From Ulota crispa (lineage: Eukaryota > Streptophyta > Bryopsida > Orthotrichales > Orthotrichaceae): a stretch of 64,000 bases of DNA. Numbering within the stretch: the first letter of the stretch is position 1; each line of letters opens with the position of its first letter. This document shows, in pieces, positions 1 through 64,000 of the stretch. The notes below the pieces were generated by a model. That model did not search any database, was not told the DNA's origin, and saw only the letters and a program-made list of their open reading frames with translations. The position numbers and the translations under genes were made by a program. The DNA lies in contig OY987251.1 in NCBI GenBank assembly GCA_963920765.1, positions 11,287,219-11,351,218 on the forward strand. Direction: 5' to 3'.

Positions 1-3000
1 TCAGACATTGAAACTTGTTTCTATGCGGCTTGTGATTTGGTCAATAAATGATTTGCAAATTCAAACCTTTGTTCACACCTTCAAATTCCAAAGATAATAA
101 TTCCAGTGCCAACAAATGGATGTTTTTGTAGAAGTCCCATCGAGTTTTCAATCTTTTCCATTTAATGAGAATTAATGGCTTATGAATAATAGATAGCATC
201 TCACAAAGCATCCATAGAATCAAATCTCTAAAAAAACCTTCAATCATATTGCATAAAACCATCTCCAACTTAAATATTCTTGTAGGTTTGAATGTACTCC
301 AAGAGGTTTGTTCCAATGTCAACAAAATAACCAACTTTCTCAACATTTTGTTGCTATTTGTCACTCAAACCACACATCCTATAACTATTATCAATAGAGT
401 CATCTTCCTTGGTAAAGCTTTACAATTGCAACATCAATGTTGATGTCAACTCAAGAAAGCGTGTAATCATTGTATTTGGAAATTTAAATTGTAGAATGTG
501 AAAATTAAGAAGTGTTACAAATGACATTTTGCTAGTTTAGAAAAGATTCTTTTTATTTTTATAAAATGTGATAAACGTAAAATGCATTGTGGTTTATAGA
601 TAAGCGTGAGGATATTGAAAATGCCACATTGATATCTCCAATGAATTATTTGCTTGTGAACAACCTAAATCATTATGAGTGTAACCAAGTTTGATTGGTC
701 TTTAAAAGCATCACAAAGTGTTGTTGTTAGTATTATAAAGCGTGTCCGTGTGTTATGCAATATTATATTCTTATTTATTTATTAACACCACAAGTTCTAT
801 TAGAGAGGGGAAAAAGGAGAGGAAAAAAGGCACCCAAGATTCTCTATTATCATCATAAATTCAAAAATTTCTATTAGAGAGGAAGGGGAAAGGGCAAGTA
901 CAGGAGGAGGGTGAAGAATCACATGAAATTTAAGTGTGGGAGGGAGAGGAAAAAGGAGGAGAAATGGGAGAATGAAAAACCACTAAAATTCTGAGGATAA
1001 GAGGGAGAGGAAGGGAGAGACAAACAAGTTGAACAATACAAACAACAAACAAAAAGAGAAAATAACAAGTGAGGTTGCATGAGGCGTGGGTAAAGTATAC
1101 TTGTCAATGTAATGTGACTTTTACAAATTTGGTGTATCTCATCATGGTTGTTTTGTAGAGTGCTTCTAAACTGTCACTTTAAGAGCGGATTTTCATGGGC
1201 TTTTCAAGACATGAGGATTTTTAGCCTAATTTTCAGTCAAAGAGAAATAGATGCTAAATGTAACTTTTCATACTCTTTGAAGCATTGTTGAATTGTTGAT
1301 GAATTTTCAAAGTTAGTTGTGGTAGACACCTATTTGTGACTCTAGGTCTCCCATAAAGCGCCCCCTTGCAAGTTATGAAGAGATGAATAAAATTGAGGAG
1401 TAGAATTGGCTTTTACAACATAATTCATATTTTCTTCTATGACTTGAAGGGGTCTATTCAAGAACCACTTCATAACCATTCTTCAACAACCTCTGGGACA
1501 AACCAACCAAAGAGGGTTGCTTTTAGAGCACCCTACATTATTATTATTATTTTCCCATAGATGATATAGAAGTGACTTTTATAACATGAAAAACCTTAAG
1601 AAATATTGTAGTGCCCACAAAACGGGTATACTAATTAATACTAATTAATAATAATTCTACCAAGGTAACTAACCAAATTTTGCCTTTGTCATAGAGAAAT
1701 TAACTTCAGTGTGTAGCACCAATTTAGATTTGATTAAAAACAATTTTTTTGGTTAAAAACAAGGTATACATTGAACAAATTTCAAATCAAGCTTGCAATA
1801 ATTAAATCTACCTACAAATTATGATAGAAAAGTTTGCCTAGCACGTACTTAATACAAGGTTTAATACCAAGTTTATCTTAATTGACTTTTCACCCTCCCT
1901 TTTTCATTGAATTTTAGGTGTGACTCACAAATACCCAATGCTTGACACTCAATGCTTGACATCCAATGCTTTATAATAGAGAATCTTGAACATGTGGTGG
2001 GTTAATAGAGAATTTGGAATATCATGTGACAAATGGACAACCTATAGTAAATTTAACTTACATTCTATTATTTTTTTGTATAAAATATAGTTAATTACAT
2101 AAAAATATATATATATATTAGATGAAAATTTTCCTATAATAGAAACAAGTAGGCTTTGCAATTTCAAATTGAGCTCACATACAATAGTGAAGAACCAATT
2201 AAGTTTCTTTATGAATAACTTGTTGATGTTTGTAAATCTAATTTCAACGGTATCTATGGTATAAAACTCCAACCAAAAAAACCTAAAATTGATTGAAAAA
2301 AGAAAGAAAAAAGAAAAAATCCTATTATCAATGTTGATAAATTACATAAATCAATATTTGAGTTGCAATAATTGTGATGTAATTTAATCTAAACCTAAGC
2401 ATAATGGATTTTTGGTTTTAAAACTTCTTTTTAGAGAATAATATGAAATTTTGAAAGAGTAAAAGGGTTTTTAAGAGTTTGTTTTGCTTATATAGAGAAA
2501 ACCTTTTAATTAAAATAATTATTCCACAATGACAAATAGAAAACATTCTAGGGCTACAATATATGCATTATCATAGTAGAGCTTTCAAGGAAATTTAATA
2601 TTTTTTTTTGCTAATTATCAAATTTTATTGAAGTCTAGAAGACAAAGCTTTTATAATAACTCAAGGATATTATACTAGTAACAAGTTGAATCATTAAAGT
2701 AGAAAACATTAACAATGTTAGAATTTTGGCATTGTTGTTTAAGTTAATTATATTCTACATTCAACTAAATATGAACTATTCTTATAAATATGGTCTTTTC
2801 ATGTTCTTAATAACAAAAATTTCTCAATGTTTTCCATGTTTTTTATTTATTTGGACATATCTCTTAATGATTTGCAAATCATAGAAATGAAAAGCATGTC
2901 CCTTTAGTATGTTTAGAGCTATATTTTGACATATATCATTTATTTCAAATTTATGAAAAAATGAAGGTTTAAATGACAAAAGATTATTTTAGTATATATA

Positions 3001-3628
3001 TGTTGCTTAGTAAAGAAATCACACAAAAAAATCTTGACTAGTGGATAGAGACAAATATAGTGGGTCTTTTGAATCAATAAATCATCTATTTTATAAAGTG
3101 CTTGTGTCTCATGATATAATGTCTCATGACTTAATGACATGCTTGTCTCTCTCATGATATAATGATATGTATGTATCATGATACACGTGTTGTGACATAA
3201 TTCTTGGAGAGGAAAAGGTATCCAAATGGATGGTGAAAAGTAATTAGAATTGTGAAAATTTAAAGCAGTTATTCAAATTCATTGGAATTGTGAAAAGTCA
3301 TTGAATTTTTTCAAATTTGATATTTTAAAGCATTGGATGTGAAGCATTGGGTGGCTATGGGTCACCTAAAACATGAAACCGAGCCTGAAACTATAAAGGA
3401 GGGATGGAGAAGAAAAGACATTGAAAGAGAGGACAAAAAGTTGTTGGAAATTTAGTTATTTTTATAATATTAGTTTGAAACTCTCTATAGTGTTGGGTGT
3501 TGTTATGTTCTTCAAATTTTGAGACTCAAAGAAGATGAAGAAAGAAGAAAAGGTAGGGAACGGGCGGATAAAAACTCACATAAAAAAATCAAGTGCAAAC
3601 CGCATGAAAAGTATATTTGTATGGTTTG
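1..3628. other. AT-rich intergenic spacer, no gene recognised
   Basis: No open reading frame here has a recognisable domain or a convincing exon chain. Purine-rich GAGAGGAAGGG-type sequence lies at about 797-1100 and recurs at about 14340-14540 and 20785-20940 next to similar flanks (for example the phrase ACCACAAGTTCTATTAGAGA at 785 and 20790), so it is a dispersed repeat. The phrase AATGCTTGACACTCAA near 1940 also recurs near 20725. The remainder is simple AT-rich DNA. Confidence 0.6.
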
Positions 3629-4571
3629 TTAACCCCTAAAGGACCGTTGTCCCTTTGGGGGACAGATTGGACTTCGGGCATGTACCTATGGTTAAACTAC
3701 TTAGTGTGATTTCCTAAACCTTTTATTGAAGGTAGCAAATTCAAAAATCTACGTGGGCATCTAATTTTTTCTTCATTCTGACATTTGATAAAGAAGTTAT
3801 GCATGAATTTATGAAAATTTGGGGAGGATTGCTCGTACGGGCAGCCCAAAACTTCTTTAAATATAACTTTTTTTGAAACACAAATTTGAAATTGGTTCTT
3901 TTGGTTATTTTATTTATGAGAAGCTTTGAATCATTCAATTTCAATCAATGACATGAAAGTTATGAGGAGTTTTTGTTTGCGGGCAGTTATGGAATCTCTA
4001 CTCTAAAATAAACTTTGAAGTCCTTTATTTTACTCAATTTTTGATATTTTGGAAAAAAAACTAAACCTAAGGAAGTAGATTGTTATCACAACATTATCAT
4101 TGCTACAATTAGCCTTTTTCATTTCCATAAGTAAATTCTTAACAATTTAGTGTTTTGACTCATTCTCTACTTCTTTTTACTTACTATTTTTTCCCATGTC
4201 TTGTAAAGTTCCAATTGGTTTGAAAATTCTTCCACACATACTTAACTTGATCTCCTACAAGGAAAAAATAAAGCGCAACTTTGGGTAGAGTAATTTTTTT
4301 GTTATAAGAGTGGTCAAAGGCTTCTGAAATTTTTGGGCAGCATGGAAAAAAACTCTTTTTTTCACTTTAGATGTAAATATCTCACTCCTCTCCATTTGGA
4401 ATGATGCTAATTTTTTTCCCACAAGTACTTCTTCCAGTATGGGACAAGATCCTATGGTTGGATTTCCCAAAAACAAAACATAAAATCCCTTTTTTCTAAA
4501 CCTCCTAGAAATGGCAGTTTTCAGTGATTTTGGTAGGATTAAAAGGCTAACCTTGGTCCTTTAGGGGTTAA
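3629..4571. mobile_element. TTAA-flanked inverted-terminal-repeat element, large type
   Basis: The left end reads TTAACCCCTAAAGGACC and the right end is its exact inverse, GGTCCTTTAGGGGTTAA. Each outer end is a TTAA and no other flanking duplication is visible. The body is shared, in inverted orientation, with the element at 17047-17983: both carry the same weak reading frame with the peptide phrase FTSKVKK. There is no transposase, so the element is non-autonomous. A TTAA target and CCC-starting ends are hallmarks of the piggyBac superfamily; assignment to it is inference. Confidence 0.75.
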
Positions 4572-4890
4572 CAAGTCAAGAAGTGTCCTTTGGCTATCTA
4601 GTTTTGATTACTAAGTATTGAATGAATGAAGCTCCTCATTTATGATAATCATCAACCTTTCCCTTTAAAGTGGCATAAGAAGTTTCCACATACTAATAGA
4701 CTACAATTATTCAAAAATGAATTTGGCTCTTGTACCCAAAATCTTTCTATAATTCTTTACATTTTTCACGTATCACATTTTTACATGTAACAAAATTTCT
4801 AAAGTAATGCAATTACAATCTTGTGTATCTTTACTACTCTTTTTTTTAGAGAATAAAATAATGACTTTGAAAGCTTCATTTTACCATCTA

Positions 4891-5037
4891 TCTATATATA
4901 TAAAAGAATACGATGATCCTTTGTACACGATCCTTTCTACCTACCACCTACCGACCTACCTACCACCTACATACCAACCTACCTACCACCACTTACCTAC
5001 TTGCTGTGTCTTACCTACCATCTATCTGTTATATTTA
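4891..5037 (+). repeat. Helitron-like 5' end followed by CTACC microsatellite
   Basis: TCTATATATATAAAAG at 4891 resembles the TC-starting 5' terminus of plant Helitrons. It is followed by degenerate CTACCTACCACC repeats (about 4938-5015). No matching 3' CTAG end was identified before the next element begins, so this looks like a truncated element. Confidence 0.35.
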
Positions 5038-5564
5038 TCTATATAACAAAATACAATTTATCAATTTGGCAATCTTTTTTTTGCAATATTTTTACCGTTT
5101 GGGTAAATAAACTTGCATGGGTAGAAACTTGGTTGGGTAAAAAATTTGTATAGGTAAAAATTTGCATGAGAAAAAAAAGTATGGGTAAAAAATTGTATGT
5201 GTAAAAAATTGCGTGAGTAAATAACAAAAATGTAACAAAGTTGCATGGGTAAAAAAATAAAAAAAAATAAAAAAATTGCGTGAATAAGTACTATGTGGGT
5301 AAAAAATTGTGTTGGTAGAAAATACAAAAAGTTGTGACGCTCCTTTTATTGCTTGGGTAAAAATCTCTACAGGTATAGAACAAAAATTGCTGTATTGCAA
5401 GGGAATGTGTTGTAAACAAAGAAAAATGTTTAGTGCATGGGTAAAATTTGAAATTGGAGAGCGCTAACAAAAATTAAGAATTATTTTCTTGCGGAGGAAA
5501 TGTTTTGCGTAAATGTGCTTGATTTTATTTTGTGTCTTGTCAGATCAACGAGTGCCTATACAAG
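5038..5564 (+). mobile_element. Non-autonomous Helitron-like element (copy 1)
   Basis: It starts TCTATATAACAAAATAC after an A. It contains many dispersed ATGGGTAAAAA-type motifs and ends with GTGCCTATACAAG, a degenerate form of the GTGCCTATACTAG end seen in the copy at 41233-41730. The two copies are collinear throughout, including the GTGTCTTGTCA phrase near the 3' end. There are no Rep/helicase sequences. The numerous ORFs here are artefacts of the repeated motif. Confidence 0.55.
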
Positions 5565-6065
5565 TTTTTATTATAATTTTAAAAAATTAGGAGAATTGAT
5601 TTCTAAACATGAATGATATGGACGTATACAATTATGCAACCAATACAAAATGCCAATTCAATTAAATGAATAGAACACGTTTCAATGTAGTTAAAATAGT
5701 ATGCTTACAAACATTGACAAATAAATACATCTTGAATTTCAAATAATTACAATCATTTTAACAAACTTGGTTTAATTGAAGTTTTAATGTCATACACAAC
5801 TTGGACAACCTCATTCATTTTTAAGAGTATATTTTTCATTTGTAACTATAGTTGATATCTGAGCAAAATTTAAACTCTCTAAGACAATTAAAACAACTTA
5901 AAAAAACTTTAGTCATCTTACACAATTTTACATTTGAAATGTATTTACATGTGTGTATTGTGGAGAGCTACAATGCAGTTTTAAGAGATGCAAGCTCTTA
6001 TAAGTTTTAGTTTTTGAAAGAAGATTATAGGAACTTAATTTACATACGTGCAAATTCAAAAAAAA
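5565..6065. other. Upstream region of the armadillo gene
   Basis: AT-rich, without recognised coding sequence. It probably holds the promoter and 5' leader of the gene starting at 6081, but no individual promoter element can be assigned with confidence. Confidence 0.4.
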
Positions 6066-6077
6066 ATGTGGTTGTGA
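6066..6077 (+). promoter_or_regulatory. Three-codon upstream ORF before the armadillo start codon
   Basis: ATG TGG TTG TGA lies in the same frame as the ATG at 6081 and only three bases separate its stop from that ATG. The in-frame stop fixes 6081 as the first usable start of the main frame. If the transcript includes it, it could affect initiation; this is inference. Confidence 0.5.
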
Positions 6078-6080
6078 AAA

Positions 6081-9000
6081 ATGGCAAATTTGGAAGACAA
6101 TTCAAGAACATATGCTAATTCATTAAACCAATGCACACAATCATTCAATGTCCTACAACGTCTTAAATCCATGCCCTTGGAAGTATTTGGTATCAATATT
6201 AATGGAGAACGTTGTTTAAATAAAAATCAAATGTTTGAACTAAACAACAATGATTTCAATGAAAATTGTAGTGATAGAAAAGAAGAAAAATCATGTGGAG
6301 ATTATTCAAAAGAATTACATCATATAAACACGTCCTTGACCGCTTTACAAGAGAATTGTTGTAAGGACAATAACCAAGTGAATTGTATTGTACCACATAA
6401 TCAAAATATTCCATTTAATGAATTTCAAATTAGCTCAAAAGTTTTACAAGCATTGATTGAGAACTATGCAACAAAATCACCTAGCAAGATACCAAATCTA
6501 TGTGAATCATGTGAAGGCAATGGCAAAGAAAAGCACATTCCTCAAGACATTCAAGAACTAATTTATGCATTACAAATGGGAGGTAGTCGATGTAAAATGG
6601 AAGCTGCTATTACTGTAAGATCTTTAGCAACATCACATCACATTTTTCAATCAATATTTACTGAAATTGGAGGTATTAACCCCTTAGTTCATCTCCTTAA
6701 ATATGTAGCAAAAGAAGCACATTGGCCTACAGAACTAAAAGCAAAGGCTACAATTACTATTAGGGCAGAAGTTGCACTTGCTCTTGCTAGTTTGTCTGTC
6801 AACAATGATTATAATAAAGATGCTATTGGAGCTGCTGGAGCAATTCCACTACTTTGTGAGCTCATTCAGTAAGGAATTTAAAACCTTGAATGTAACAATC
6901 ATCAAACTTAAGTAGTTTATTATATAAAAAAAATATAAATAAAAATTATAATTTGATGTTTGTTTATGATTTTCATCTAAGTAACTTAGGAATAATATAT
7001 GTGATTGTAAAACAAAGTTAATGACATAATCTAATCATCACTTTGACATTAGACATCTGAAATTAACACAATATTTTGCACCAAATGAATCAAACTATGG
7101 CATTTTATTTTAAACAAGATATAAAGTTTTCTCAAACTATCTTATAATTTGTATTGTAGATTTAATGAAAACAATTGCAATCCTGTAATTCCATTTAATT
7201 ACAATAGTCAAGAAATGGCTTCATTTTTAATTTTAGCTCAAGACGCTGGAGCTGGAGCTCTTTCATGTCTTTCTAAAAGTGAAAAGAATAAACAAGCAAT
7301 TATAGCTTCTCAAGGAGTTCCAGTCTTGATTCATATGATTGATGAAGGAACAAGTTTTGGAAGGTAATAAATCAATCACATTTTATAATTCAATTTAATG
7401 ACACGGTTTTACTATGATCCATGATTTTGAAGTTTTTTTTTGAAAAATTTAAGTTGGTAATCATTCTTATGAATAGTAATTTGATTATCATCAAACAAAT
7501 ATATAAAAAGTACAAAATATAAATTAGTGGAAATTTCTTTAAGCACTAGTTGTAAATAACACATAACAAAAACTTATCAAAATTCACTATTATTTTGTAA
7601 GTAACATCTGTGAAAACAATAGAATATCTTTTAACTACTTGCAACTAAAATATTAAGATTTGTTTAACATGATTTATAGAATTGTTGCTGCCAATGTAAT
7701 TGCAAAACTAGCAACAGGACAAAATGCTAATTCCAATAGACTTATATTGGGACAAGAAGCAGGAGCTATTATTCCGCTGTTGCAATTACTAAGAAATGGT
7801 TCTTCAAAGGCAAAACAAACTGCTGCAGAAGCTCTTGAAAATTTAGCAATGCATGATTGGAATAAAGATAAAATTTTGCAAGAAGGGGGGGTTGAATGTC
7901 TTAAACATCTATTAGAATATGGAGCTTTAGCAGAAAAAGAAGCTGCTAGTGCAGCTTTGAAAGTTTTAGAAACATGCACATCTTCTGAAATCATCCAAAT
8001 TCACAAAAAAAAAGATAATGATACAAGGAGTCTCCATCTTGTTGATGAAAGCAATCAACCTTCACTAAACACAAGTAGGCATGTAGAAAATATGGATGTT
8101 GAAAACTTAGATAATTCAATGGGTTATAAAAATAGAATATTAATACAAAACAAAGAAATGTCAGTTGATTTAATTTCTACGACTACTATGAACAAAATGC
8201 AACATTTAAATACTTGTATAAATGGAAATTTGCAATCATCCAAAGAATCAATTATGTTGCAAAAAGGACATTTAGAAAAAAACTTGATTTTGCCTAAAAT
8301 TCAAATCATGTCCAATTTAGAATTAACTTCTACACTTGCCCCTCCTTTGGTAGGCCAACCATCAATGCAAGTTGATGCAATTCTTGATAATGTGAAAAAA
8401 CCCTTGTATTCAAATTTGTCAATTAGTAAAAGAATGAAAATGACCAACTATGATATTAGTAATCAAAATTTAAACATGTCATATAAAAAAGGTAGTTTAG
8501 TAAGTGATTCAAATGCTCAAAAACGTATGAATCAACCCATAAATAATTCCATAAATCCAAGATATTTTGATGTAAACAAAAAAAAAATGGATCAATTTTT
8601 GTGGAAAAAAAACAATGAGCTTCTGCATCAAAAAAATCAATGTTTTCCAACTATAGAAGGTTGTGGAGTAGCAAATATGATAAAAGATCAACAAACGAGG
8701 CAGTGTTTGGTGGTTGATAAGCAACTTGTTGCTGGGGGCATTGTTGCTTTAGTTAATGCATTGTCTTCATCAAATCCAAGTGCACAAGAATTTGCTGCAT
8801 TAGCATTGATGCTGCTTGCATCTCAAGGAGGTTTTGATGTCAAAACAACTATTACTGATGCTGGTATAATTTTCTTGACCTCTACTTCAAAAAACCAACA
8901 TAATGACTATGCCTTGATTAGGTATTTTGATTATAGACAATATCTTAAAGCAATTTATTCAAATAAGTTATTAGTTTCACTAGTAATTAAATTTAGAAAA

Positions 9001-12000
9001 GGTTCATGTTAGTTTTTTTGTTAGGTGTTTGAAAAAGTAAATGTTTCAAAATAGGTGCAATTCCTCTACTTCTTTCAATGGTGGGATCTTCACCATGTCC
9101 TATGATAAGAGAATCTGCAGCTGCTGCAATTGCAAAACTTGTATCATATCACCATGTAAATAGAAGTCATGTGCTTAAAGCTGGAGGAATTAAAGCTATG
9201 GTTAATATGGCTCAATGGTCTACAACACTTATTGAAGATGCATCAAGTATAGAAAATATTAAAGCTAGAGTTCAAGCAGGTGCAGTTGTTGCAGTGCTTA
9301 ACATAGGAAATATGCAAGATAGACAAAATACAGGAATGGGCTTACAAGATGCATTACCTATACTTATTCAAATGTTAGAAAGTAATGATCGCAATGAAGT
9401 GGAAGCAAGTGTTGGAGGAATACAAGCTTTAACCACCAACTTTGAATCAATAAAGCAACCACAAGAAGAAGAGAATTTCAATTCTACAGAACAAGGAATT
9501 TCTCAAATTATAATTCATGGAACAATTGCCATTGAAATGGTTACAGTTCTTTTGTATCTTACAAGAAGTAATTCAAAAAGTATAAAGGTAGCAGCCCTTG
9601 AAGTATTGGTAGGATTTAGGCAAAATCCAATTTGGAATAGATTGAAGGCATTTGATCCTAAGAGTATATTGTCTCAAGGAGAGACTACAAACATTTCACA
9701 ATTAAGTGATGATGTTCAATGGAATGGTGTACAATCTCTCTCATCAATGTTGGAAAAATGTCCAACTTCTGCAAGAGAAAGTGTACTAGCTGCATTTGCA
9801 TGTGCAATGGCAAGTGAAAAATTGAGCATATATGTAATTGAAGAAGGATCAATAATTCAACAACTTATGATGTACTAATTACATTTTTTATTTTTTGTAA
9901 TTATTATAATTTTCATAATATTGTAAACTATTTTATTACGTCATAAACATATTTATATAATAACGGTTTCATTGCTAATTGAAAAGATTATTATAGACTT
10001 TCCTCTTTCGTTTTTTTGATAATAGAATTCTTGAAGAAGGACCAACCATGGCAATTAGAGTTTCTGCTGCAGCTTTGTTAGCAAATATTGGAGCACGCAA
10101 TAAAAAACTGAATATCTTCTCAAGAGAAAATATTTCATTATTGTTGCAACTTCTTACTTCAAATGAATATGAAACTAGCCATTGGGAAGAGTCTTTAGCT
10201 TATAATACAAGTACAAGAAACAACATTTTGGGAGTATTGATGCCTCCTATTCTACTTCGTGAGCATATAACAGCCATTATAGTCTATATTGCACTTTCAG
10301 GAGATTTTGAAAAACAACTCCTCACAACACTTGGAGCAGCACCAATTTTGGTTGGAGTTTTGAGAGTGAGTTTAGTTTTTGAATGAGTTTTTTTGATCAA
10401 ATTGTTTGAATTAAATTTCATAGAAGACTGTATATTCATTTCTTAATTTGAGTTTTATTTTATAGGGATGTCTTTCCAACGCATATTGTAATACAATTCA
10501 AGAATCATGGAAATACACGCAATCAATGTCAAAAAGTAGAGGAGTTGTAAGTAGTGTGCCTCCTTACCTTCATGCAACTCAAGAATTTGCTATAATGGGA
10601 CTAATAATGCTTGCGGATAAGAACATTGAGACTATGGAAAGTATTGTAGAAAATGGTGGTATTTCTCTTTTGGTGAAAATGTTGACTGCTATTGTAGAAT
10701 GCAAAGGCAAGGTGGGAGCCAATTGGAGTGAGGTGAGTCATCCAAGTTTAGGATAATGATTATTACATTAAAATTCTAAGAAATTTTTAATCAAGTTAAA
10801 GAAATTCAATACTTTGTAGATGGATTTTCAAAAAATAAATGTCTTTAGACTTCAAGAAACATTGTGTCTATGACTAAAAAATGACTAAAATGAGTCATCA
10901 AGGACTCTTTTTCAATCATAATGGACACAGTTTTCTTTGTAGTGTTAGTTTATAATATGATCTTATTAATTATGTATAATACAGATGGCGGCTGCAGCTT
11001 TGCTTACACTTGCAGGAAGCAACAATGCTCGAGATGAAATTGTCCGAGTTGGTGGTATCTCATCTCTTATTCAAATACTTAGAAGTGAAGGTGGAGCATT
11101 TCAATTTTCACTTACAGGTACAACACAAATCTTTAAGCTTGTAAATATTGAAAGCATTGTGATTGATATTATTGATATTAAAATGAACAAGTATGACTTG
11201 CATGTGCTTTGCACTATATAGTTTCTTTTAATTTGACTTTCCACCCTCCCTTTTGTTGCTTTTTCCTCATAAATATTTAGAATATAATAACAACAATCTT
11301 GAATTAATAGGGCTTGCAGCAATGGCTCAACTACTAGGAATTTTAGGACTTAATAGTGAAAAAACCAAATTGCGTATGGCAGAAGAAGGTGCAGTGAAGT
11401 GTTTGGTAGATATTTTAAGTGGAAGTGGTAATTTTTATGGTCAATTATCAACACATTTCAAAAGTGAGGAAAGTTTAAAATATATAGCTCTTGCTCAAGA
11501 AGCAGCAGCTGCAGCTCTAGCCACTATTATTTTAAATTGTAAAACAAATGCTCAAACTACTGTTCAAGCAGGTGCAATTAATCACCTTGTAAAGTTGTTA
11601 GATCCAATTATACCAGATTGTGATGATTTCAGCAATTTAGAATCAAAAAATTCATTACTACCTTCAACTTATACCTTGGCAAGGAGCAAAGTGAGTTTTT
11701 CAATAAATTCAACCACGTCCAATAGTAATTTCAAACTTGATTTAAAAGGTGGCGATTCAAAAAAGAATACCACACTTTCAGATGAGGATTTGGTTGAAGT
11801 AGGATCACTTGCAGGAGGATCATTAGCAGCTCTAGCTGCTTTAGGTAATATTGTATCATGTTATCCACAATGTTGGCGTGAGATTGTGAACGCGGGAATT
11901 GCGCCTAGACTTGCAAGTTTACTCAAAGGTGGCACATGGGTGAACAATGACAAACAAAGCAACAAACCTCTTCAACACCAAAATTGTAATGCTTTCCCAA

Positions 12001-12074
12001 CAAAAATTCAAGAAAGTGCTGCTCTTGTGTATGATTTACTTCTTGATTGTGAAAAAAACAATTGTTCTCCATGA
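6081..12074 (+). CDS. Large armadillo-repeat protein, eight exons, 1498 residues
   Basis: Exons by splice sites and frame: 6081-6868, 7160-7363, 7680-8863, 9055-9871, 10026-10365, 10466-10732, 10985-11117, 11311-12074. The lengths sum to 4497 nt, closing one frame to TGA. The N-terminal ~150 residues are low-complexity. Armadillo repeats (helical units with phrases such as AGAIPLL, GGVECLKHLLEYG, VGGISSLIQIL) fill roughly residues 155-430 and 678-1498. They are interrupted at about 431-677 by an Asn/Lys/Met-rich linker without repeats. No signal peptide or membrane segment is evident, so a soluble scaffold is likely. ARM proteins bind other proteins, but I recognise no named family: there is no U-box, kinesin or C2 domain. 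Introns are short (about 100-320 nt). The coding sequence is far more AT-rich, with A/T-ending codons, than the other three genes. The exon 3/4 join (8863 to 9055) was chosen because it restores DAGAIPLL; the longer frame to 9012 is read-through into the intron. Confidence 0.85.
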
Positions 12075-15000
12075 CAAATTTTCAAATTTTGCTCAATTGT
12101 AAGTAAGCATAAAACTTCACAAGGGGGTGTGTATTTACTAATTCAACATGAATAATTTTTACATATAAAAAATGCAACTATGCAAAAGAAAAACTATTTG
12201 CAGTGATACATCCAAATTAACTAAAATGTCCAAATTGACAAAATTTGACAAAAATATGTCCAGATTGACAGAAAAGTGTTTGAATCAACGTGACCTAATT
12301 GAAAAAAATGTCCAAATTGACACTGCTCCCTTGTAGTGTATGTTGTTTGTTTTTTAAGCAATATTTTAAGAAGTTAGATTGTTGTAGAAGTTACTACAAG
12401 GTATAAGTTTTAGTGAAACTTTCTTTTGGTGAGATTACATTGCTCATTGAAATCTGAATTTATCTACCAATTAAACATCTTCTACAAACATTGCAATTTC
12501 AATAACTTTCACAATAGTTTTTTTTGTTAGTACATAAAATTTGTCATGAAAAGAAACTAAAACCAAAATTTAACATACATGTGGATAACCAAAGTCAAAA
12601 TTTCAATCTTGGATATGTATACATCTCCTTGCACATTCTTGGCTAGGTAATAGCAATAATGAGAACAATACTTACAAAACATAAAATCTTCCTAAGCCCA
12701 TATGCGATTCTATCATATTTTTAAACTTTTTCATAATTTTGATATTTAGTCAATAGTTTTAATGTACACTAAGTCGGCATATGTCTTTATGTTAAATCAT
12801 TTTTATCAGCTACTTCAAAGATATTATAGTTTTCAAACAAATTGTCAAAGTTCACCAACATTTTTAAATGTGTTGAAAGTGAAAACAAGTGCCAAAGGAG
12901 GTGTGATTTTTAGTACAAATACACTTTTGTACATCATGCAAGCAACCACATATTGTGTGATTATTGAAGTTATGAAGTTTGAAGCATTGCAAAATGCGTA
13001 CGCAACTATTGTGCCATGATTAGAAGTTAAGCAACAGTCCAAATTTTACTCTAAAGCATCATATCCAACACCTATAAAATATTTTTTTAATTTAATACAA
13101 TGAGTTTTGTGGTATACAAGCTACTATTGATTGTTTGTGTTAAGTACAATTAGCAACCTATAGCAACCGTAAAATAATTGGTACCAACCTATTCTTGGTT
13201 AAAAGAAAAGGATTAAGAATCTTTGATTGAAAATTTTGATGTGAATATGGGAAAACCACTATTGTTTGGCAATATACAAGAAAATTGGTGATAGTTTGTT
13301 GCACAATTAGAAAGATCATCAGAGTAAATATGAAGATGATAAATCTTTGCACTTTGGTACAAGATCAAATATCATATGTAAGTTATTATATTAATTAGTT
13401 TTGATTATATACATACCAGTTCTCCTTCATCTCCAATTTGGTTTATTCAAAAATAAAATTTAGCTACTTTAAAAGCCACAAAAAAAATTATCAAATCAAT
13501 AAAAAAATTCAAGAAATATCACCAAACCTATCAAAAATAATTTTATTGACTTAGTATGTAAATGAATTTCATTTAACTTTCTTAAAATTATTTGGTATTT
13601 AAATTTCAAAATGTTAATAACTCCAAGTTTAATATAACATTTCTGTAGGATACTTATGAACTACAAGAGTAACAATTGAAATGAGATATATTTGAGTTTT
13701 ATGGTCAAACACTACTCATAAAATTACAAACACAGTCTCAAAAAAATTCATCAACATAAAATTGTTAGAAGCTTCCAAAAAAAGACTATTTAAAAAGAGA
13801 CATCACAAGACCTAACAATATTTTTGACAACCATTTTATGATTGATCCCTTATTATATTTGGATTGTTGAATTGCATTGAAAGATAAAGAAGCTTTCAAT
13901 TTTTATATCACAATGGAACTTTCAATATAAAAAAGGCTATATCTCTTCACTACAACGTCCCTTGCTATTGGGAGTTGGATAAAAAAATCCTTCAAAGGGT
14001 TAAAATGTTTAACTAGGGCTTTCTTGCTTAATCATGAGTTCTACGTTTGGATCTAAAATTTTAAACACAAAATTATGAATTTTTAATATTGGAAAATTGA
14101 AAATTTTACCTATTATCATGTTAGTGATAGAAACCTTATATTTTGCAACACATTGTCATTGGATAGGTTCTCTACAATCTACAACCTATATTCAAAGCCC
14201 ATCCCAAAGAAAAGTAGGGCTTGTAGGCAAGATTAGAGTATAGTGTGTGTATACTTTTCCAATAAAAAAAAATCTCTATAAAGCATCAAGTATTGGAAAT
14301 TCAAAATTCAAAATTCAAAATTGTCTAATAATACCAAAAATTTGAAACTCTCTCTTAGAGGGGAGGATGAGAGGGTGAAAAGTCATTTGGATATATGGAG
14401 GTAGGGAGAGAAAAAAAGAGGGAAAATTGATGGATGAAAAAATGAATGAGTTGAACAAGACAAATAGCAAAAAGAAAAAGTAAGTGAGATTGTGCAAAGT
14501 GCAGGCAAGGCATACTTGTTTGCATACAAGAATATATATTGAAATTTTTGATGTATAAATGGTGAAGATATGGTTTTCAAGCAACCTTCTATTCCAACTT
14601 CAAATATTCACAACCAATTTTATTTGCAAAAGATGAATAAAGTAAATTTGGATGCTCATTGTTGGAAAAGGATAATTAGGAGTAAAATATTATTGAGTAC
14701 TAAATTCAACATTTCTGAAATTACAAAAAAATCCAATTAAGATGCATCATGGATATATCATTGTATTTTATGGAGACATCCAAATACTGGTTGACTATTG
14801 GATGGATGTTGACAAGATATCATTTATTATATTTGAAAAAAGCACATGTGTGCTTATAAATGACACAAATATGAGAAGACAACCTCGTCCCTATTTTTTG
14901 GAAGATAATTACTTGATTATTTTCTCAATTAAAACACAAGTCTTGAAGAATAAAATATTTTAGTTCCTTTCCAAGAAAAAAATTGTCACCTCGTCCTCTT

Positions 15001-15595
15001 TCTCAAAATCTATAGTACACTTCCACAATCGTAGAAGAAGTTTTGATTAATAGCAAATTACATAGAATAATTTGCACAGCATACGCAAGCTTCAATTGAA
15101 TTGAAAACAACTTGATTGCAAAATAAGAACATAAAATCAATATCAAAAAGTTATTTGACTATGGTAAAAACAAGTCAAGGAAAAGTTTGAGTCCAACTTA
15201 AGAAAATTTCTTTGGTTATTTCAATGTTTTCAAATAGTTCATCATGCAATGAGAGTTATTAGGGTTTTTTTCCTTTTTTGAAACTATCTAACTAATGCTC
15301 TCAAAGACTTTATGCTCATTTTTCTTTCAATTTCTTAGTTAGACATAAATTGAACTTTGAGGTAGAATGTGCAAAATCTAAAGAGTCTTTTACCACAAGA
15401 GTATAAATAAGAAAATTTTCAAAGATTTGATAATGAATGTTTAAGACAAAATTTCTTTATTTAAAAGTGTTCAAAACAATTCAAACATTTTAAGCAACTT
15501 GAATCCCAATTTCAATGAACCCTTAACACATTTCCAAAATGAACAAGTTATAATTATTTAGTTAGAAGATATTATCTTAATCCTTTATTACAAAC
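12075..15595. other. AT-rich intergenic spacer, no gene recognised
   Basis: Between the armadillo gene and the PTAC14 3' end nothing looks like an exon chain. A run of short CAAATTGACA-type repeats lies at about 12200-12320. Purine-rich dispersed repeat sequence similar to 797-1100 occurs at about 14340-14540. Small ORFs such as 12762-13019 have no recognisable domain and no supporting splice context. Confidence 0.55.
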
Positions 15596-15961
15596 TAAGG
15601 GGTAGTTCACACTATGTTCCATGTCCCATGTCCCATCTTTGCAAGTCCTAGTTCAAAATGATCTTAACTTAGTTGGATTATTAAGAGCAAAAAGGTACAT
15701 TACAAAAAGTCATGAATAATATATGCAAAAAATGTTGGTAAAACTTAATTTGAAAGTTAGGTTTAGCATAATGGTTGACCCAAACCTTAAGTAAAATCCC
15801 ACCTTCTTTGACGCCAAAATGACCAAAAAGTGCCACCATGTAAGCTACCAAGACATGGGACTTGGAACATAGTGTGAAACACCATGTTCCAACTTTTTCC
15901 TTTACACCAATCAAATTCTTAGATTTCAAAAGGACATGGGACACAATGTGGTTGCCCCTAA
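15596..15961. mobile_element. MITE-like element with TAAGGGG ends
   Basis: The left end TAAGGGGTAGTTCACACTA and the right end GTGTGGTT-like GGTTGCCCCTAAG form imperfect inverted repeats (about 25 bp). Inside are several GGGACATGGGAC/GTCCCATGTCCC phrases in both orientations. Related sequence occurs at about 21287-21760 and, rearranged, at 34767-35050. Confidence 0.5.
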
Positions 15962-16220
15962 GATGCTTCCTACACATCTATATTATAAAACTTTAAGTAT
16001 TGTTTGTCAAATAACATAATTCTCTTTTAACACAAGAAGTTCAATGTTCTATATTATAAAACATAGGGTATCAAGCAATGGGTGTTTAGTTGTCACTCAA
16101 AATTTGAAATTCAAAAAGGGGGGAAGATGAGGATAAGGCACAGAAAGGAAAGGGTGAAAAGTCACTTCAAAAAGTTACCAAAAATTAAGAGAGACACATA
16201 GTAAATTGCATGCAAAGGCA

Positions 16221-16390
16221 TAAGATAGTCGGCTCTAAAAGTGATCATCTAAGCCTACCTAACTCATGAATGACAGTAATAAATACTTGAAGGAACATGT
16301 CATGCATTTCTAAATAGGGAACACATGTCACTCATTTATAGATAGGGAACACAATTTAGAACATAGTCGCTTTTAGAGCCGACTACCTTA
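16221..16390. mobile_element. Short MITE, 170 bp, TAAGRTAGTCGGCTC ends
   Basis: The left terminus TAAGATAGTCGGCTCTAAAA and the right terminus (inverse TAAGGTAGTCGGCTCTAAAA) match over about 20 bp with one mismatch. There is no coding capacity. The outermost TAAGGTAG is shared with the elements at 48768, 52565, 56219 and 63050. A TA target duplication (mariner-like) would fit. Confidence 0.6.
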
Positions 16391-16700
16391 TTTGTTATAG
16401 AAAAAAATTAGGAGAGAAACAATGAACTAGAAGCATGTCATTTGAAATAACAATGGGAAAGATACTCACGTGGAAGCATGACATTGGTCCATCATAGCAA
16501 GTGTCTATCACTAATGAAATGGCCAATAAAATTCAAAAGTCCTTGCTTTCATTCAAACATGCTTTGGACATCCTATGGCACATAAATAAAATATTAAAAA
16601 GCAAATATTCCTTCTAAGCACTACTGCTTAGAAATCCATAAAATGGGGAAAATAAATAGAACTCTTCAAGCCACTGGATTGCGCCCAATTCAATAAACTC

Positions 16701-19700
16701 CTAATACAATATCCTGTCCATGTATAGATCTAACGCTTTTATGATTTTTATGATAAAAGACTTCCGGTCTATCCGGTACCTAAAACCAAAAAACAAAGAA
16801 ATAAGTGATTAGAAAAATAGACATGGCAAGTGGAGCACACAAAAAAAAGAAAAGCAAAGACTAACCACTAAATGCTCAACGTGGTTGCTTCCATGTCTAT
16901 ACAAGTTGAAAACAAAGCATTCTAAGAATTTCGGAGAAAAAAACAAACATAAACAAAATACTACCTTAAGGATTTTACACATTGTTAGGCACTTTGGAGC
17001 AAAGATAGGTATATACATTCCGTCACTAGGTACACAAGGTATTCATTTAACCCCTAAAAGCCCAAGCAGTTTTCTTTAGTGAAAGTCACTGTTACCTACC
17101 ACTTTGGGGAGAATGAGTAGAAAAGTAGGAAATAAAGTTTGTTTTGCAAATCCAACCATAGGATCTTGCCTTAGACTAGAAGAGGTACTTGTGGGAAAAA
17201 ATCAAGTCATTCTAGATGGAGAGGAGGGAGGTATTTACATCTAAAGTGAAAAAAAAGGATTCTTTTTGTGCTGTCCAAAAAATTTCAGAAGCCTTTGTTC
17301 ACACTTACATGAAAAAAATTACTCTACACAAAGTTGAGGTTTATTTTTTTCATGTAGCAGACCAAGTTAGGTATGTGTGGGAGAATTTTCAAATCAATTG
17401 GAACTATACAACACACGGGAAAAAATAGTAAGTAAAAAGAAGTAGAGAATGAGTCAAATCACTAAATTGTTAAGAATTACCAAAATGAAAAAATGAAAAT
17501 CCCAACGGTTATAATGTTGTGATAAACAATCTACTTCCTTAGGTTTAGTTTTTTTCCAAAATATTAAAAATTGTGGAAAATAAAAGACTTCAAAGTTTAT
17601 TTTAGAGTAGAGAATCCATAATTGCCCACAAACTAAAACATCTCATAACTTTCATCTCATCCATTGAAGTTGAATGATTCAAAGCTTCCCACATATAAAA
17701 AAAAAAATCTAAAGAACCAATTTCAGATTTCTATTTTAGAAAATACAAATTTTTAAGAAGTTTTTGGGCTGCCCGGATTGCCCTCCCTCCCTTGGGCAGC
17801 AAAAATTCTTGCATATCTTCTTCGTCAAATGTTAGAATGACAAAAAAATTAGATTCCCGGGTAGGTCTTGGAATCCCCACCTTCATTAAAAGTTTCAAAA
17901 AATCACAAAAACTAGATTAGCTATAGGTACATGCCCGAAATCTCAATTGTCCCCCAAGGGACAACTGGGCCTTTAGGGGATGAGATCTCAAATCTAGGTA
18001 AGCCATAGATAGCTTATCTTTTGTGGCACAAAAAATAAGCTATCTATGAATTACCTAGATTTGAGATCTTAAATGAACACCTTGTGTACATAGTGACGAC
18101 ATTAGGTTCAATGATCAGGAATGGGTATACCTACCTTGACCAAGTTTGCAAATAGAAATAAGGGAAAATTTTATGAATACAATACCCAAGTTTCATGCAT
18201 TTGCTCTATTGTGCATGTCACTTTCTTCATAACCAATGTTGAAGCAAGGAGTGCAACAAAACAAGATAGAAACAACGTACGCACAAAGGGAGAAGAAAGT
18301 GACATGCACAACAAAACAAACGCCTGAAAATTTATAGTCCAAGGTTATTTATGCAATTTCTGAAAAACCAAGGGCAGCAAACTTTGAGGGTATCTATAAA
18401 AAGTTCCCTAGAAAATAATTGGCATAAGAGATGATGGTGCTTACTTGATAGCAGCTGTCCACCTTGGGCTCCTCTCTTCTCCTTCCTTCTCTGCAAACGT
18501 ACATAAAAACTAGTGAGATAAAATACATAGTTAGCTTTTATCAGAAACACCGATACAATGTGTGCCTAACAAACCACGTTCAGTTCGTTAAAAGCCACCT
18601 AAACCAAAAGATGCCAAAATCTATACTTCACCATAAAACTGAAGGAAATCAAAAATATAGAACCATTCAGTTTAGTGTCATCCAATGTAACAAAAAAAAA
18701 ACATATCATAGAGTAAATCCACTCTCTTTGTTAAACCTTGCGAGCTTTTGAGAGAATCATTACAAGTGATTTGTGAAGCAACCAACAAGAGATCTAGAGC
18801 ATGTAGCATATGTTGTTTGAATTCTTAACATTAAACAGAGAAAATAGAGGGATAACGCTCTTTTGTGAAAGTAAAATGGTGAGCTCTGAGTGGTGAGCCA
18901 AGATTATGTGAACAAGAACCAATTTTGAGCTCAAAATCAATGGATTTTTTTTAAAACGGCCACTTTTTTAGGAGATGAAAGGTTGAACAGCACAATTATA
19001 GGGCCTTATGTACACAATTATAGATGAAACGTAGTTTTTAAACCAAAAATCTAGGCTCACGGATCACGGCTCACAAATCCCTGCTCATGATATAGCATTA
19101 CCCAAAAATAGGGCGTTATAGGTCAGAAATAGAGCATTATAGGTTAAATAAAAGAAAAAGGTTTAGGAAAAAACATTACCAAGTATTCTAATGTCTTCTT
19201 GTAAAGTACTAGGGAAGCCATCAAGGAGTTGCTGACACTCGTGTTGAATGTCACAAGCAGAGCGCATTTCTGTGCTGGGAATGTAAGGTAAGTCTCTGTC
19301 GACCCACGTAGGCAAAGTGCGAGCTGCTGCAAGAATTGCCCCATCCAAAAAAGAGTCTTCTTTCTCTGCGGTTCCTGCAGTACAACAAAATTACAAGGTA
19401 GAAAGGTATTTAACTGCAACACATACCTAAAAACGTAACATTCTAAAATCTTGCACAAGGAGTACATCTTGATTTTGAAAATGTACATCAAACTAAATAG
19501 AAGAAACTACACTAACTAGTGCATTTAGGTTGCCTTGACAGTTAGAATCCCTTCCACTAACAACAAAATTACAAGGTAGAGGTACTTAATTGATAAACTT
19601 ACCTAAAACGTAACATTTAAAATCTTGCACAAAGAGTATATCTTGATTTTGAAAACGCACATCAAACTTAATAGAAGAAACTACACTAACTAGTGCATTT

Positions 19701-22700
19701 GGGTTGCCTTGACAACTAGGTTGCCTTACACTAAAAAGTTACTTCATGACTCATTACTTGTTTACTTGGAGGCGTATGCAACTCTCTAGATACTAGGATT
19801 TCACATGGTTTACGACTTGGACTTTGCTGGTTTGTTTTTCTTGTTGCCAGGCCCTTTAAAAAAAAATTACTGCAATAATTATTAACAAAAAATACTTACT
19901 ATAGTATCAGAAAGTATTAATAGTGTACAATGTTGAGAATTTATTATGGGGAAACCTAAATGCACTATTTCGTGTAGGTCTTTTTCTCCACCTAATTTTT
20001 CTTTGTCTATAGTGGAAATTATGTCACCTAAAATTATGTAATTGGTTAACTCGACCCCAGCCACGGACACGCTCCCGTGGCTCGCTCCCCTCTCTCTCCC
20101 ATTGCGAACTCCACCCATAAACAAGGTTTCTACCGACAAGTTTGCAATTTGTTCCCTTGTTACCTTCCCCATAAGAAGGTAACATTTTAGGTCATCTACC
20201 AGAAAGACTTTAACCCTTTGTAACTCTTGCATTTAGTAGCCAAATAAGACAAGCTTTCATGGATTGGAATGCTCTAACAATAAAATAATAACAACCTTGA
20301 AAACTTATACAAGGGTCCGAAGTTTATGACAAATGAGACTATCAAACCTATTGAGTCAAGTAGGACTGCCATACATACCATTGAAGAAGTACTCGTCTTC
20401 TAGTCCCGCAATTTGGAAGGCGGACAAGAACGAATCCAAATGTATTCTCGAGTTGCCTGAAAACTTCAGAGTGTCCCAAGGATTCTACAGCACCCAAACG
20501 TTGGAATCATTAGAGGTGCTTACTTTCTGCAAATACTAAATAGTTTAGAAAAAAGGTGCATATGAGAGTGCTACTACAATAGAACTTGTTTACTGCCCAA
20601 CCTCCATAAATGAACAACAACTTTTTAGTCGCAACTTTGGATCAATAATTAAGGTTGACCTCTATTAATGAATAACATAACAAAGTGCATGTCCTACCCT
20701 TTAAAACACCCGCGCTTCAAGCCCAATGCTTGACACTCAAATCTATATTAGAATGAGTGAGTTGTTTGTCTCATGATATGATGCTTCTATTAACACCACA
20801 AGTTCTATTAGAGAGGAGGAAGGGAGAGGACAAGGTGAAGAGTCATTGAAATTTTTATCTAAATTCTCTTTTATAATTTTGAGATTCTCTACTCTAAAGT
20901 ACAAGTATGACTTGCACACGCTTTATAGATTAGACAAGTTCTATTGTATGAGGATGAGGGAACCCAGAGCATTTCCAGAATTTAGTGAATATTCATGTTG
21001 ATGGTCACAATACATCACTCCAATACTACTCAAGGCACCACTAGAATATATAAAAGAGATGTACAAATGCAGACCAAACTTAGGATCATCAAAATGTAGT
21101 TCTTACAGCAGAAGTGGAGAATCCATAACGTTCCATAAATTTCATATTAAAGCTCTGCTGCGTGTATTCAAAAGTCATCTGCAAAAAGCAAACAACCACA
21201 CAAGCTAATAAGTGATAGCAATTCCTGGTACACAATACTCAAGGATCACAATGAAAGCTCTTCTTTCCAAGAAAATTGTGAAGGGTAGTTCAAACTAAGC
21301 CTGACGTCCTACCTCTGCAAGTCCCAGCTCAACGCCAGATCCCAACTTTGTAAGGTTAAAAGGGCAAAAAAACACTAAAAAATAGTAAGTAAAAAAAATA
21401 TAATTGTAGAAACTTGATTCCCAAGCTAGGTCTTCATTTTGGTTGCATTCAGGTTTTAGGAGTAAAGTCCAACTTTGTTTTGTTTGGAGCTAAAAAACTT
21501 ATAAAAACATCAAACTTCCATGCTAGCCCAAGAATTGGAAAATACAGATATGAGAAACAAATTAGAGCTGCAAAGTTGTATGTTTGTCTGACTTTTATGA
21601 TTCCAAGTCAACGTATAAGTTTGCTCCAGGTGTTGCCATGTAGGCATTTCTAAGTGAATTACAAAATTGTGAAATAAGAAGTCCTCATTTTCAGCTCTCT
21701 ACCAATCAGATTCGGAGATCTCAGTGAGACTTGGAACCTGAGCTATACTATGAACCGCTCGAACATCACATCAAAATGTAGGTAACATAATAAACAAGCT
21801 CCCTGCCCCGAGTAACCCTTTTGGAAGAAAAAAACTTAACTTTCTATTGTTGACCTTAAAACGTGGTGAGGAAGGACAGCATTTCATTAAAAAAAAAGCA
21901 TACCTCTTGGCCGTTTTTGATCCCCTGACCCGAATTAATGATCACTTCCAACATGCAATCCTTCCTTCGAAATCGACACGAACAAGTTGGCTCCACCGAG
22001 TGGTTGAACATATCTGAAAGAAACAATAAAGCCAACCTGAATATCCCAAATGTAGAAAATATTCATACCAGCAAAAAAACACTTCCTACTCTTGTTGCCC
22101 TAACCTTTGGACAATGAACCCAAGAAGGTTTACTTCTAGAATCTCAAAGAAAAATTGTTGCAATTTGGAAACGTGAGGAGCTATTGGAAGTACCATAGAT
22201 CAGGCAATGAGCAGCACTCAAGCAGCAAAAGATTGGTGGTCATTAGCAAAGCAAAGAGCAAAGGAAACAGTAATATTGTGGATGGGCATTTATCCATAGC
22301 AACTTTCAAATTGTGGCCCCAATTGTAATTGTTTTATGAAATCATGCCCTTATTTGTAAAGCCTCTTAAAAAATGTACTAACTGAAAGGAGACATCACGT
22401 CAAATATTTTTTAGGGAAAAGTTGATGGATACCCCTGAAATTTGCAATACCTGTACAAGCACCCCTGGTTTTTCAGAAATTGCACAAACACCCTTAACGT
22501 AGTTATTTGTTTGAAGCATACGAACACTCAAAGATGAAACAAAAAATTTGAAAAAGAAAATACGTGCAAAACTACCTTGAGATGCTCCTTTGAGACGTCA
22601 AGGGTATTTGTGCTATTTCTGAAAAATTAGGGGCATTTGTACAAAAAGGGGTATCCATCAAATTTCCCCTACTTTTTAACCCTTAAATGCCCAAGGCACC

Positions 22701-25700
22701 AATTTCTGGTGGTTTTTACAATAGAATTTGATACATTGGGCATAAAAAAAACCTGCTTGCAAAGTTAATGTAGGTGACTGTTACTTTCCAAAGTGGAACT
22801 TTCTACTCATTTTTTCACCCAAGGTGATTAAAGGTACACTAAAGCTCTGATTTAATGGATTATAAGTATTGACGGTCGGATTTCCACGTGTCAAAAGGCT
22901 TACCAGCATAAGGAATAAGCATGTTAGCGTCTTGGACAGTGGCACCGATGTTCATAGCCATCGTGAGACCACGAGACAAAGCCATTCCAAGCGCCCATCG
23001 AAACCGGCCAGGCTCCCTCGCCAGCCTCCTCAACTTCAGCACAGAATCTGCTGGCTACAGCACACAAATAAAATTCTTCAATTCTCCAAACAGCACTGAA
23101 ACCCTAAAACCTCCATTTGAAAAAAAACTGGACAAATGACCCGGAATTGTTTTGATATCATGTGTTTGGACCAAACTAAAGAAATGTCATAAAACTTTGC
23201 TTTGCCCAAGTTGTTAGAGCATCTGCGCCCTTACAAACAATCATTGACACGCCAAGCGATTACATCTACTTTTGAAGAGCCCTCAAAATTCTTGTCCTCC
23301 ACCCTTGCTCTTCAAGCGCGCTCCACAAATAGTCAATTGACCAATCATCAAGCGTCGCATAGGATAAAGCTCACTAAACTTAAGATGAATAGTGATGTCA
23401 GGGGTCATTGCTTGACACGCTCAGTTTGAGTGTCAAGAGAAAATTTTGAGGGGCACTTATCATCCAAGTATTGCGTGTGTCAGACCCTGATGCGGATGCT
23501 CTTAAGCTTGCTTGCAAGGTCTGACACCCCCTAACAAACATGTCACCCTATAATTCAAATAATAGCAAAAAAAAAGAAAAAGCACATAGTGTAATTCTGG
23601 TAGAAGATTAAATAAAGTACCCAATACTTCTGCCACGTTTGATCTGCTCGCTGTTGCAAGTCTCGTACTTGTTGAGCCAGTTCTGTATCTTGAAGTTCCA
23701 ATAACTCTTCCTGTGACATTATAAAAGGATGTAACATTTTAGCAGATGTCAAACCTCTTTATAAGCACCCAAAGGACCAAAACAGGATACTGTTAAATTG
23801 GGAATATCTTCAAAAACTAAGATGAATTGTTTTGTACCTCCGAAGCCAAAAGCAAACTGGTGCTATCATCAACACCAGGCAGGTAATCTCCATACAATTG
23901 CCAAAAGTTGTCTTTGGTGTCGAGAGCCAACAGAAGCAGGCTAGCTAGACGTATATCCCAGTCGGTCTGCATGTAACGAGTACAGCGTCAATAAATTCCA
24001 CAAACTCTCTACACAAAAAAACAAGGCCCTTTGCAAAAGACAGACAGAAATCTCAAGCACTCAATTGTAGACAACACTTCACAAAAATCTTACAATAATT
24101 GTTAGAAAACAGCTCGTTAATGCAAGTTAACAGTAGTGATCTTACAAGCACAATGATTTATAGTATTACTGTATATAATATGCTGCACAAAAAGCTTATA
24201 AGAATGTTCTAAACCAGCTCGTCAATACAAGTTAACTGCAGTGATCTTACAAGCACAATGATTTATAGTGTTACTGTATATAATATGCTTATCTCACCTA
24301 CCTCTGGGTTGGTGGAATTAATGATTTCAAACATCGGATGACCCATGGGCACAATGTCAGGAAAAAACATCCACGGCTTCTTTGCGGTCACTGTCACCAT
24401 AAGCTCCATGGGAACCTCCATAATGACCTGTACACACAAAAGCCAAAAGAGTAGCTGGGAGAATTAGCAGCAACAGAGTTGTGGCTTGACTAATTTATAT
24501 GCACAGAACAGAACAGTTGCAACTTCACACTCATAATAATAACACCGTCCTACGTAAAAACTACAATGCATGTACAGGATCTTGTACTTGGTAAAGTCCA
24601 AAAGTACACATAGAAACACATTAAAAGACACGTCATGCAAAACACTTTCTAACAAAAGCCCTGTAGCTAGGCTTTCTATAGCACTTTTAGTAAAGGAGGT
24701 TTGATTACTAGAAAATGAGATCCAAATCCACATAGTAGTATTGATTCAAATGCCTTGATTTGGACATTATTATCATAATTGTTGTGTTGATTAGGACGTG
24801 TTGTGTTGACGGTATGACTTGACTAGGACCCTGTTTATTTGTTTCTCAACAAAAGTTCTTCTACCAGTTTTTCTTAAATGCAAATATCAGTGTTAATGTT
24901 GAAGTGTTCGCACATTTAGCAGTGATTTACAGCAACTTGAGCTAACATTTATGAAAATCTCAATTGGGATCAACAGAAGTTCAGACGTGGTAGACCTTTA
25001 GTGCTGGATATAAAGGTGAAAAGTTTGCTCTTAAAGTTGTGTTCACCTGTCTCATTCACAATTAAGAAGAAGAAGAAGATAAAAACTTTAAAAATCAGAG
25101 GCATGACTGGTGAAAGGAAGCTCTGAGTATGACCAAAAAGCATACATACATAGATACATAAATAAATATATACATATATACATGCATACATACATACCCT
25201 TGGTTTTTGAAGATAAGGAAGGTCTTTCGCTGAATAAACGCCAATTCCATCTGGTCCCTCTCTGAATTCAATGCCATAAGCGCGCACATGCCGAATGTAC
25301 CCCATTCTGTAGAAATCCGGTTCAACCAAGTCCAACTACATGCAACACAAAAGCTATTTTAAGGTTTTTTTTTTTTTGTAGTCACACAGCTCTTTCATTA
25401 TGAGCTCTACAGGAAAAATTCTATAATATCATGCACACAAGCCACACTGCCATTGACTGATGCATACTTGCTATACATTAGTCACATCTAGACGAATATC
25501 AGAAATGAACTTTGATACCCTATTATAGCAACATGAAATTTTGTCAAAAGTTTATCGAGAGGCTCAACACAAGGGATTTCAAAATAAAGAAGATTCTCAA
25601 AATCCAACCTCTCCCCCTCTCTATTTTTTCAGAATAACTACACTAAATACTGCATTGAGATTCCCTCAACAATTAGGTTGCCTTCTCTTGGAAAGTTACT

Positions 25701-26902
25701 TCACAACTCATTGCTTGGCTACTTAGAGATGCATGCAACTCTCTAGATAATAGAATTTCACATGATTTACAACATGGACACCGCTTGTTTGTTTCTCCGC
25801 AACTTTATTGTTGTTGCCAAGCCATTTAAAAATTTGTTTATTGAAATAATTATGGAGGAAATTTACTATAGAATTAGTAAGTATTTATTTTAAGGAAAAT
25901 GTCGAGAAATTAATGTGGGGCAACCTAAACGCAATATTCAGTGTAGAAGGAGGATTCTTCAATGACGTAGTTAGTAAATCCAGGCCTACTGTTGAAAACC
26001 TAATTTTACAATCTTCTTGCAGAAGTTCTAGTCCACTATTCAGACAACGCCATAGTGCTGAAGTTAGGACGCAGGTAGTCAGAATACAGAAGCTTTAATC
26101 AAACTTTGCAACCCTAACAAAATTTGCACTAAAGAGGAAATGAATAAAAAAACCATGAAGTTTGCACTGCAAGAATATATAGCACATTTGCTAAATTGAT
26201 CCAATTCAAGGTCTCAAGATTTAGGGCTTAGAGCTTCGATGGTTAGGGTTAGAGCTTAGGATTTCAAAATTAGAGCTTCGTATTTAGGGTTTAAAGCTTC
26301 GGATGTTAGAGTTAGAGCTTAGGGTTTAGGGTTTAGAGCTTAAGATATAGGACCAGAGGTTAAGATTTAGGGTTAGAGCTTCGGATGTTAGGCTTAGAGC
26401 TTAGGATTCAGGTTTAGAGCTTAAGCTTTAGGGTTTAAGGGACAAGTAAAAGCGGAACCCTAATTTGACAAGGAGAGCTCCGGTAGCAAACGGATTAACA
26501 ACATTGTTTCTGTAACCAATTCTTCACTAACCAAAGCAGCTGATAAACTTTATAAACTAATCATACAGATTTGCGGCAAAGAAAACGAACCAAATCGTCG
26601 TCCTCCTCTGCAGCAATTTGCGGTTGCAACACACTGCTTGCAACTGCGGACACACGAGAACCAGCTCGTCGTCGTCGAACCTTATCCTCAGCTACAACGC
26701 CATTTACTTGGAATCCTGCAGGAGCACGAGCTGCTGAAGCGTGCAAGCAGAAGTCGCGGCGCAGAGGCCCGACCACTACATTTTGACAGGCGAGGCGTGG
26801 AACTACAACTACATCGTGGCCTCGTTCACTGGACTGCGAGAGACTACTCGTGGTGGAGCAACAACAAGCAGCACTACTTCCGAGGTGAAGAAGCCCTTGC
26901 AT
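16701..26902 (-). CDS. PTAC14: PTAC14, plastid PEP-associated SET-domain protein, twelve exons
   Basis: Exons in order of translation: 26902-26567, 25335-25198, 24427-24302, 23966-23838, 23710-23621, 23054-22904, 22013-21904, 21178-21107, 20484-20379, 19374-19180, 18490-18445, 16779-16701. They sum to 1578 nt (525 residues plus TAG) with every junction in frame at GT/AG. The protein follows PTAC14 throughout. It has a Ser/Ala/Arg-rich chloroplast transit peptide (first ~70-110 residues), then AYGIEFREGPDGIGVYS, KKPWMFFPDIVPMGHP, TDWDIRLASLLLLAL, the SET signature MFNHSVEPTC, MTFEY (SET tyrosine), MERYGFST, NPWDTLKFSGNSRIHLDSF and DGAILAAARTLPTW, and it ends RILY. PTAC14 is a PAP subunit of the plastid-encoded RNA polymerase, needed for chloroplast transcription. 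Length is a little above the Arabidopsis protein, mostly in the transit region. Introns hold several MITEs. Individual exon edges are inferred, not transcript-tested. Confidence 0.93.
17047..17983. mobile_element. TTAA-flanked element, large type, inverted copy in PTAC14 intron 11
   Basis: The left end is TTAACCCCTAAAAGCCC. The right end GGGCCTTTAGGGGATGA has lost the TTAA by substitution. The body is the reverse-complement relative of 3629-4571 (shared phrases around the TCCAACCATAGGATC and FTSKVKK-encoding segments). It is non-coding in practice. Confidence 0.65.
17982..18070. repeat. 89-bp near-perfect palindrome
   Basis: Arms beginning GAGATCTCAAATCTAGGTAA and its inverse flank a loop of about 15 bases (TTTTGTGGCACAAAA, itself partly symmetrical). 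It abuts the decayed right end of the TTAA element. Probably a tiny foldback MITE in PTAC14 intron 11. Confidence 0.6.
18162..18408. mobile_element. Foldback MITE, family F, copy 1 (internally deleted)
   Basis: It starts GGGAAAATTTTATGAATAC and ends with its inverse (...CTATAAAAAGTTCCC). The core TTGTGCATGTCACTT... is mirrored by AAGTGACATGCACAACAAAA. It belongs with copies at 22414, 28711, 38079, 38714 and 42649. It lies in PTAC14 intron 11. Confidence 0.6.
18865..19105. repeat. Dispersed repeat family G, copy 1
   Basis: Shares the ordered phrases GTAAAATGGTGAGC, CTCAAAATCAATG, CACAATTATAGGGC and GCTCACAAATCCCTGCTCATG with copies at 28205-28440 (inverted), 29208-29455 and 40165-40390. It lies in PTAC14 intron 10. 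No coding potential. Confidence 0.55.
19383..19736. repeat. Local tandem duplication (~176-bp unit) in PTAC14 intron 9
   Basis: The segment from ACAACAAAATTACAAGGTAG through CTAACTAGTGCATTTAGGTTGCC is repeated in the same order at about 19560-19736 with scattered changes. The second unit continues into a dispersed repeat shared with intron 1. Confidence 0.7.
19690..19975. repeat. Dispersed repeat shared with 25640-25948
   Basis: Collinear with 25640-25948 through phrases such as GCAACTCTCTAGATA, TTTCACATGRTTTACRAC and GGGGMAACCTAAAYGCA. Both copies sit inside PTAC14 introns (9 and 1) in the same orientation. Confidence 0.6.
19882..20232 (-). pseudogene. Possible Deg-protease PDZ-domain remnant inside PTAC14 intron 9
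   Basis: The minus-strand frame contains YIILGDIISTIDKEKLGGE followed by KDLHEIV. This resembles the LGDIIxxVNGxKVxNGxDLYxIL segment of the PDZ domain in Deg/HtrA proteases. The frame upstream (KVTREQIANLS) is unassigned. PTAC14 exon 9 joins exon 10 in frame without it, so it is not part of that gene. A diverged relative at about 25920-26000 carries a stop within the equivalent LHEIV segment. No protease catalytic triad region is visible. This is a resemblance only. Confidence 0.3.
22414..22669. mobile_element. Foldback MITE, family F, copy 2 (variant core)
   Basis: Ends GGGAAAAGTTGATGGATACC and its inverse GGTATCCATCAAATTTCCC. The phrases TTTTTCAGAAATTGCAC and TGTGCTATTTCTGAAAAA are mirrored. 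The centre differs from the other family F copies. It lies in PTAC14 intron 6, 235 bp from exon 6. Confidence 0.65.
22676..22860. mobile_element. One-ended TTAA-type element fragment
   Basis: A single left end, TTAACCCTTAAATGCCC, is followed by sequence resembling the left part of the 17047 element (GTGACTGTTACTTTCCAAAG..., TTTCTACTCATT). No right TTAA end was found, so this is a truncated copy. Confidence 0.4.
23213..23504. mobile_element. PIF/Harbinger-like MITE with TTA target duplication
   Basis: The left junction is TTA followed by GAGCATCTGCGCC. The right junction is GGATGCTC followed by TTA. The same GAGCATC ends with TAA or TTA duplications occur at 49071-49348 and 61838-62320. A 3-bp TWA duplication is typical of PIF/Harbinger. 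It lies in PTAC14 intron 5. Non-coding. Confidence 0.65.
24091..24292. repeat. Tandem duplication (~105-bp unit) in PTAC14 intron 3
   Basis: Two adjacent copies share GTGATCTTACAAGCACAATG and ATTACTGTATATAATATGCT and differ at a handful of positions. They lie just downstream of exon 3. Confidence 0.75.
25130..25197 (-). repeat. GTAT-type microsatellite overlapping the PTAC14 exon 2 splice donor
   Basis: Immediately after exon 2 the minus strand reads GTATGTATGTATGCATGTAT and continues as degenerate (GTAT/ATAC)n. The first GTATGT is the donor, with further GTATGT hexamers four bases apart. Confidence 0.75.
25640..25948. repeat. Dispersed repeat shared with 19690-19975
   Basis: Second copy of the repeat described at 19690-19975, in PTAC14 intron 1. 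Confidence 0.6.
26219..26445 (+). repeat. Degenerate telomere-like repeats in PTAC14 intron 1
   Basis: Roughly 230 bases of imperfect TTAGGGTT/TTTAGGG units alternate with TTAGAGCTTCGGAT-type units. The composition resembles plant-type interstitial telomeric sequence that has diverged. Confidence 0.55.
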
Positions 26903-28204
26903 CGCTCGCGTGCGTGCGTAAACCTAATTATACAATGGACTTGAGAGCTAAGAATCGCTTGTAAGTTAACTGCGGAATCCTTTGGTTTAGTGAAAGACGC
27001 TTCGACGACTGCTTCACATTGAAAAATCCTTGCTAAACTACAACAAAATTCTTGCAAAATTCTTGCGGACTGAAAGAGTGAAGCTCCGACAGTATGCGAC
27101 ATCGACTCTCTCGTAAGTCGTAAGCCAGCTTGAGCCAGGGGTGACCACGGCCGTCCAATGTAAAGACCAAATCGAATCGAAGCCGTCAATCCATATGGGG
27201 AACTTTGCAAGGGAACGTGGGGCTCACTCCGGTCAGGCCGGGTCAGAGGCTGGGTCACGTCCAAGCTCGGTCCAGGGTCCTGCTCCAGCTCGGATTCCTG
27301 CTGCTCAGGCTCGGATTCCTGCTGCTCAGGCTCGGATTCCTGCTGCTCAGGCTCGGATTCCTGCTGCTCAGGCCCGAGCTCCCGCTCCGGATCGGTCCAT
27401 GGGTCCCGCTCCAGCTTGGGATGAATTGTGCTAGCTCAGGAGCCCAAACTAGGAGGTTCAGAGCAAGACTATTTTTTTCATTTTTTAAGAAGTGAGGAAG
27501 TGGCAATTTAAAATGTCATAGTGGTGCTCCAAATTTTAACATTCATCCACATATTGGATAGAAAATATCACATTAGTACATGGTGCATGTCTTTAATTTG
27601 GTTTTCTTCCACAATTTGGGGGTTTCATCCAAGTCTTTCTTTAATTTGAAGCCTTTTTGGCAATTTCATCCAAGATTTTTGGCATTTTCTTTTTACATTT
27701 TTTAGCCAGATTATTATTTTTTGGTGTAGTCTGGCACCAGAAAGCAAAAAAAAATAGCCTTGGTTTATCTAAGGGTTTAGAAACATCAATACATAATCAT
27801 TTAAGGATTTTGGGTACCCCAAGGTCTAGGAAAATTTATGAATTTTTTTAGGGTTAGTCTTTCAACAAGCTATCATGGAATGTCATTTATGTGGAAAAAA
27901 CTATTGTAATTTACTTTATATGAAAGGGCAAAGTTATCGTTTATAGGGTCTCTAAACTAACCTTGAAAATGCTTGGATGTGTTCCTATAATGGCACTTGA
28001 CGGTCCCAATCAAAACCCTCCCAAAGCAACTTAGCAACTGACATGTGGCAAAATTTTGATTTTGCAAGCAACTTTCATTGCTCCACTTTGGGTTCATTAG
28101 TGTGCTATGAAACCCCCAAATCTAGGGTGCGGAATTGAGTGACACTCAGGAATGGGCATGTGTACCTTACCCTATGTTGAGAATGCGTTCAAATTGGGGA
28201 GTGC
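26903..28204. other. PTAC14 upstream region and gene-free spacer
   Basis: 26903-27140 presumably contains the PTAC14 promoter and 5' leader. A GC-rich stretch follows, with the tandem repeat listed separately. 27480-28204 is AT-rich with no recognised gene. The ORFs through the GC-rich block encode only repeat-derived Pro/Ala or Ser/Arg peptides. Confidence 0.45.
27288..27371. repeat. 21-bp tandem repeat, four units
   Basis: GCTCGGATTCCTGCTGCTCAG is repeated four times without visible change, in a locally GC-rich block 0.4 kb upstream of PTAC14. Because 21 is a multiple of 3 it opens repetitive frames on both strands. These are not evidence for a gene. Confidence 0.9.
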
Positions 28205-28440
28205 TAAATACTGAGCAGGGATCCATGAGTCATGCGCTAAGAATTTTTGTCAAAAAAGTAAAATTCACCGACAAATGTGTACATAGGGCCTTGTAATTGT
28301 GCTTTATAAATATTCACCTCTTGAAAAGCTTAATGTTTTTAAAGTTTTTTCATTGTATTTGAGCTCAAAATTGGTTCTTACGCCAAACACCTTTGCTTAC
28401 GCTGATAGGCTAACCATTTTACTATCATAAAATCATGTTG
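28205..28440. repeat. Dispersed repeat family G, copy 2 (inverted)
   Basis: Reverse-complement relative of 18865-19105, recognisable from GAGCAGGGATCCATGAGT, GTACATAGGGCC and GAGCTCAAAATTGGTTCTT. Confidence 0.55.
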
Positions 28441-28710
28441 GCCTACTTTTTTTAAAAAAAGTTGTATTGCCCTTTCTTTTTATATGGATATCAAAATTAC
28501 AGTTATTTAAATAAATTTTTTTGGATATATAATGAAATCAAGGTTGTAAAGTATAAAAGTGTTGAAACAAAAACTTTCTTGAAATCACAGAAAGAAAATA
28601 ATTTCATTAATTTCATATAGATCAACAAGATATGCATGAAACTTCAAAGAAAAGTAAATTCGGTAATGAAGTTTAATTAATCCATCAAAATGCATGTATT
28701 ATTAATTTAT

Positions 28711-29033
28711 GGGAAAATTTCATGGCCGGATACCCCTAAAGTTTGCAATAATTTCATGGATACCCTTGCTTTTTCAAAAATACCACAAATATCCTTGGAC
28801 CAAAATTTTCAAGTGTTTTTTTGTTGTGCATGCTACACTTCCCTTCTTCCTTTGTGCGCACGCATACTATAAAAGAAGTGCAAGAAGTGTGCGCACAAAG
28901 GGAGAAGGAAGTGACATGCGCAACAAAACAAACTCTTGAAAATTTTGGTCTAAGGAAATTTCTGAAATTTTTGAAAAAGCAAATGTATCTATGAGAATAT
29001 GGCAAACTTCAGGAGTGTTCATGAAATTATCCC
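28711..29033. mobile_element. Foldback MITE, family F, copy 3
   Basis: GGGAAAATTTCATGG at the left end mirrors CATGAAATTATCCC at the right. The central CTTCCTTTGTGCGCACGC mirrors GTGCGCACAAAGGGAGAAGG, giving nearly full-length arms of about 150 bp. Confidence 0.75.
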
Positions 29034-29207
29034 TTTTTTAAAATAGAGCCTTAGAATGATAGAGGAAAAAATAGTTCTTTTGATCCAAATTTTAAAAAAT
29101 GAGCACTAAATTCTCACATTTCATGCTCATAGCACATCTTAGGGTGTGGCAGTAGCAATTTTGGGTGCAGCTTTAGCAATTTTGTGTTGTTAAGCCCTTA
29201 TGTAATA

Positions 29208-29455
29208 GTAGAGGTGAGAGTAAAATGGTGAGCCATGAGTTGGGATTCAAGATCCTATGAGCAAGAACTAATTCTTAACTCAAAATTAATGAAATAATTT
29301 AAAAAAATCAAGTTTTTTAAAAGATGATTGTTTAAATTGCACAATTATAGGGCTTTGCATACACAGTTATAGGTGGAAACTATGGTTTAAAAAAAATATC
29401 CCAACTTATTGCTCACAACTCACAAATCCCTATTCATGAAATAGCATTCTCCGGT
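29208..29455. repeat. Dispersed repeat family G, copy 3
   Basis: Shares GTAAAATGGTGAGCC, CTCAAAATTAATG, GCACAATTATAGGGC and CTCACAAATCCCTATTCATG with the copy at 18865-19105, same orientation. Confidence 0.55.
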
Positions 29456-30009
29456 TTCAAACTTTTGTTGGGCAAACCAGTTTTCCCTAACACTTATTCT
29501 TTGTCCATTTTTGCAACAAAAGAAATGTGAAAAATCATGGTAGATTCAAAACTCCTTTCTTAAATTCTTTCTCTTTTTTGTAGTTTTCTCACATGAAGGA
29601 ACTAGGGAAACAATTTTCTGCTCCTCTTGATGTGCAAAAAATTGCTCAATATTCTTGTAACTAAACATTAATTTGTACAAGAAATTCTTAGTTTCCTAAG
29701 GAAATATATTGATTTTGCAAGATAAACAATAATGCCAAAACTTTGGAACTTTGAAACACCCTATTAACCAAAATTCATAAAATGCATTAACACGGGTGGC
29801 AACTATTCAAGTAGATATTACCGTACTGAGGTGAGAGAACACTCGAGGTACGCCACATTGGGTGTCACAACCCAAAAATGGAGGTAAATATAATTATGTA
29901 CTTGGACTTGCTCAAAGTATAAAGGGATTTTTCAAATTTTTATTTTGCTTTCCTATTTACTATATGTGTTAAGTACATAGAATCATAATTAGATTTGTTA
30001 AAAAAACAC

Positions 30010-30660
30010 ATTCAAACACCTATCTGCTTCTCATTCTGGTGGAACGTGCTCTTCATATTGGCCCACTTGTCCTTGGTTTGCTGCCACGTGCGTTGTGGCT
30101 CATCTAGAAACTGGTTGTTGAGCTCCTTAGTAAAGTCCTGTATTGACATGTGGTATCAAGTGAGAGCTGATTTTAAATAAATAGTAAGACTACATGGTTT
30201 CAAGAGGGGTGTTTCTAAGAGTATCGTAACACTTGAGCATGCTCATTGCATGCGTGGAAGAGATTGAAGTTGTCATCCGTGAATGATCAAATGCAGCAAC
30301 GTTGGAAGGCTTGACCTCCTCAAGAAGGAGATATTCAAGGTGTGTGTCTCGGCTATGCTTTTCCTACTGGGTCATGGTCTTATGATGAGTTGTTGGTTTT
30401 GTACAACTTACCAAGAGTGCTCAAACGCCGTAGGACCAATAGTGCTAATTTGCATGAATTGCATCTAACAAACAACCAAAGGTGGGAATGTATCTTGGAG
30501 AGGTGTTTTAAACAAGGAGTCATTAGAAGTCCAAATCAATGTATTGACACGTGGAATCAAGTGAGAGTTGATTCTTCAAAACACATATGCCTACGTTTTT
30601 TTTTAATGTATGGTAGAAGAATAGTTTTTTTACTTTCATTGTGATGTTTGCAAATGAATA
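30010..30660. pseudogene. Broken trihelix/MADF-like DNA-binding gene fragments
   Basis: On the minus strand at 30022-30150 a 43-codon frame contains RTWQQTKDKWANMKSTFHQ, the tryptophan-spaced pattern of trihelix or MADF/SANT-like domains. On the plus strand, about 30370-30610, a different frame reads WSYDELLVLYNLPRV, RWECILERCFKQG, RSPNQCIDTWNQVR, which fits the W...W...W layout of a trihelix domain. The phrase around GTATTGACATGTGGTATCAAG (about 30130) recurs at about 30538. No intact gene can be drawn. Such Myb/trihelix proteins occur as host factors and as the second protein of PIF/Harbinger transposons. Confidence 0.4.
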
Positions 30661-30779
30661 AACCATAAGCATTTTGATCTCTGCAAAGGAAAAAACCATG
30701 TACCAATTGTTAAGGCTGTTTTTAACTGATGCAAGGCTTTTGGAACACCAAAGTGAAGCTATTCCAACACAATTCATCT

Positions 30780-31553
30780 TTTTTTGAACTAGGCTTCATA
30801 TTAGTCACTTATCGTTTGTAGTTACTATTTTTACAGAGGTTCAATTTTAATGCTGACAAATGTAAGAAAGCTTAAAAGTGCCAAAAAATACGGCATCTAA
30901 ATATCGTATGCAAAAGTTATGAATGGTCAAATGTTAACATAATGAATGTTGATAAGAAATACATGTAAATAAGTACAAATGAATCAACAACAACAATTGT
31001 TTTATTCAATGTATTGTAATTTGAAACAAGTAAAGTCAAATTCAAATCAAATCAAATTAATTTAACTCAAAATTGGAAACAAAATTCAAATGTCCACAAC
31101 TTTTAGAAGGACATTACACATGAGAGAAAACACCCACTCTTCAAATTACTTGCAAAGTCCTTAGGTTTGAAAGCTTCCACAAACATGACTGCTAAAACTT
31201 GAGCATGAAATGCCCTTTTTGTTTACTTTTACACCTCCAAAAATCTCATTTGGCCATATTGGGCTCTTTGGTCTTTTATGGGTTAAGTTTTTAAATTTTT
31301 ACTTTTGTGGACATTATTAAAATCTCACAGTACCATAAAATACTAGAATATTATGGAATAGTACAAAAATTTTGGATTTGGAGAAATTGTAATCTTCTAC
31401 CTTTACTTCCCAAAAGACATCCACGGCTGCTCTATCTAAGTCTTCATTCAATTTCCTACATACATCTCAAAGTTTTCAAATATTTGCAGAAATAAAGTTG
31501 ATTTTTTGCTTGTTTTTTGGCTAGGGATGGTTTTGTGAAAAATTATGTTTTCC
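30780..31553. other. AT-rich spacer
   Basis: No gene recognised. A TTAA-type right end (GGTCTTTTATGGGTTAA) lies at about 31270-31284 without an identified left partner. Confidence 0.45.
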
Positions 31554-32468
31554 TTAATCCTTTAATGACCACACCCATTTTCACAGAATCCACTGAAATC
31601 ATGGGCTATAAGCTTAGATTTGGAATTGACTCAAATAAGGACCCATTTTCAATAATCCAATCGTACAAATAGGAAGTACACCTTGTTTATTGTAAAGCAC
31701 CAAAATTTCAGCTAGATCTACCGTTTGAGGTGAAATATTATAATGATTGAGTGAGCCATATGCGGAAAATCTCTTGTGTTTCATTCTTGTTTACTTTTGA
31801 ATTTTAACCTTTCATGCAAGCTTTGATTGAAAAGAGCCTTACATTTCTAGAAAGCAAGGTTTCCCACCTTTCCAACAAGACTAGTTTCACACAAAATAGA
31901 CAAATATAGCAATCACAAGGTGTAGCTAAGTGGACAAAAAGGGTCAATAAACCCACTTTCTTTGCTACCCTGAAACGATTCTACAAGAAATTTGATAATT
32001 ATTTTGGAAAATCCAATTGGTGAAAACAATCAAGAATTGGCCTTAAATGTAGGATGGCAAATTTTAAAGCCAAAATGACAACAACATTTTAGTAAATCTT
32101 CAAATACAACAATTATACTACTACCATATAGGAAAACAATACAAGCGTATTTCTTAAGCAATTTGAAATTTTTTAGAATTGTGCAATTGAAATTTGACAT
32201 TCTTCTTGCATACTTGATGTATTGGGTTATTGCTTTGATCCATCTTTGACAAAAAATGGATACATATTTTGAAGCCATGCCGTATAAATACCATTATTTA
32301 TCAACTCACATACCCAATTGCATTGTTATTTTTTTAAATGGATGCAAAATTCTTATGATCACATGCATACTTCAAGACCAAATTCCAAATTATTAAGCAA
32401 TTTCAACCTACAAGCCTAAAACTACTCCCAGCAACCAAAATATGGTCGCGTGGTCCTTAAAGGGTTAA
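31554..32468. mobile_element. TTAA-flanked element, 915 bp, sharing its right TTAA with the next element
   Basis: The left end is TTAATCCTTTAATGACCAC. The right end is the inverse of TTAACCCTTTAAGGACCAC. The right TTAA (32465-32468) is at the same time the left TTAA of the element at 32465-33497. No coding sequence. Confidence 0.7.
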
Positions 32469-33497
32469 CCCCTAAAGGACCAAGGGCCCTTTTGGGGGAC
32501 AAGTGGGATTTCGAATATGTATCTATGGCTAAACTACTTTGTGTGATTTTTTGAAAATTTTATTGAATGAGGAATTCAAAAATTTACATGGGAATGTAAT
32601 TTCTTCTTCATTATGACATTTATTGACAAAGAAAAAAATGGAAATTTAGAAAATTCTGCTCCCCAAGCAACTAAAAACTTCTTTAAAAAAACAAATTTTT
32701 CAAATAAAAAGCTTATATAGGTTCTTTAGACTTATATAGATGTGGGAAGCTTTGAATCATTCAATTCTTATAGATGGGATGAAAGTTATGAGAAGTTTTA
32801 GTTTGTGGGTAGCATTACAAAGGATTTGGGCCCAAGAAAATATTGAGAGTTTGGATGTTCCCAATGCTGGGAACTAGCCACTGCTGGTCATCAAAAAAAA
32901 TATTAAAATATACAAAAATAAAAATAAAAAAAAGTAAAGAAAGTCAAAAAATTATCTCTTTTTTTTCCAAATTTTTTAATTAAATAATAATATCTGACGT
33001 GGTCACCCTAATGCCATGTCATATTGTTGCAGATTGCCTATGTGGAAGTGTTGTGGAAGTGTTCCCAAAGTTCCCATAGTTTTGGAGGAAGGGGCCCATT
33101 TTTGGGTTCAAATCCCTTGTAATGGTTTGGTTTTGCTCAATACCACACCTACCCGCAAACTAAAACTTCTCATAACTTTCATCTCATTTATATGAATTGA
33201 ATGAATCAAAGCTCCCCACTTCTATATAAGTCTAAGAACCTATATCAGATTTTTATTTGAAAAAAAACGAAAAATTTATAGAAGTTTTTGGTTGCCCGAG
33301 GAGTAGCATTTTCTAGATTTTCATTTTTAACTTCTTCAATAAATGTTGGAATGAAGAGAAAATTACATTCCCATGTAGATTTTTGAATTCCTCACCTTCA
33401 ATAAAAGTTTCAAAAATCACCCAAAGCAGTTTAGCCATATGTACATGCTTGAAATCCCATTTGTCCCCCGAGGGGACAATGGTCTTTTAGGGGTTAA
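32465..33497. mobile_element. TTAA-flanked foldback element, 1033 bp
   Basis: Ends TTAACCCCTAAAGGACC and GGTCTTTTAGGGGTTAA. The arms extend well beyond the terminus: the left-arm phrases CTATGGCTAAACTACTTTG and GGAATTCAAAAATTTACATGG are mirrored near 33365-33440. The left arm is clearly related to the left part of 3629-4571. A 3-kb relative with transposase is not present here. Confidence 0.8.
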
Positions 33498-34108
33498 TTG
33501 TGTTTAAGATTCCAAATGATTGCAACTAGGCCTAGAATGGCTCAAATACAAATTTCCAAAACAATATTTTTCACAAAATTTATTCAATATTTTAATATTT
33601 TTGATGTGTTTTTATACACTAAATATAGTAAAAATTATGCCAAAAGTGGTACACCTCTAGTGTACTCTCACCCAGTGTGACATGGGTTTCCTTTTTCATT
33701 AATTGAGACTTTTTAAAAACGTATTTCCACAAAATGTTTAAGAAAAATTGACAAAATTTGTGAAAATTGAATAAGAGCTATGACAAAAGGTTAATTAATA
33801 AAATATCAATGCTGAAAGGGTTTTGAATCACTTGTACCTTGAATAGTTAACAATTTAATTAAAACTTATTATACACACCCACTTCCATTCATATGAATTT
33901 TATAAAAATTAAACTGCTTTCACCTTTATTGCCTCTTTAATTTGAAAGGACATGATATTTTGTTCACATTCAATATATGACAAATAGTGAAAAAATTATG
34001 TACTTACAAAACCAAAATCATATTTATTTCATTTTGGTGTAGACAAAATGCATTGGGTGAAATAATGATTATTTTGTATTGCAAAGATGAAACCCATGTC
34101 ACACTATG
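33498..34108. other. AT-rich spacer
   Basis: No gene or defined repeat boundary recognised. The phrase GTGTGACATGGGTTTC near 33677 is mirrored by GAAACCCATGTCACAC near 34090, so it may be the interior of a loose foldback. Confidence 0.4.
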
Positions 34109-34766
34109 GTAACCCCAAAATGACCCTGGAAATTCTTGAGCTTCTAGGAATTTGCTCTAATTTGAACAAAAAAGCCGGCCAACTTTTTGATAAGTTGTAT
34201 CAGTTCTTTTTCAGTTGTAACCGTATAAAATCAAAATAGACACGTAAGAGATCACATTTGAAAAGAAAACACAACAATATCTCTTATGGATTGAAAGATT
34301 ATAATGTTTGATCATGAGGGTATTAAACTTGTGAAAGTGATATGAAGTCTTTCAGGTTTCTTTTCACATGTCGAATTTAAAAATTTGGTCACCAAAATAA
34401 TATGAGGTTAAAGGCCTAACATGCATAACCCCAATCAATATATGGCTTCTCAAAATCTACTCTACAATTTTCTTAAATGAATTTCTAATGTGATTTTTTC
34501 TCAAAAATCTAATATATTTGAGGCTTGCTCCCAAAAGCCCTCAACACTACATAAAGTCAAGATTGCAATGGACACCCATGCACAAAATATTGAATAATAA
34601 AACCATAATCAATCATTTGAAAAATCAGATTGTTAAAGCTAATACAAAACTTCAAAAAGATTTTTTCAAGAATATAAACTACTAAAATAGTAATTTGGTA
34701 AGGTTTTATTTAACTTCAAAAATTGGTCGAGGACACATTATGTCCTCATAGTCGTTTTGGGGTTAA
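34109..34766. mobile_element. TTAA-type element with altered left TTAA
   Basis: The left end GTAACCCCAAAATGACC pairs with the right end GTCGTTTTGGGGTTAA. The left TTAA has become GTAA. Same terminal layout as the other TTAA elements, different interior. Confidence 0.5.
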
Positions 34767-35072
34767 AGGAAGGTTTGCATTGTGTCCACATCCCACTAAT
34801 TTTTTGTGAATTTAGTTGGTGTTGACCCAAAACTTGGGACTTGGCACTTCACACTATGTTCCAAGTCTCATGTTTGAATTGCTTACATATAAGCAACATT
34901 TTTTGGAAGTTTTGGCGCCATAGAAGGTGGAACTTTACTCAAGGTTTGATCAACTATATAATTTAACCATATGTTTAGCCCAAGTTCCACAAATATTTTT
35001 GCAAAAAACAAATGTGACTTTTTGTAGGACTCCTTTTAGCCCTTAATAACACACTGAAGCTAGGATCTTGAG

Positions 35073-35310
35073 TTAACCCTTCAATGTTTAAGCATCTTGT
35101 TAAGACCACTACAATACAAGATATTTTCCTTGTATTTATAATAAATTCACACCTTCACAACATTTGAGATCAACACATAAGCTGGAATATAGATGAATGT
35201 GATCCTAATGAGCTATTTAAAATCCCAAATTCAAACTTCTTGTAGGTAGCAAATACCAACTATATGACAATGTATATACTATGCACTATATATGATTACT
35301 TAAGGGTTAA
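35073..35310. mobile_element. TTAA-flanked short element (238 bp), family S
   Basis: TTAACCCTTCAATGTTT to ACTTAAGGGTTAA. The interior (ATTCACACCTTCACAACATTTGAGATCAA..., then GAGCTATTTAAAATC) aligns with 54248-54488 in the same orientation and with 57170-57409 and 58038-58271 in the opposite orientation. Lengths of the four are 238, 241, 240 and 234. Confidence 0.75.
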
Positions 35311-38078
35311 GGTGGGGCCTGCGAAAACGGGATGTGGGAAGAAGTATGAAGAGCACCTACAAGATTTTTAAATTTTTTTAAAATTTTGGATTAATATGAG
35401 CTTGAGTCTTTCCACTCTTTAGTGGTTGGCAAGCTTTGCCTTTACATCATCAAAACCCACGTTCTCAAAAACAATTTGCCAAGACATATTGCTTGAAATT
35501 ATGGGCAGCTTGAGCACTTTGTCACCGTGGTAGAAGATTGCGTGCTTTCTCAAGAAGATTTTTATTTATGTAGAAAGCCATCAATAACGCGCGTCCTTCT
35601 ATAGATTGTATACGATTTTAACCATTTTATCAAATCACCTAGTTGAAACATTTGTTAATCCTCAATCTAGACTTTTTAGAAACAACTTATATGGGTAGTT
35701 GCAAGAATGACTTGTTAGTTTTGTGTCGAACACCCTTAGTACTATGTAGTACTCTAAAGTATTATGAGTTTTTGAAATAAAATTTTCAAAGATAAAATAA
35801 AATATGAACAATTTGTAAAGCACTTAAAATAGCATACTAGTGAAAATTCAAACCTAGGAAAATTTTATTCTAAAAGTTATGCACAAAAATAGAGGGACAG
35901 AAATCACCAACAAAAAAACAATTTCCTTTTTTATTTTTAGAAAATAGTAAAAACTTCAAAAAATTAAAACAAATAATGCCATTCTGGTCCATTGTGAGGG
36001 GCATCAACTGGTGCAAATATCTTTTCAAGAATGTTTGTTTCCAAACCCTAATGCCTGTCCAATGGATGCCCACTTTGAGAGAAAGTGGAGGGCATATAAT
36101 TTACATCTTCTTAAAACCCCTCGGTAAATACATGTAATGATGCATAATGAACAACTCCCCAAATTTGTGGCATCAAATTCCTTTCTTTTGGCTCAATGCA
36201 GTACTGAAAACCTACAAAACAACTAAGGTAGACATATCATCATAAATTGTTTAAAATTAGTGAATGATTTTGAAAAAAATCCAAAAAATTACAATAGGTC
36301 TGTAACTTCAATGTGAACCTTCCTCTAAATTTTCATGTGAAAAGAAGTTAGTAAGCAAAAGATACATCCCTAAGACCACCCGCCGTGCAGCAAGGGGACA
36401 AAAAACAGTACAGGTCATTCTTGCAATCACCCATATTTTAATCCCAAACCCTCTTGGACTACCTGGAAAACTTGGTGTGTATATGGTGATCACAACAATC
36501 ATATGTCACCTAACTTCAAGCTGAAGGTTATTGAGTCTTACGCTTTGATAAGGTTCCCTCAACAAGTTTTGTTGTATATTATCTTTTGGAATATTTAAAA
36601 ACAATTTTTCTAATTCAACAAGAAGGACTAAAGTTCCAGTTTTGACCCAAAAAAAAAGGTTTTCAACTTTTTGCAAAAAGAGAAAAATAGAGGTTTTTCT
36701 GTAAAGATTTGAAACAATACATTTGAAAAGGGAGTTGTTTGCTATCTCAAGCTAAGGAATGGTGTATTCTACCTCAAGCAGCCAAGAATCAAGGGTGGGC
36801 TAGTAGGTGGGGGAGAGGCTATGGTTCCCCTCAAGTTTCTTTGGGTGGGTGGGTTGTTGGCTGGTGTGGGTGTGTGGAGTGGAGTTCTCTTTTTGTTGTG
36901 GAACCACCCTTGAGGCATTCTTTCCATCATCTAATTTGTAGATTTTGGAGCACGAACTAGAAAAATTCCTCAACATTGCTCTTGGTCAAGTACACTTTGT
37001 GTTCAAAAAGTTTGTACAAGTACATGTAGTTCTTAAAAAAATTGCAAAAATTTGTCATTTCTATAATTTCTACATCTAATATCTTTTCATATTTCTATGG
37101 CTTGCACAATTCTCAAGAAAATCTCTCAGAAGTTATGTTGTCTCATTCATATTACTAAAATTACAAGAATCTTTGTAATATCACATCCCAACCTTTGTGA
37201 TATGACATCTCCAAGACTTACTAAAATTTTTACTTTTCATTCTATCTAACGTATAAAATTCTTAATAAATTTTTCATGATAAATGCATAGCATAACGAGC
37301 GCCAATTGCAAGTTGCTTATGAAATTTCCATATTTTTTCAAATTTAATGTTAAAAGTTTTGCTACGTGACAAAGTGAGTTACCACTAAGTGACTGAATGG
37401 GTGGACTCCCTAGGCAATCCCCCTCCATGACACAAAGATTTTTTTAGACAAATTTTTATCACAATCTTACCTCATCTTACCCCATTTTGATATTAACTGC
37501 CTTAACACTAAAAAAATAAAGGTGAAGAAATGCATGATTTGCCAAATCCCTGTCAAAAACAAAAAACACAAATAATCGGATGAAAATGATTAATATTGGT
37601 ATATTTTACAGAAAAACGTGCACGCATGAATGGTTCTATTAATTTTCTTCTAACTTGAGTACTTGCCAAAATGATACCATGCTTTACCGGGGTTAATGTC
37701 GAAGGATACATTTTAGCTTTACCAATTAAGATCCATTTAAAAAAAAATTATAACCGATTTTTCATGGGCATGTATTAAGCATCTTCTACATTTACAATAT
37801 ACTCCTATACAAGCACACGCTTTGTGGAAGTTGGCTGTGCATGGATGTTGCAACATTATAACATTTGATCTATGGTCACAATCAATTTAGCAACATTTTG
37901 TAGACACTCATTTTAGTATCTTGATATTTTATTGGTTTTCTTACAAAAGGGGGAGCCTGGTGTTTTATATTTTAGGCATCATTTGTTGCTTCAACTTACA
38001 CTTGCAAGTTATAGGAGATTCTAGAAAAAAGGCACAAAGAGAGGGAAGAAAATCCTCAAGTTTGATATTATAGATTAT
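35311..38078. other. Gene-free AT-rich spacer
   Basis: Nothing with exon-like organisation. Small ORFs (for example at 36739-36960) are composition artefacts without domain similarity. Confidence 0.5.
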
Positions 38079-38400
38079 GAAAGATTTCATAGATACCCTT
38101 GAAGTTTCAATATTTGCATGAATACTCTTGTTTTTTCAAAAATTACACAAATACCCTTGAACCATAATTTTCATGAGTTTATTTTGTTATGCATGTCACT
38201 TCTCTTCTTCCTTTGTGCGTACATTGCTTCTTTTTTGTTTCATTACATTCTCTTCTTCAATATTGGTCATGAAAGAAGTACAAGCACAACAAATAAATGC
38301 TTAAAATTTGTGGTACAAGGGTATTTGTGCAGTTTCTGAAAAAGCAGGGATATCTATGCAAATAGTGCAAACTTCAGGGGTATCCATGAATTTTTTTCCT
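38079..38400. mobile_element. Foldback MITE, family F, copy 4
   Basis: ATTTCATAGATACCCTTGAAG at the left is mirrored by the right-end CTTCAGGGGTATCCATGAA. The core TTGTTATGCATGTCACTTC and the AATATTGGTCATGAAAG segment are shared with copy 6. Confidence 0.7.
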
Positions 38401-38713
38401 ACAGATTATGCTATAACGTGTTTTTTGTGAAAGATCAAGCCGTTTTTTTGTCCGGTGGTTTCAAATTTGAACCAGTTTTTTATTTGCAACTTCAAGGGTT
38501 CATATCAAAAGTGTGTGCACGGCCATGCTTCAAGAGGGGACAACATCAGAGCTCCAGCCCCATAGGCATGTCTGACTTTGCAATAATCATGTTACTCAAC
38601 CTCTACGGTAGACATACCCATTCCCATTCATTCAACAATCTCTTCCCCTTTATTCAAATGTATACTTTTTGCAAAATTTTGAAAATTGTTCCTGTATTTT
38701 GCTGTGTTTTAAA

Positions 38714-39024
38714 GGGAAAATTCTATGGATATCTTTGAAGTTTGCAATATTTGTATGGATATCATTGGTTTTACAAAAATTGCTTCAATACCCTTGGACC
38801 ATAATTTTCAAGCTTTTGTTTGTGGTGCAAGTTATTTCTTTCTCCTTTTGTGCGCACAATGCTACTAGAAAGAAGCAATTTGCACACCAAGAGAGAAAGA
38901 AATGGCTTGCACCACAAAACAAAAGCTTAAAAATGATGGTCCAAGGGTCTTTGTGCAATTTTTTAAAAATCAAACGCATCTATACAAATATTGCAAACTT
39001 TAAAGATATCCATATAATTTTCCC
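38714..39024. mobile_element. Foldback MITE, family F, copy 5
   Basis: GGGAAAATTCTATGGATATC mirrors GATATCCATATAATTTTCCC. The arms are nearly full length and meet around CTTTTGTGCGCACAATGC. TTTAAA lies immediately outside both ends. Confidence 0.75.
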
Positions 39025-39414
39025 TTTAAAATATACCCTTATAATTTCAAAACTACAAAAATGCCCTTGTAGGGGTTTTATAAAGCATCTTCTTTGCAAT
39101 AATCTCGGGGAGATCACTTCTTGTGATTTTATGGTATACACGTGAGTTAAGAGGGTATTTGATGTAGGGCTATTTATCTAAAATATGGTAATTAAAGTGA
39201 CTGTATTTTTATATAAAAGGCTATGCATATCATATTTCTAATACCCTATTTTTTAATAAATTCATTCATTTGGTTTTTAAATGACGCAATTTTATGTATA
39301 AATTTGGTTTGTCCAATTTTATCCTATCTCCATTATTCTATCAAAAAAAAATCTTACTTTTTGTTACTTATACACACATGGTATTCACCATAAAACCACT
39401 AACAAGCATATGAG

Positions 39415-39493
39415 TTAACCCCTAAATGCCCACGACACCAGAATGTGGTGCTTCTAACACTGAAATCTGGCATCGTGGGCATTTAAGGGTTAA
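39415..39493. mobile_element. 79-bp minimal TTAA-flanked element
   Basis: TTAACCCCTAAATGCCCACG to CGTGGGCATTTAAGGGTTAA. About 28-bp arms (continuing ACACCAGA / TCTGGCAT) enclose a short loop. It is the smallest complete member of the TTAA group in the window. Confidence 0.8.
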
Positions 39494-40164
39494 AGGGCTA
39501 TTGTCCAAGTGGAAATTTTTATTAACAAGTTTTTAATATTTCTCAATTCTATAACATGTATTTATAACAATTTAACATGGAGAAGAACAAACAACACTAA
39601 TTTTCTTTACAATTTCTATTTGTTAAAGTTGACTTATTAATAAAAAATCCTACTACTTAATTTTTTTACATACCCTAATTTATATATACTAAAATATATA
39701 GTGTTTCATGAACCCTATAGTAACTCTACATGTTATATAATTTGTTGTCATTTGAATTAAATGGACATTATTTGTTAACTCACATGGTTCCTAAAACATA
39801 GACTAGTGATCTCCACGAGACAATAATTCATAGAGTCACAAGCATGTTCATGGCAATGTTTCCAAGTCCAATTCTAAAAATACTATGCTCATTGAAAGCA
39901 AAAATTTCCAACTGTGAAAATGAATGCGCAAACATGCAAAACTTATTAAGGCGCTGAGTTGCTTGTTTAGTGGTGAATTGAGGGGAGATATATTTTGGTG
40001 TTCATTTGTATCATGTATGGGTGGTAATTAAAGGGGATGGTTGTATGTATACTTTTTGCCAGCTAGAGTATAATTGCACCACAATATAATTTTTTTGCAA
40101 TTTCAAAAATTACAAGGGTGTTTTTCAAGTGTTTTTCAAAATATAGCAAAATGGACAACACTGT

Positions 40165-40390
40165 TTTGTGAGCGTAAAAGGGTAAGCCCATTAGCCCATG
40201 AGCAGTGAGCAAGAATTGATTTTGATCTCAAAATCAATAAAAAAAACTTAAAAAAACAACAAATTTTTCAAGAGATGAACATTTATGATACACAATTATA
40301 AAGCCCTATGTACACGTTTATAGATGATGTTTAATATTTTGACAAAAAAAACTAAGCTCTTTGCTCACAACTCATGGATCCCAGCCGTCA
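40165..40390. repeat. Dispersed repeat family G, copy 4
   Basis: Shares CTCAAAATCAATAAAA, TTTTTCAAGAGATGAAC, CACAATTATAAAGCCC and TGCTCACAACTCATGGATCCC with the other family G copies. Confidence 0.55.
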
Positions 40391-41035
40391 CAATTTAACA
40401 TTTCCCACATCACAATATGGGGATACTTTCTCTACTTTTTTTCCTTCTTCCAAATACATACGTAGGTACGCCCTTGTTTTGGCCTCATAGGCATGTTTGT
40501 ATATGCAATGATCACGTTTCTCAACCTCTATGATGGACGTGTCCCCATTATTGTGTATGTAACAAGTTTGTCCCTTGTCATGTACCAAAAATGTACATTT
40601 TGATTTTTCCAAAATGTACGATTAAGTACATGAGAAGATGGAATTGAGTGTTGGGTGGTAATGGTGGGTATGTACACGTTGGATTGTCGTGCTCTTTCAC
40701 AATCACTTGAGAATCATGTCAACTTGCCAGTCCACCCAGCCCAGCAACCCGGGTGGACTTCTGCTGCTGCTGCTGCACGGGCTCCATGGAGTACAGATTT
40801 CTCAAAGTGTCCAGCTGGACAATGATGTGGAAAATATTATGAGTGTGATTCTCAATGCATTGTCACCAGGGCCATTTTTCTCTCGTTCGCCAGCTGTCAA
40901 TAGGGCATTGGATAATAAATGGAGGGCCCAGCTCAGAGTGGTGCAATCCTGTCATTTTTATTTTTTTCCAGTTCGGCTTCAATTTGTCAGTTAAAAATAT
41001 CCTGCTTGTTACCCCCTAAACAGACTGGTTTTTTT

Positions 41036-42352
41036 AATTGGTGTATTGTAAAAAAAACAAGCGGTCGCACTTACTTAAGTCCTTGTGTAAAAGTAGGTCC
41101 CTTAGCATTTTTCACACTTCTGTATTTTGTTTCATTCAAAACTAGCTTTTTGAGTTTTTAGATAACTAATGGTCTCCAAACTCCATCCATTGAATCCAGG
41201 AGAGTTCATTTCTAATAATATAAATCCATCCATCTATATAACAAGGATATGATTTATCAATCTGAAGATTTTTTTACCACATGGGTAAATAAACCGCATG
41301 GGTAAAAACTTGCATAGGTAAAAATTTGGGTGGGAAAATAGTGTATGGGTAAAAAATGCGTGGGTAAATAATACAAAATGTAAAAAGAAGATCGTGGGTA
41401 AAAAACTAAAAATAAATAAAATTGCATGAATAATGACTACGTGGGTAAGAAATTTGTGCCGGCAAAAATATAATAATAAATTTTTACGTGAGAAAACAAT
41501 GATGTTCTTTTTATTGCATGGATAAAAAACTCTATGGGTATAAAATAAAAAAAGCTTTATTGCAAGGGAATACTTTGTAAACAAAGACAAATGTTTTACT
41601 GCATGCGCAAAGTTTGAAATTTGAGTGCGTGGATAAAAATCAACAATTATTTTCTTGCTAGAGAAATGTTTTGCGTAATCTGACCTGAAGTTATTTTGTG
41701 TCTTGTCAAACCGACGGGTGCCTATACTAGTTTCTAATAAAACTAATACATGGGAACCTTGAGCAAAGTGGATGTCCTTCAATACTTCCACAAAAACATA
41801 CCTTACTTTGTCGTTTGTTGTAAATTGGTTGTTTTTGTCATGTGTGATCTTGGCAATATGCCATTGTTGCATAGGCCAAAACAACTAGTTTGAAACATAT
41901 GAAGAAGTAAATGATCAATTTTGGTGTATTGGGGGATATCACTTTGCTCAAGGTTCCCATGCATTTGTTTTATTACAAAATAAATTCTCCACCATTGAAG
42001 GGCTGGAGTTTGGAGACAGTAGTTTTTTGAAAACTCAAAATTGCTAGTTTTAAATGAAACAAAATACATGAGTGAAAAATGCGAAGACATAAAATTGTGA
42101 ACCTTCATTGGGGGTCCCTTTTGCTCCCTGAATATGAGGATCTCCAAGCAAATGACATTTGCTGGCTCTAGCCATCATCAATCAGCTTTGAGAATTATAA
42201 CTAAAATCTCCCCCAGATATATAGGGAGAATATCCCTCCACAGCTACGGGGAGGAATAAAACCGAGTGAACAATGTTATGGAATCTACTTTTACACAAAA
42301 AAGTAAATAAGTGCCACCACTTTTTCTTTCTTTCTTAATACACCATTTTGAA
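41036..42352. mobile_element. Large foldback element interrupted by a Helitron-like insertion
   Basis: The left arm (GGTGTATTGTAAAAAAAAC..., GTGTAAAAGTAGGTCCC..., TTCAAAACTAGC..., TGGTCTCCAAACTCC; 41036-41190) is mirrored in the right arm (GGAGTTTGGAGACAG at about 42011, GCTAGTTTTAAATGAAAC, then GTGCCACCACTTTTTC... to about 42350). 41233-41730 inside it is a separate Helitron-like element. Confidence 0.55.
41233..41730 (+). mobile_element. Non-autonomous Helitron-like element (copy 2)
   Basis: It begins TCTATATAACAAGGATATG after an A. It ends ACCGACGGGTGCCTATACTAG before a T, with CCG/CGG able to form a small terminal hairpin. This is the Helitron pattern: 5' TC, 3' CTAG, A/T insertion site, no target duplication. 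The interior carries ATGGGTAAAAA-type motifs as in 5038-5564. Confidence 0.65.
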
Positions 42353-42648
42353 ACGGGAGAGTTTGCTTTGGTGTGACAAGCAAGGCCTTCATTTGCTGAC
42401 ATTGCTCATCCACACACTAAAAACCTCCCGAATACTTGTAGGAAACGCACACAGCATGCACATGGTAGTGAACTTATAAGTAAACCTCAATGGAATCCAG
42501 TTTCAAAGCAATGGTCTTTCAATATAAGCTTAACAATGAATCGAAATTAGGAGTTCTTAATACATTTCTTCTGGAAATTTAAAGTTTGATTGTGCGTACC
42601 TTGGTACTTCAACCCAATATTACTTTCATGTACACAAGTTACTTCAAT

Positions 42649-42969
42649 GGAAAATTTGATAGATACCCTTGGAGTTTGCAATATTTGTATAGATATCCTT
42701 GTTTTTTCAGAAATTGCACAAATATTCTTGAATCATAATTTTCAACTATTTGTTTTGTTGTGCATGTCACTTCCATTATCTTTTGTGCGAGTGTTGTTTT
42801 GTTTTGTTCATTGCACTCTCTTCTTCAACATTGGTCATGAAGGAAGTGATGAGCACAACAAATAAATGCTTGAAAATTATTGTCCAAGGATATTTGTGCA
42901 ATTTCTGAAAAACCAAGGGAATTTTTACCAATATTGCAAACTTTAGGGGTATCCATCAAAATTTTCCTC
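42649..42969. mobile_element. Foldback MITE, family F, copy 6, with apparent 8-bp target duplication
   Basis: The element starts GGAAAATTTGATAGATACCC and is mirrored at the right by GGGGTATCCATCAAAATTTTCC. ACTTCAAT stands directly before (42641-42648) and directly after (42970-42977). An 8-bp duplication would fit a hAT-type transposase. Confidence 0.7.
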
Positions 42970-43774
42970 ACTTCAATTACATTAACTCAAGAGGTAAGTG
43001 CATTTGCTAGGCGCAGCAATGATTTAGTTCACATTAATTTAGGTTACACTGGTGTAATTATAATATCCAAATTAGACGCATAACATACACCATTGGAAAG
43101 TTCTAAACCACACCTTTCAAAACACATATTACACGCCTCCATTTGCAGCAAATGCAATTTCCAATGCCTACTGCAACAAGTCACATAATTGTGGAGACAT
43201 TCTACAATTAGTCCATTAGTCAATCTCAGCTATCAAGAATAGGCCAAGTTTGATAATCAACTCAAATCCCTGAACACTGATGCTTCATTTTTGAATCGTG
43301 AAGGCCAAGTATCCCAGTTCTTCTTTTGCAAAGAAAACACATTTCTTTGCGATGCATGTTCTTTGTATACTTTATCAAAATTGATTGCTACAAACTCAAT
43401 CACATACAATAAGGGCGGCTTTACAGTACTAGCACATGTTGGTTTAGTGTTTGACACTCTTACTATTGGCTTCTTATTGGTCAATTCTCTAAAAATGTCG
43501 TCAAGACCTTTACTCTAGGAGTCAATACCAAATTTTTTAAAAGTATATTAAATTATAAAAATAAAAATAAAAACTGACACATTTTTTATTCCAAAATTGT
43601 TCCTCCTAAATTAGATTGCCAATTAATGACCCTAGAGCCATTCTTAAATTTTTTTCTAATATGAGTTTTTGATTTTTTAAAATCAGTATCGTATGACAAA
43701 ATAATAATCTCATCAACTCTAGTCATCCCTTTCTTTATTTGCCCTCAACTTTTTAGTTTTGAAGCCTTTATCAT

Positions 43775-44027
43775 CATATTAGGTAAATTGGGAAAAACAG
43801 AGATACCATTTTGTACTCCACCTTAATTTTACATACAATAAATGTAGGCATAGGTATAGCTCAAAGTTGATTTCTTTTTAATATTCTTGGAAGCAATCAC
43901 TAAGACTTCAATATTGTACAAAAAATTGCGTGTTTTTTCTTTTGTAGTATGCTGAATTTTACATAATGATAGATTTAATGAAAGTCCCAAAATGTACTCT
44001 TTTTCTCAATTTACCTAATATGGTGTT
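43775..44027. mobile_element. MITE, GGTAAATTGGGAAAAA family, copy 1
   Basis: ATATTAGGTAAATTGGGAAA at the left and the inverse of ATATTAGGTAAATTGAGAAA at the right form about 30-bp ends. The right interior CCCAAAATGTAC and left interior TGTACTCCACCT recur in the copy at 53631-53903. Confidence 0.65.
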
Positions 44028-44478
44028 CTTTACACATAAAAGAATTGGCCCCCATTATACTCATGAATGAATAGGTGTTTGAAGTTGTTCTTAAAACTAT
44101 ATGAGCTGAAATTTTGATTGAAATAACCCCAAGTTTTCATGACCTTGACTCTTAATATAAAGCGGTCCTAATTTTATGCAAGATTCAGCCATTTTGATAT
44201 TTTTTGTATTTTGTACTTTTTGAATTTTTGTCTTTTGTGTTTTCTATTTTGTAAACATTTGCATGCACCCTCAGTATCACTGTAGTTGTTACACAATCAT
44301 CATTTACTGTTGCAAATTTGCAACATTATCATCTACTGCTGGACACGTGGCAAATCTGAAAACTGGGTCAGTGTCACCTTTTCCGAGACCCTACATAGGA
44401 TGTGTGTCAGTCAAATTAAGGAGGTCAGGACAGCAGGAACCAGTGATCCACGAGAGCCGGTTATCAATACAAACTCAG

Positions 44479-44532
44479 CCGGTTGTTGAAATAGCGAAAA
44501 AAAAAAAAAAAAAAAAAAAAAACAACAACCGG
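44479..44532. repeat. Hairpin with a 26-base poly(A) loop
   Basis: CCGGTTGTTG (44479-44488) is the inverse of CAACAACCGG (44523-44532). Between them lie AAATAGCG and an uninterrupted run of 26 A. Confidence 0.8.
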
Positions 44533-44745
44533 TTGAAATTTGAAATTACGTATGAAAAACATTGATAGATCCTTCAAAGAATCTAGTTATAGTGCATTGC
44601 AATATGAGTATGAAAATATTTGGTACATGCCTATGAAAAGTCCCTTGATGATGGGAAAGGCTAGATTTTAGCAAGTGAAAGCTTTCAATAGAAAAACATA
44701 CATAAATGATTGATCCATACATAAATGATTGATCCACAACAATTG

Positions 44746-45147
44746 TTAACCCCTAAATGCTTGACTAGTCATAGTGCATGCACCTCTTCATTGTTCTACA
44801 ATGTCCTACAATGGGTTAAAGTGCTATCTACTATGGTGTGACAAGTGCTCACCAGTTATAATACTGTTTTCAAAAGTTACAAATGTCAATAGTGCATGAT
44901 ATCCTCATGAAAATTGCAAGAAGGACAATATGGGACCTATTGCAGTGCTCATGAATCTTTGCACAATTTTGATCACCTAAAAATATGAGTGCATCTAATG
45001 AGATTATTTTTTGCCTTCCATTATGAACCATGCATTTATGATCACATCTTAAAAAATTAGAAAAAAAACAACTTTTTTCCATAGAACATGAGATTTTTTT
45101 TGTAGCTAGAGGACAAAAATTGTTCCCTTGGGAGTTTTAAGAGTTAA
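44746..45147. mobile_element. TTAA-type element, degenerate right end
   Basis: The left end is TTAACCCCTAAATGCTT. The right end GGGAGTTTTAAGAGTTAA is a weak match. The interior (GTCAATAGTGC..., TCATGAAAATTGCAAGAAGGACA) resembles 57660-57780, which precedes another TTAGGGGTTAA end at 57919. Confidence 0.45.
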
Positions 45148-46834
45148 ATGACTTGATTATAATCATTGAGAACATCTACCAGTGTAGTGAAACGTTTGTT
45201 TAGGACACTTTATTGTGTTGGTGACTTGGTGAGCTTGAGAATCTACCCCAATGCTAGCCAGAACAACTAAGGAGGTACTAAGATTTGGGCAAGTGTTTGC
45301 CAAAAAAAGAAGACCCCTAACTTGAATCCAAATGAGAATCCAATATTCCCAAACTCAACCTCTTAATGGTAACTATCTAAACTCTCACATTTTTTTGGTA
45401 GGTGAAAAAGCTGAGATTTTCCACCATGGCTGTTAGACCCCACCAAACGGCAAGCCTGCTTGGTCCTATCAAACAGCAAGCCATCTAGCTTGGTCATTAG
45501 GAGAAATTTGAGCCCTCTAGAGGCCCTTATGATTCCATGCCCAATATGCATATAGAAAAAATTTCAAATGTCAGATCTGACCTTTGTCACGCAGTCAGAT
45601 CAGATGACACAATGTACAAACCATGTACAAACCAATATAAAAAAAAATTTACTGTTTTTTCACCTCCGTTATGTAACGGGCACGCATTCACAAGGGCCTT
45701 TTGGAGGGCTCAAAATTTTGCTATTGCAAGGTAAACTAACCACCCCATTGCCCCTCACCTATATAAATGAGGCCGTGGGTTTTTCCTAATGCACATTCAT
45801 GTCTTTGGGTTAGGGTGGAAAAGCTTTGCAATTCTATAAGTAAGGATAAAAGTAATCATTTACACCCTATTTTTGCGTTGTTCAATTGTATCTTCATTTG
45901 GGACATTGGGCTAATTTAGGGTCTTTGAATCCAAATGCAAATTCAAACTTTTCAAATTCAATCTCATGATCTTAATTTTCCAAACTCTAGTAATTCTTAA
46001 GTTGTAAAAAAGGTGAGATTTTCACCATATCCTCACAAACTCCTAAAGCAATTGACCTCGCTCCCGGCCTCATTCACAATGATGGGGTCAATTCACCACT
46101 TCAAAGCATCTCTTGCCACCCACCAAATGAGCCCTTTGCATTCCACTCATAACAGCTTTTGCGATTTGAGTCTCCAACAGCACTACACTTGTCAATGTGT
46201 AGGAGAGGTGCCGTTCAAGTTTAGCCACTTTCCAGTGAAATTTGAGGTTTCTCCATGCCTTCTTCAAGGTCCCTGCCAAGCACTGTTCATGCATTGTTCA
46301 CGTTGTGACACCAAATGTACTAGTTTGATTTGTTGTAACACAAGTGTAGGCCTTGAAACCTTCTGGGTTGCAAGGGAACTTCACACCATGTTGTGCTATT
46401 TGCTGCTCTTGTCCCCTCCAAACCTAATTTTTAGGTGCTTCATTTGGCTGGTGGCAGGAGATGCTCTCACCTTGGCCATCTAAACCCACCGTGCACAAGC
46501 AAGTGAGCAATGAACAGGAAGAGCCAAAAAAACAATAGAAAATCAGCCAAATGAAATGCGCAAAAAATCGATTGAAATTTAAATAAATCGATTGAAAACC
46601 AACTAAATTTTTAGAAAATTTTCAATTACAGTGTAGACATATGAAAAATAACTACTACATCCAACTGAAAAAACCAGATGAAATTGAGAAATGTAGGCTT
46701 TTAGCAGAAAAAGCTCAAAATCTCCCCGCACACTGCGAGTGAGGCGACCGTCGAAGACCCGTAGCACCGGTCAGACCGCTTGCACCCTTTACCGAATACC
46801 ACTAGGCATACAAGCCAGCAGTAGAGCAATCGAC
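45148..46834. other. Gene-free stretch
   Basis: Open frames such as 46013-46483 have no recognisable domain. Parts of 45330-45420 and 45960-46030 are similar to each other (AACTCT..., GGTGAGATTTTCACCAT), so this is probably old repeat sequence. I see no supported gene. Confidence 0.4.
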
Positions 46835-46835
46835 C

Positions 46836-47045
46836 CATCCATTCATCCATTCATCCATTCATCCATTCATCCATTCATCCATTCATGCATTCACGCATTC
46901 ATCCATTCATCCATTCATCCATTCATGCATTCACGCATTCATCCATTCATCCATTCATCCATTCATCCATTCATCCATTCATCCATCCATCCATTCATCC
47001 ATCCATTCATCCATTCATCCATTCACCCATTCATCCATCCATATT
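46836..47045. repeat. ATCCATTC-type microsatellite, ~210 bp
   Basis: (CATT)n/(ATCC)n-type octamers with GC variants (ATGCATTCACGCATTC occurs twice). The long IHPFIHS-type reading frames are products of the repeat. Confidence 0.9.
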
Positions 47046-47080
47046 TCATCCATGTCAAACCACTGATGCACATTAACTAA

Positions 47081-47492
47081 GGGAATTGATATGCATACCA
47101 CACCTTCATGACTATCCCACCACACCTCGGGATAAATTTTAGATTTCTACCATCAAAAAGTTTGAATTTGAGAATTTGGAATTCAGATTAGGGCTTAGAG
47201 ACTTAGATTTTGTTTAGAACCATAAAAAAAAAGTTGTAATTGAACAACACCCAACAAAAAAGCTTAGTTTGGGGGGAAAGTATTACTTCTACTTTTGTTT
47301 ATAAAAAAGATAAGCTTTTCATTAGATGTTGTCCAATTAAAACTTTTTCTGTGATCCTAGACAAAATCATGGCCTCTCAGTCCAAATCTGAATTCCAAAT
47401 TCTTAGATTCAGCTTTTTGATGGTAGAAATCTAAAATTTACCCAGGGGTGTGGTGGGATAGTCAAGAAGGTGTGGTACGCATATCAATTCCC
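47081..47492. mobile_element. Foldback MITE with 9-bp target duplication (Mutator-like)
   Basis: The arms of about 190 bp begin GGGAATTGATATGC and are mirrored at the right end. ATTAACTAA stands immediately before (47072-47080) and after (47493-47501). Long terminal inverted repeats plus a 9-bp duplication are characteristic of MULE-type elements. No transposase. Confidence 0.85.
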
Positions 47493-47501
47493 ATTAACTA
47501 A

Positions 47502-48767
47502 CAGAAACATAAATGGCCAGATCAGGTCGGACAACGAACGCAGAGCAACTGCAGCAGCTAGGAGAGCTGATCATCGAACTTCATAACTCACCAGTAACTT
47601 ATACTCATGCACTGATTCAGCTGGCATGCATGGCAGCTGATCAATGACCCTGACAATTTCAACACAATCGCAACACACTGCACCCCTGCAGTAACCCATG
47701 CACGCACGGAGAGACGAGAACCTGCAGTGATCCCAATATCCCAACTCTCACTGGCTTTTCATTATTATTCAGCCTCAGCTCATCTAGTACGTGTCTCCTC
47801 CACACAATTTTCAGCTAGAATGTTGTATGTCTTCTAAGTTACGTCTGCAATGAAGCTCCCGCTTTGATTGTGTCAAATAATAGTCATAACAGCTCAAGTG
47901 CCTACAAACGTACCTCGAAAATGTGCTGATAAAAGCACTTCTAGGTTTCGCCATTTTCACCCCCTGCTGCAGGGTTGCTTACTATTGAAAAAACTCATGA
48001 TTTCAAAACTAGAGACTTAATGATTTGTCTAGCACACATGGTTTAGAATGTGCTTGAAAAAATTTAATGCTTTATCCCCCAATAGGCCAAATCTAGTAGT
48101 GACTAGTGAGACTTTCTTCCCTGGTAGTAAGATTCGTATTTTCAGTAGCTATGAAACGAAAATTGGTGGAGGTTTTGTTAAATGCAGGGATATGGGTGAA
48201 CACTGGCCAGGAGGGGTGCTCTGATTCGACACCGACCAAAGCGTTGAATTTCGTAGCAAACTTTTATTAATTTCCCTCTGCTCAGTTTGAGGAATTCTTC
48301 ACATATTTTCTCTGTGAGTTGTTGAACTATAATTATGATTTTTCCCTCTGTCAGATTTTCCCATTTTCCTGTTAAAGCACTTGGGATTCATATGCAAATC
48401 CATACAGGGAAATTGAAAAGAGTTTGTTATATTGTAGCCTTTACTTCGTTACCATAGCAATGTGCATCAGATAAGTCGGTCGACGAGAAAGCTGGTTGAG
48501 TAAAAAGGTAGTTTCAAAGAGTGCTGTAATATGGCTAGATCAAGCAATCTAGCAACGACGGAATGTAAGTTAAGAAAGCCGGTAAGTTAGCCTGGTCACC
48601 CTGGTGGATGGAAAATCTAGTTCAGGAAGTAAAATGAGAATTGCTTGGACGACTCAGTTGCTTTGAATGGTAGCTAGTACACCCGTCCCACCCATGCCAC
48701 CCACCAAGCGACCCTGGCATTAACTTCCGTCTCTGCCCTGCCCTGCCGCTGCTACCTGCTACCTCCT
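47502..48767. other. Gene-free spacer
   Basis: More balanced base composition than the surrounding region, but no exon chain or conserved domain is visible on either strand. Confidence 0.4.
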
Positions 48768-49380
48768 TAGGTAGGAGGCTCATAAACTGCCCAGGCTCTA
48801 AAACCACCCACCTCCTCAAATTTATTCTATTTCTACATAATAGGTTTCAACAATGTGCAAGCAGTGTACAGGAGGGCAGTTTCAAAGCCATATGCTACTC
48901 CACCAATTTCAAAATTTCATAATTAATTTCACAAAGCTCCAAAAAATACAACACAACTTGGTTTAGATGCCAATTCCTCTTATCTTTCAAGAAAAATTTA
49001 TTGAAAATATTTCAAAGAAGTTTTACCCCCCCCCCCAAATTTTGTTTCAGGCCTTAGAGAGTTAGAGCATCACCATGCGTCCTCTAAAATGAATGGCTTG
49101 TTGCCACTAGCTTGCAAAATTGCCCCACCCGTCTTGCACAAGGGACGACTTGCAAATTGCATGAGACAAGCACCTTTTGCACTTTTGTAACAAACAAGGA
49201 CTCAATCCATGAATGTGGATATAGCCGATTGGATGGAGATGACCTCTTACGTCTTATGAGACTATGAATAAGACGACCCTTTTTCTTTATCTTGCAAACT
49301 AGATTGACAGGCTTGCAAATCGGCTTGCATTTTGTAGGACGGCTCTTAGATGGTCGGTTTATGAGCCTCCTCCTACCTTA
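48768..49380. mobile_element. MITE of the TAAGGTAGGAGGCTC family, interrupted by a second MITE
   Basis: The left end TTAGGTAGGAGGCTCAT and the right end GAGCCTCCTCCTACCTTA match the intact copy at 63050-63367, and the interior aligns (AATTTCATAAYTAATTTCAC, TTCCAAAAAATA, GAAAAATATTTCAA). The alignment is broken at 49068-49351 by the nested element. An 11-C run is near 49027. Confidence 0.75.
49068..49351. mobile_element. Nested PIF/Harbinger-like MITE
   Basis: TTA + GAGCATCACCATGCGTCC at the left and GGACGGCTC + TTA at the right. Removing it restores continuity with the 63050-63367 copy. Termini are related to 23213-23504 and 61838-62320. Confidence 0.65.
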
Positions 49381-49885
49381 CCTGCTACCTGCGACTTGCT
49401 GCACTCAGCCCCGACCACGCCAGTCACCCCGTCTTAAAGTCCGTCACGCTACGTCCTCTCCCCCCCACTCACCTAATTCTCACACCCCAGCTTTGATCAC
49501 ACCAACACAACTTCTATGATCCATGACGACAAGCCAGTGCGTCCATGGGCTCACTTCTTCTAAGCTTTACCTCCTGTTGCACTCCATTGTCGAGCTAGCC
49601 CAAGCCTTCTAACTTACGACTACTAATTCCTCCTCCTCCTCCTCCTTTCTAGTGAGTGCTCAAATTCGCATGAAGTCGATCACCACTCGTCTCGTGATAT
49701 TCACACCACTGCAGAGCTTGGCTATGGAGTAAACCTCCGTGCATTCCCCAGGGTGGGTCTGGACCAAACCTTGTGGTCAAATTCTCCAAAGTCTTGTGGG
49801 TCGGGATTCAAGCAAAAGGACACGCTTTGGAGAGTTTTTAGCAGAGGATTGAAGTGAGAGGGAGATTTGGTGTGTAAGGGTAGGG
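49381..49885. promoter_or_regulatory. Presumed GPAT promoter and 5' leader region
   Basis: Lies directly upstream of the GPAT start. Contains a CTCCTCCTCCTCCTCC run near 49630. No TATA box or transcription start can be fixed from sequence alone. Confidence 0.35.
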
Positions 49886-52800
49886 ATGAAGAAGATGGAG
49901 AAGCGTAGCTATGGCTGCTGCTGTCCATTCGAGACGATAGACAGTTGCATTACCGGAGATCACCGCTCGAACCAAACCGTAGTAACAGACTTAGACGGAA
50001 CCTTATTACGATCCCGGTCATCCTTTCCGTATTTCTTTCTGGTGGCATTCGAGGCTGGTGGATACTGTCGCTCTTTGCTCCTCCTTCTCATATCACCCCT
50101 CATCTGGTTACTAATAACATTCTTCAACGAATCTTCGGCCATGCATGTTATGGTGTTTGTGACATTCGCCGGGTTGAAGCTGAAGGATATTAAGGTTAGG
50201 AATACCATAAACCGTTACCCCCTTATAATGGCTTCTAATGGCAGAGTAGACTGTTCTAAAATCAACAATAATAGCTGGTTCTGAAAAAGATAGATTATGT
50301 AAAGATGCTATTTTTTTGCATTTGACAATTGGATCACACTTGTTTCAAAATAAGGTTCTAGAGACAGCTGTTAGAAATAAGAATAGGGTACAAATGAAAG
50401 AATCCACATTTATATTGCATAAAATATATTCATTCTTGAGTAAATTTTTTTTTTGTTGTTCTTGTTTGCATTCTTCCTTATCCTTCTTTTTGCACAAATT
50501 GAGTGAGCTCAATTCCTCAAGAAAATTCCCCCATTTCTTATCAGGCTAAGAATATGTTCACACTTGATGTTAAGAGTGGTAGCAGCGAAGAAAAATCAAA
50601 TGCATTTGGACACGACTTTAGATTGCATTCATATTGCTAATACCTCTATTAACACCAACATACCCTAAGTGGTTAATTTTAACATGTTTATGGTGTTTCT
50701 ACATTAAGGGCGTGTCTCGAGCGGTGTTGATCAAGTTTTATAGTGAAGATGTGCACCGGGAGACGTGGCGAGTGGTGTCGTCATTTGGGAAGCGTGTGGT
50801 GTTGACTGCGAACCCGAGGGTGATGGTGGAGCCGTTTCTGAGGGAGATGCTGGGCGTGGACGAGGTGATGGGGACTGAGATCGAGGTGAATCAGAGAGGG
50901 AGAGCGACTGGGTTTTTAAAAAAGCCTGGGGTGATGGGTGGGGAGCAGAAGAAGATGTTGTTGAGACGGTGGTGGAGTATGGGTGGTGGTGTTCCTCATG
51001 TGGGTCTGGGTGACCAGGTCTCGGATTTCCCCTTTATGGCTCTCTGCAAGGTAACCCCCTTTCCAATACTTTTCAAATGTTGCTGTTGTTGTGTCCGTAT
51101 TAGGCCCGGTTCAGACTAGACACAAAAATCGGCACCCAGTCCGGTGTTTTGCCGGATAGAAACTTTTCCGTATAATTGCATGTCATTCAGGAATGTACCT
51201 ATGTCAAGACAAGTTTGGTATCACCCTTAGAGCAGGCCCCAAATCTTCACTATCTTGGCCGCCAATGGCTATATAGGGTAGTTCCCACAATGATGAAGAT
51301 GGATGTAAAAGTGCCAGACAAACTCGCAGTCTGAACCGGACAAACTCGAAGTCTGAACCGGACAAACTCGAAGTCTGAACCGGACAAACTCGCAGTCTGA
51401 ACCGGACAAACTCGAAGTTTGAACCAGACAAACTCGCAGTCTGAACCCAACAGCTGAGAAAAATCAAATTTCAACCAATCACGTTTGAGAAATTTTTGGC
51501 CAGACGGTAGTCGGAACCGGGTCTTACACCTACCTCGCTCTCTCACTGACATGTTTTTTTAGCAATGGCGTTTGTGGCATTCCTAATTGCTGGCTATGGC
51601 GGTAAGGTCTGAACCAAACCGTCGTTCATACTGGGTAAAAAGGGTCTCAGTTTGGCTTCAGGAAAAAGTTGGCATCGTGTCATCATTCCAATTAAGCAAC
51701 AGAGCCGAAAACCGCTTGAAACATTCGAAACACCATTGCAGTTTCTCGCCTGGCTCGAGTTTAGGTCTTGTTCTAAAATCTTAAGTGCGAGTGCCTAACT
51801 TACAGTTAACCAATCAACCAACCTCTGTTACGATTCTCGGCTTTCAGCTTTCTCTAAACTGGAAACTGGTGGTTTTTCGAAAAAGCCATGCGAATTGAGT
51901 GCTAGGCAAATTAACGAGGTGTTGTCACTGAAAAAACGTCTTACATCGATGCCAATGATGCAGAATTAGATACTAGGAGTACAAATTTCTCATCCGTAAC
52001 TAATCAAACGCAATTGTCAGAATGCTAGACTAGGGGTAGTCACACCTTCTTAACGCCATTCTCAATCTTCGTAGAACGGGAACGTAGCACACTCTCCTTG
52101 ATTGGGGACGTAGCACTCTCCTTGATTTGTGGAGGCCCCATTTTTTAAAATTGTAAGTTCTTTTTTTCCTATCTTTAGAGGAGACAAATGGACATGGAAT
52201 AATTTCTAGCAAAGGAAGTTTTTTTTACTAGTGCATCCCATTTTTCTTGCTTTCACTTTCCTCATAGTTAGAGACTGCAATTGAGTGGGTGAATGCAACT
52301 TGCTTTCTTACAGCACATCATCATTTTATTTGAGATTAACTAATTCTCTATTCTCCACTATTTACAATAAGGAGTCACGTGGAGAAATGCCCCCATTGGC
52401 TCATATTTCCGCTCCACAACTTCTCATTCTTCATATAAGTTTCATCCTTGGAGAAGATGTGCCTACCCTAGTATTTCAAGGACAAGAAAGATCTGGAACT
52501 TAATAATCCCAAGGTTCAAATGGATAGATATAGTGAACACTGTTTCTAGCCTTTTTTCCTGATATAAGGTAGGAACACCCATAAGCGTTAGTGTCCCCAT
52601 AACCCTCACCTCTAAAATCTTGGAAAATCTCTAAAAGTAAATAGATGTTATTACAAGGATGTACAACTTGTGAACACGAAACCTTAGTGTTAATTATGGG
52701 TATAATGGCAGTTTGCTCTTAAAAAATTCACAACCTATTCTCACAGTATCCAAATAATACATTTGAAAGTGCAAACTCAATATTTTTTTTTGTTGCTAAC

Positions 52801-55310
52801 AAAATCCTATAACTTGCTAGATATTTGTTAGTAGTCATCATATTCAAAGCCCTTAAACTAACACTTATGAGTGTTCCTACCTTAATTCTTAGGTGGGTGT
52901 GTTTAATTGGTGCAGGAAGGGTACGTGGTCCCGCCCACCAAAGCGGCGGCAGTGAGAAAACGAGACCTGCCGAAGCAGCTGGTGTTCCACGACGGCAGGC
53001 TGGTGCAACGGCCGACGCCGCTGAACGCACTCAAAGTGCTGACGTGGATGCCGTTCGGCTTGGTGCTGTCGATATTCCGGGTGACGGCGGGGCTGTGGGT
53101 ACCCATGCGGCACATGCCGCTGTTCTACAAGCTCACCGGGGTGAAGCTCATCGTGAAGGGCCACATACCGGCCAAGCCTCGGGACTGCGACCCCGGTATC
53201 CTGTACGTGTGCAACCACCGCACGCTTCTGGATCCCGTCACCGTGTCCATCGCCCTCCGCCGCCCCGTGCCCGCGGTGACGTACTCCATTTCCTGCGTCT
53301 CCGAAATCCTGTCACCGTTGCCCACCGTGGCTCTGTCGAGAGACCGGGAGCGTGACTCTGCTGATATGCGCAAGGTCAGATCACATGCTTCTTTTTTTCA
53401 ATCTCACCCAAAAACACCATGCTCAACAAACTGGGGGAAAAAATCCACGAATTGGAATTTTTGGAATATTTTGGACCGCTTTGGAATAAGTTGAGACCAT
53501 TTTGGAAGTAATAGCAATCAAAGTTCAAGTAGAATGCAAAATCATTATATAATCTATGTAATCTTTGAAGATAGTATTGTGCGTGATCTCATGTGAAAAA
53601 GTGAATTTGTAAATTGAGTTTTTTATTATGAACACTATATTCGTTAATTTGGGAAAAACAGGTATCCCACTTTGTAATCCACCTAAAACTCAAAATGTTA
53701 TCTTACACTAGATTCAAAGGTATCAAATTCAGTATGAGCCACTAAGATTTTTTTCCTTGCAGATTCCTCCTTTCAAGTGAGGACACACGTACTGAAAAAT
53801 TCTACAAGCTAAGTTTTAGGAGACCTCCTAAAACTTTCACCTCAAAATTTGATAATACCAAAATGTACGATTTTTCCCAAATTAACAAATATGGTGTTTA
53901 TGTGTCTATCTTGTAGAATTGTAAACAAAACAATGATAGGTACAATATCACATTTTTACTAGATATGAAACTATCCAAAGTATAAGTAATAACAACCCAA
54001 ATACTATTTTGATTTGCAGAACACTAATGGATACTAACATAACATTGGATTATCTGAAGAGACGTCCAAATGAGGAGAAGACGTGCAAAATTGAGCAAAA
54101 TAGTAATACATAAAAATATAAAAAAACATGTAATGCTGAAAGAACACAAAAATAGTCCGTACTTATTGACAAGTTCCATTAACAAGAACTTGTTATCAAG
54201 TAAGACTGAACCTGAATTTCATGTTTGGAACTTAGAGTTTTCCTATTTTAATCCTTAAATGTTTAAAAGACCTTTACTACCAATACAATATAAGGTATGT
54301 TTCTTGTTTTTGGATTGAATTCACACCTTTATTACATTTAAGATCAATAAAGAATTAAAGAAGTAGAATATAGATCAATGCAATTCTAACAAGCTATTTG
54401 AGATCTCAAATTTAAAACTTCTTGTTTGTAACAAAAACCAATTATACAGCAACCTATGTACCATGTCCGTGGGACTTTCAAGGGTTAATGAATCTCGTGA
54501 TTTGAGTTAGATAATTGAAAACGGCTGGGTTTTTCTTGAGTGTTTTTAGTTAGTGTTTGTTTGGGATGAAATTTTAACTTTATTGGCTAAAATCCGACAT
54601 TTCCCAATTTCAACTAGATTTTCACCTGCATGCACCAGTTATTTCCTATAAAACGTCTATATTTCTACTATAATACTACAATTAGATTTTGTGGAGAAAA
54701 ATGACCAATTTTTTATCAAATACTTTCAAGTTCCAATTGGTGTATTATCTGATAGTTTCAAGTTCCAATTGGTGTATTATCCGATAGTTTCAAGTTCCAA
54801 CTGATTTTTTTTTGCAATTTCAACTGGCTGACCATACACTACCCGCCGGTTCTCCCCAAACATTGGTTTCCACAGGTGCTCCAATCCGGCGACCGAGAGC
54901 TAACCCTCTGCCCAGAAGGCACAACATGCAGAGAACCCTTCCTACTCCGCTTCTCAGCCCTCTTCGCAGAACTAGGAGACCGCATCATACCCGTGGCGGT
55001 GAAGACGCACACCGCCATGTTCCACGGCACCACGGCGCGGGGCAACAAAGCCATGGACCCCTTCTTCTGCTACCTGAACCTGCGCCCCGTGTACGAGATC
55101 CACTTCCTGCACGAGCTCCCCCGCGAGCTCACCTGCGCAGGCGGTAAGTCCTCCTTCGAAGTGGCCAACTACATCCAACGCCTGCTCGCCAACTCCCTCG
55201 GCTACCAATGCACCCCTTTTACTCGCAAGGACAAGTACCGGATTCTCGCCGGGAACGACGGGGTGGTGCCGGTCAAGCTGGAGTCGTCCAGCAGGTCATG
55301 GCCGTGGTGA
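49886..55310 (+). CDS. GPAT: sn-2 glycerol-3-phosphate acyltransferase, GPAT4/6/8 type, four exons
   Basis: Exons 49886-50194, 50709-51050, 52916-53374, 54876-55310, all phase 0, total 514 residues. The N-terminal half is a HAD-like phosphatase domain with motif I intact ([12 protein letters not shown]) and the later acidic motif intact ([10 protein letters not shown]). In plants these residues mark the GPAT4/6/8 clade, which releases 2-monoacylglycerol for cutin, rather than the GPAT1/5/7 clade. The C-terminal half has the acyltransferase blocks [28 protein letters not shown] and IIPVAVKTH. Hydrophobic stretches at about 48-80 and 85-98, and near [11 protein letters not shown], fit ER-membrane anchoring. 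Length is close to Arabidopsis GPAT4 (about 500). The N-terminal extension before the HAD motif is Cys-rich (GCCCPF). Introns 2 and 3 are enlarged by MITEs. The C-terminal coding end is duplicated downstream. Confidence 0.93.
51103..51525. mobile_element. MITE with TIR-core tandem repeats in GPAT intron 2
   Basis: The left end GGCCCGGTTCAGACTA and the right end (inverse GACCCGGTTCCGACTA) form inverted repeats. The interior includes the 22-bp tandem array at 51316-51450, whose units carry GTCTGAACCGGAC, the inverse of the terminal CCGGTTCAGAC. Confidence 0.65.
51316..51450. repeat. 22-bp tandem array, six units
   Basis: Unit GACAAACTCGMAGTCTGAAC + CG, with alternating C/A at one position. Repeat-derived frames on the minus strand ([15 protein letters not shown]) are artefacts. 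Confidence 0.9.
52034..52210. repeat. Dispersed repeat shared with 63817-63990
   Basis: Shares GTCACACCTTCTT, GCACACTCTCCTTGA and GGCCCCATTTTTTAAA-type phrases with 63817-63990 in the same order. One copy is in GPAT intron 2, the other upstream of the last visible TraB exon. Confidence 0.6.
52565..52884. mobile_element. MITE, TAAGGTAGGAACACC family, copy 1, in GPAT intron 2
   Basis: TAAGGTAGGAACACCCATAA at the left is mirrored by GTGTTCCTACCTTA at the right. 320 bp. The right end lies 31 bp before exon 3, so the element borders the branch-point and acceptor region. The copy at 56219-56536 is inverted. Confidence 0.75.
53631..53903. mobile_element. MITE, TTAATTTGGGAAAAA family, copy 2, in GPAT intron 3
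   Basis: AACACTATATTCGTTAATTT at the left and the inverse of AACACCATATTTGTTAATTT at the right give inverted ends of about 32 bp. Relative of 43775-44027. Confidence 0.7.
54248..54488. mobile_element. TTAA-flanked short element (241 bp), family S, in GPAT intron 3
   Basis: TTAATCCTTAAATGTTT to TTTCAAGGGTTAA. The interior aligns with 35073-35310 in the same orientation (ATTCACACCTTTATTACATTT..., GCTATTTGAGATCTC). Confidence 0.75.
54722..54808. repeat. 32-bp tandem repeat, about 2.7 units, in GPAT intron 3
   Basis: TTTCAAGTTCCAATTGGTGT followed by ATTATCYGATAG, two full units and a third partial unit ending CCAACTG. Confidence 0.85.
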
Positions 55311-55514
55311 TCGCCGTGTGATCCTCGCCATAGCTACAGCTCCCAACATTCTTTGTTGCATTCCGCACTAGAACTGCATTCAGTTTAAATTAAGTCGACC
55401 TGCTCCGCTTGGATCGTGTCGATCGCCGAGTCTGATCAGAGCCTGCAAGGTACATGGAGTACTCTTAGTGTGGGGATTCTCATGTTTATTGTAGCTAGTA
55501 AATTAGTGAGTTTA

Positions 55515-55880
55515 CGAATGCACTCCTTGTACTCGCAAGGACAAGTACCGCGTTCTTGCTGATAACGACGGCGTCGTTCCAGTTAAGTTGGAGTCCAGCA
55601 GGTCATGGCCATGGTGATGATCCTCGCCATAGCCACTACTCCCAACATTCTTTGTTGCATCCTGCACTAGAACTGCAGGTCATGGCCATGGTGGTGATCC
55701 TCGCCATAGCCACTGACAACTCCCAATATTCTTGGTTGCATCCCGCACTGGAACTGCATTCAGTTCAAAATATGTCGACTTGCTCCGCTTGGACCGTGTC
55801 GATCGCGGAGTTTGGTTAGAGCCTGCAAGGTAAATGGAGAACTCTTGGTATGGGATTCTCATGTTTATTGTAGTTAGTAA
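55515..55880 (+). pseudogene. Tandem partial copies of the GPAT 3' end and 3' UTR
   Basis: 55523-55618 repeats the last ~32 codons of GPAT (from [11 protein letters not shown] to SRSWPW and stop) in an open frame. Most differences from exon 4 are synonymous, plus a few replacements (F to C, I to V, G to D) and one in-frame codon loss. 3'-UTR sequence follows in both. A third unit starting at about 55674 repeats GGTCATGGCCATGGTGGTGA and the UTR through 55880. No splice acceptor or upstream exons accompany the copy. Confidence 0.75.
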
Positions 55881-56218
55881 ATTAGCTTGAGTTTGGATTG
55901 ATTAGGTCAAGGATTTGTATGATTGTAGTGATGAACCCTCGAGATTATACTATACGTTTCTTCCAATCTGCCATATATGGTTGTTACTTTGGGCGAGTTT
56001 AGGATAAAGGATAGATGGACGAGCAATCTTCCAGTGATACCACGCATGGTTGTTACTTTGGGTTAGGTTAGGACAAAGGATCGATGGGTGTGCAATCCGG
56101 ACTTGGCAATGTGGTTGTCCATTCTAGAATCAAGGTGTAGATGTTGGGGTTTGGATGTCAAGGATGCGTTTGTGTCCCAACTTTAAAAAGGAATTTCAGT
56201 TTATGTATGTACCTTGAC

Positions 56219-56536
56219 TAAGGTATGAACACCCATAAGCGTTAGTTTAAGGGTTTTGAACATGATGACTATTAATGAACATCTAGTAAATTATAAGATC
56301 TTGTTAGCAACAAAAAAATAATAAGTTTGCACTTTTGAAGGTATTATTTGGATACCATAAGAACAAGTTGTGAATTTTTGAAGAGCAAATTGCCATTGTA
56401 CTCATAACCAACATTAAGGTTTCATGTTCACATGTTGTACATTCTTGTAATTACATTTATTTACTTCTACAGATTTTTCAAGATTTTAGAGGTGACGGTT
56501 ATGGGGACACTAACGCTTATGAGTGTTCCAACCTTA
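56219..56536. mobile_element. MITE, TAAGGTAGGAACACC family, copy 2 (inverted)
   Basis: TAAGGTATGAACACCCATAA to GTGTTCCAACCTTA, 318 bp. The interior is the reverse complement of 52565-52884. Confidence 0.75.
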
Positions 56537-57169
56537 CATGCATTGGGGGCAAATGAGCATGCGGTTTAGGGTGGGCCCAATGTGACAAGTATGGAACCAC
56601 GTGGTAGTAACAAGGTGAAGATTGAAGAAGTTGAGAAGAATACCTGCTAGTCCCTGTTTTGAAATTTGAAATTTTTTGGGGGTACTAAACTTACTGCAGT
56701 TTATAGTGAGGGATTGGATTGGATTGGATTGGAAGAGTCGTTTTGTGTGTAGTATTTTGGGTGAGAGTACATTTGTAGGAGATTTTCAAGAATTAGACAA
56801 GAGAGAATAAGTGTAGTTTGTTGCTAATCAGCAACTGCAGGTAGCGCTGCTGCAAGAGTGCGGCGGAGTTACCAATACTTTTGGAGGGGGCTGTTGTTTG
56901 CTTTGTATATTATTTACACGTCAATTGAATTATTTTTTGGGAATCAAACTTTCAGCTTTTTTTTGAAGAAGTGGTTGTGGAAACAGACACTTTTTGAGGA
57001 AGTTCTTTGGGAGTAGTGTTGAGTGTGACTAGTGGGAATTTTAATACCCTAATGGCCCAAAAGCTTAGAACTTATTTGACCCTAGGAATTGGATCCGCTA
57101 AGTATGGGTTGGCCACTTTGATTGACTGAAGTATGAAGACTATACTTACATGCAAATGAAAGATCTTTG
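56537..57169. other. Gene-free spacer
   Basis: No gene seen. A short GGATT tandem (GGATTGGATTGGATTGG) occurs near 56711. Confidence 0.45.
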
Positions 57170-57409
57170 TTAATCCTTAAATGACCATAGGGCATAGGGC
57201 ATATGGCATAGTATATACGCTGCCATATAATTGACATTTTCTACTAATAAAAAGTTTGAATTTGGGATCTTAAGTAGCTCACTAGAACCGTTTTGATCAA
57301 TTTTTCAATTTTTTTGTTAATCTCAATTATGATAAAGGTGTGAATCTATTCCAAATACAAGTAAAACACCTCGTATTCTACTAGTTGGAGCTGCACGTTT
57401 AGGGGTTAA
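57170..57409. mobile_element. TTAA-flanked short element (240 bp), family S, inverted
   Basis: TTAATCCTTAAATGACC to CACGTTTAGGGGTTAA. Reverse-complement relative of 35073-35310 and 54248-54488. Confidence 0.75.
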
Positions 57410-58037
57410 AGTTATGTTAAACAAAATCACTCCACACAAAACAGATATCCACCACATAGAAGCACAAAGAGTCAAGGTTCAAAAGCACATTCAACCTCTA
57501 TCAAAATCTAGTAACATTCCCAAGACACTCAACATTGAAGTTTAGCCTTTCAGAACTAATGGGTGACCGTGCCAAAACCAAAGCGCAACCCGTGGGGAAT
57601 TCACTGTTCAATCCCGCTATAGCAACGTGACAGGTGCCCATAAAGGACTATTCTCCCCAAAAGTGCAAAAGTCAATAGTGCCCTCATAAAAATTGTAGGA
57701 AGGGCAGTAGAAGGGCAGCATGGGATATGTACATCTCTTCACAAATTGCAGTTTCAAAAAATATGGGGGCATGCAAAGTAGCAATTTTTGGCATTCAAAG
57801 ATTTAGCACATCTCCCTCACCACTTTCAGAAACTAAAAATTGATTTTTTTCTCAACCCCTTGGGTGTTTCTTAGGTATTGAAAGGACTATTTTCATCCTC
57901 TTGGATGTTTAGGGGTTAAAAGCAAAAGGAGCTTATTCTATTGTATTTGAGTTTGTGTTTGAATAGCAATTTTTGTAACAATGACCAATTTTGCAAACAA
58001 GGACCAATTATTACGTTGCAAAATAAGCTCCTCTCTT
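57410..58037. other. Spacer with a one-ended TTAA-type element
   Basis: 57640-57919 resembles the interior of 44746-45147 and ends GGATGTTTAGGGGTTAA at 57919. The left end was not located. No gene. Confidence 0.4.
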
Positions 58038-58271
58038 TTAACCCTTAAACAACCATAGGGCATAGTATATACACTAACAAATTATTGTCATTTGCTACCA
58101 ATAAGAAATTTTAATTGGGGATCTCAAATAGCTCATTAAAACCGCATTGATCTATTCTCCAACTTCTTTGTTGGTCTCAAATGTAGTAGAGGTGTGGATC
58201 CATTCCAAATACAAGAAAAGTACCTTGTATTGTACTAGTTGCAAAGGGCCTTTCAGTCGTTTAAGGGTTAA
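58038..58271. mobile_element. TTAA-flanked short element (234 bp), family S, sharing a TTAA with its neighbour
   Basis: TTAACCCTTAAACAACC to CGTTTAAGGGTTAA. Interior as 57170-57409 in the same orientation. Its right TTAA (58268-58271) is the left TTAA of the next element. Confidence 0.8.
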
Positions 58272-59163
58272 CCCCTAAGTGTCCAAGGGTGTTTTTTTTA
58301 TTTTTGGAAGGTAGTTTTGAAATTCTTGGATTGTCCGTGTAAGATCATTATTTAATATCAAAACAAAATTGTAACTGTAGAATCTTGAACTTCAAGGCTT
58401 CTAAATGGTGCTACCCAAAAAAAAACCCAAAATGAACACACAATTTTTTTAGATATTTGTGATTGAATGATGATGAGTATAGATTTTTTTGTTTTTTTTC
58501 CAGCTGCTTGAACTTTTGATGCAAATTGGCAACTTTTGGATACAAAAATGGGAAACAACCACTTAGGATGCTTTAGTGTTTATTGTTGTTACTTGAAAAC
58601 TAATAGCCCCCCCCCCCTCCAAATCCATGACCGCAGTTTCACAAATAAGCTTGGAACACAATTGTGTAAGTGCACCTAATACAAAGACATTTTTTAGCTT
58701 CAATTATTGACCAAAAATCATTATGTATGAAAGAAAATTCAACGGTGAATGAATTCTACTTTCTATAACAAAGACATTCCAAGTGAAATGAGTCCAAAGG
58801 CACTTTTAGATTATGTTAGATGTCAAAATTTTAGTAAAAGGGCCCTTATTGCCAAGGGAAATCTTCACCTTTTTCTCAACTTGATGATTGTCTTTTCAAT
58901 GTGGCAACATGTCATAGGCTCTATGACACTATTTATGACTCTTTTCATGACACAAAATATATGCTTGCAGATAACCTTTCACCAAAAACAATTGGAATAA
59001 GATAAGGAGGTAGTTTAATTTGAACGGTGAAGCTAACTTTAACGCACCATTTTTCCAAAAAAATAACCTAAAAACAATCAAATTTGTGCCTTCAAGAGGG
59101 TTTCAAAGTTTTTCAACGTTTTTTGAACACCAAAATCTAATGCCTTGGGCATTTAGGGGTTAA
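58268..59163. mobile_element. TTAA-flanked element, 896 bp
   Basis: TTAACCCCTAAGTGTCCAAGG to the inverse of TTAACCCCTAAATGCCCAAGG. A 9-C run lies near 58610. No transposase-like frame. Confidence 0.75.
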
Positions 59164-59724
59164 CACTTCAAAGCATGTAGAGAGTCACACGATTTGCCCC
59201 ACACATGACTAAAGAACTTGCCTTGCCAAAGTTGATTTGCAACCGCTTGCATGACAAAACACATGACTCAAGTTCAACTTGCAATCGCTTGCGTGGCAAA
59301 ACACATAGCCCGTAAACCCCTTGTAGTACAAAATATAAACCTCTCATATTCCACAATATACACAACAAGTGTGAGGACCTTTTTCTTCATTCAGAATGAA
59401 ACTCTACAATTGAAAACTCAGCAACTTTCTTCCCTTTCTTCCCTCCAAGACACTCAACATTGCAAAAAATGACCTCATGCTTTCACAATATGCACACAAC
59501 AAACATCAACAGTAAGAACAACACAATTGAAATGCGAATTGAAAAAACCTGCAGTTGCAAGGACAGCAACTTCTCTTCCATTTTATAACTACAACGAAGA
59601 ATGTCATCAATGAAGATAATTCAGCCCTCCCTTCAAAGGCAACTCCCCAGAGGAGGTTTCAAATTTCAAATTTAGGGTTCAAGGTTTCTAAGGTTTGGGG
59701 TTTTACGGTTTTAGAGTTTTAGGG

Positions 59725-59793
59725 CTACAGAGTCCACCCTTTGTCGAGCAGGCCCACGATGAAGACCAGCGTGCTCTCAAGGTCGGAGATGAG
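59725..59793 (-). pseudogene. TraB terminal-exon copy D, 19-codon in-frame deletion
   Basis: After the acceptor-like GTTTATAG the frame reads LISDLESTLVFIVGLLDKGW, then TL and TAG. Relative to the gene it lacks the segment from AVLALDLWF to the NDY region by a deletion of 57 nt, leaving the frame intact. Confidence 0.75.
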
Positions 59794-60374
59794 CTATAAA
59801 CCTCATATTTCCCAATACAGTGGTGCCTGGATAAGATGAAGGTATCCGGACAGCATATTCATTTCATGTAAGGAAAGCATTCATTGTAACCAAACACATC
59901 TTTTGTAACTCCCCAATTGCCAAGGACAATCATCGCCTTCATCTTAGCTAAGCATTTTTTCTTATAAAGGTTCATCTTAAAGAGACACTATTGTACACAC
60001 AACAAGTACAAGGACCATTTTCCTCATTCAAAATGGAACTCTGGAGTTGCAAAGTCAACAACTTTCTTCCCTTCCTTCCAAGACAGTCCACACTGCAAAA
60101 GATTACCTCATACTTCACAATATGCACAACACATGCTTCACAATATGCAGAGCAGAAACAACAACAACAAGAATAGCACATTTGAAATATGAAATGAAAA
60201 ATCTGCAGTTGCAAGTTGCAAGGACAGCAACTTCTCCTCCTTTTATAGCTACAACAAAGAATGTCACTGAAGATAATTGAGTCTTCCCTTCAAAGGCTCT
60301 CCCCCACAAGGGGGTTTCAAATCTCAAATTTAGGGTTTGAGCTTTTTAGGGTTTAGAGTTTAGGGTTTTTACAA

Positions 60375-60500
60375 TTAAAGAGTCCAGCCTTTGTCGAGAA
60401 GGCCCACAATAAAAACCAGCGTACTCTCAAGGTAGTCGTTGCAAGCGCCGAGGAAGAGCTCCCAGAACCAAAGGTCCAGTGCCAGCACGGCAGAGATGAG
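60375..60500 (-). pseudogene. TraB terminal-exon copy C, protein identical to the gene
   Basis: 126 nt from CTC ATC TCT to TAA after the acceptor-like GGTTTTTAG. All 41 residues equal those of the authentic exon although several codons differ (for example GAT/GAC, TTG/CTG). Could be an alternative last exon, a recent conversion product, or the relic of a paralogue. Confidence 0.75.
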
Positions 60501-60872
60501 CTAAAAACCTCATATTTCACAATACACACAACCATTTTTTTCTTTCAAAACGGAACTCGACAATTGCAAATTTAAAATCTTTCTTTCCTTCCTTCCAAGA
60601 CACTCAACATGGCAAATAATAACCTCATGCTTCACAATATGCACACAAAAAAAACAAAAATAGTATGAGGAACACATTTGAAAATGTGAAATTCAAAAAC
60701 CTGGAGTTGCAAGGATAGCAACTTTTCCTTCCATTTTATAACTACAACTAAGAATGTCAATGAAGATAATTGAGCCTTCCCTTTGAAGGCAACTACCCCA
60801 CAGGGAGGTTTCAAATTTCAAATTTAGGATTTAAGGTATTTTTAGGGTTTTGGGTTTTGGGGGTTTCTACAG

Positions 60873-60998
60873 TTACAGAGTCCAGCCTTTGTCGAGCAGG
60901 CCCACAATAAACACCAGCGTGCTCACAAGATAATCATTGCAAGCCCCATGGAAGAGCTCCCAGAACCAAAGGTCCAGAGCCAGGACGGCAGAGATGAG
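60873..60998 (-). pseudogene. TraB terminal-exon copy B, two replacements
   Basis: 126 nt after the acceptor-like GGTCTGTAG. Open to TAA. Differs from the gene's protein only at L to H (in ELFHGACNDY) and E to V (DYLVSTLV), with additional synonymous changes. Confidence 0.75.
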
Positions 60999-61303
60999 CT
61001 ACAGACCTCATATTCCACAATATACACAACAAGTGCAAGACCATACTCAAACATTACAAAAAACCATCTCATGCTTCACAATATGCACAACAAAAACAAG
61101 AACAACAACAACATGAGGAGCCCACTTGAAATATGAATTGAAAAACCTGCAGTTGCAAGGACAGCAACTTTTCTTCCTTTTATAAATACAACGAAGAATG
61201 TCAATGAGCCTTCCCTTTGAAGGCACTTCCCCACATGGGGGTTTCAAATTTCAAATTTAGGGTTTCTAGGGTTTAAGGTTTTGGGGTTTTGGGAGTTGGA
61301 GGG

Positions 61304-64000
61304 TTACAGAGTCCACCCTTTATCGAGCAGGCCCACAATAAAAACCAGCGTGCTCTCGAGGTAATCGTTGCAAGCGCCGAGGAAGAGCTCCCAGAACCAA
61401 AGATCCAAAGCCAACACTGCGGAGATGAGCAGCAACGCCAGCGTCTGGTAGCGATTGAGCGCCCACCCGGACTTCTTCGCCAGGGAGCTCAGGAACACGG
61501 ACAGCTCCCCCGCGGCGTTGAGCTCACGCCCACGGATGGCCCACGCCGTGCGCCAGTTGATGCCCGTGGGGAACAGGTGGAACTCCTCCCGCAGCCTCCG
61601 GTCCATGTCCGGTAAGTGCCCGCTGCCGTAGAACACCGCCACCTTGGAACAGCCTTCCTTGAACGCCGCTCGCAGCTCCGCCATCGCCACTCGGTTGCGC
61701 TCGCCGATGATCACCGAGTTTTCCACCACCGCTGACGTGCTGTCTGCGAAACTGTAGCCAATTCATGCCAACTCAGGAATCAATCAATCAAAAAAATCCT
61801 TTGGTCTTTTGTGGTTTTGGTAATTTTGCAAAGCTAAGAGCATCTGCATCCTTGCACGCAAAGTCCAGGTGTCCAGGGTACATCCACAACCACAAGCTCA
61901 GGTCTCTAGGATGCATCCATAACCACAAGCTCAAGTGTCTAGGGTGCATCCACAGCCACATGCTCGCTTAAATCTCCAATGCCCCATCCACAACCACAAG
62001 CTCACTCAAATCTCCAATGCCCCACCCTTGTCCTCAAGCAGGTACAAGCGAGCACTAAGAGCGTATCACAGAGTATCACGGAGGACCGATGTTTGAGCTT
62101 CAATCATGAGCCTATTGTGTCAACAAATCAACAAGTGTCAATTGCCCTAGATTTGGTCGCGCTAATAATTCATCTCCCTACACGTTTCACTATTCTAGAT
62201 GCTTCTAAATACAATTGAGCGAGCGGCTTGCATACGGCGTTGACACAGCGCGACACGCGGAGCAGCCACACACCAAGTGCTATTCAGGGCCTGGTTTGCG
62301 TACAAGAGTACAGATGCTCTAAGTCCAGGTAGGAGAGCTCGATTGTCAAGAGCTTGATGGCGGTGCTTTAGGGTTAGAGAAATCTCGACGTGAGAGAAGA
62401 CAGGAAAACGGGAAACTGGTAGTGATTCTGAAGGAGAAGAATTCGTTAAGCAAGCGCTAGGGTTTCAAAAGAGACGTGTACTTTGTCGACGTGCTACTTG
62501 TGAAACTGTGAATCGGAGTTCTTGATGTTCTTTTTGTGACTTCTGTAATTTAACCAAATTCTGCAAAACTATCGACCAGGTAAGGATTCGTTTCGCTTGT
62601 TCAGAGCTGAATGGCGATGTTTTAGGGTTAGGGATATCTCGACGGGGAGAGAAGGGAGAAAAAACAAACTACGGTGCAAGACACCATAAACCAACAAACA
62701 TTTGGCCACAAAATGTCAAATGTCAAATACTGGTCAACTTTGGGTGCTATCAATGTCTTTCTCACAAATGATAGTTCCAATTTGTTTTTGTAACTTTTTT
62801 CCCAAGATCTCCATGTTACAAAGAGTTTCAACTTATTGAGGGGCTAGTAATTACAAGGGGTTTCAACTTATTGAGGGGAGTTACAGCATAAAACAACAAA
62901 GACCTAACAATCAATCAAATGAGCTATTCATAACACCCCTCAATAAGTTGAAATTCTTTGTAACTAAAAGCACAAGACATTGATAGCACCCCAAAGTCGA
63001 CCACTATTTGACATTTTGTGGCCAAATGTTGGTTAATGGTGTCTTGCACTAAGGTAGGAGGCTCTAATTCGGAGCAGGCTCTAAAATGGAGCACCTCCTC
63101 AAATGTACTCCATTTGTACATGTTGTTTTTCATAGCCCTTCAACAACGTACATGCAATGTACACTTGAGGAGGTGCTCCATTTTAGAGCCCTATGGCCTT
63201 TCCACTTCAAAATTTCATAACTAATTCCACTAAGTTCCAAAAAATATGAAATAACTTGCGTTGGATGCCAAGTCAAGAAAAATACACTGAAAAATATTTC
63301 AAGAAGTTTCACCTACCCAAATTCAGTTTCAGCCCCGAGATGCTCCATTTATGAGCCTCCTACCTTATAGTAGTGATCCCGGAGAAGAAGCAGAATTGGA
63401 TTAGGGTTTAAAAAAAGAGGGCGGTAAGTGAGGGTCGTACTCTGTGGTGATTTGCTTTGCGAGTAAGACTTTGAAGGCGCCGGGGATGTCCAACTCAAGC
63501 AGAGCCTTCATGGCGGGGGAAGCTTTCAGCGGCGCATCAGATGGAGCACAAACACCTTCGATCACCAACAACCCGAGCAACGGCATGGGCATCACCCGCG
63601 AGATCCACTGCAGCTTTTGCCGCCACGGGTCAAGCCCTGGCTTCGGTGCGAACGCCGCTTTCGTGATAGCCTTGCTTGACATCGCCGTCAAGTCCTTCGC
63701 AAACGAGAGAAACGATTCGCCACGTTCTCGCTGCAACAGAGAGACCAACTGTAAGACCTAAACCCTAAACAAGCTCCAAACCCTAAAATCTCCGCCTTTG
63801 GTGCGAAGATATTAAGGGCAGTCACACCTTCTTCACCCCGTCCTCACTTTTCAAAGAATGGGGTTGTGGCACACTCTCCTTGACTTTTGGGGACCCCATT
63901 CTTTAAAGATTGAGAATTTTTTCTCTTCATCATCTCCAAAGGTGAAGAATGAAGGTGAAGAATGGAGTGAAGAAATCTTTGCATGCAAACGGTTTACCTT
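61304..64000 (-). CDS. TraB-family membrane protein, 3' two exons, truncated by the window edge
   Basis: Visible exons: 63730-63441 and 61751-61304 (stop TAA). The join GA|T gives ITTDFADSTSAV in frame. 5' exons must lie beyond 64000; 63731-64000 holds intron and repeat only. The first exon reads RERGESFLSFAKDLTAM, KPGLDPWRQKLQWISRVMP, GVCAPSDAP. The second has VIIGERNRVAMAEL, KVAVFYGSGHLPDMDRRLRE and RTAWAIRGREL, then a hydrophobic tail ALNRYQTLALLLISAVLALD and LWFWELF. The GERN...YGxGHxPD arrangement and the tail are typical of eukaryotic TraB-domain proteins. Plant members have been placed at mitochondrial/ER contact sites, anchored by a C-terminal membrane segment. Enzymatic function is not established. 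The 1.7-kb intron is almost entirely MITEs. Confidence 0.85.
61838..62320. mobile_element. PIF/Harbinger-like MITE with TAA duplication, in TraB intron
   Basis: TAA + GAGCATCTGCATCC at the left, CAGATGCTC + TAA at the right. Inside, an ATCCACAACCACAAGCTCA phrase is repeated several times (61881-62000). Confidence 0.65.
62340..62660. repeat. Direct duplication in the TraB intron
   Basis: AGAGCTTGATGGCGGTGCTT plus TAGGGTTAGAGAAATCTCGACG at about 62350 recurs as CAGAGCTGAATGGCGATGTT plus TAGGGTTAGGGATATCTCGACG at about 62601, some 250 bp apart. Confidence 0.6.
62671..63049. mobile_element. Foldback MITE in the TraB intron
   Basis: GTGCAAGACACCATAAACC and ACATTTGGCCACAAAATGTC at the left are mirrored at the right to GGTGTCTTGCAC, with arms of about 90 bp. 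The CAACTTATTGAGGGG phrase is repeated inside in both orientations. It abuts the next MITE. Confidence 0.75.
63050..63367. mobile_element. MITE, TAAGGTAGGAGGCTC family, intact copy
   Basis: TAAGGTAGGAGGCTCTAATT to ATGAGCCTCCTACCTTA, 318 bp. Additional internal GGCTCTAAAATGGAGCACCT / AGGTGCTCCATTTTAGAGCC inverted pair. The interrupted relative is at 48768-49380. Confidence 0.8.
63817..63990. repeat. Dispersed repeat shared with 52034-52210
   Basis: See 52034-52210. The right part also contains GAAGAATGAAGGTGAAGAAT, mirrored by the CACCTTCTTCACCCC start, so it may be a MITE. It lies in the TraB intron upstream of exon 63730-63441. Confidence 0.55.

Follow-up and report, generated by a model that had tools for sequence, protein, structure and literature searches.

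The end of the last exon of a gene in the moss Ulota crispa recurs three times downstream of the gene, and these tail copies have diverged almost only synonymously; selection on their amino-acid sequence for most of their separate existence looks real. Truncated gene copies are usually taken as dead on sight; those described here are orphan tail segments whose dN/dS is close to zero and whose birth scar can still be made out. At less than even odds, we tentatively read them as spliced alternative 3′ terminal exons, in use now or until recently, that would give short isoforms. The fuller scenario, in which a chance duplication turned the tail of a chloroplast-development gene into a four-member cassette of terminal coding exons, all of them under protein-level selection and three reached through an acceptor made by the duplication scar, appears somewhat unlikely as a whole; if true, it would represent a newly made alternative-last-exon system whose breakpoint can still be read. 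The array thus offers a direct test of whether a random duplication junction was adopted as a splice site and selected, or whether recombination mimics selection.

Results

Judged by its sequence, the gene with the copied tail is a five-exon homologue of DWARF AND YELLOW 1 (DY1) and a distant relative of TraB. It lies on the minus strand, partly within the window, the 64,000-nucleotide stretch analysed here. Exon 5 (61304–61751), placed by splice sites, frame and homologues, ends with the original tail (61304–61429); exon 4 occupies 63441–63730, and exons 3, 2 and 1 are modelled outside the window at 64577–64862, 64999–65036 and 65704–66129 (window numbering). Among the matches listed, Sphagnum proteins are 76–77% identical across 81% of the query, and a Hibiscus protein named DWARF AND YELLOW 1 is 50% identical across 80%. 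A label of TraB, assigned in the sequence-only reading, captured the distant relationship, but the Pfam model TraB/PrgY/gumN (PF01963) stays below its cut-off (13.4 bits against 26.8; E 0.07), with matches at E up to 0.1 in 14 of the 24 homologues in the alignment, and DY1 is the better name. Protein queries from exons 3–4 and exon 5 led to a single locus in the genome, in keeping with DY1 being reported, in the part of the source available, as single-copy per plant genome (PMC5742152). The sequence-only reading treated the tail as a membrane segment, which makes it a putative anchor; according to the same excerpts, Arabidopsis DY1 (At5g19540) was found in the stroma fraction. The Ulota protein is similar to it throughout except at the N-terminus, and the excerpted account, unlike the Ulota locus, contains no mention of tail arrays (PMC5742152).

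All three extra tails, on the minus strand like the gene, are in frame and stop-free at the positions first proposed, and their reported protein differences were borne out by alignment; the length of 42 codons given for them holds with the stop included, the tail being 41 residues plus stop. Copy 2 (60873–60998; 41 codons plus TAA) differs from the gene tail at 16 of 126 nt, with two replacements, Leu to His and Glu to Val. Copy 3 (60375–60500; 41 codons plus TAA) differs at 13 of 126 nt, every one synonymous, and encodes a protein identical to the gene tail. Copy 4 (59725–59793), which ends in TAG, is shortened by an in-frame deletion of 57 nt (19 codons); its remaining 66 nt carry six differences, all synonymous and one of them within the stop codon. 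In the 275-Mb assembly, searching with the DNA of copy 3 (three of three candidates) or with the exon 5 protein (three of six candidates) led to this locus only. Both searches missed the short copy 4, so very short pieces elsewhere may escape likewise. A retrocopy (processed pseudogene) origin was rejected, as the copies are tandem, the flank is duplicated too and the copy 3 search gave no other copy.

The repeat, initially described as coding sequence only, does contain the recurring tail, but it consists of four head-to-tail units of about 430–710 nt that include the 3′ flank. By unit alignment on the minus strand, unit 1 (61000–61430) holds the gene's own tail, unit 2 (60502–60999) copy 2, unit 3 (59795–60501) copy 3 and unit 4 (59334–59794) copy 4, each with its flank. 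Unit 3 also holds a short, non-autonomous transposon-like element, delimited from genome repeats at 59816–59995 on the minus strand; the element proper (59818–59993) is flanked by two TA, lies just upstream of copy 4 and has at least 39 further sites at 90–96% identity (40 of 596 candidates scored). Unit 4 homology ends at TTTATA (59334), with other sequence beyond, exactly at the point at which each of the other units runs into the following tail. Arranged head to tail and sharing one junction of 3′ flank with coding sequence, the units show that one partial tandem duplication fused a 3′-flank point (...GGTTTATA) to a last-exon point (G|CTC ATC), joining flank TTTATA to gene GCTCATC. Further duplication or unequal exchange would then have produced four units with a common breakpoint. 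The fusion of TA with G placed a TAG immediately ahead of each copied tail (minus strand): in copy 2 (60999–61001) TA is flank and G belongs to the gene codon CTG, with equivalents at 60501–60503 and 59794–59796. Because unit 4 homology stops at the same joint, this TAG is a duplication scar, and its interpretation as an inherited splice acceptor, the trace of an ancestral intron, is disfavoured. Flank pairs are 17–20% divergent and favour no tree shape. Rfam gave no match to E 1 for 59000–61800; a small hairpin in the flanks came up in a promoter/terminator scan, which is designed for bacteria and carries no meaning for plant sequence.

Across the six pairs of tails, dS ranges from 0.36 to 0.77, while dN/dS is 0 in three pairs and 0.029, 0.043 and 0.061 in the three involving copy 2; first, second and third codon positions show 0–2, 0–2 and 6–12 differences, respectively. 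With dN/dS this far below 1, the suspicion that the copies are unlike simple neutral debris is upheld. A three-way comparison that left out copy 4 gave, as unique changes, 5 synonymous and 0 replacing in copy 3, 6 and 2 in copy 2, and 8 and 0 in the gene; copies 2 and 3 together thus have 11 synonymous against 2 replacing changes (P about 1e-5 to 1e-4). By a clock argument, a gene with 8 unique synonymous changes implies that an equally old neutral copy should hold many replacements. Under simulated neutrality, outcomes with two or fewer replacements made up 0 to 0.5% of the 4000 runs, whichever of nine settings was used. Indels number 7–12 per noncoding (flank) pair and 0 in the tails of units 1–3.

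We then fitted codons jointly with 337 flank columns, excluding the first 50 columns, stop codons and the hybrid codon of copy 4. The log-likelihood was −1227.6 with the copies and inner branch neutral, −1216.1 in the best case with one copy excused, and −1202.6 with all rates free, a model with two to three extra parameters; neutral decay loses 13 log-likelihood units or more, whichever copy is excused, and the gaps on the other two tree shapes are 14.5 and 14.8. Approximate 95% upper bounds on dN/dS (profiles, rate ratio 1.5) are about 0.12 for copy 3, 0.33 for copy 4 and 0.5 for copy 2. Synonymous sites are more divergent than flanks, the rate ratio being best at 2.5–3 (a ratio of 1.5 costs 2.3–2.8 log units and one of 4 about 1); GC-rich third positions (83% GC in exon 5) together with AT-biased mutation may be partly behind this excess. 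Flank columns 31–180 are less variable than 181–390 (25/124 against 37/98, P 0.004), by a split chosen afterwards; when the first 30 columns, which vary most, are counted in, P is 0.047. This pattern counts towards the terminal-exon reading. Antisense coding was rejected as the cause of the wobble pattern, because the plus-strand frame whose third positions pair with those of the minus strand is interrupted by one stop in the gene tail, one in copy 2, two in copy 3 and none in copy 4.

How the copies might be read follows from their junctions. Independent translation was rejected, as an in-frame TAG stands directly upstream and no in-frame ATG lies inside; splicing into the chance AG would thus be the sole ordinary translation route. 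An in-phase donor, be it that of exon 3 or exon 1 or a cryptic one of phase 0 within exon 5, would splice into the junction AG, and the spliced copies, having their own 3′ ends, would yield short isoforms instead of a swapped tail. A plain tail swap by alternative last exons, as originally envisaged, has no route in the gene model, since no GT adjoins the tail at the LL|LIS point. Exons 1 and 3 have phase 0 donors, exons 2 and 4 phase 2 donors; the copies need phase 0, so splicing to them from exon 4 would be out of phase. Judging from the gene model, frame would be kept only by longer skips (from exon 1 or 3) or by weak cryptic donors, 10 of the 27 GT in exon 5 being in phase 0 and the best of these fitting 4 of 7 consensus bases.

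The AG directly ahead of the coding segment in all three copies (TAG) is accounted for as the junction scar. The T-rich context noted before it is there, with T at 8–10 of the 20 bases before the AG, but says little: pyrimidines make up 40–50% of these bases, and the local background is 33% T. The gene's own acceptors have 30% T and 45% pyrimidine (exon 5) or 40% and 65% (exon 4), and the resemblance of the junction context to the exon 5 acceptor speaks for terminal exons. A nearly identical pre-junction stretch closes unit 4 with no copy behind it, which means that its preservation does not point to use. Against terminal exons stand a competing GAG that ends 8 nt ahead of each junction AG, the loss of exons 4 and 5, where homologue comparison places conserved motifs, on a path from exon 3 to a copy, and the position of the least constrained copy, copy 2, nearest to the gene. 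Three redundant exons for nearly the same protein should, moreover, experience relaxed selection. No protein of about 291 residues was found among 120 listed matches of 320 (7996 candidates scored), and a search with the 41-residue tail gave no candidate, nulls limited by the searched protein set, from which Ulota crispa seems absent (best match 86% identical). A promoter and micro-exon in each flank leading into the next tail were dropped by eye: no ATG is conserved, and unit 3, with the insertion at that place, has no micro-exon donor.

Discussion

The rival that comes closest to the terminal-exon reading is that a partial tandem duplication left plain neutral debris, whose synonymous pattern is a matter of chance or small numbers. 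We consider this unlikely, while granting that junction and unit anatomy call for nothing further, that a reading path for the copies is not known, that the replacements in copy 2 are radical and the deletion in copy 4 is large, and that for such short copies a stop-free state alone is unremarkable, occurring in 39–68% of neutral simulated sets. What it must absorb is the loss of 13 or more units in the joint fit whichever copy's branch is excused, and the 11 to 2 ratio of copies 2 and 3. The same margin led us to reject serial snapshots of the gene or conversion from it, under which each copy should have gained replacements at the pace of synonymous change in the gene; copy 3 has none. Fitted to codons only, with branch lengths independent of the flanks and just 126 nt per copy, a snapshot model rooted on copy 3 reaches −256.8 against −253.8 for a two-rate model, three log units behind, but it requires near-zero neutral time on copy 4 despite the long gene branch and so breaks the clock. 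Constraint on the tails would also be expected if the copies were relics of complete tandem genes, functional until recently, whose 5′ parts were lost; this would weakly explain the less variable proximal flanks, and the two replacements in copy 2 suit a brief recent neutral phase. We regard it as quite improbable, for the loss would have to halt at the identical base three times, which is also the end of unit 4 homology. The genome search, which covered exons 3–5, showed no relic of exon 3, exon 4 or the leading part of exon 5, none of any exon was seen in the window plus 9.8 kb upstream, and the reported single-copy state of DY1 in the available excerpts (PMC5742152) points the same way.

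Recombination could bring the copies into the gene's tail position, by exchange between haplotypes or by programmed DNA rearrangement, so that each lineage is tested by selection. The homology of the array allows unequal exchange, and the excerpted report on Tetrahymena mating-type arrays describes truncated membrane-terminal exons joined by DNA rearrangement (PMC3608545). Exchange frequent enough for selection should, however, homogenise the copies; their flanks are 17–20% apart without a favoured tree shape, and synonymous divergence is 0.36–0.77. We know of no such DNA rearrangement in mosses, and hold these tail cassettes to be very improbable. Least probable of all is an ancestor with an intron at LL|LIS and alternative last exons, the gene having recently lost that intron. 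The common start codon, TAG and constraint would be explained together, but the breakpoint would have to coincide with the acceptor to within 1–2 nt, as unit 4 flank homology ends there. Related sequence disfavours such an intron, since the Sphagnum-like homologue P0010 (one 3.3-kb contig, possibly of transcript source) continues through LL|LIS without a break.

Among the literature matches listed on duplicated or tandem last exons (12 of 2,658, 12 of 58 and 3 of 3), none described a matching case. Partial (3′-end) tandem gene duplication, as far as described in the available excerpts (PMC3449122), likewise leaves truncated partial-gene copies; those of Ulota are head to tail with one breakpoint and, unlike them, synonymous-only though without start codon or complete gene. 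The Tetrahymena mating-type locus, too, has tandem truncated terminal-exon copies whose frame is rarely broken, their differences, with one exception, breaking no frame (PMC3608545). There, pieces are joined by DNA rearrangement, according to the same excerpts (PMC3608545), whereas Ulota is a plant, and no rearrangement is known at this locus. Tandem duplication within plant genes can supply new splice sites, as would be possible in Ulota. There, a donor site and also a new intron came to light, whereas the Ulota junction supplies an AG with no adjacent donor, and the duplicated piece is a gene end with its 3′ flank.

A tandem array of gene tails

The three additional gene tails reported by the sequence-only reading are present, in frame and open to the stop, on the minus strand at 60998-60873 (copy 2), 60500-60375 (copy 3) and 59793-59725 (copy 4). 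They form parts of four head-to-tail units, each composed of a tail and its 3′ flank: unit 1 (61430-61000) with the gene's own tail, the last 42 codons of exon 5 (61304-61429), unit 2 (60999-60502) with copy 2, unit 3 (60501-59795) with copy 3, and unit 4 (59794-59334) with copy 4, all on the minus strand. Unit 3 also contains a short transposon-like insertion (59818-59993), located between two TA and with imperfect inverted ends, which recurs at 90-96% identity in at least 39 further genomic places (40 of 596 candidates scored); among the same 40, the remainder of the unit 3 flank matched at this locus only, which does not imply uniqueness. The flanks of units 1, 2 and 4 share a small hairpin, AGTTGC-loop-GCAACT (61151-61169, 60705-60723 and 59553-59571). 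Upstream of it we noticed by eye a TATAAAA-like stretch, also conserved and perhaps a poly(A) signal.

The host gene occupies the minus strand from 66129 to 61304 in window numbering, within contig C10 of the 275-Mb assembly (G000); exons 1-3 lie outside the window and were taken from a longer sequence (L005). Its five exons, with GT-AG introns assigned by eye and frame, encode 495 residues. The closest homologues among the matches listed are three unnamed proteins (80-86% identity), followed by Sphagnum (76-77%), from which a moss is inferred as the most likely host plant; one homologue is named DWARF AND YELLOW 1. According to one study, the chloroplast protein DY1 (At5g19540) occurs in the stroma fraction, is required for thylakoid assembly and for pigments, and is single copy in each plant genome (PMC5742152). 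A genome-wide search with protein queries from exons 3-4 and exon 5 found one gene. The match of its product to the Pfam TraB model is weak, so the TraB kinship by which the gene had been named is a distant one.

Probable constraint on the copied tails

Across the six pairs of tails, 0-2, 0-2 and 6-12 differences fall on codon positions 1, 2 and 3, respectively; flank divergence between units is 17-20%. Within 59725-61429, synonymous sites of the tails (dS 0.36-0.77) diverge more than the flanks, to which GC-rich third positions perhaps contribute in part. The proposed dN/dS comparison of the four copies supports the earlier suggestion that they may not be neutral debris, with values of 0 in three pairs and of 0.029, 0.043 and 0.061 in the three pairs involving copy 2. 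In a three-way comparison without copy 4, unique synonymous/replacing changes number 8/0 in the gene, 5/0 in copy 3 and 6/2 in copy 2; neutrality predicts a synonymous share of 25-32%, and neutral simulation produced two replacements, the number seen, or fewer in 0-0.5% of 4000 runs at each of nine settings. The joint codon and flank likelihood was -1227.6 for neutral copies, at best -1216.1 when a single copy's branch was excused, and -1202.6 when rates were free. The remaining two tree shapes left the best one-copy-excused case 14.5 and 14.8 units behind. Fully neutral copies were at least 18.7 units worse at every assumed synonymous/flank rate ratio from 1 to 4. Noncoding indels, mostly not multiples of three, number 7-12 per pair; no indel separates the tails of units 1-3, and the only one in copy 4 spans 57 nt. 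The pattern in the coding part is not that of dead scraps, and amino-acid constraint on the copies is likely.

Other results cut against constraint. In the codon-only analysis, a snapshot model rooted on copy 3 trails by only 3 units. The sample per copy is 126 nt, and 39-68% of neutral simulated sets are stop-free by chance. Constraint is weakest on the nearest copy, copy 2, for which dN/dS has an upper bound of about 0.5. The signal of lower variability in the proximal flank weakens from P 0.004 to P 0.047 once the first 30 columns are included.

Origin of the junction

In the gene, the tail is preceded by ...GCGTTGCT; in the copies it is preceded by GGTCTGTA, GGTTTTTA or GGTTTATA, the joining point being G|CTC. 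The unit 4 flank is homologous to those of the other units as far as GGTTTATA, after which it continues as TTTTGTAC. With this end and the copy junctions, both sides of the breakpoint pair are visible, a single duplication having fused TTTATA of the flank to GCTCATC of the gene. Fusion of TA and G created the TAG, and the copies begin at the same codon because of a single breakpoint rather than a splice site. The TAG, described earlier as splice-acceptor-like, is accounted for by the duplication junction, with the TTTATA at the end of unit 4 homology as the breakpoint. The T-rich sequence said to precede it belongs to the 3′ flank, with T at 8-10 of 20 bases and 40-50% pyrimidine. In these figures it does not fall short of the gene's exon 5 acceptor (30% T, 45% pyrimidine), but almost identical sequence also closes unit 4, where no exon follows. 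We consider a partial tandem duplication, with the TAG as its scar, very likely.

Possible expression and alternative histories

Directly upstream of the copies is an in-frame TAG, and they contain no in-frame ATG; their translation would therefore require splicing at that TAG. At the LL|LIS point, the codon site in exon 5 where the copied tails begin, the gene lacks a GT, and the exon 4 donor is phase 2, a frame different from that of the copies, which argues against the suggestion of alternative last exons that swap the tail. The donors of exons 1 and 3 are phase 0, and exon 5 holds ten phase-0 GT sites, the best of which (61642) matches 4/7 consensus positions. A splice from exon 3 to a copy would skip exons 4 and 5 and yield about 250 + 41 residues; the best 120 of 320 homologues include no protein of this size, but the species itself seems to be absent from them, since the closest listed protein is 86% identical. 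The reading path is the weak point of the terminal-exon view; use of the copies as spliced terminal exons would be the most probable single mechanism, at less than an even chance.

We infer that simple recombination does not rescue neutral copies, whether as frozen snapshots of the gene or through re-copying by conversion. Each copy should then gather replacements at the pace of synonymous change in the gene, and copy 3 has zero; moreover, a chromosome would carry one gene tail at a time, yet constraint is apparent on all four branches. Had the copies been complete genes that afterwards lost their 5′ parts, three losses must have stopped at the same base, and exon relics were found neither genome-wide (exons 3-5) nor locally (any exon). 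The unit 4 boundary speaks against an ancestral intron at the LL|LIS point, for which a check in related species had been proposed. So does P0010, a Sphagnum-like homologue from a 3.3-kb contig, which continues unbroken through this site and exons 3-5, although the contig could be a transcript.

Known parallels are partial duplications (PMC3449122), intron gain through tandem duplication in potato (PMC4974935) and, in Tetrahymena, an array of truncated membrane-terminal exons (PMC3608545); the matches listed from the open-licence literature did not include plant gene tails that form a tandem array and are under constraint. In intron 3, a stretch of ~300 nt (63760-64061) is tandemly repeated at 81% identity just outside the window, at 64074-64366 of L005 in window numbering, so the gene was struck by local duplication more than once. 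Intron 4 contains tandem repeats of 33 nt (three copies) and 38 nt (two copies) at 61861-62022, and two inverted-repeat pairs, at 62843-62971 (41 nt, 83%) and 63077-63190 (32 nt, 97%), which are perhaps remnants of small transposons.
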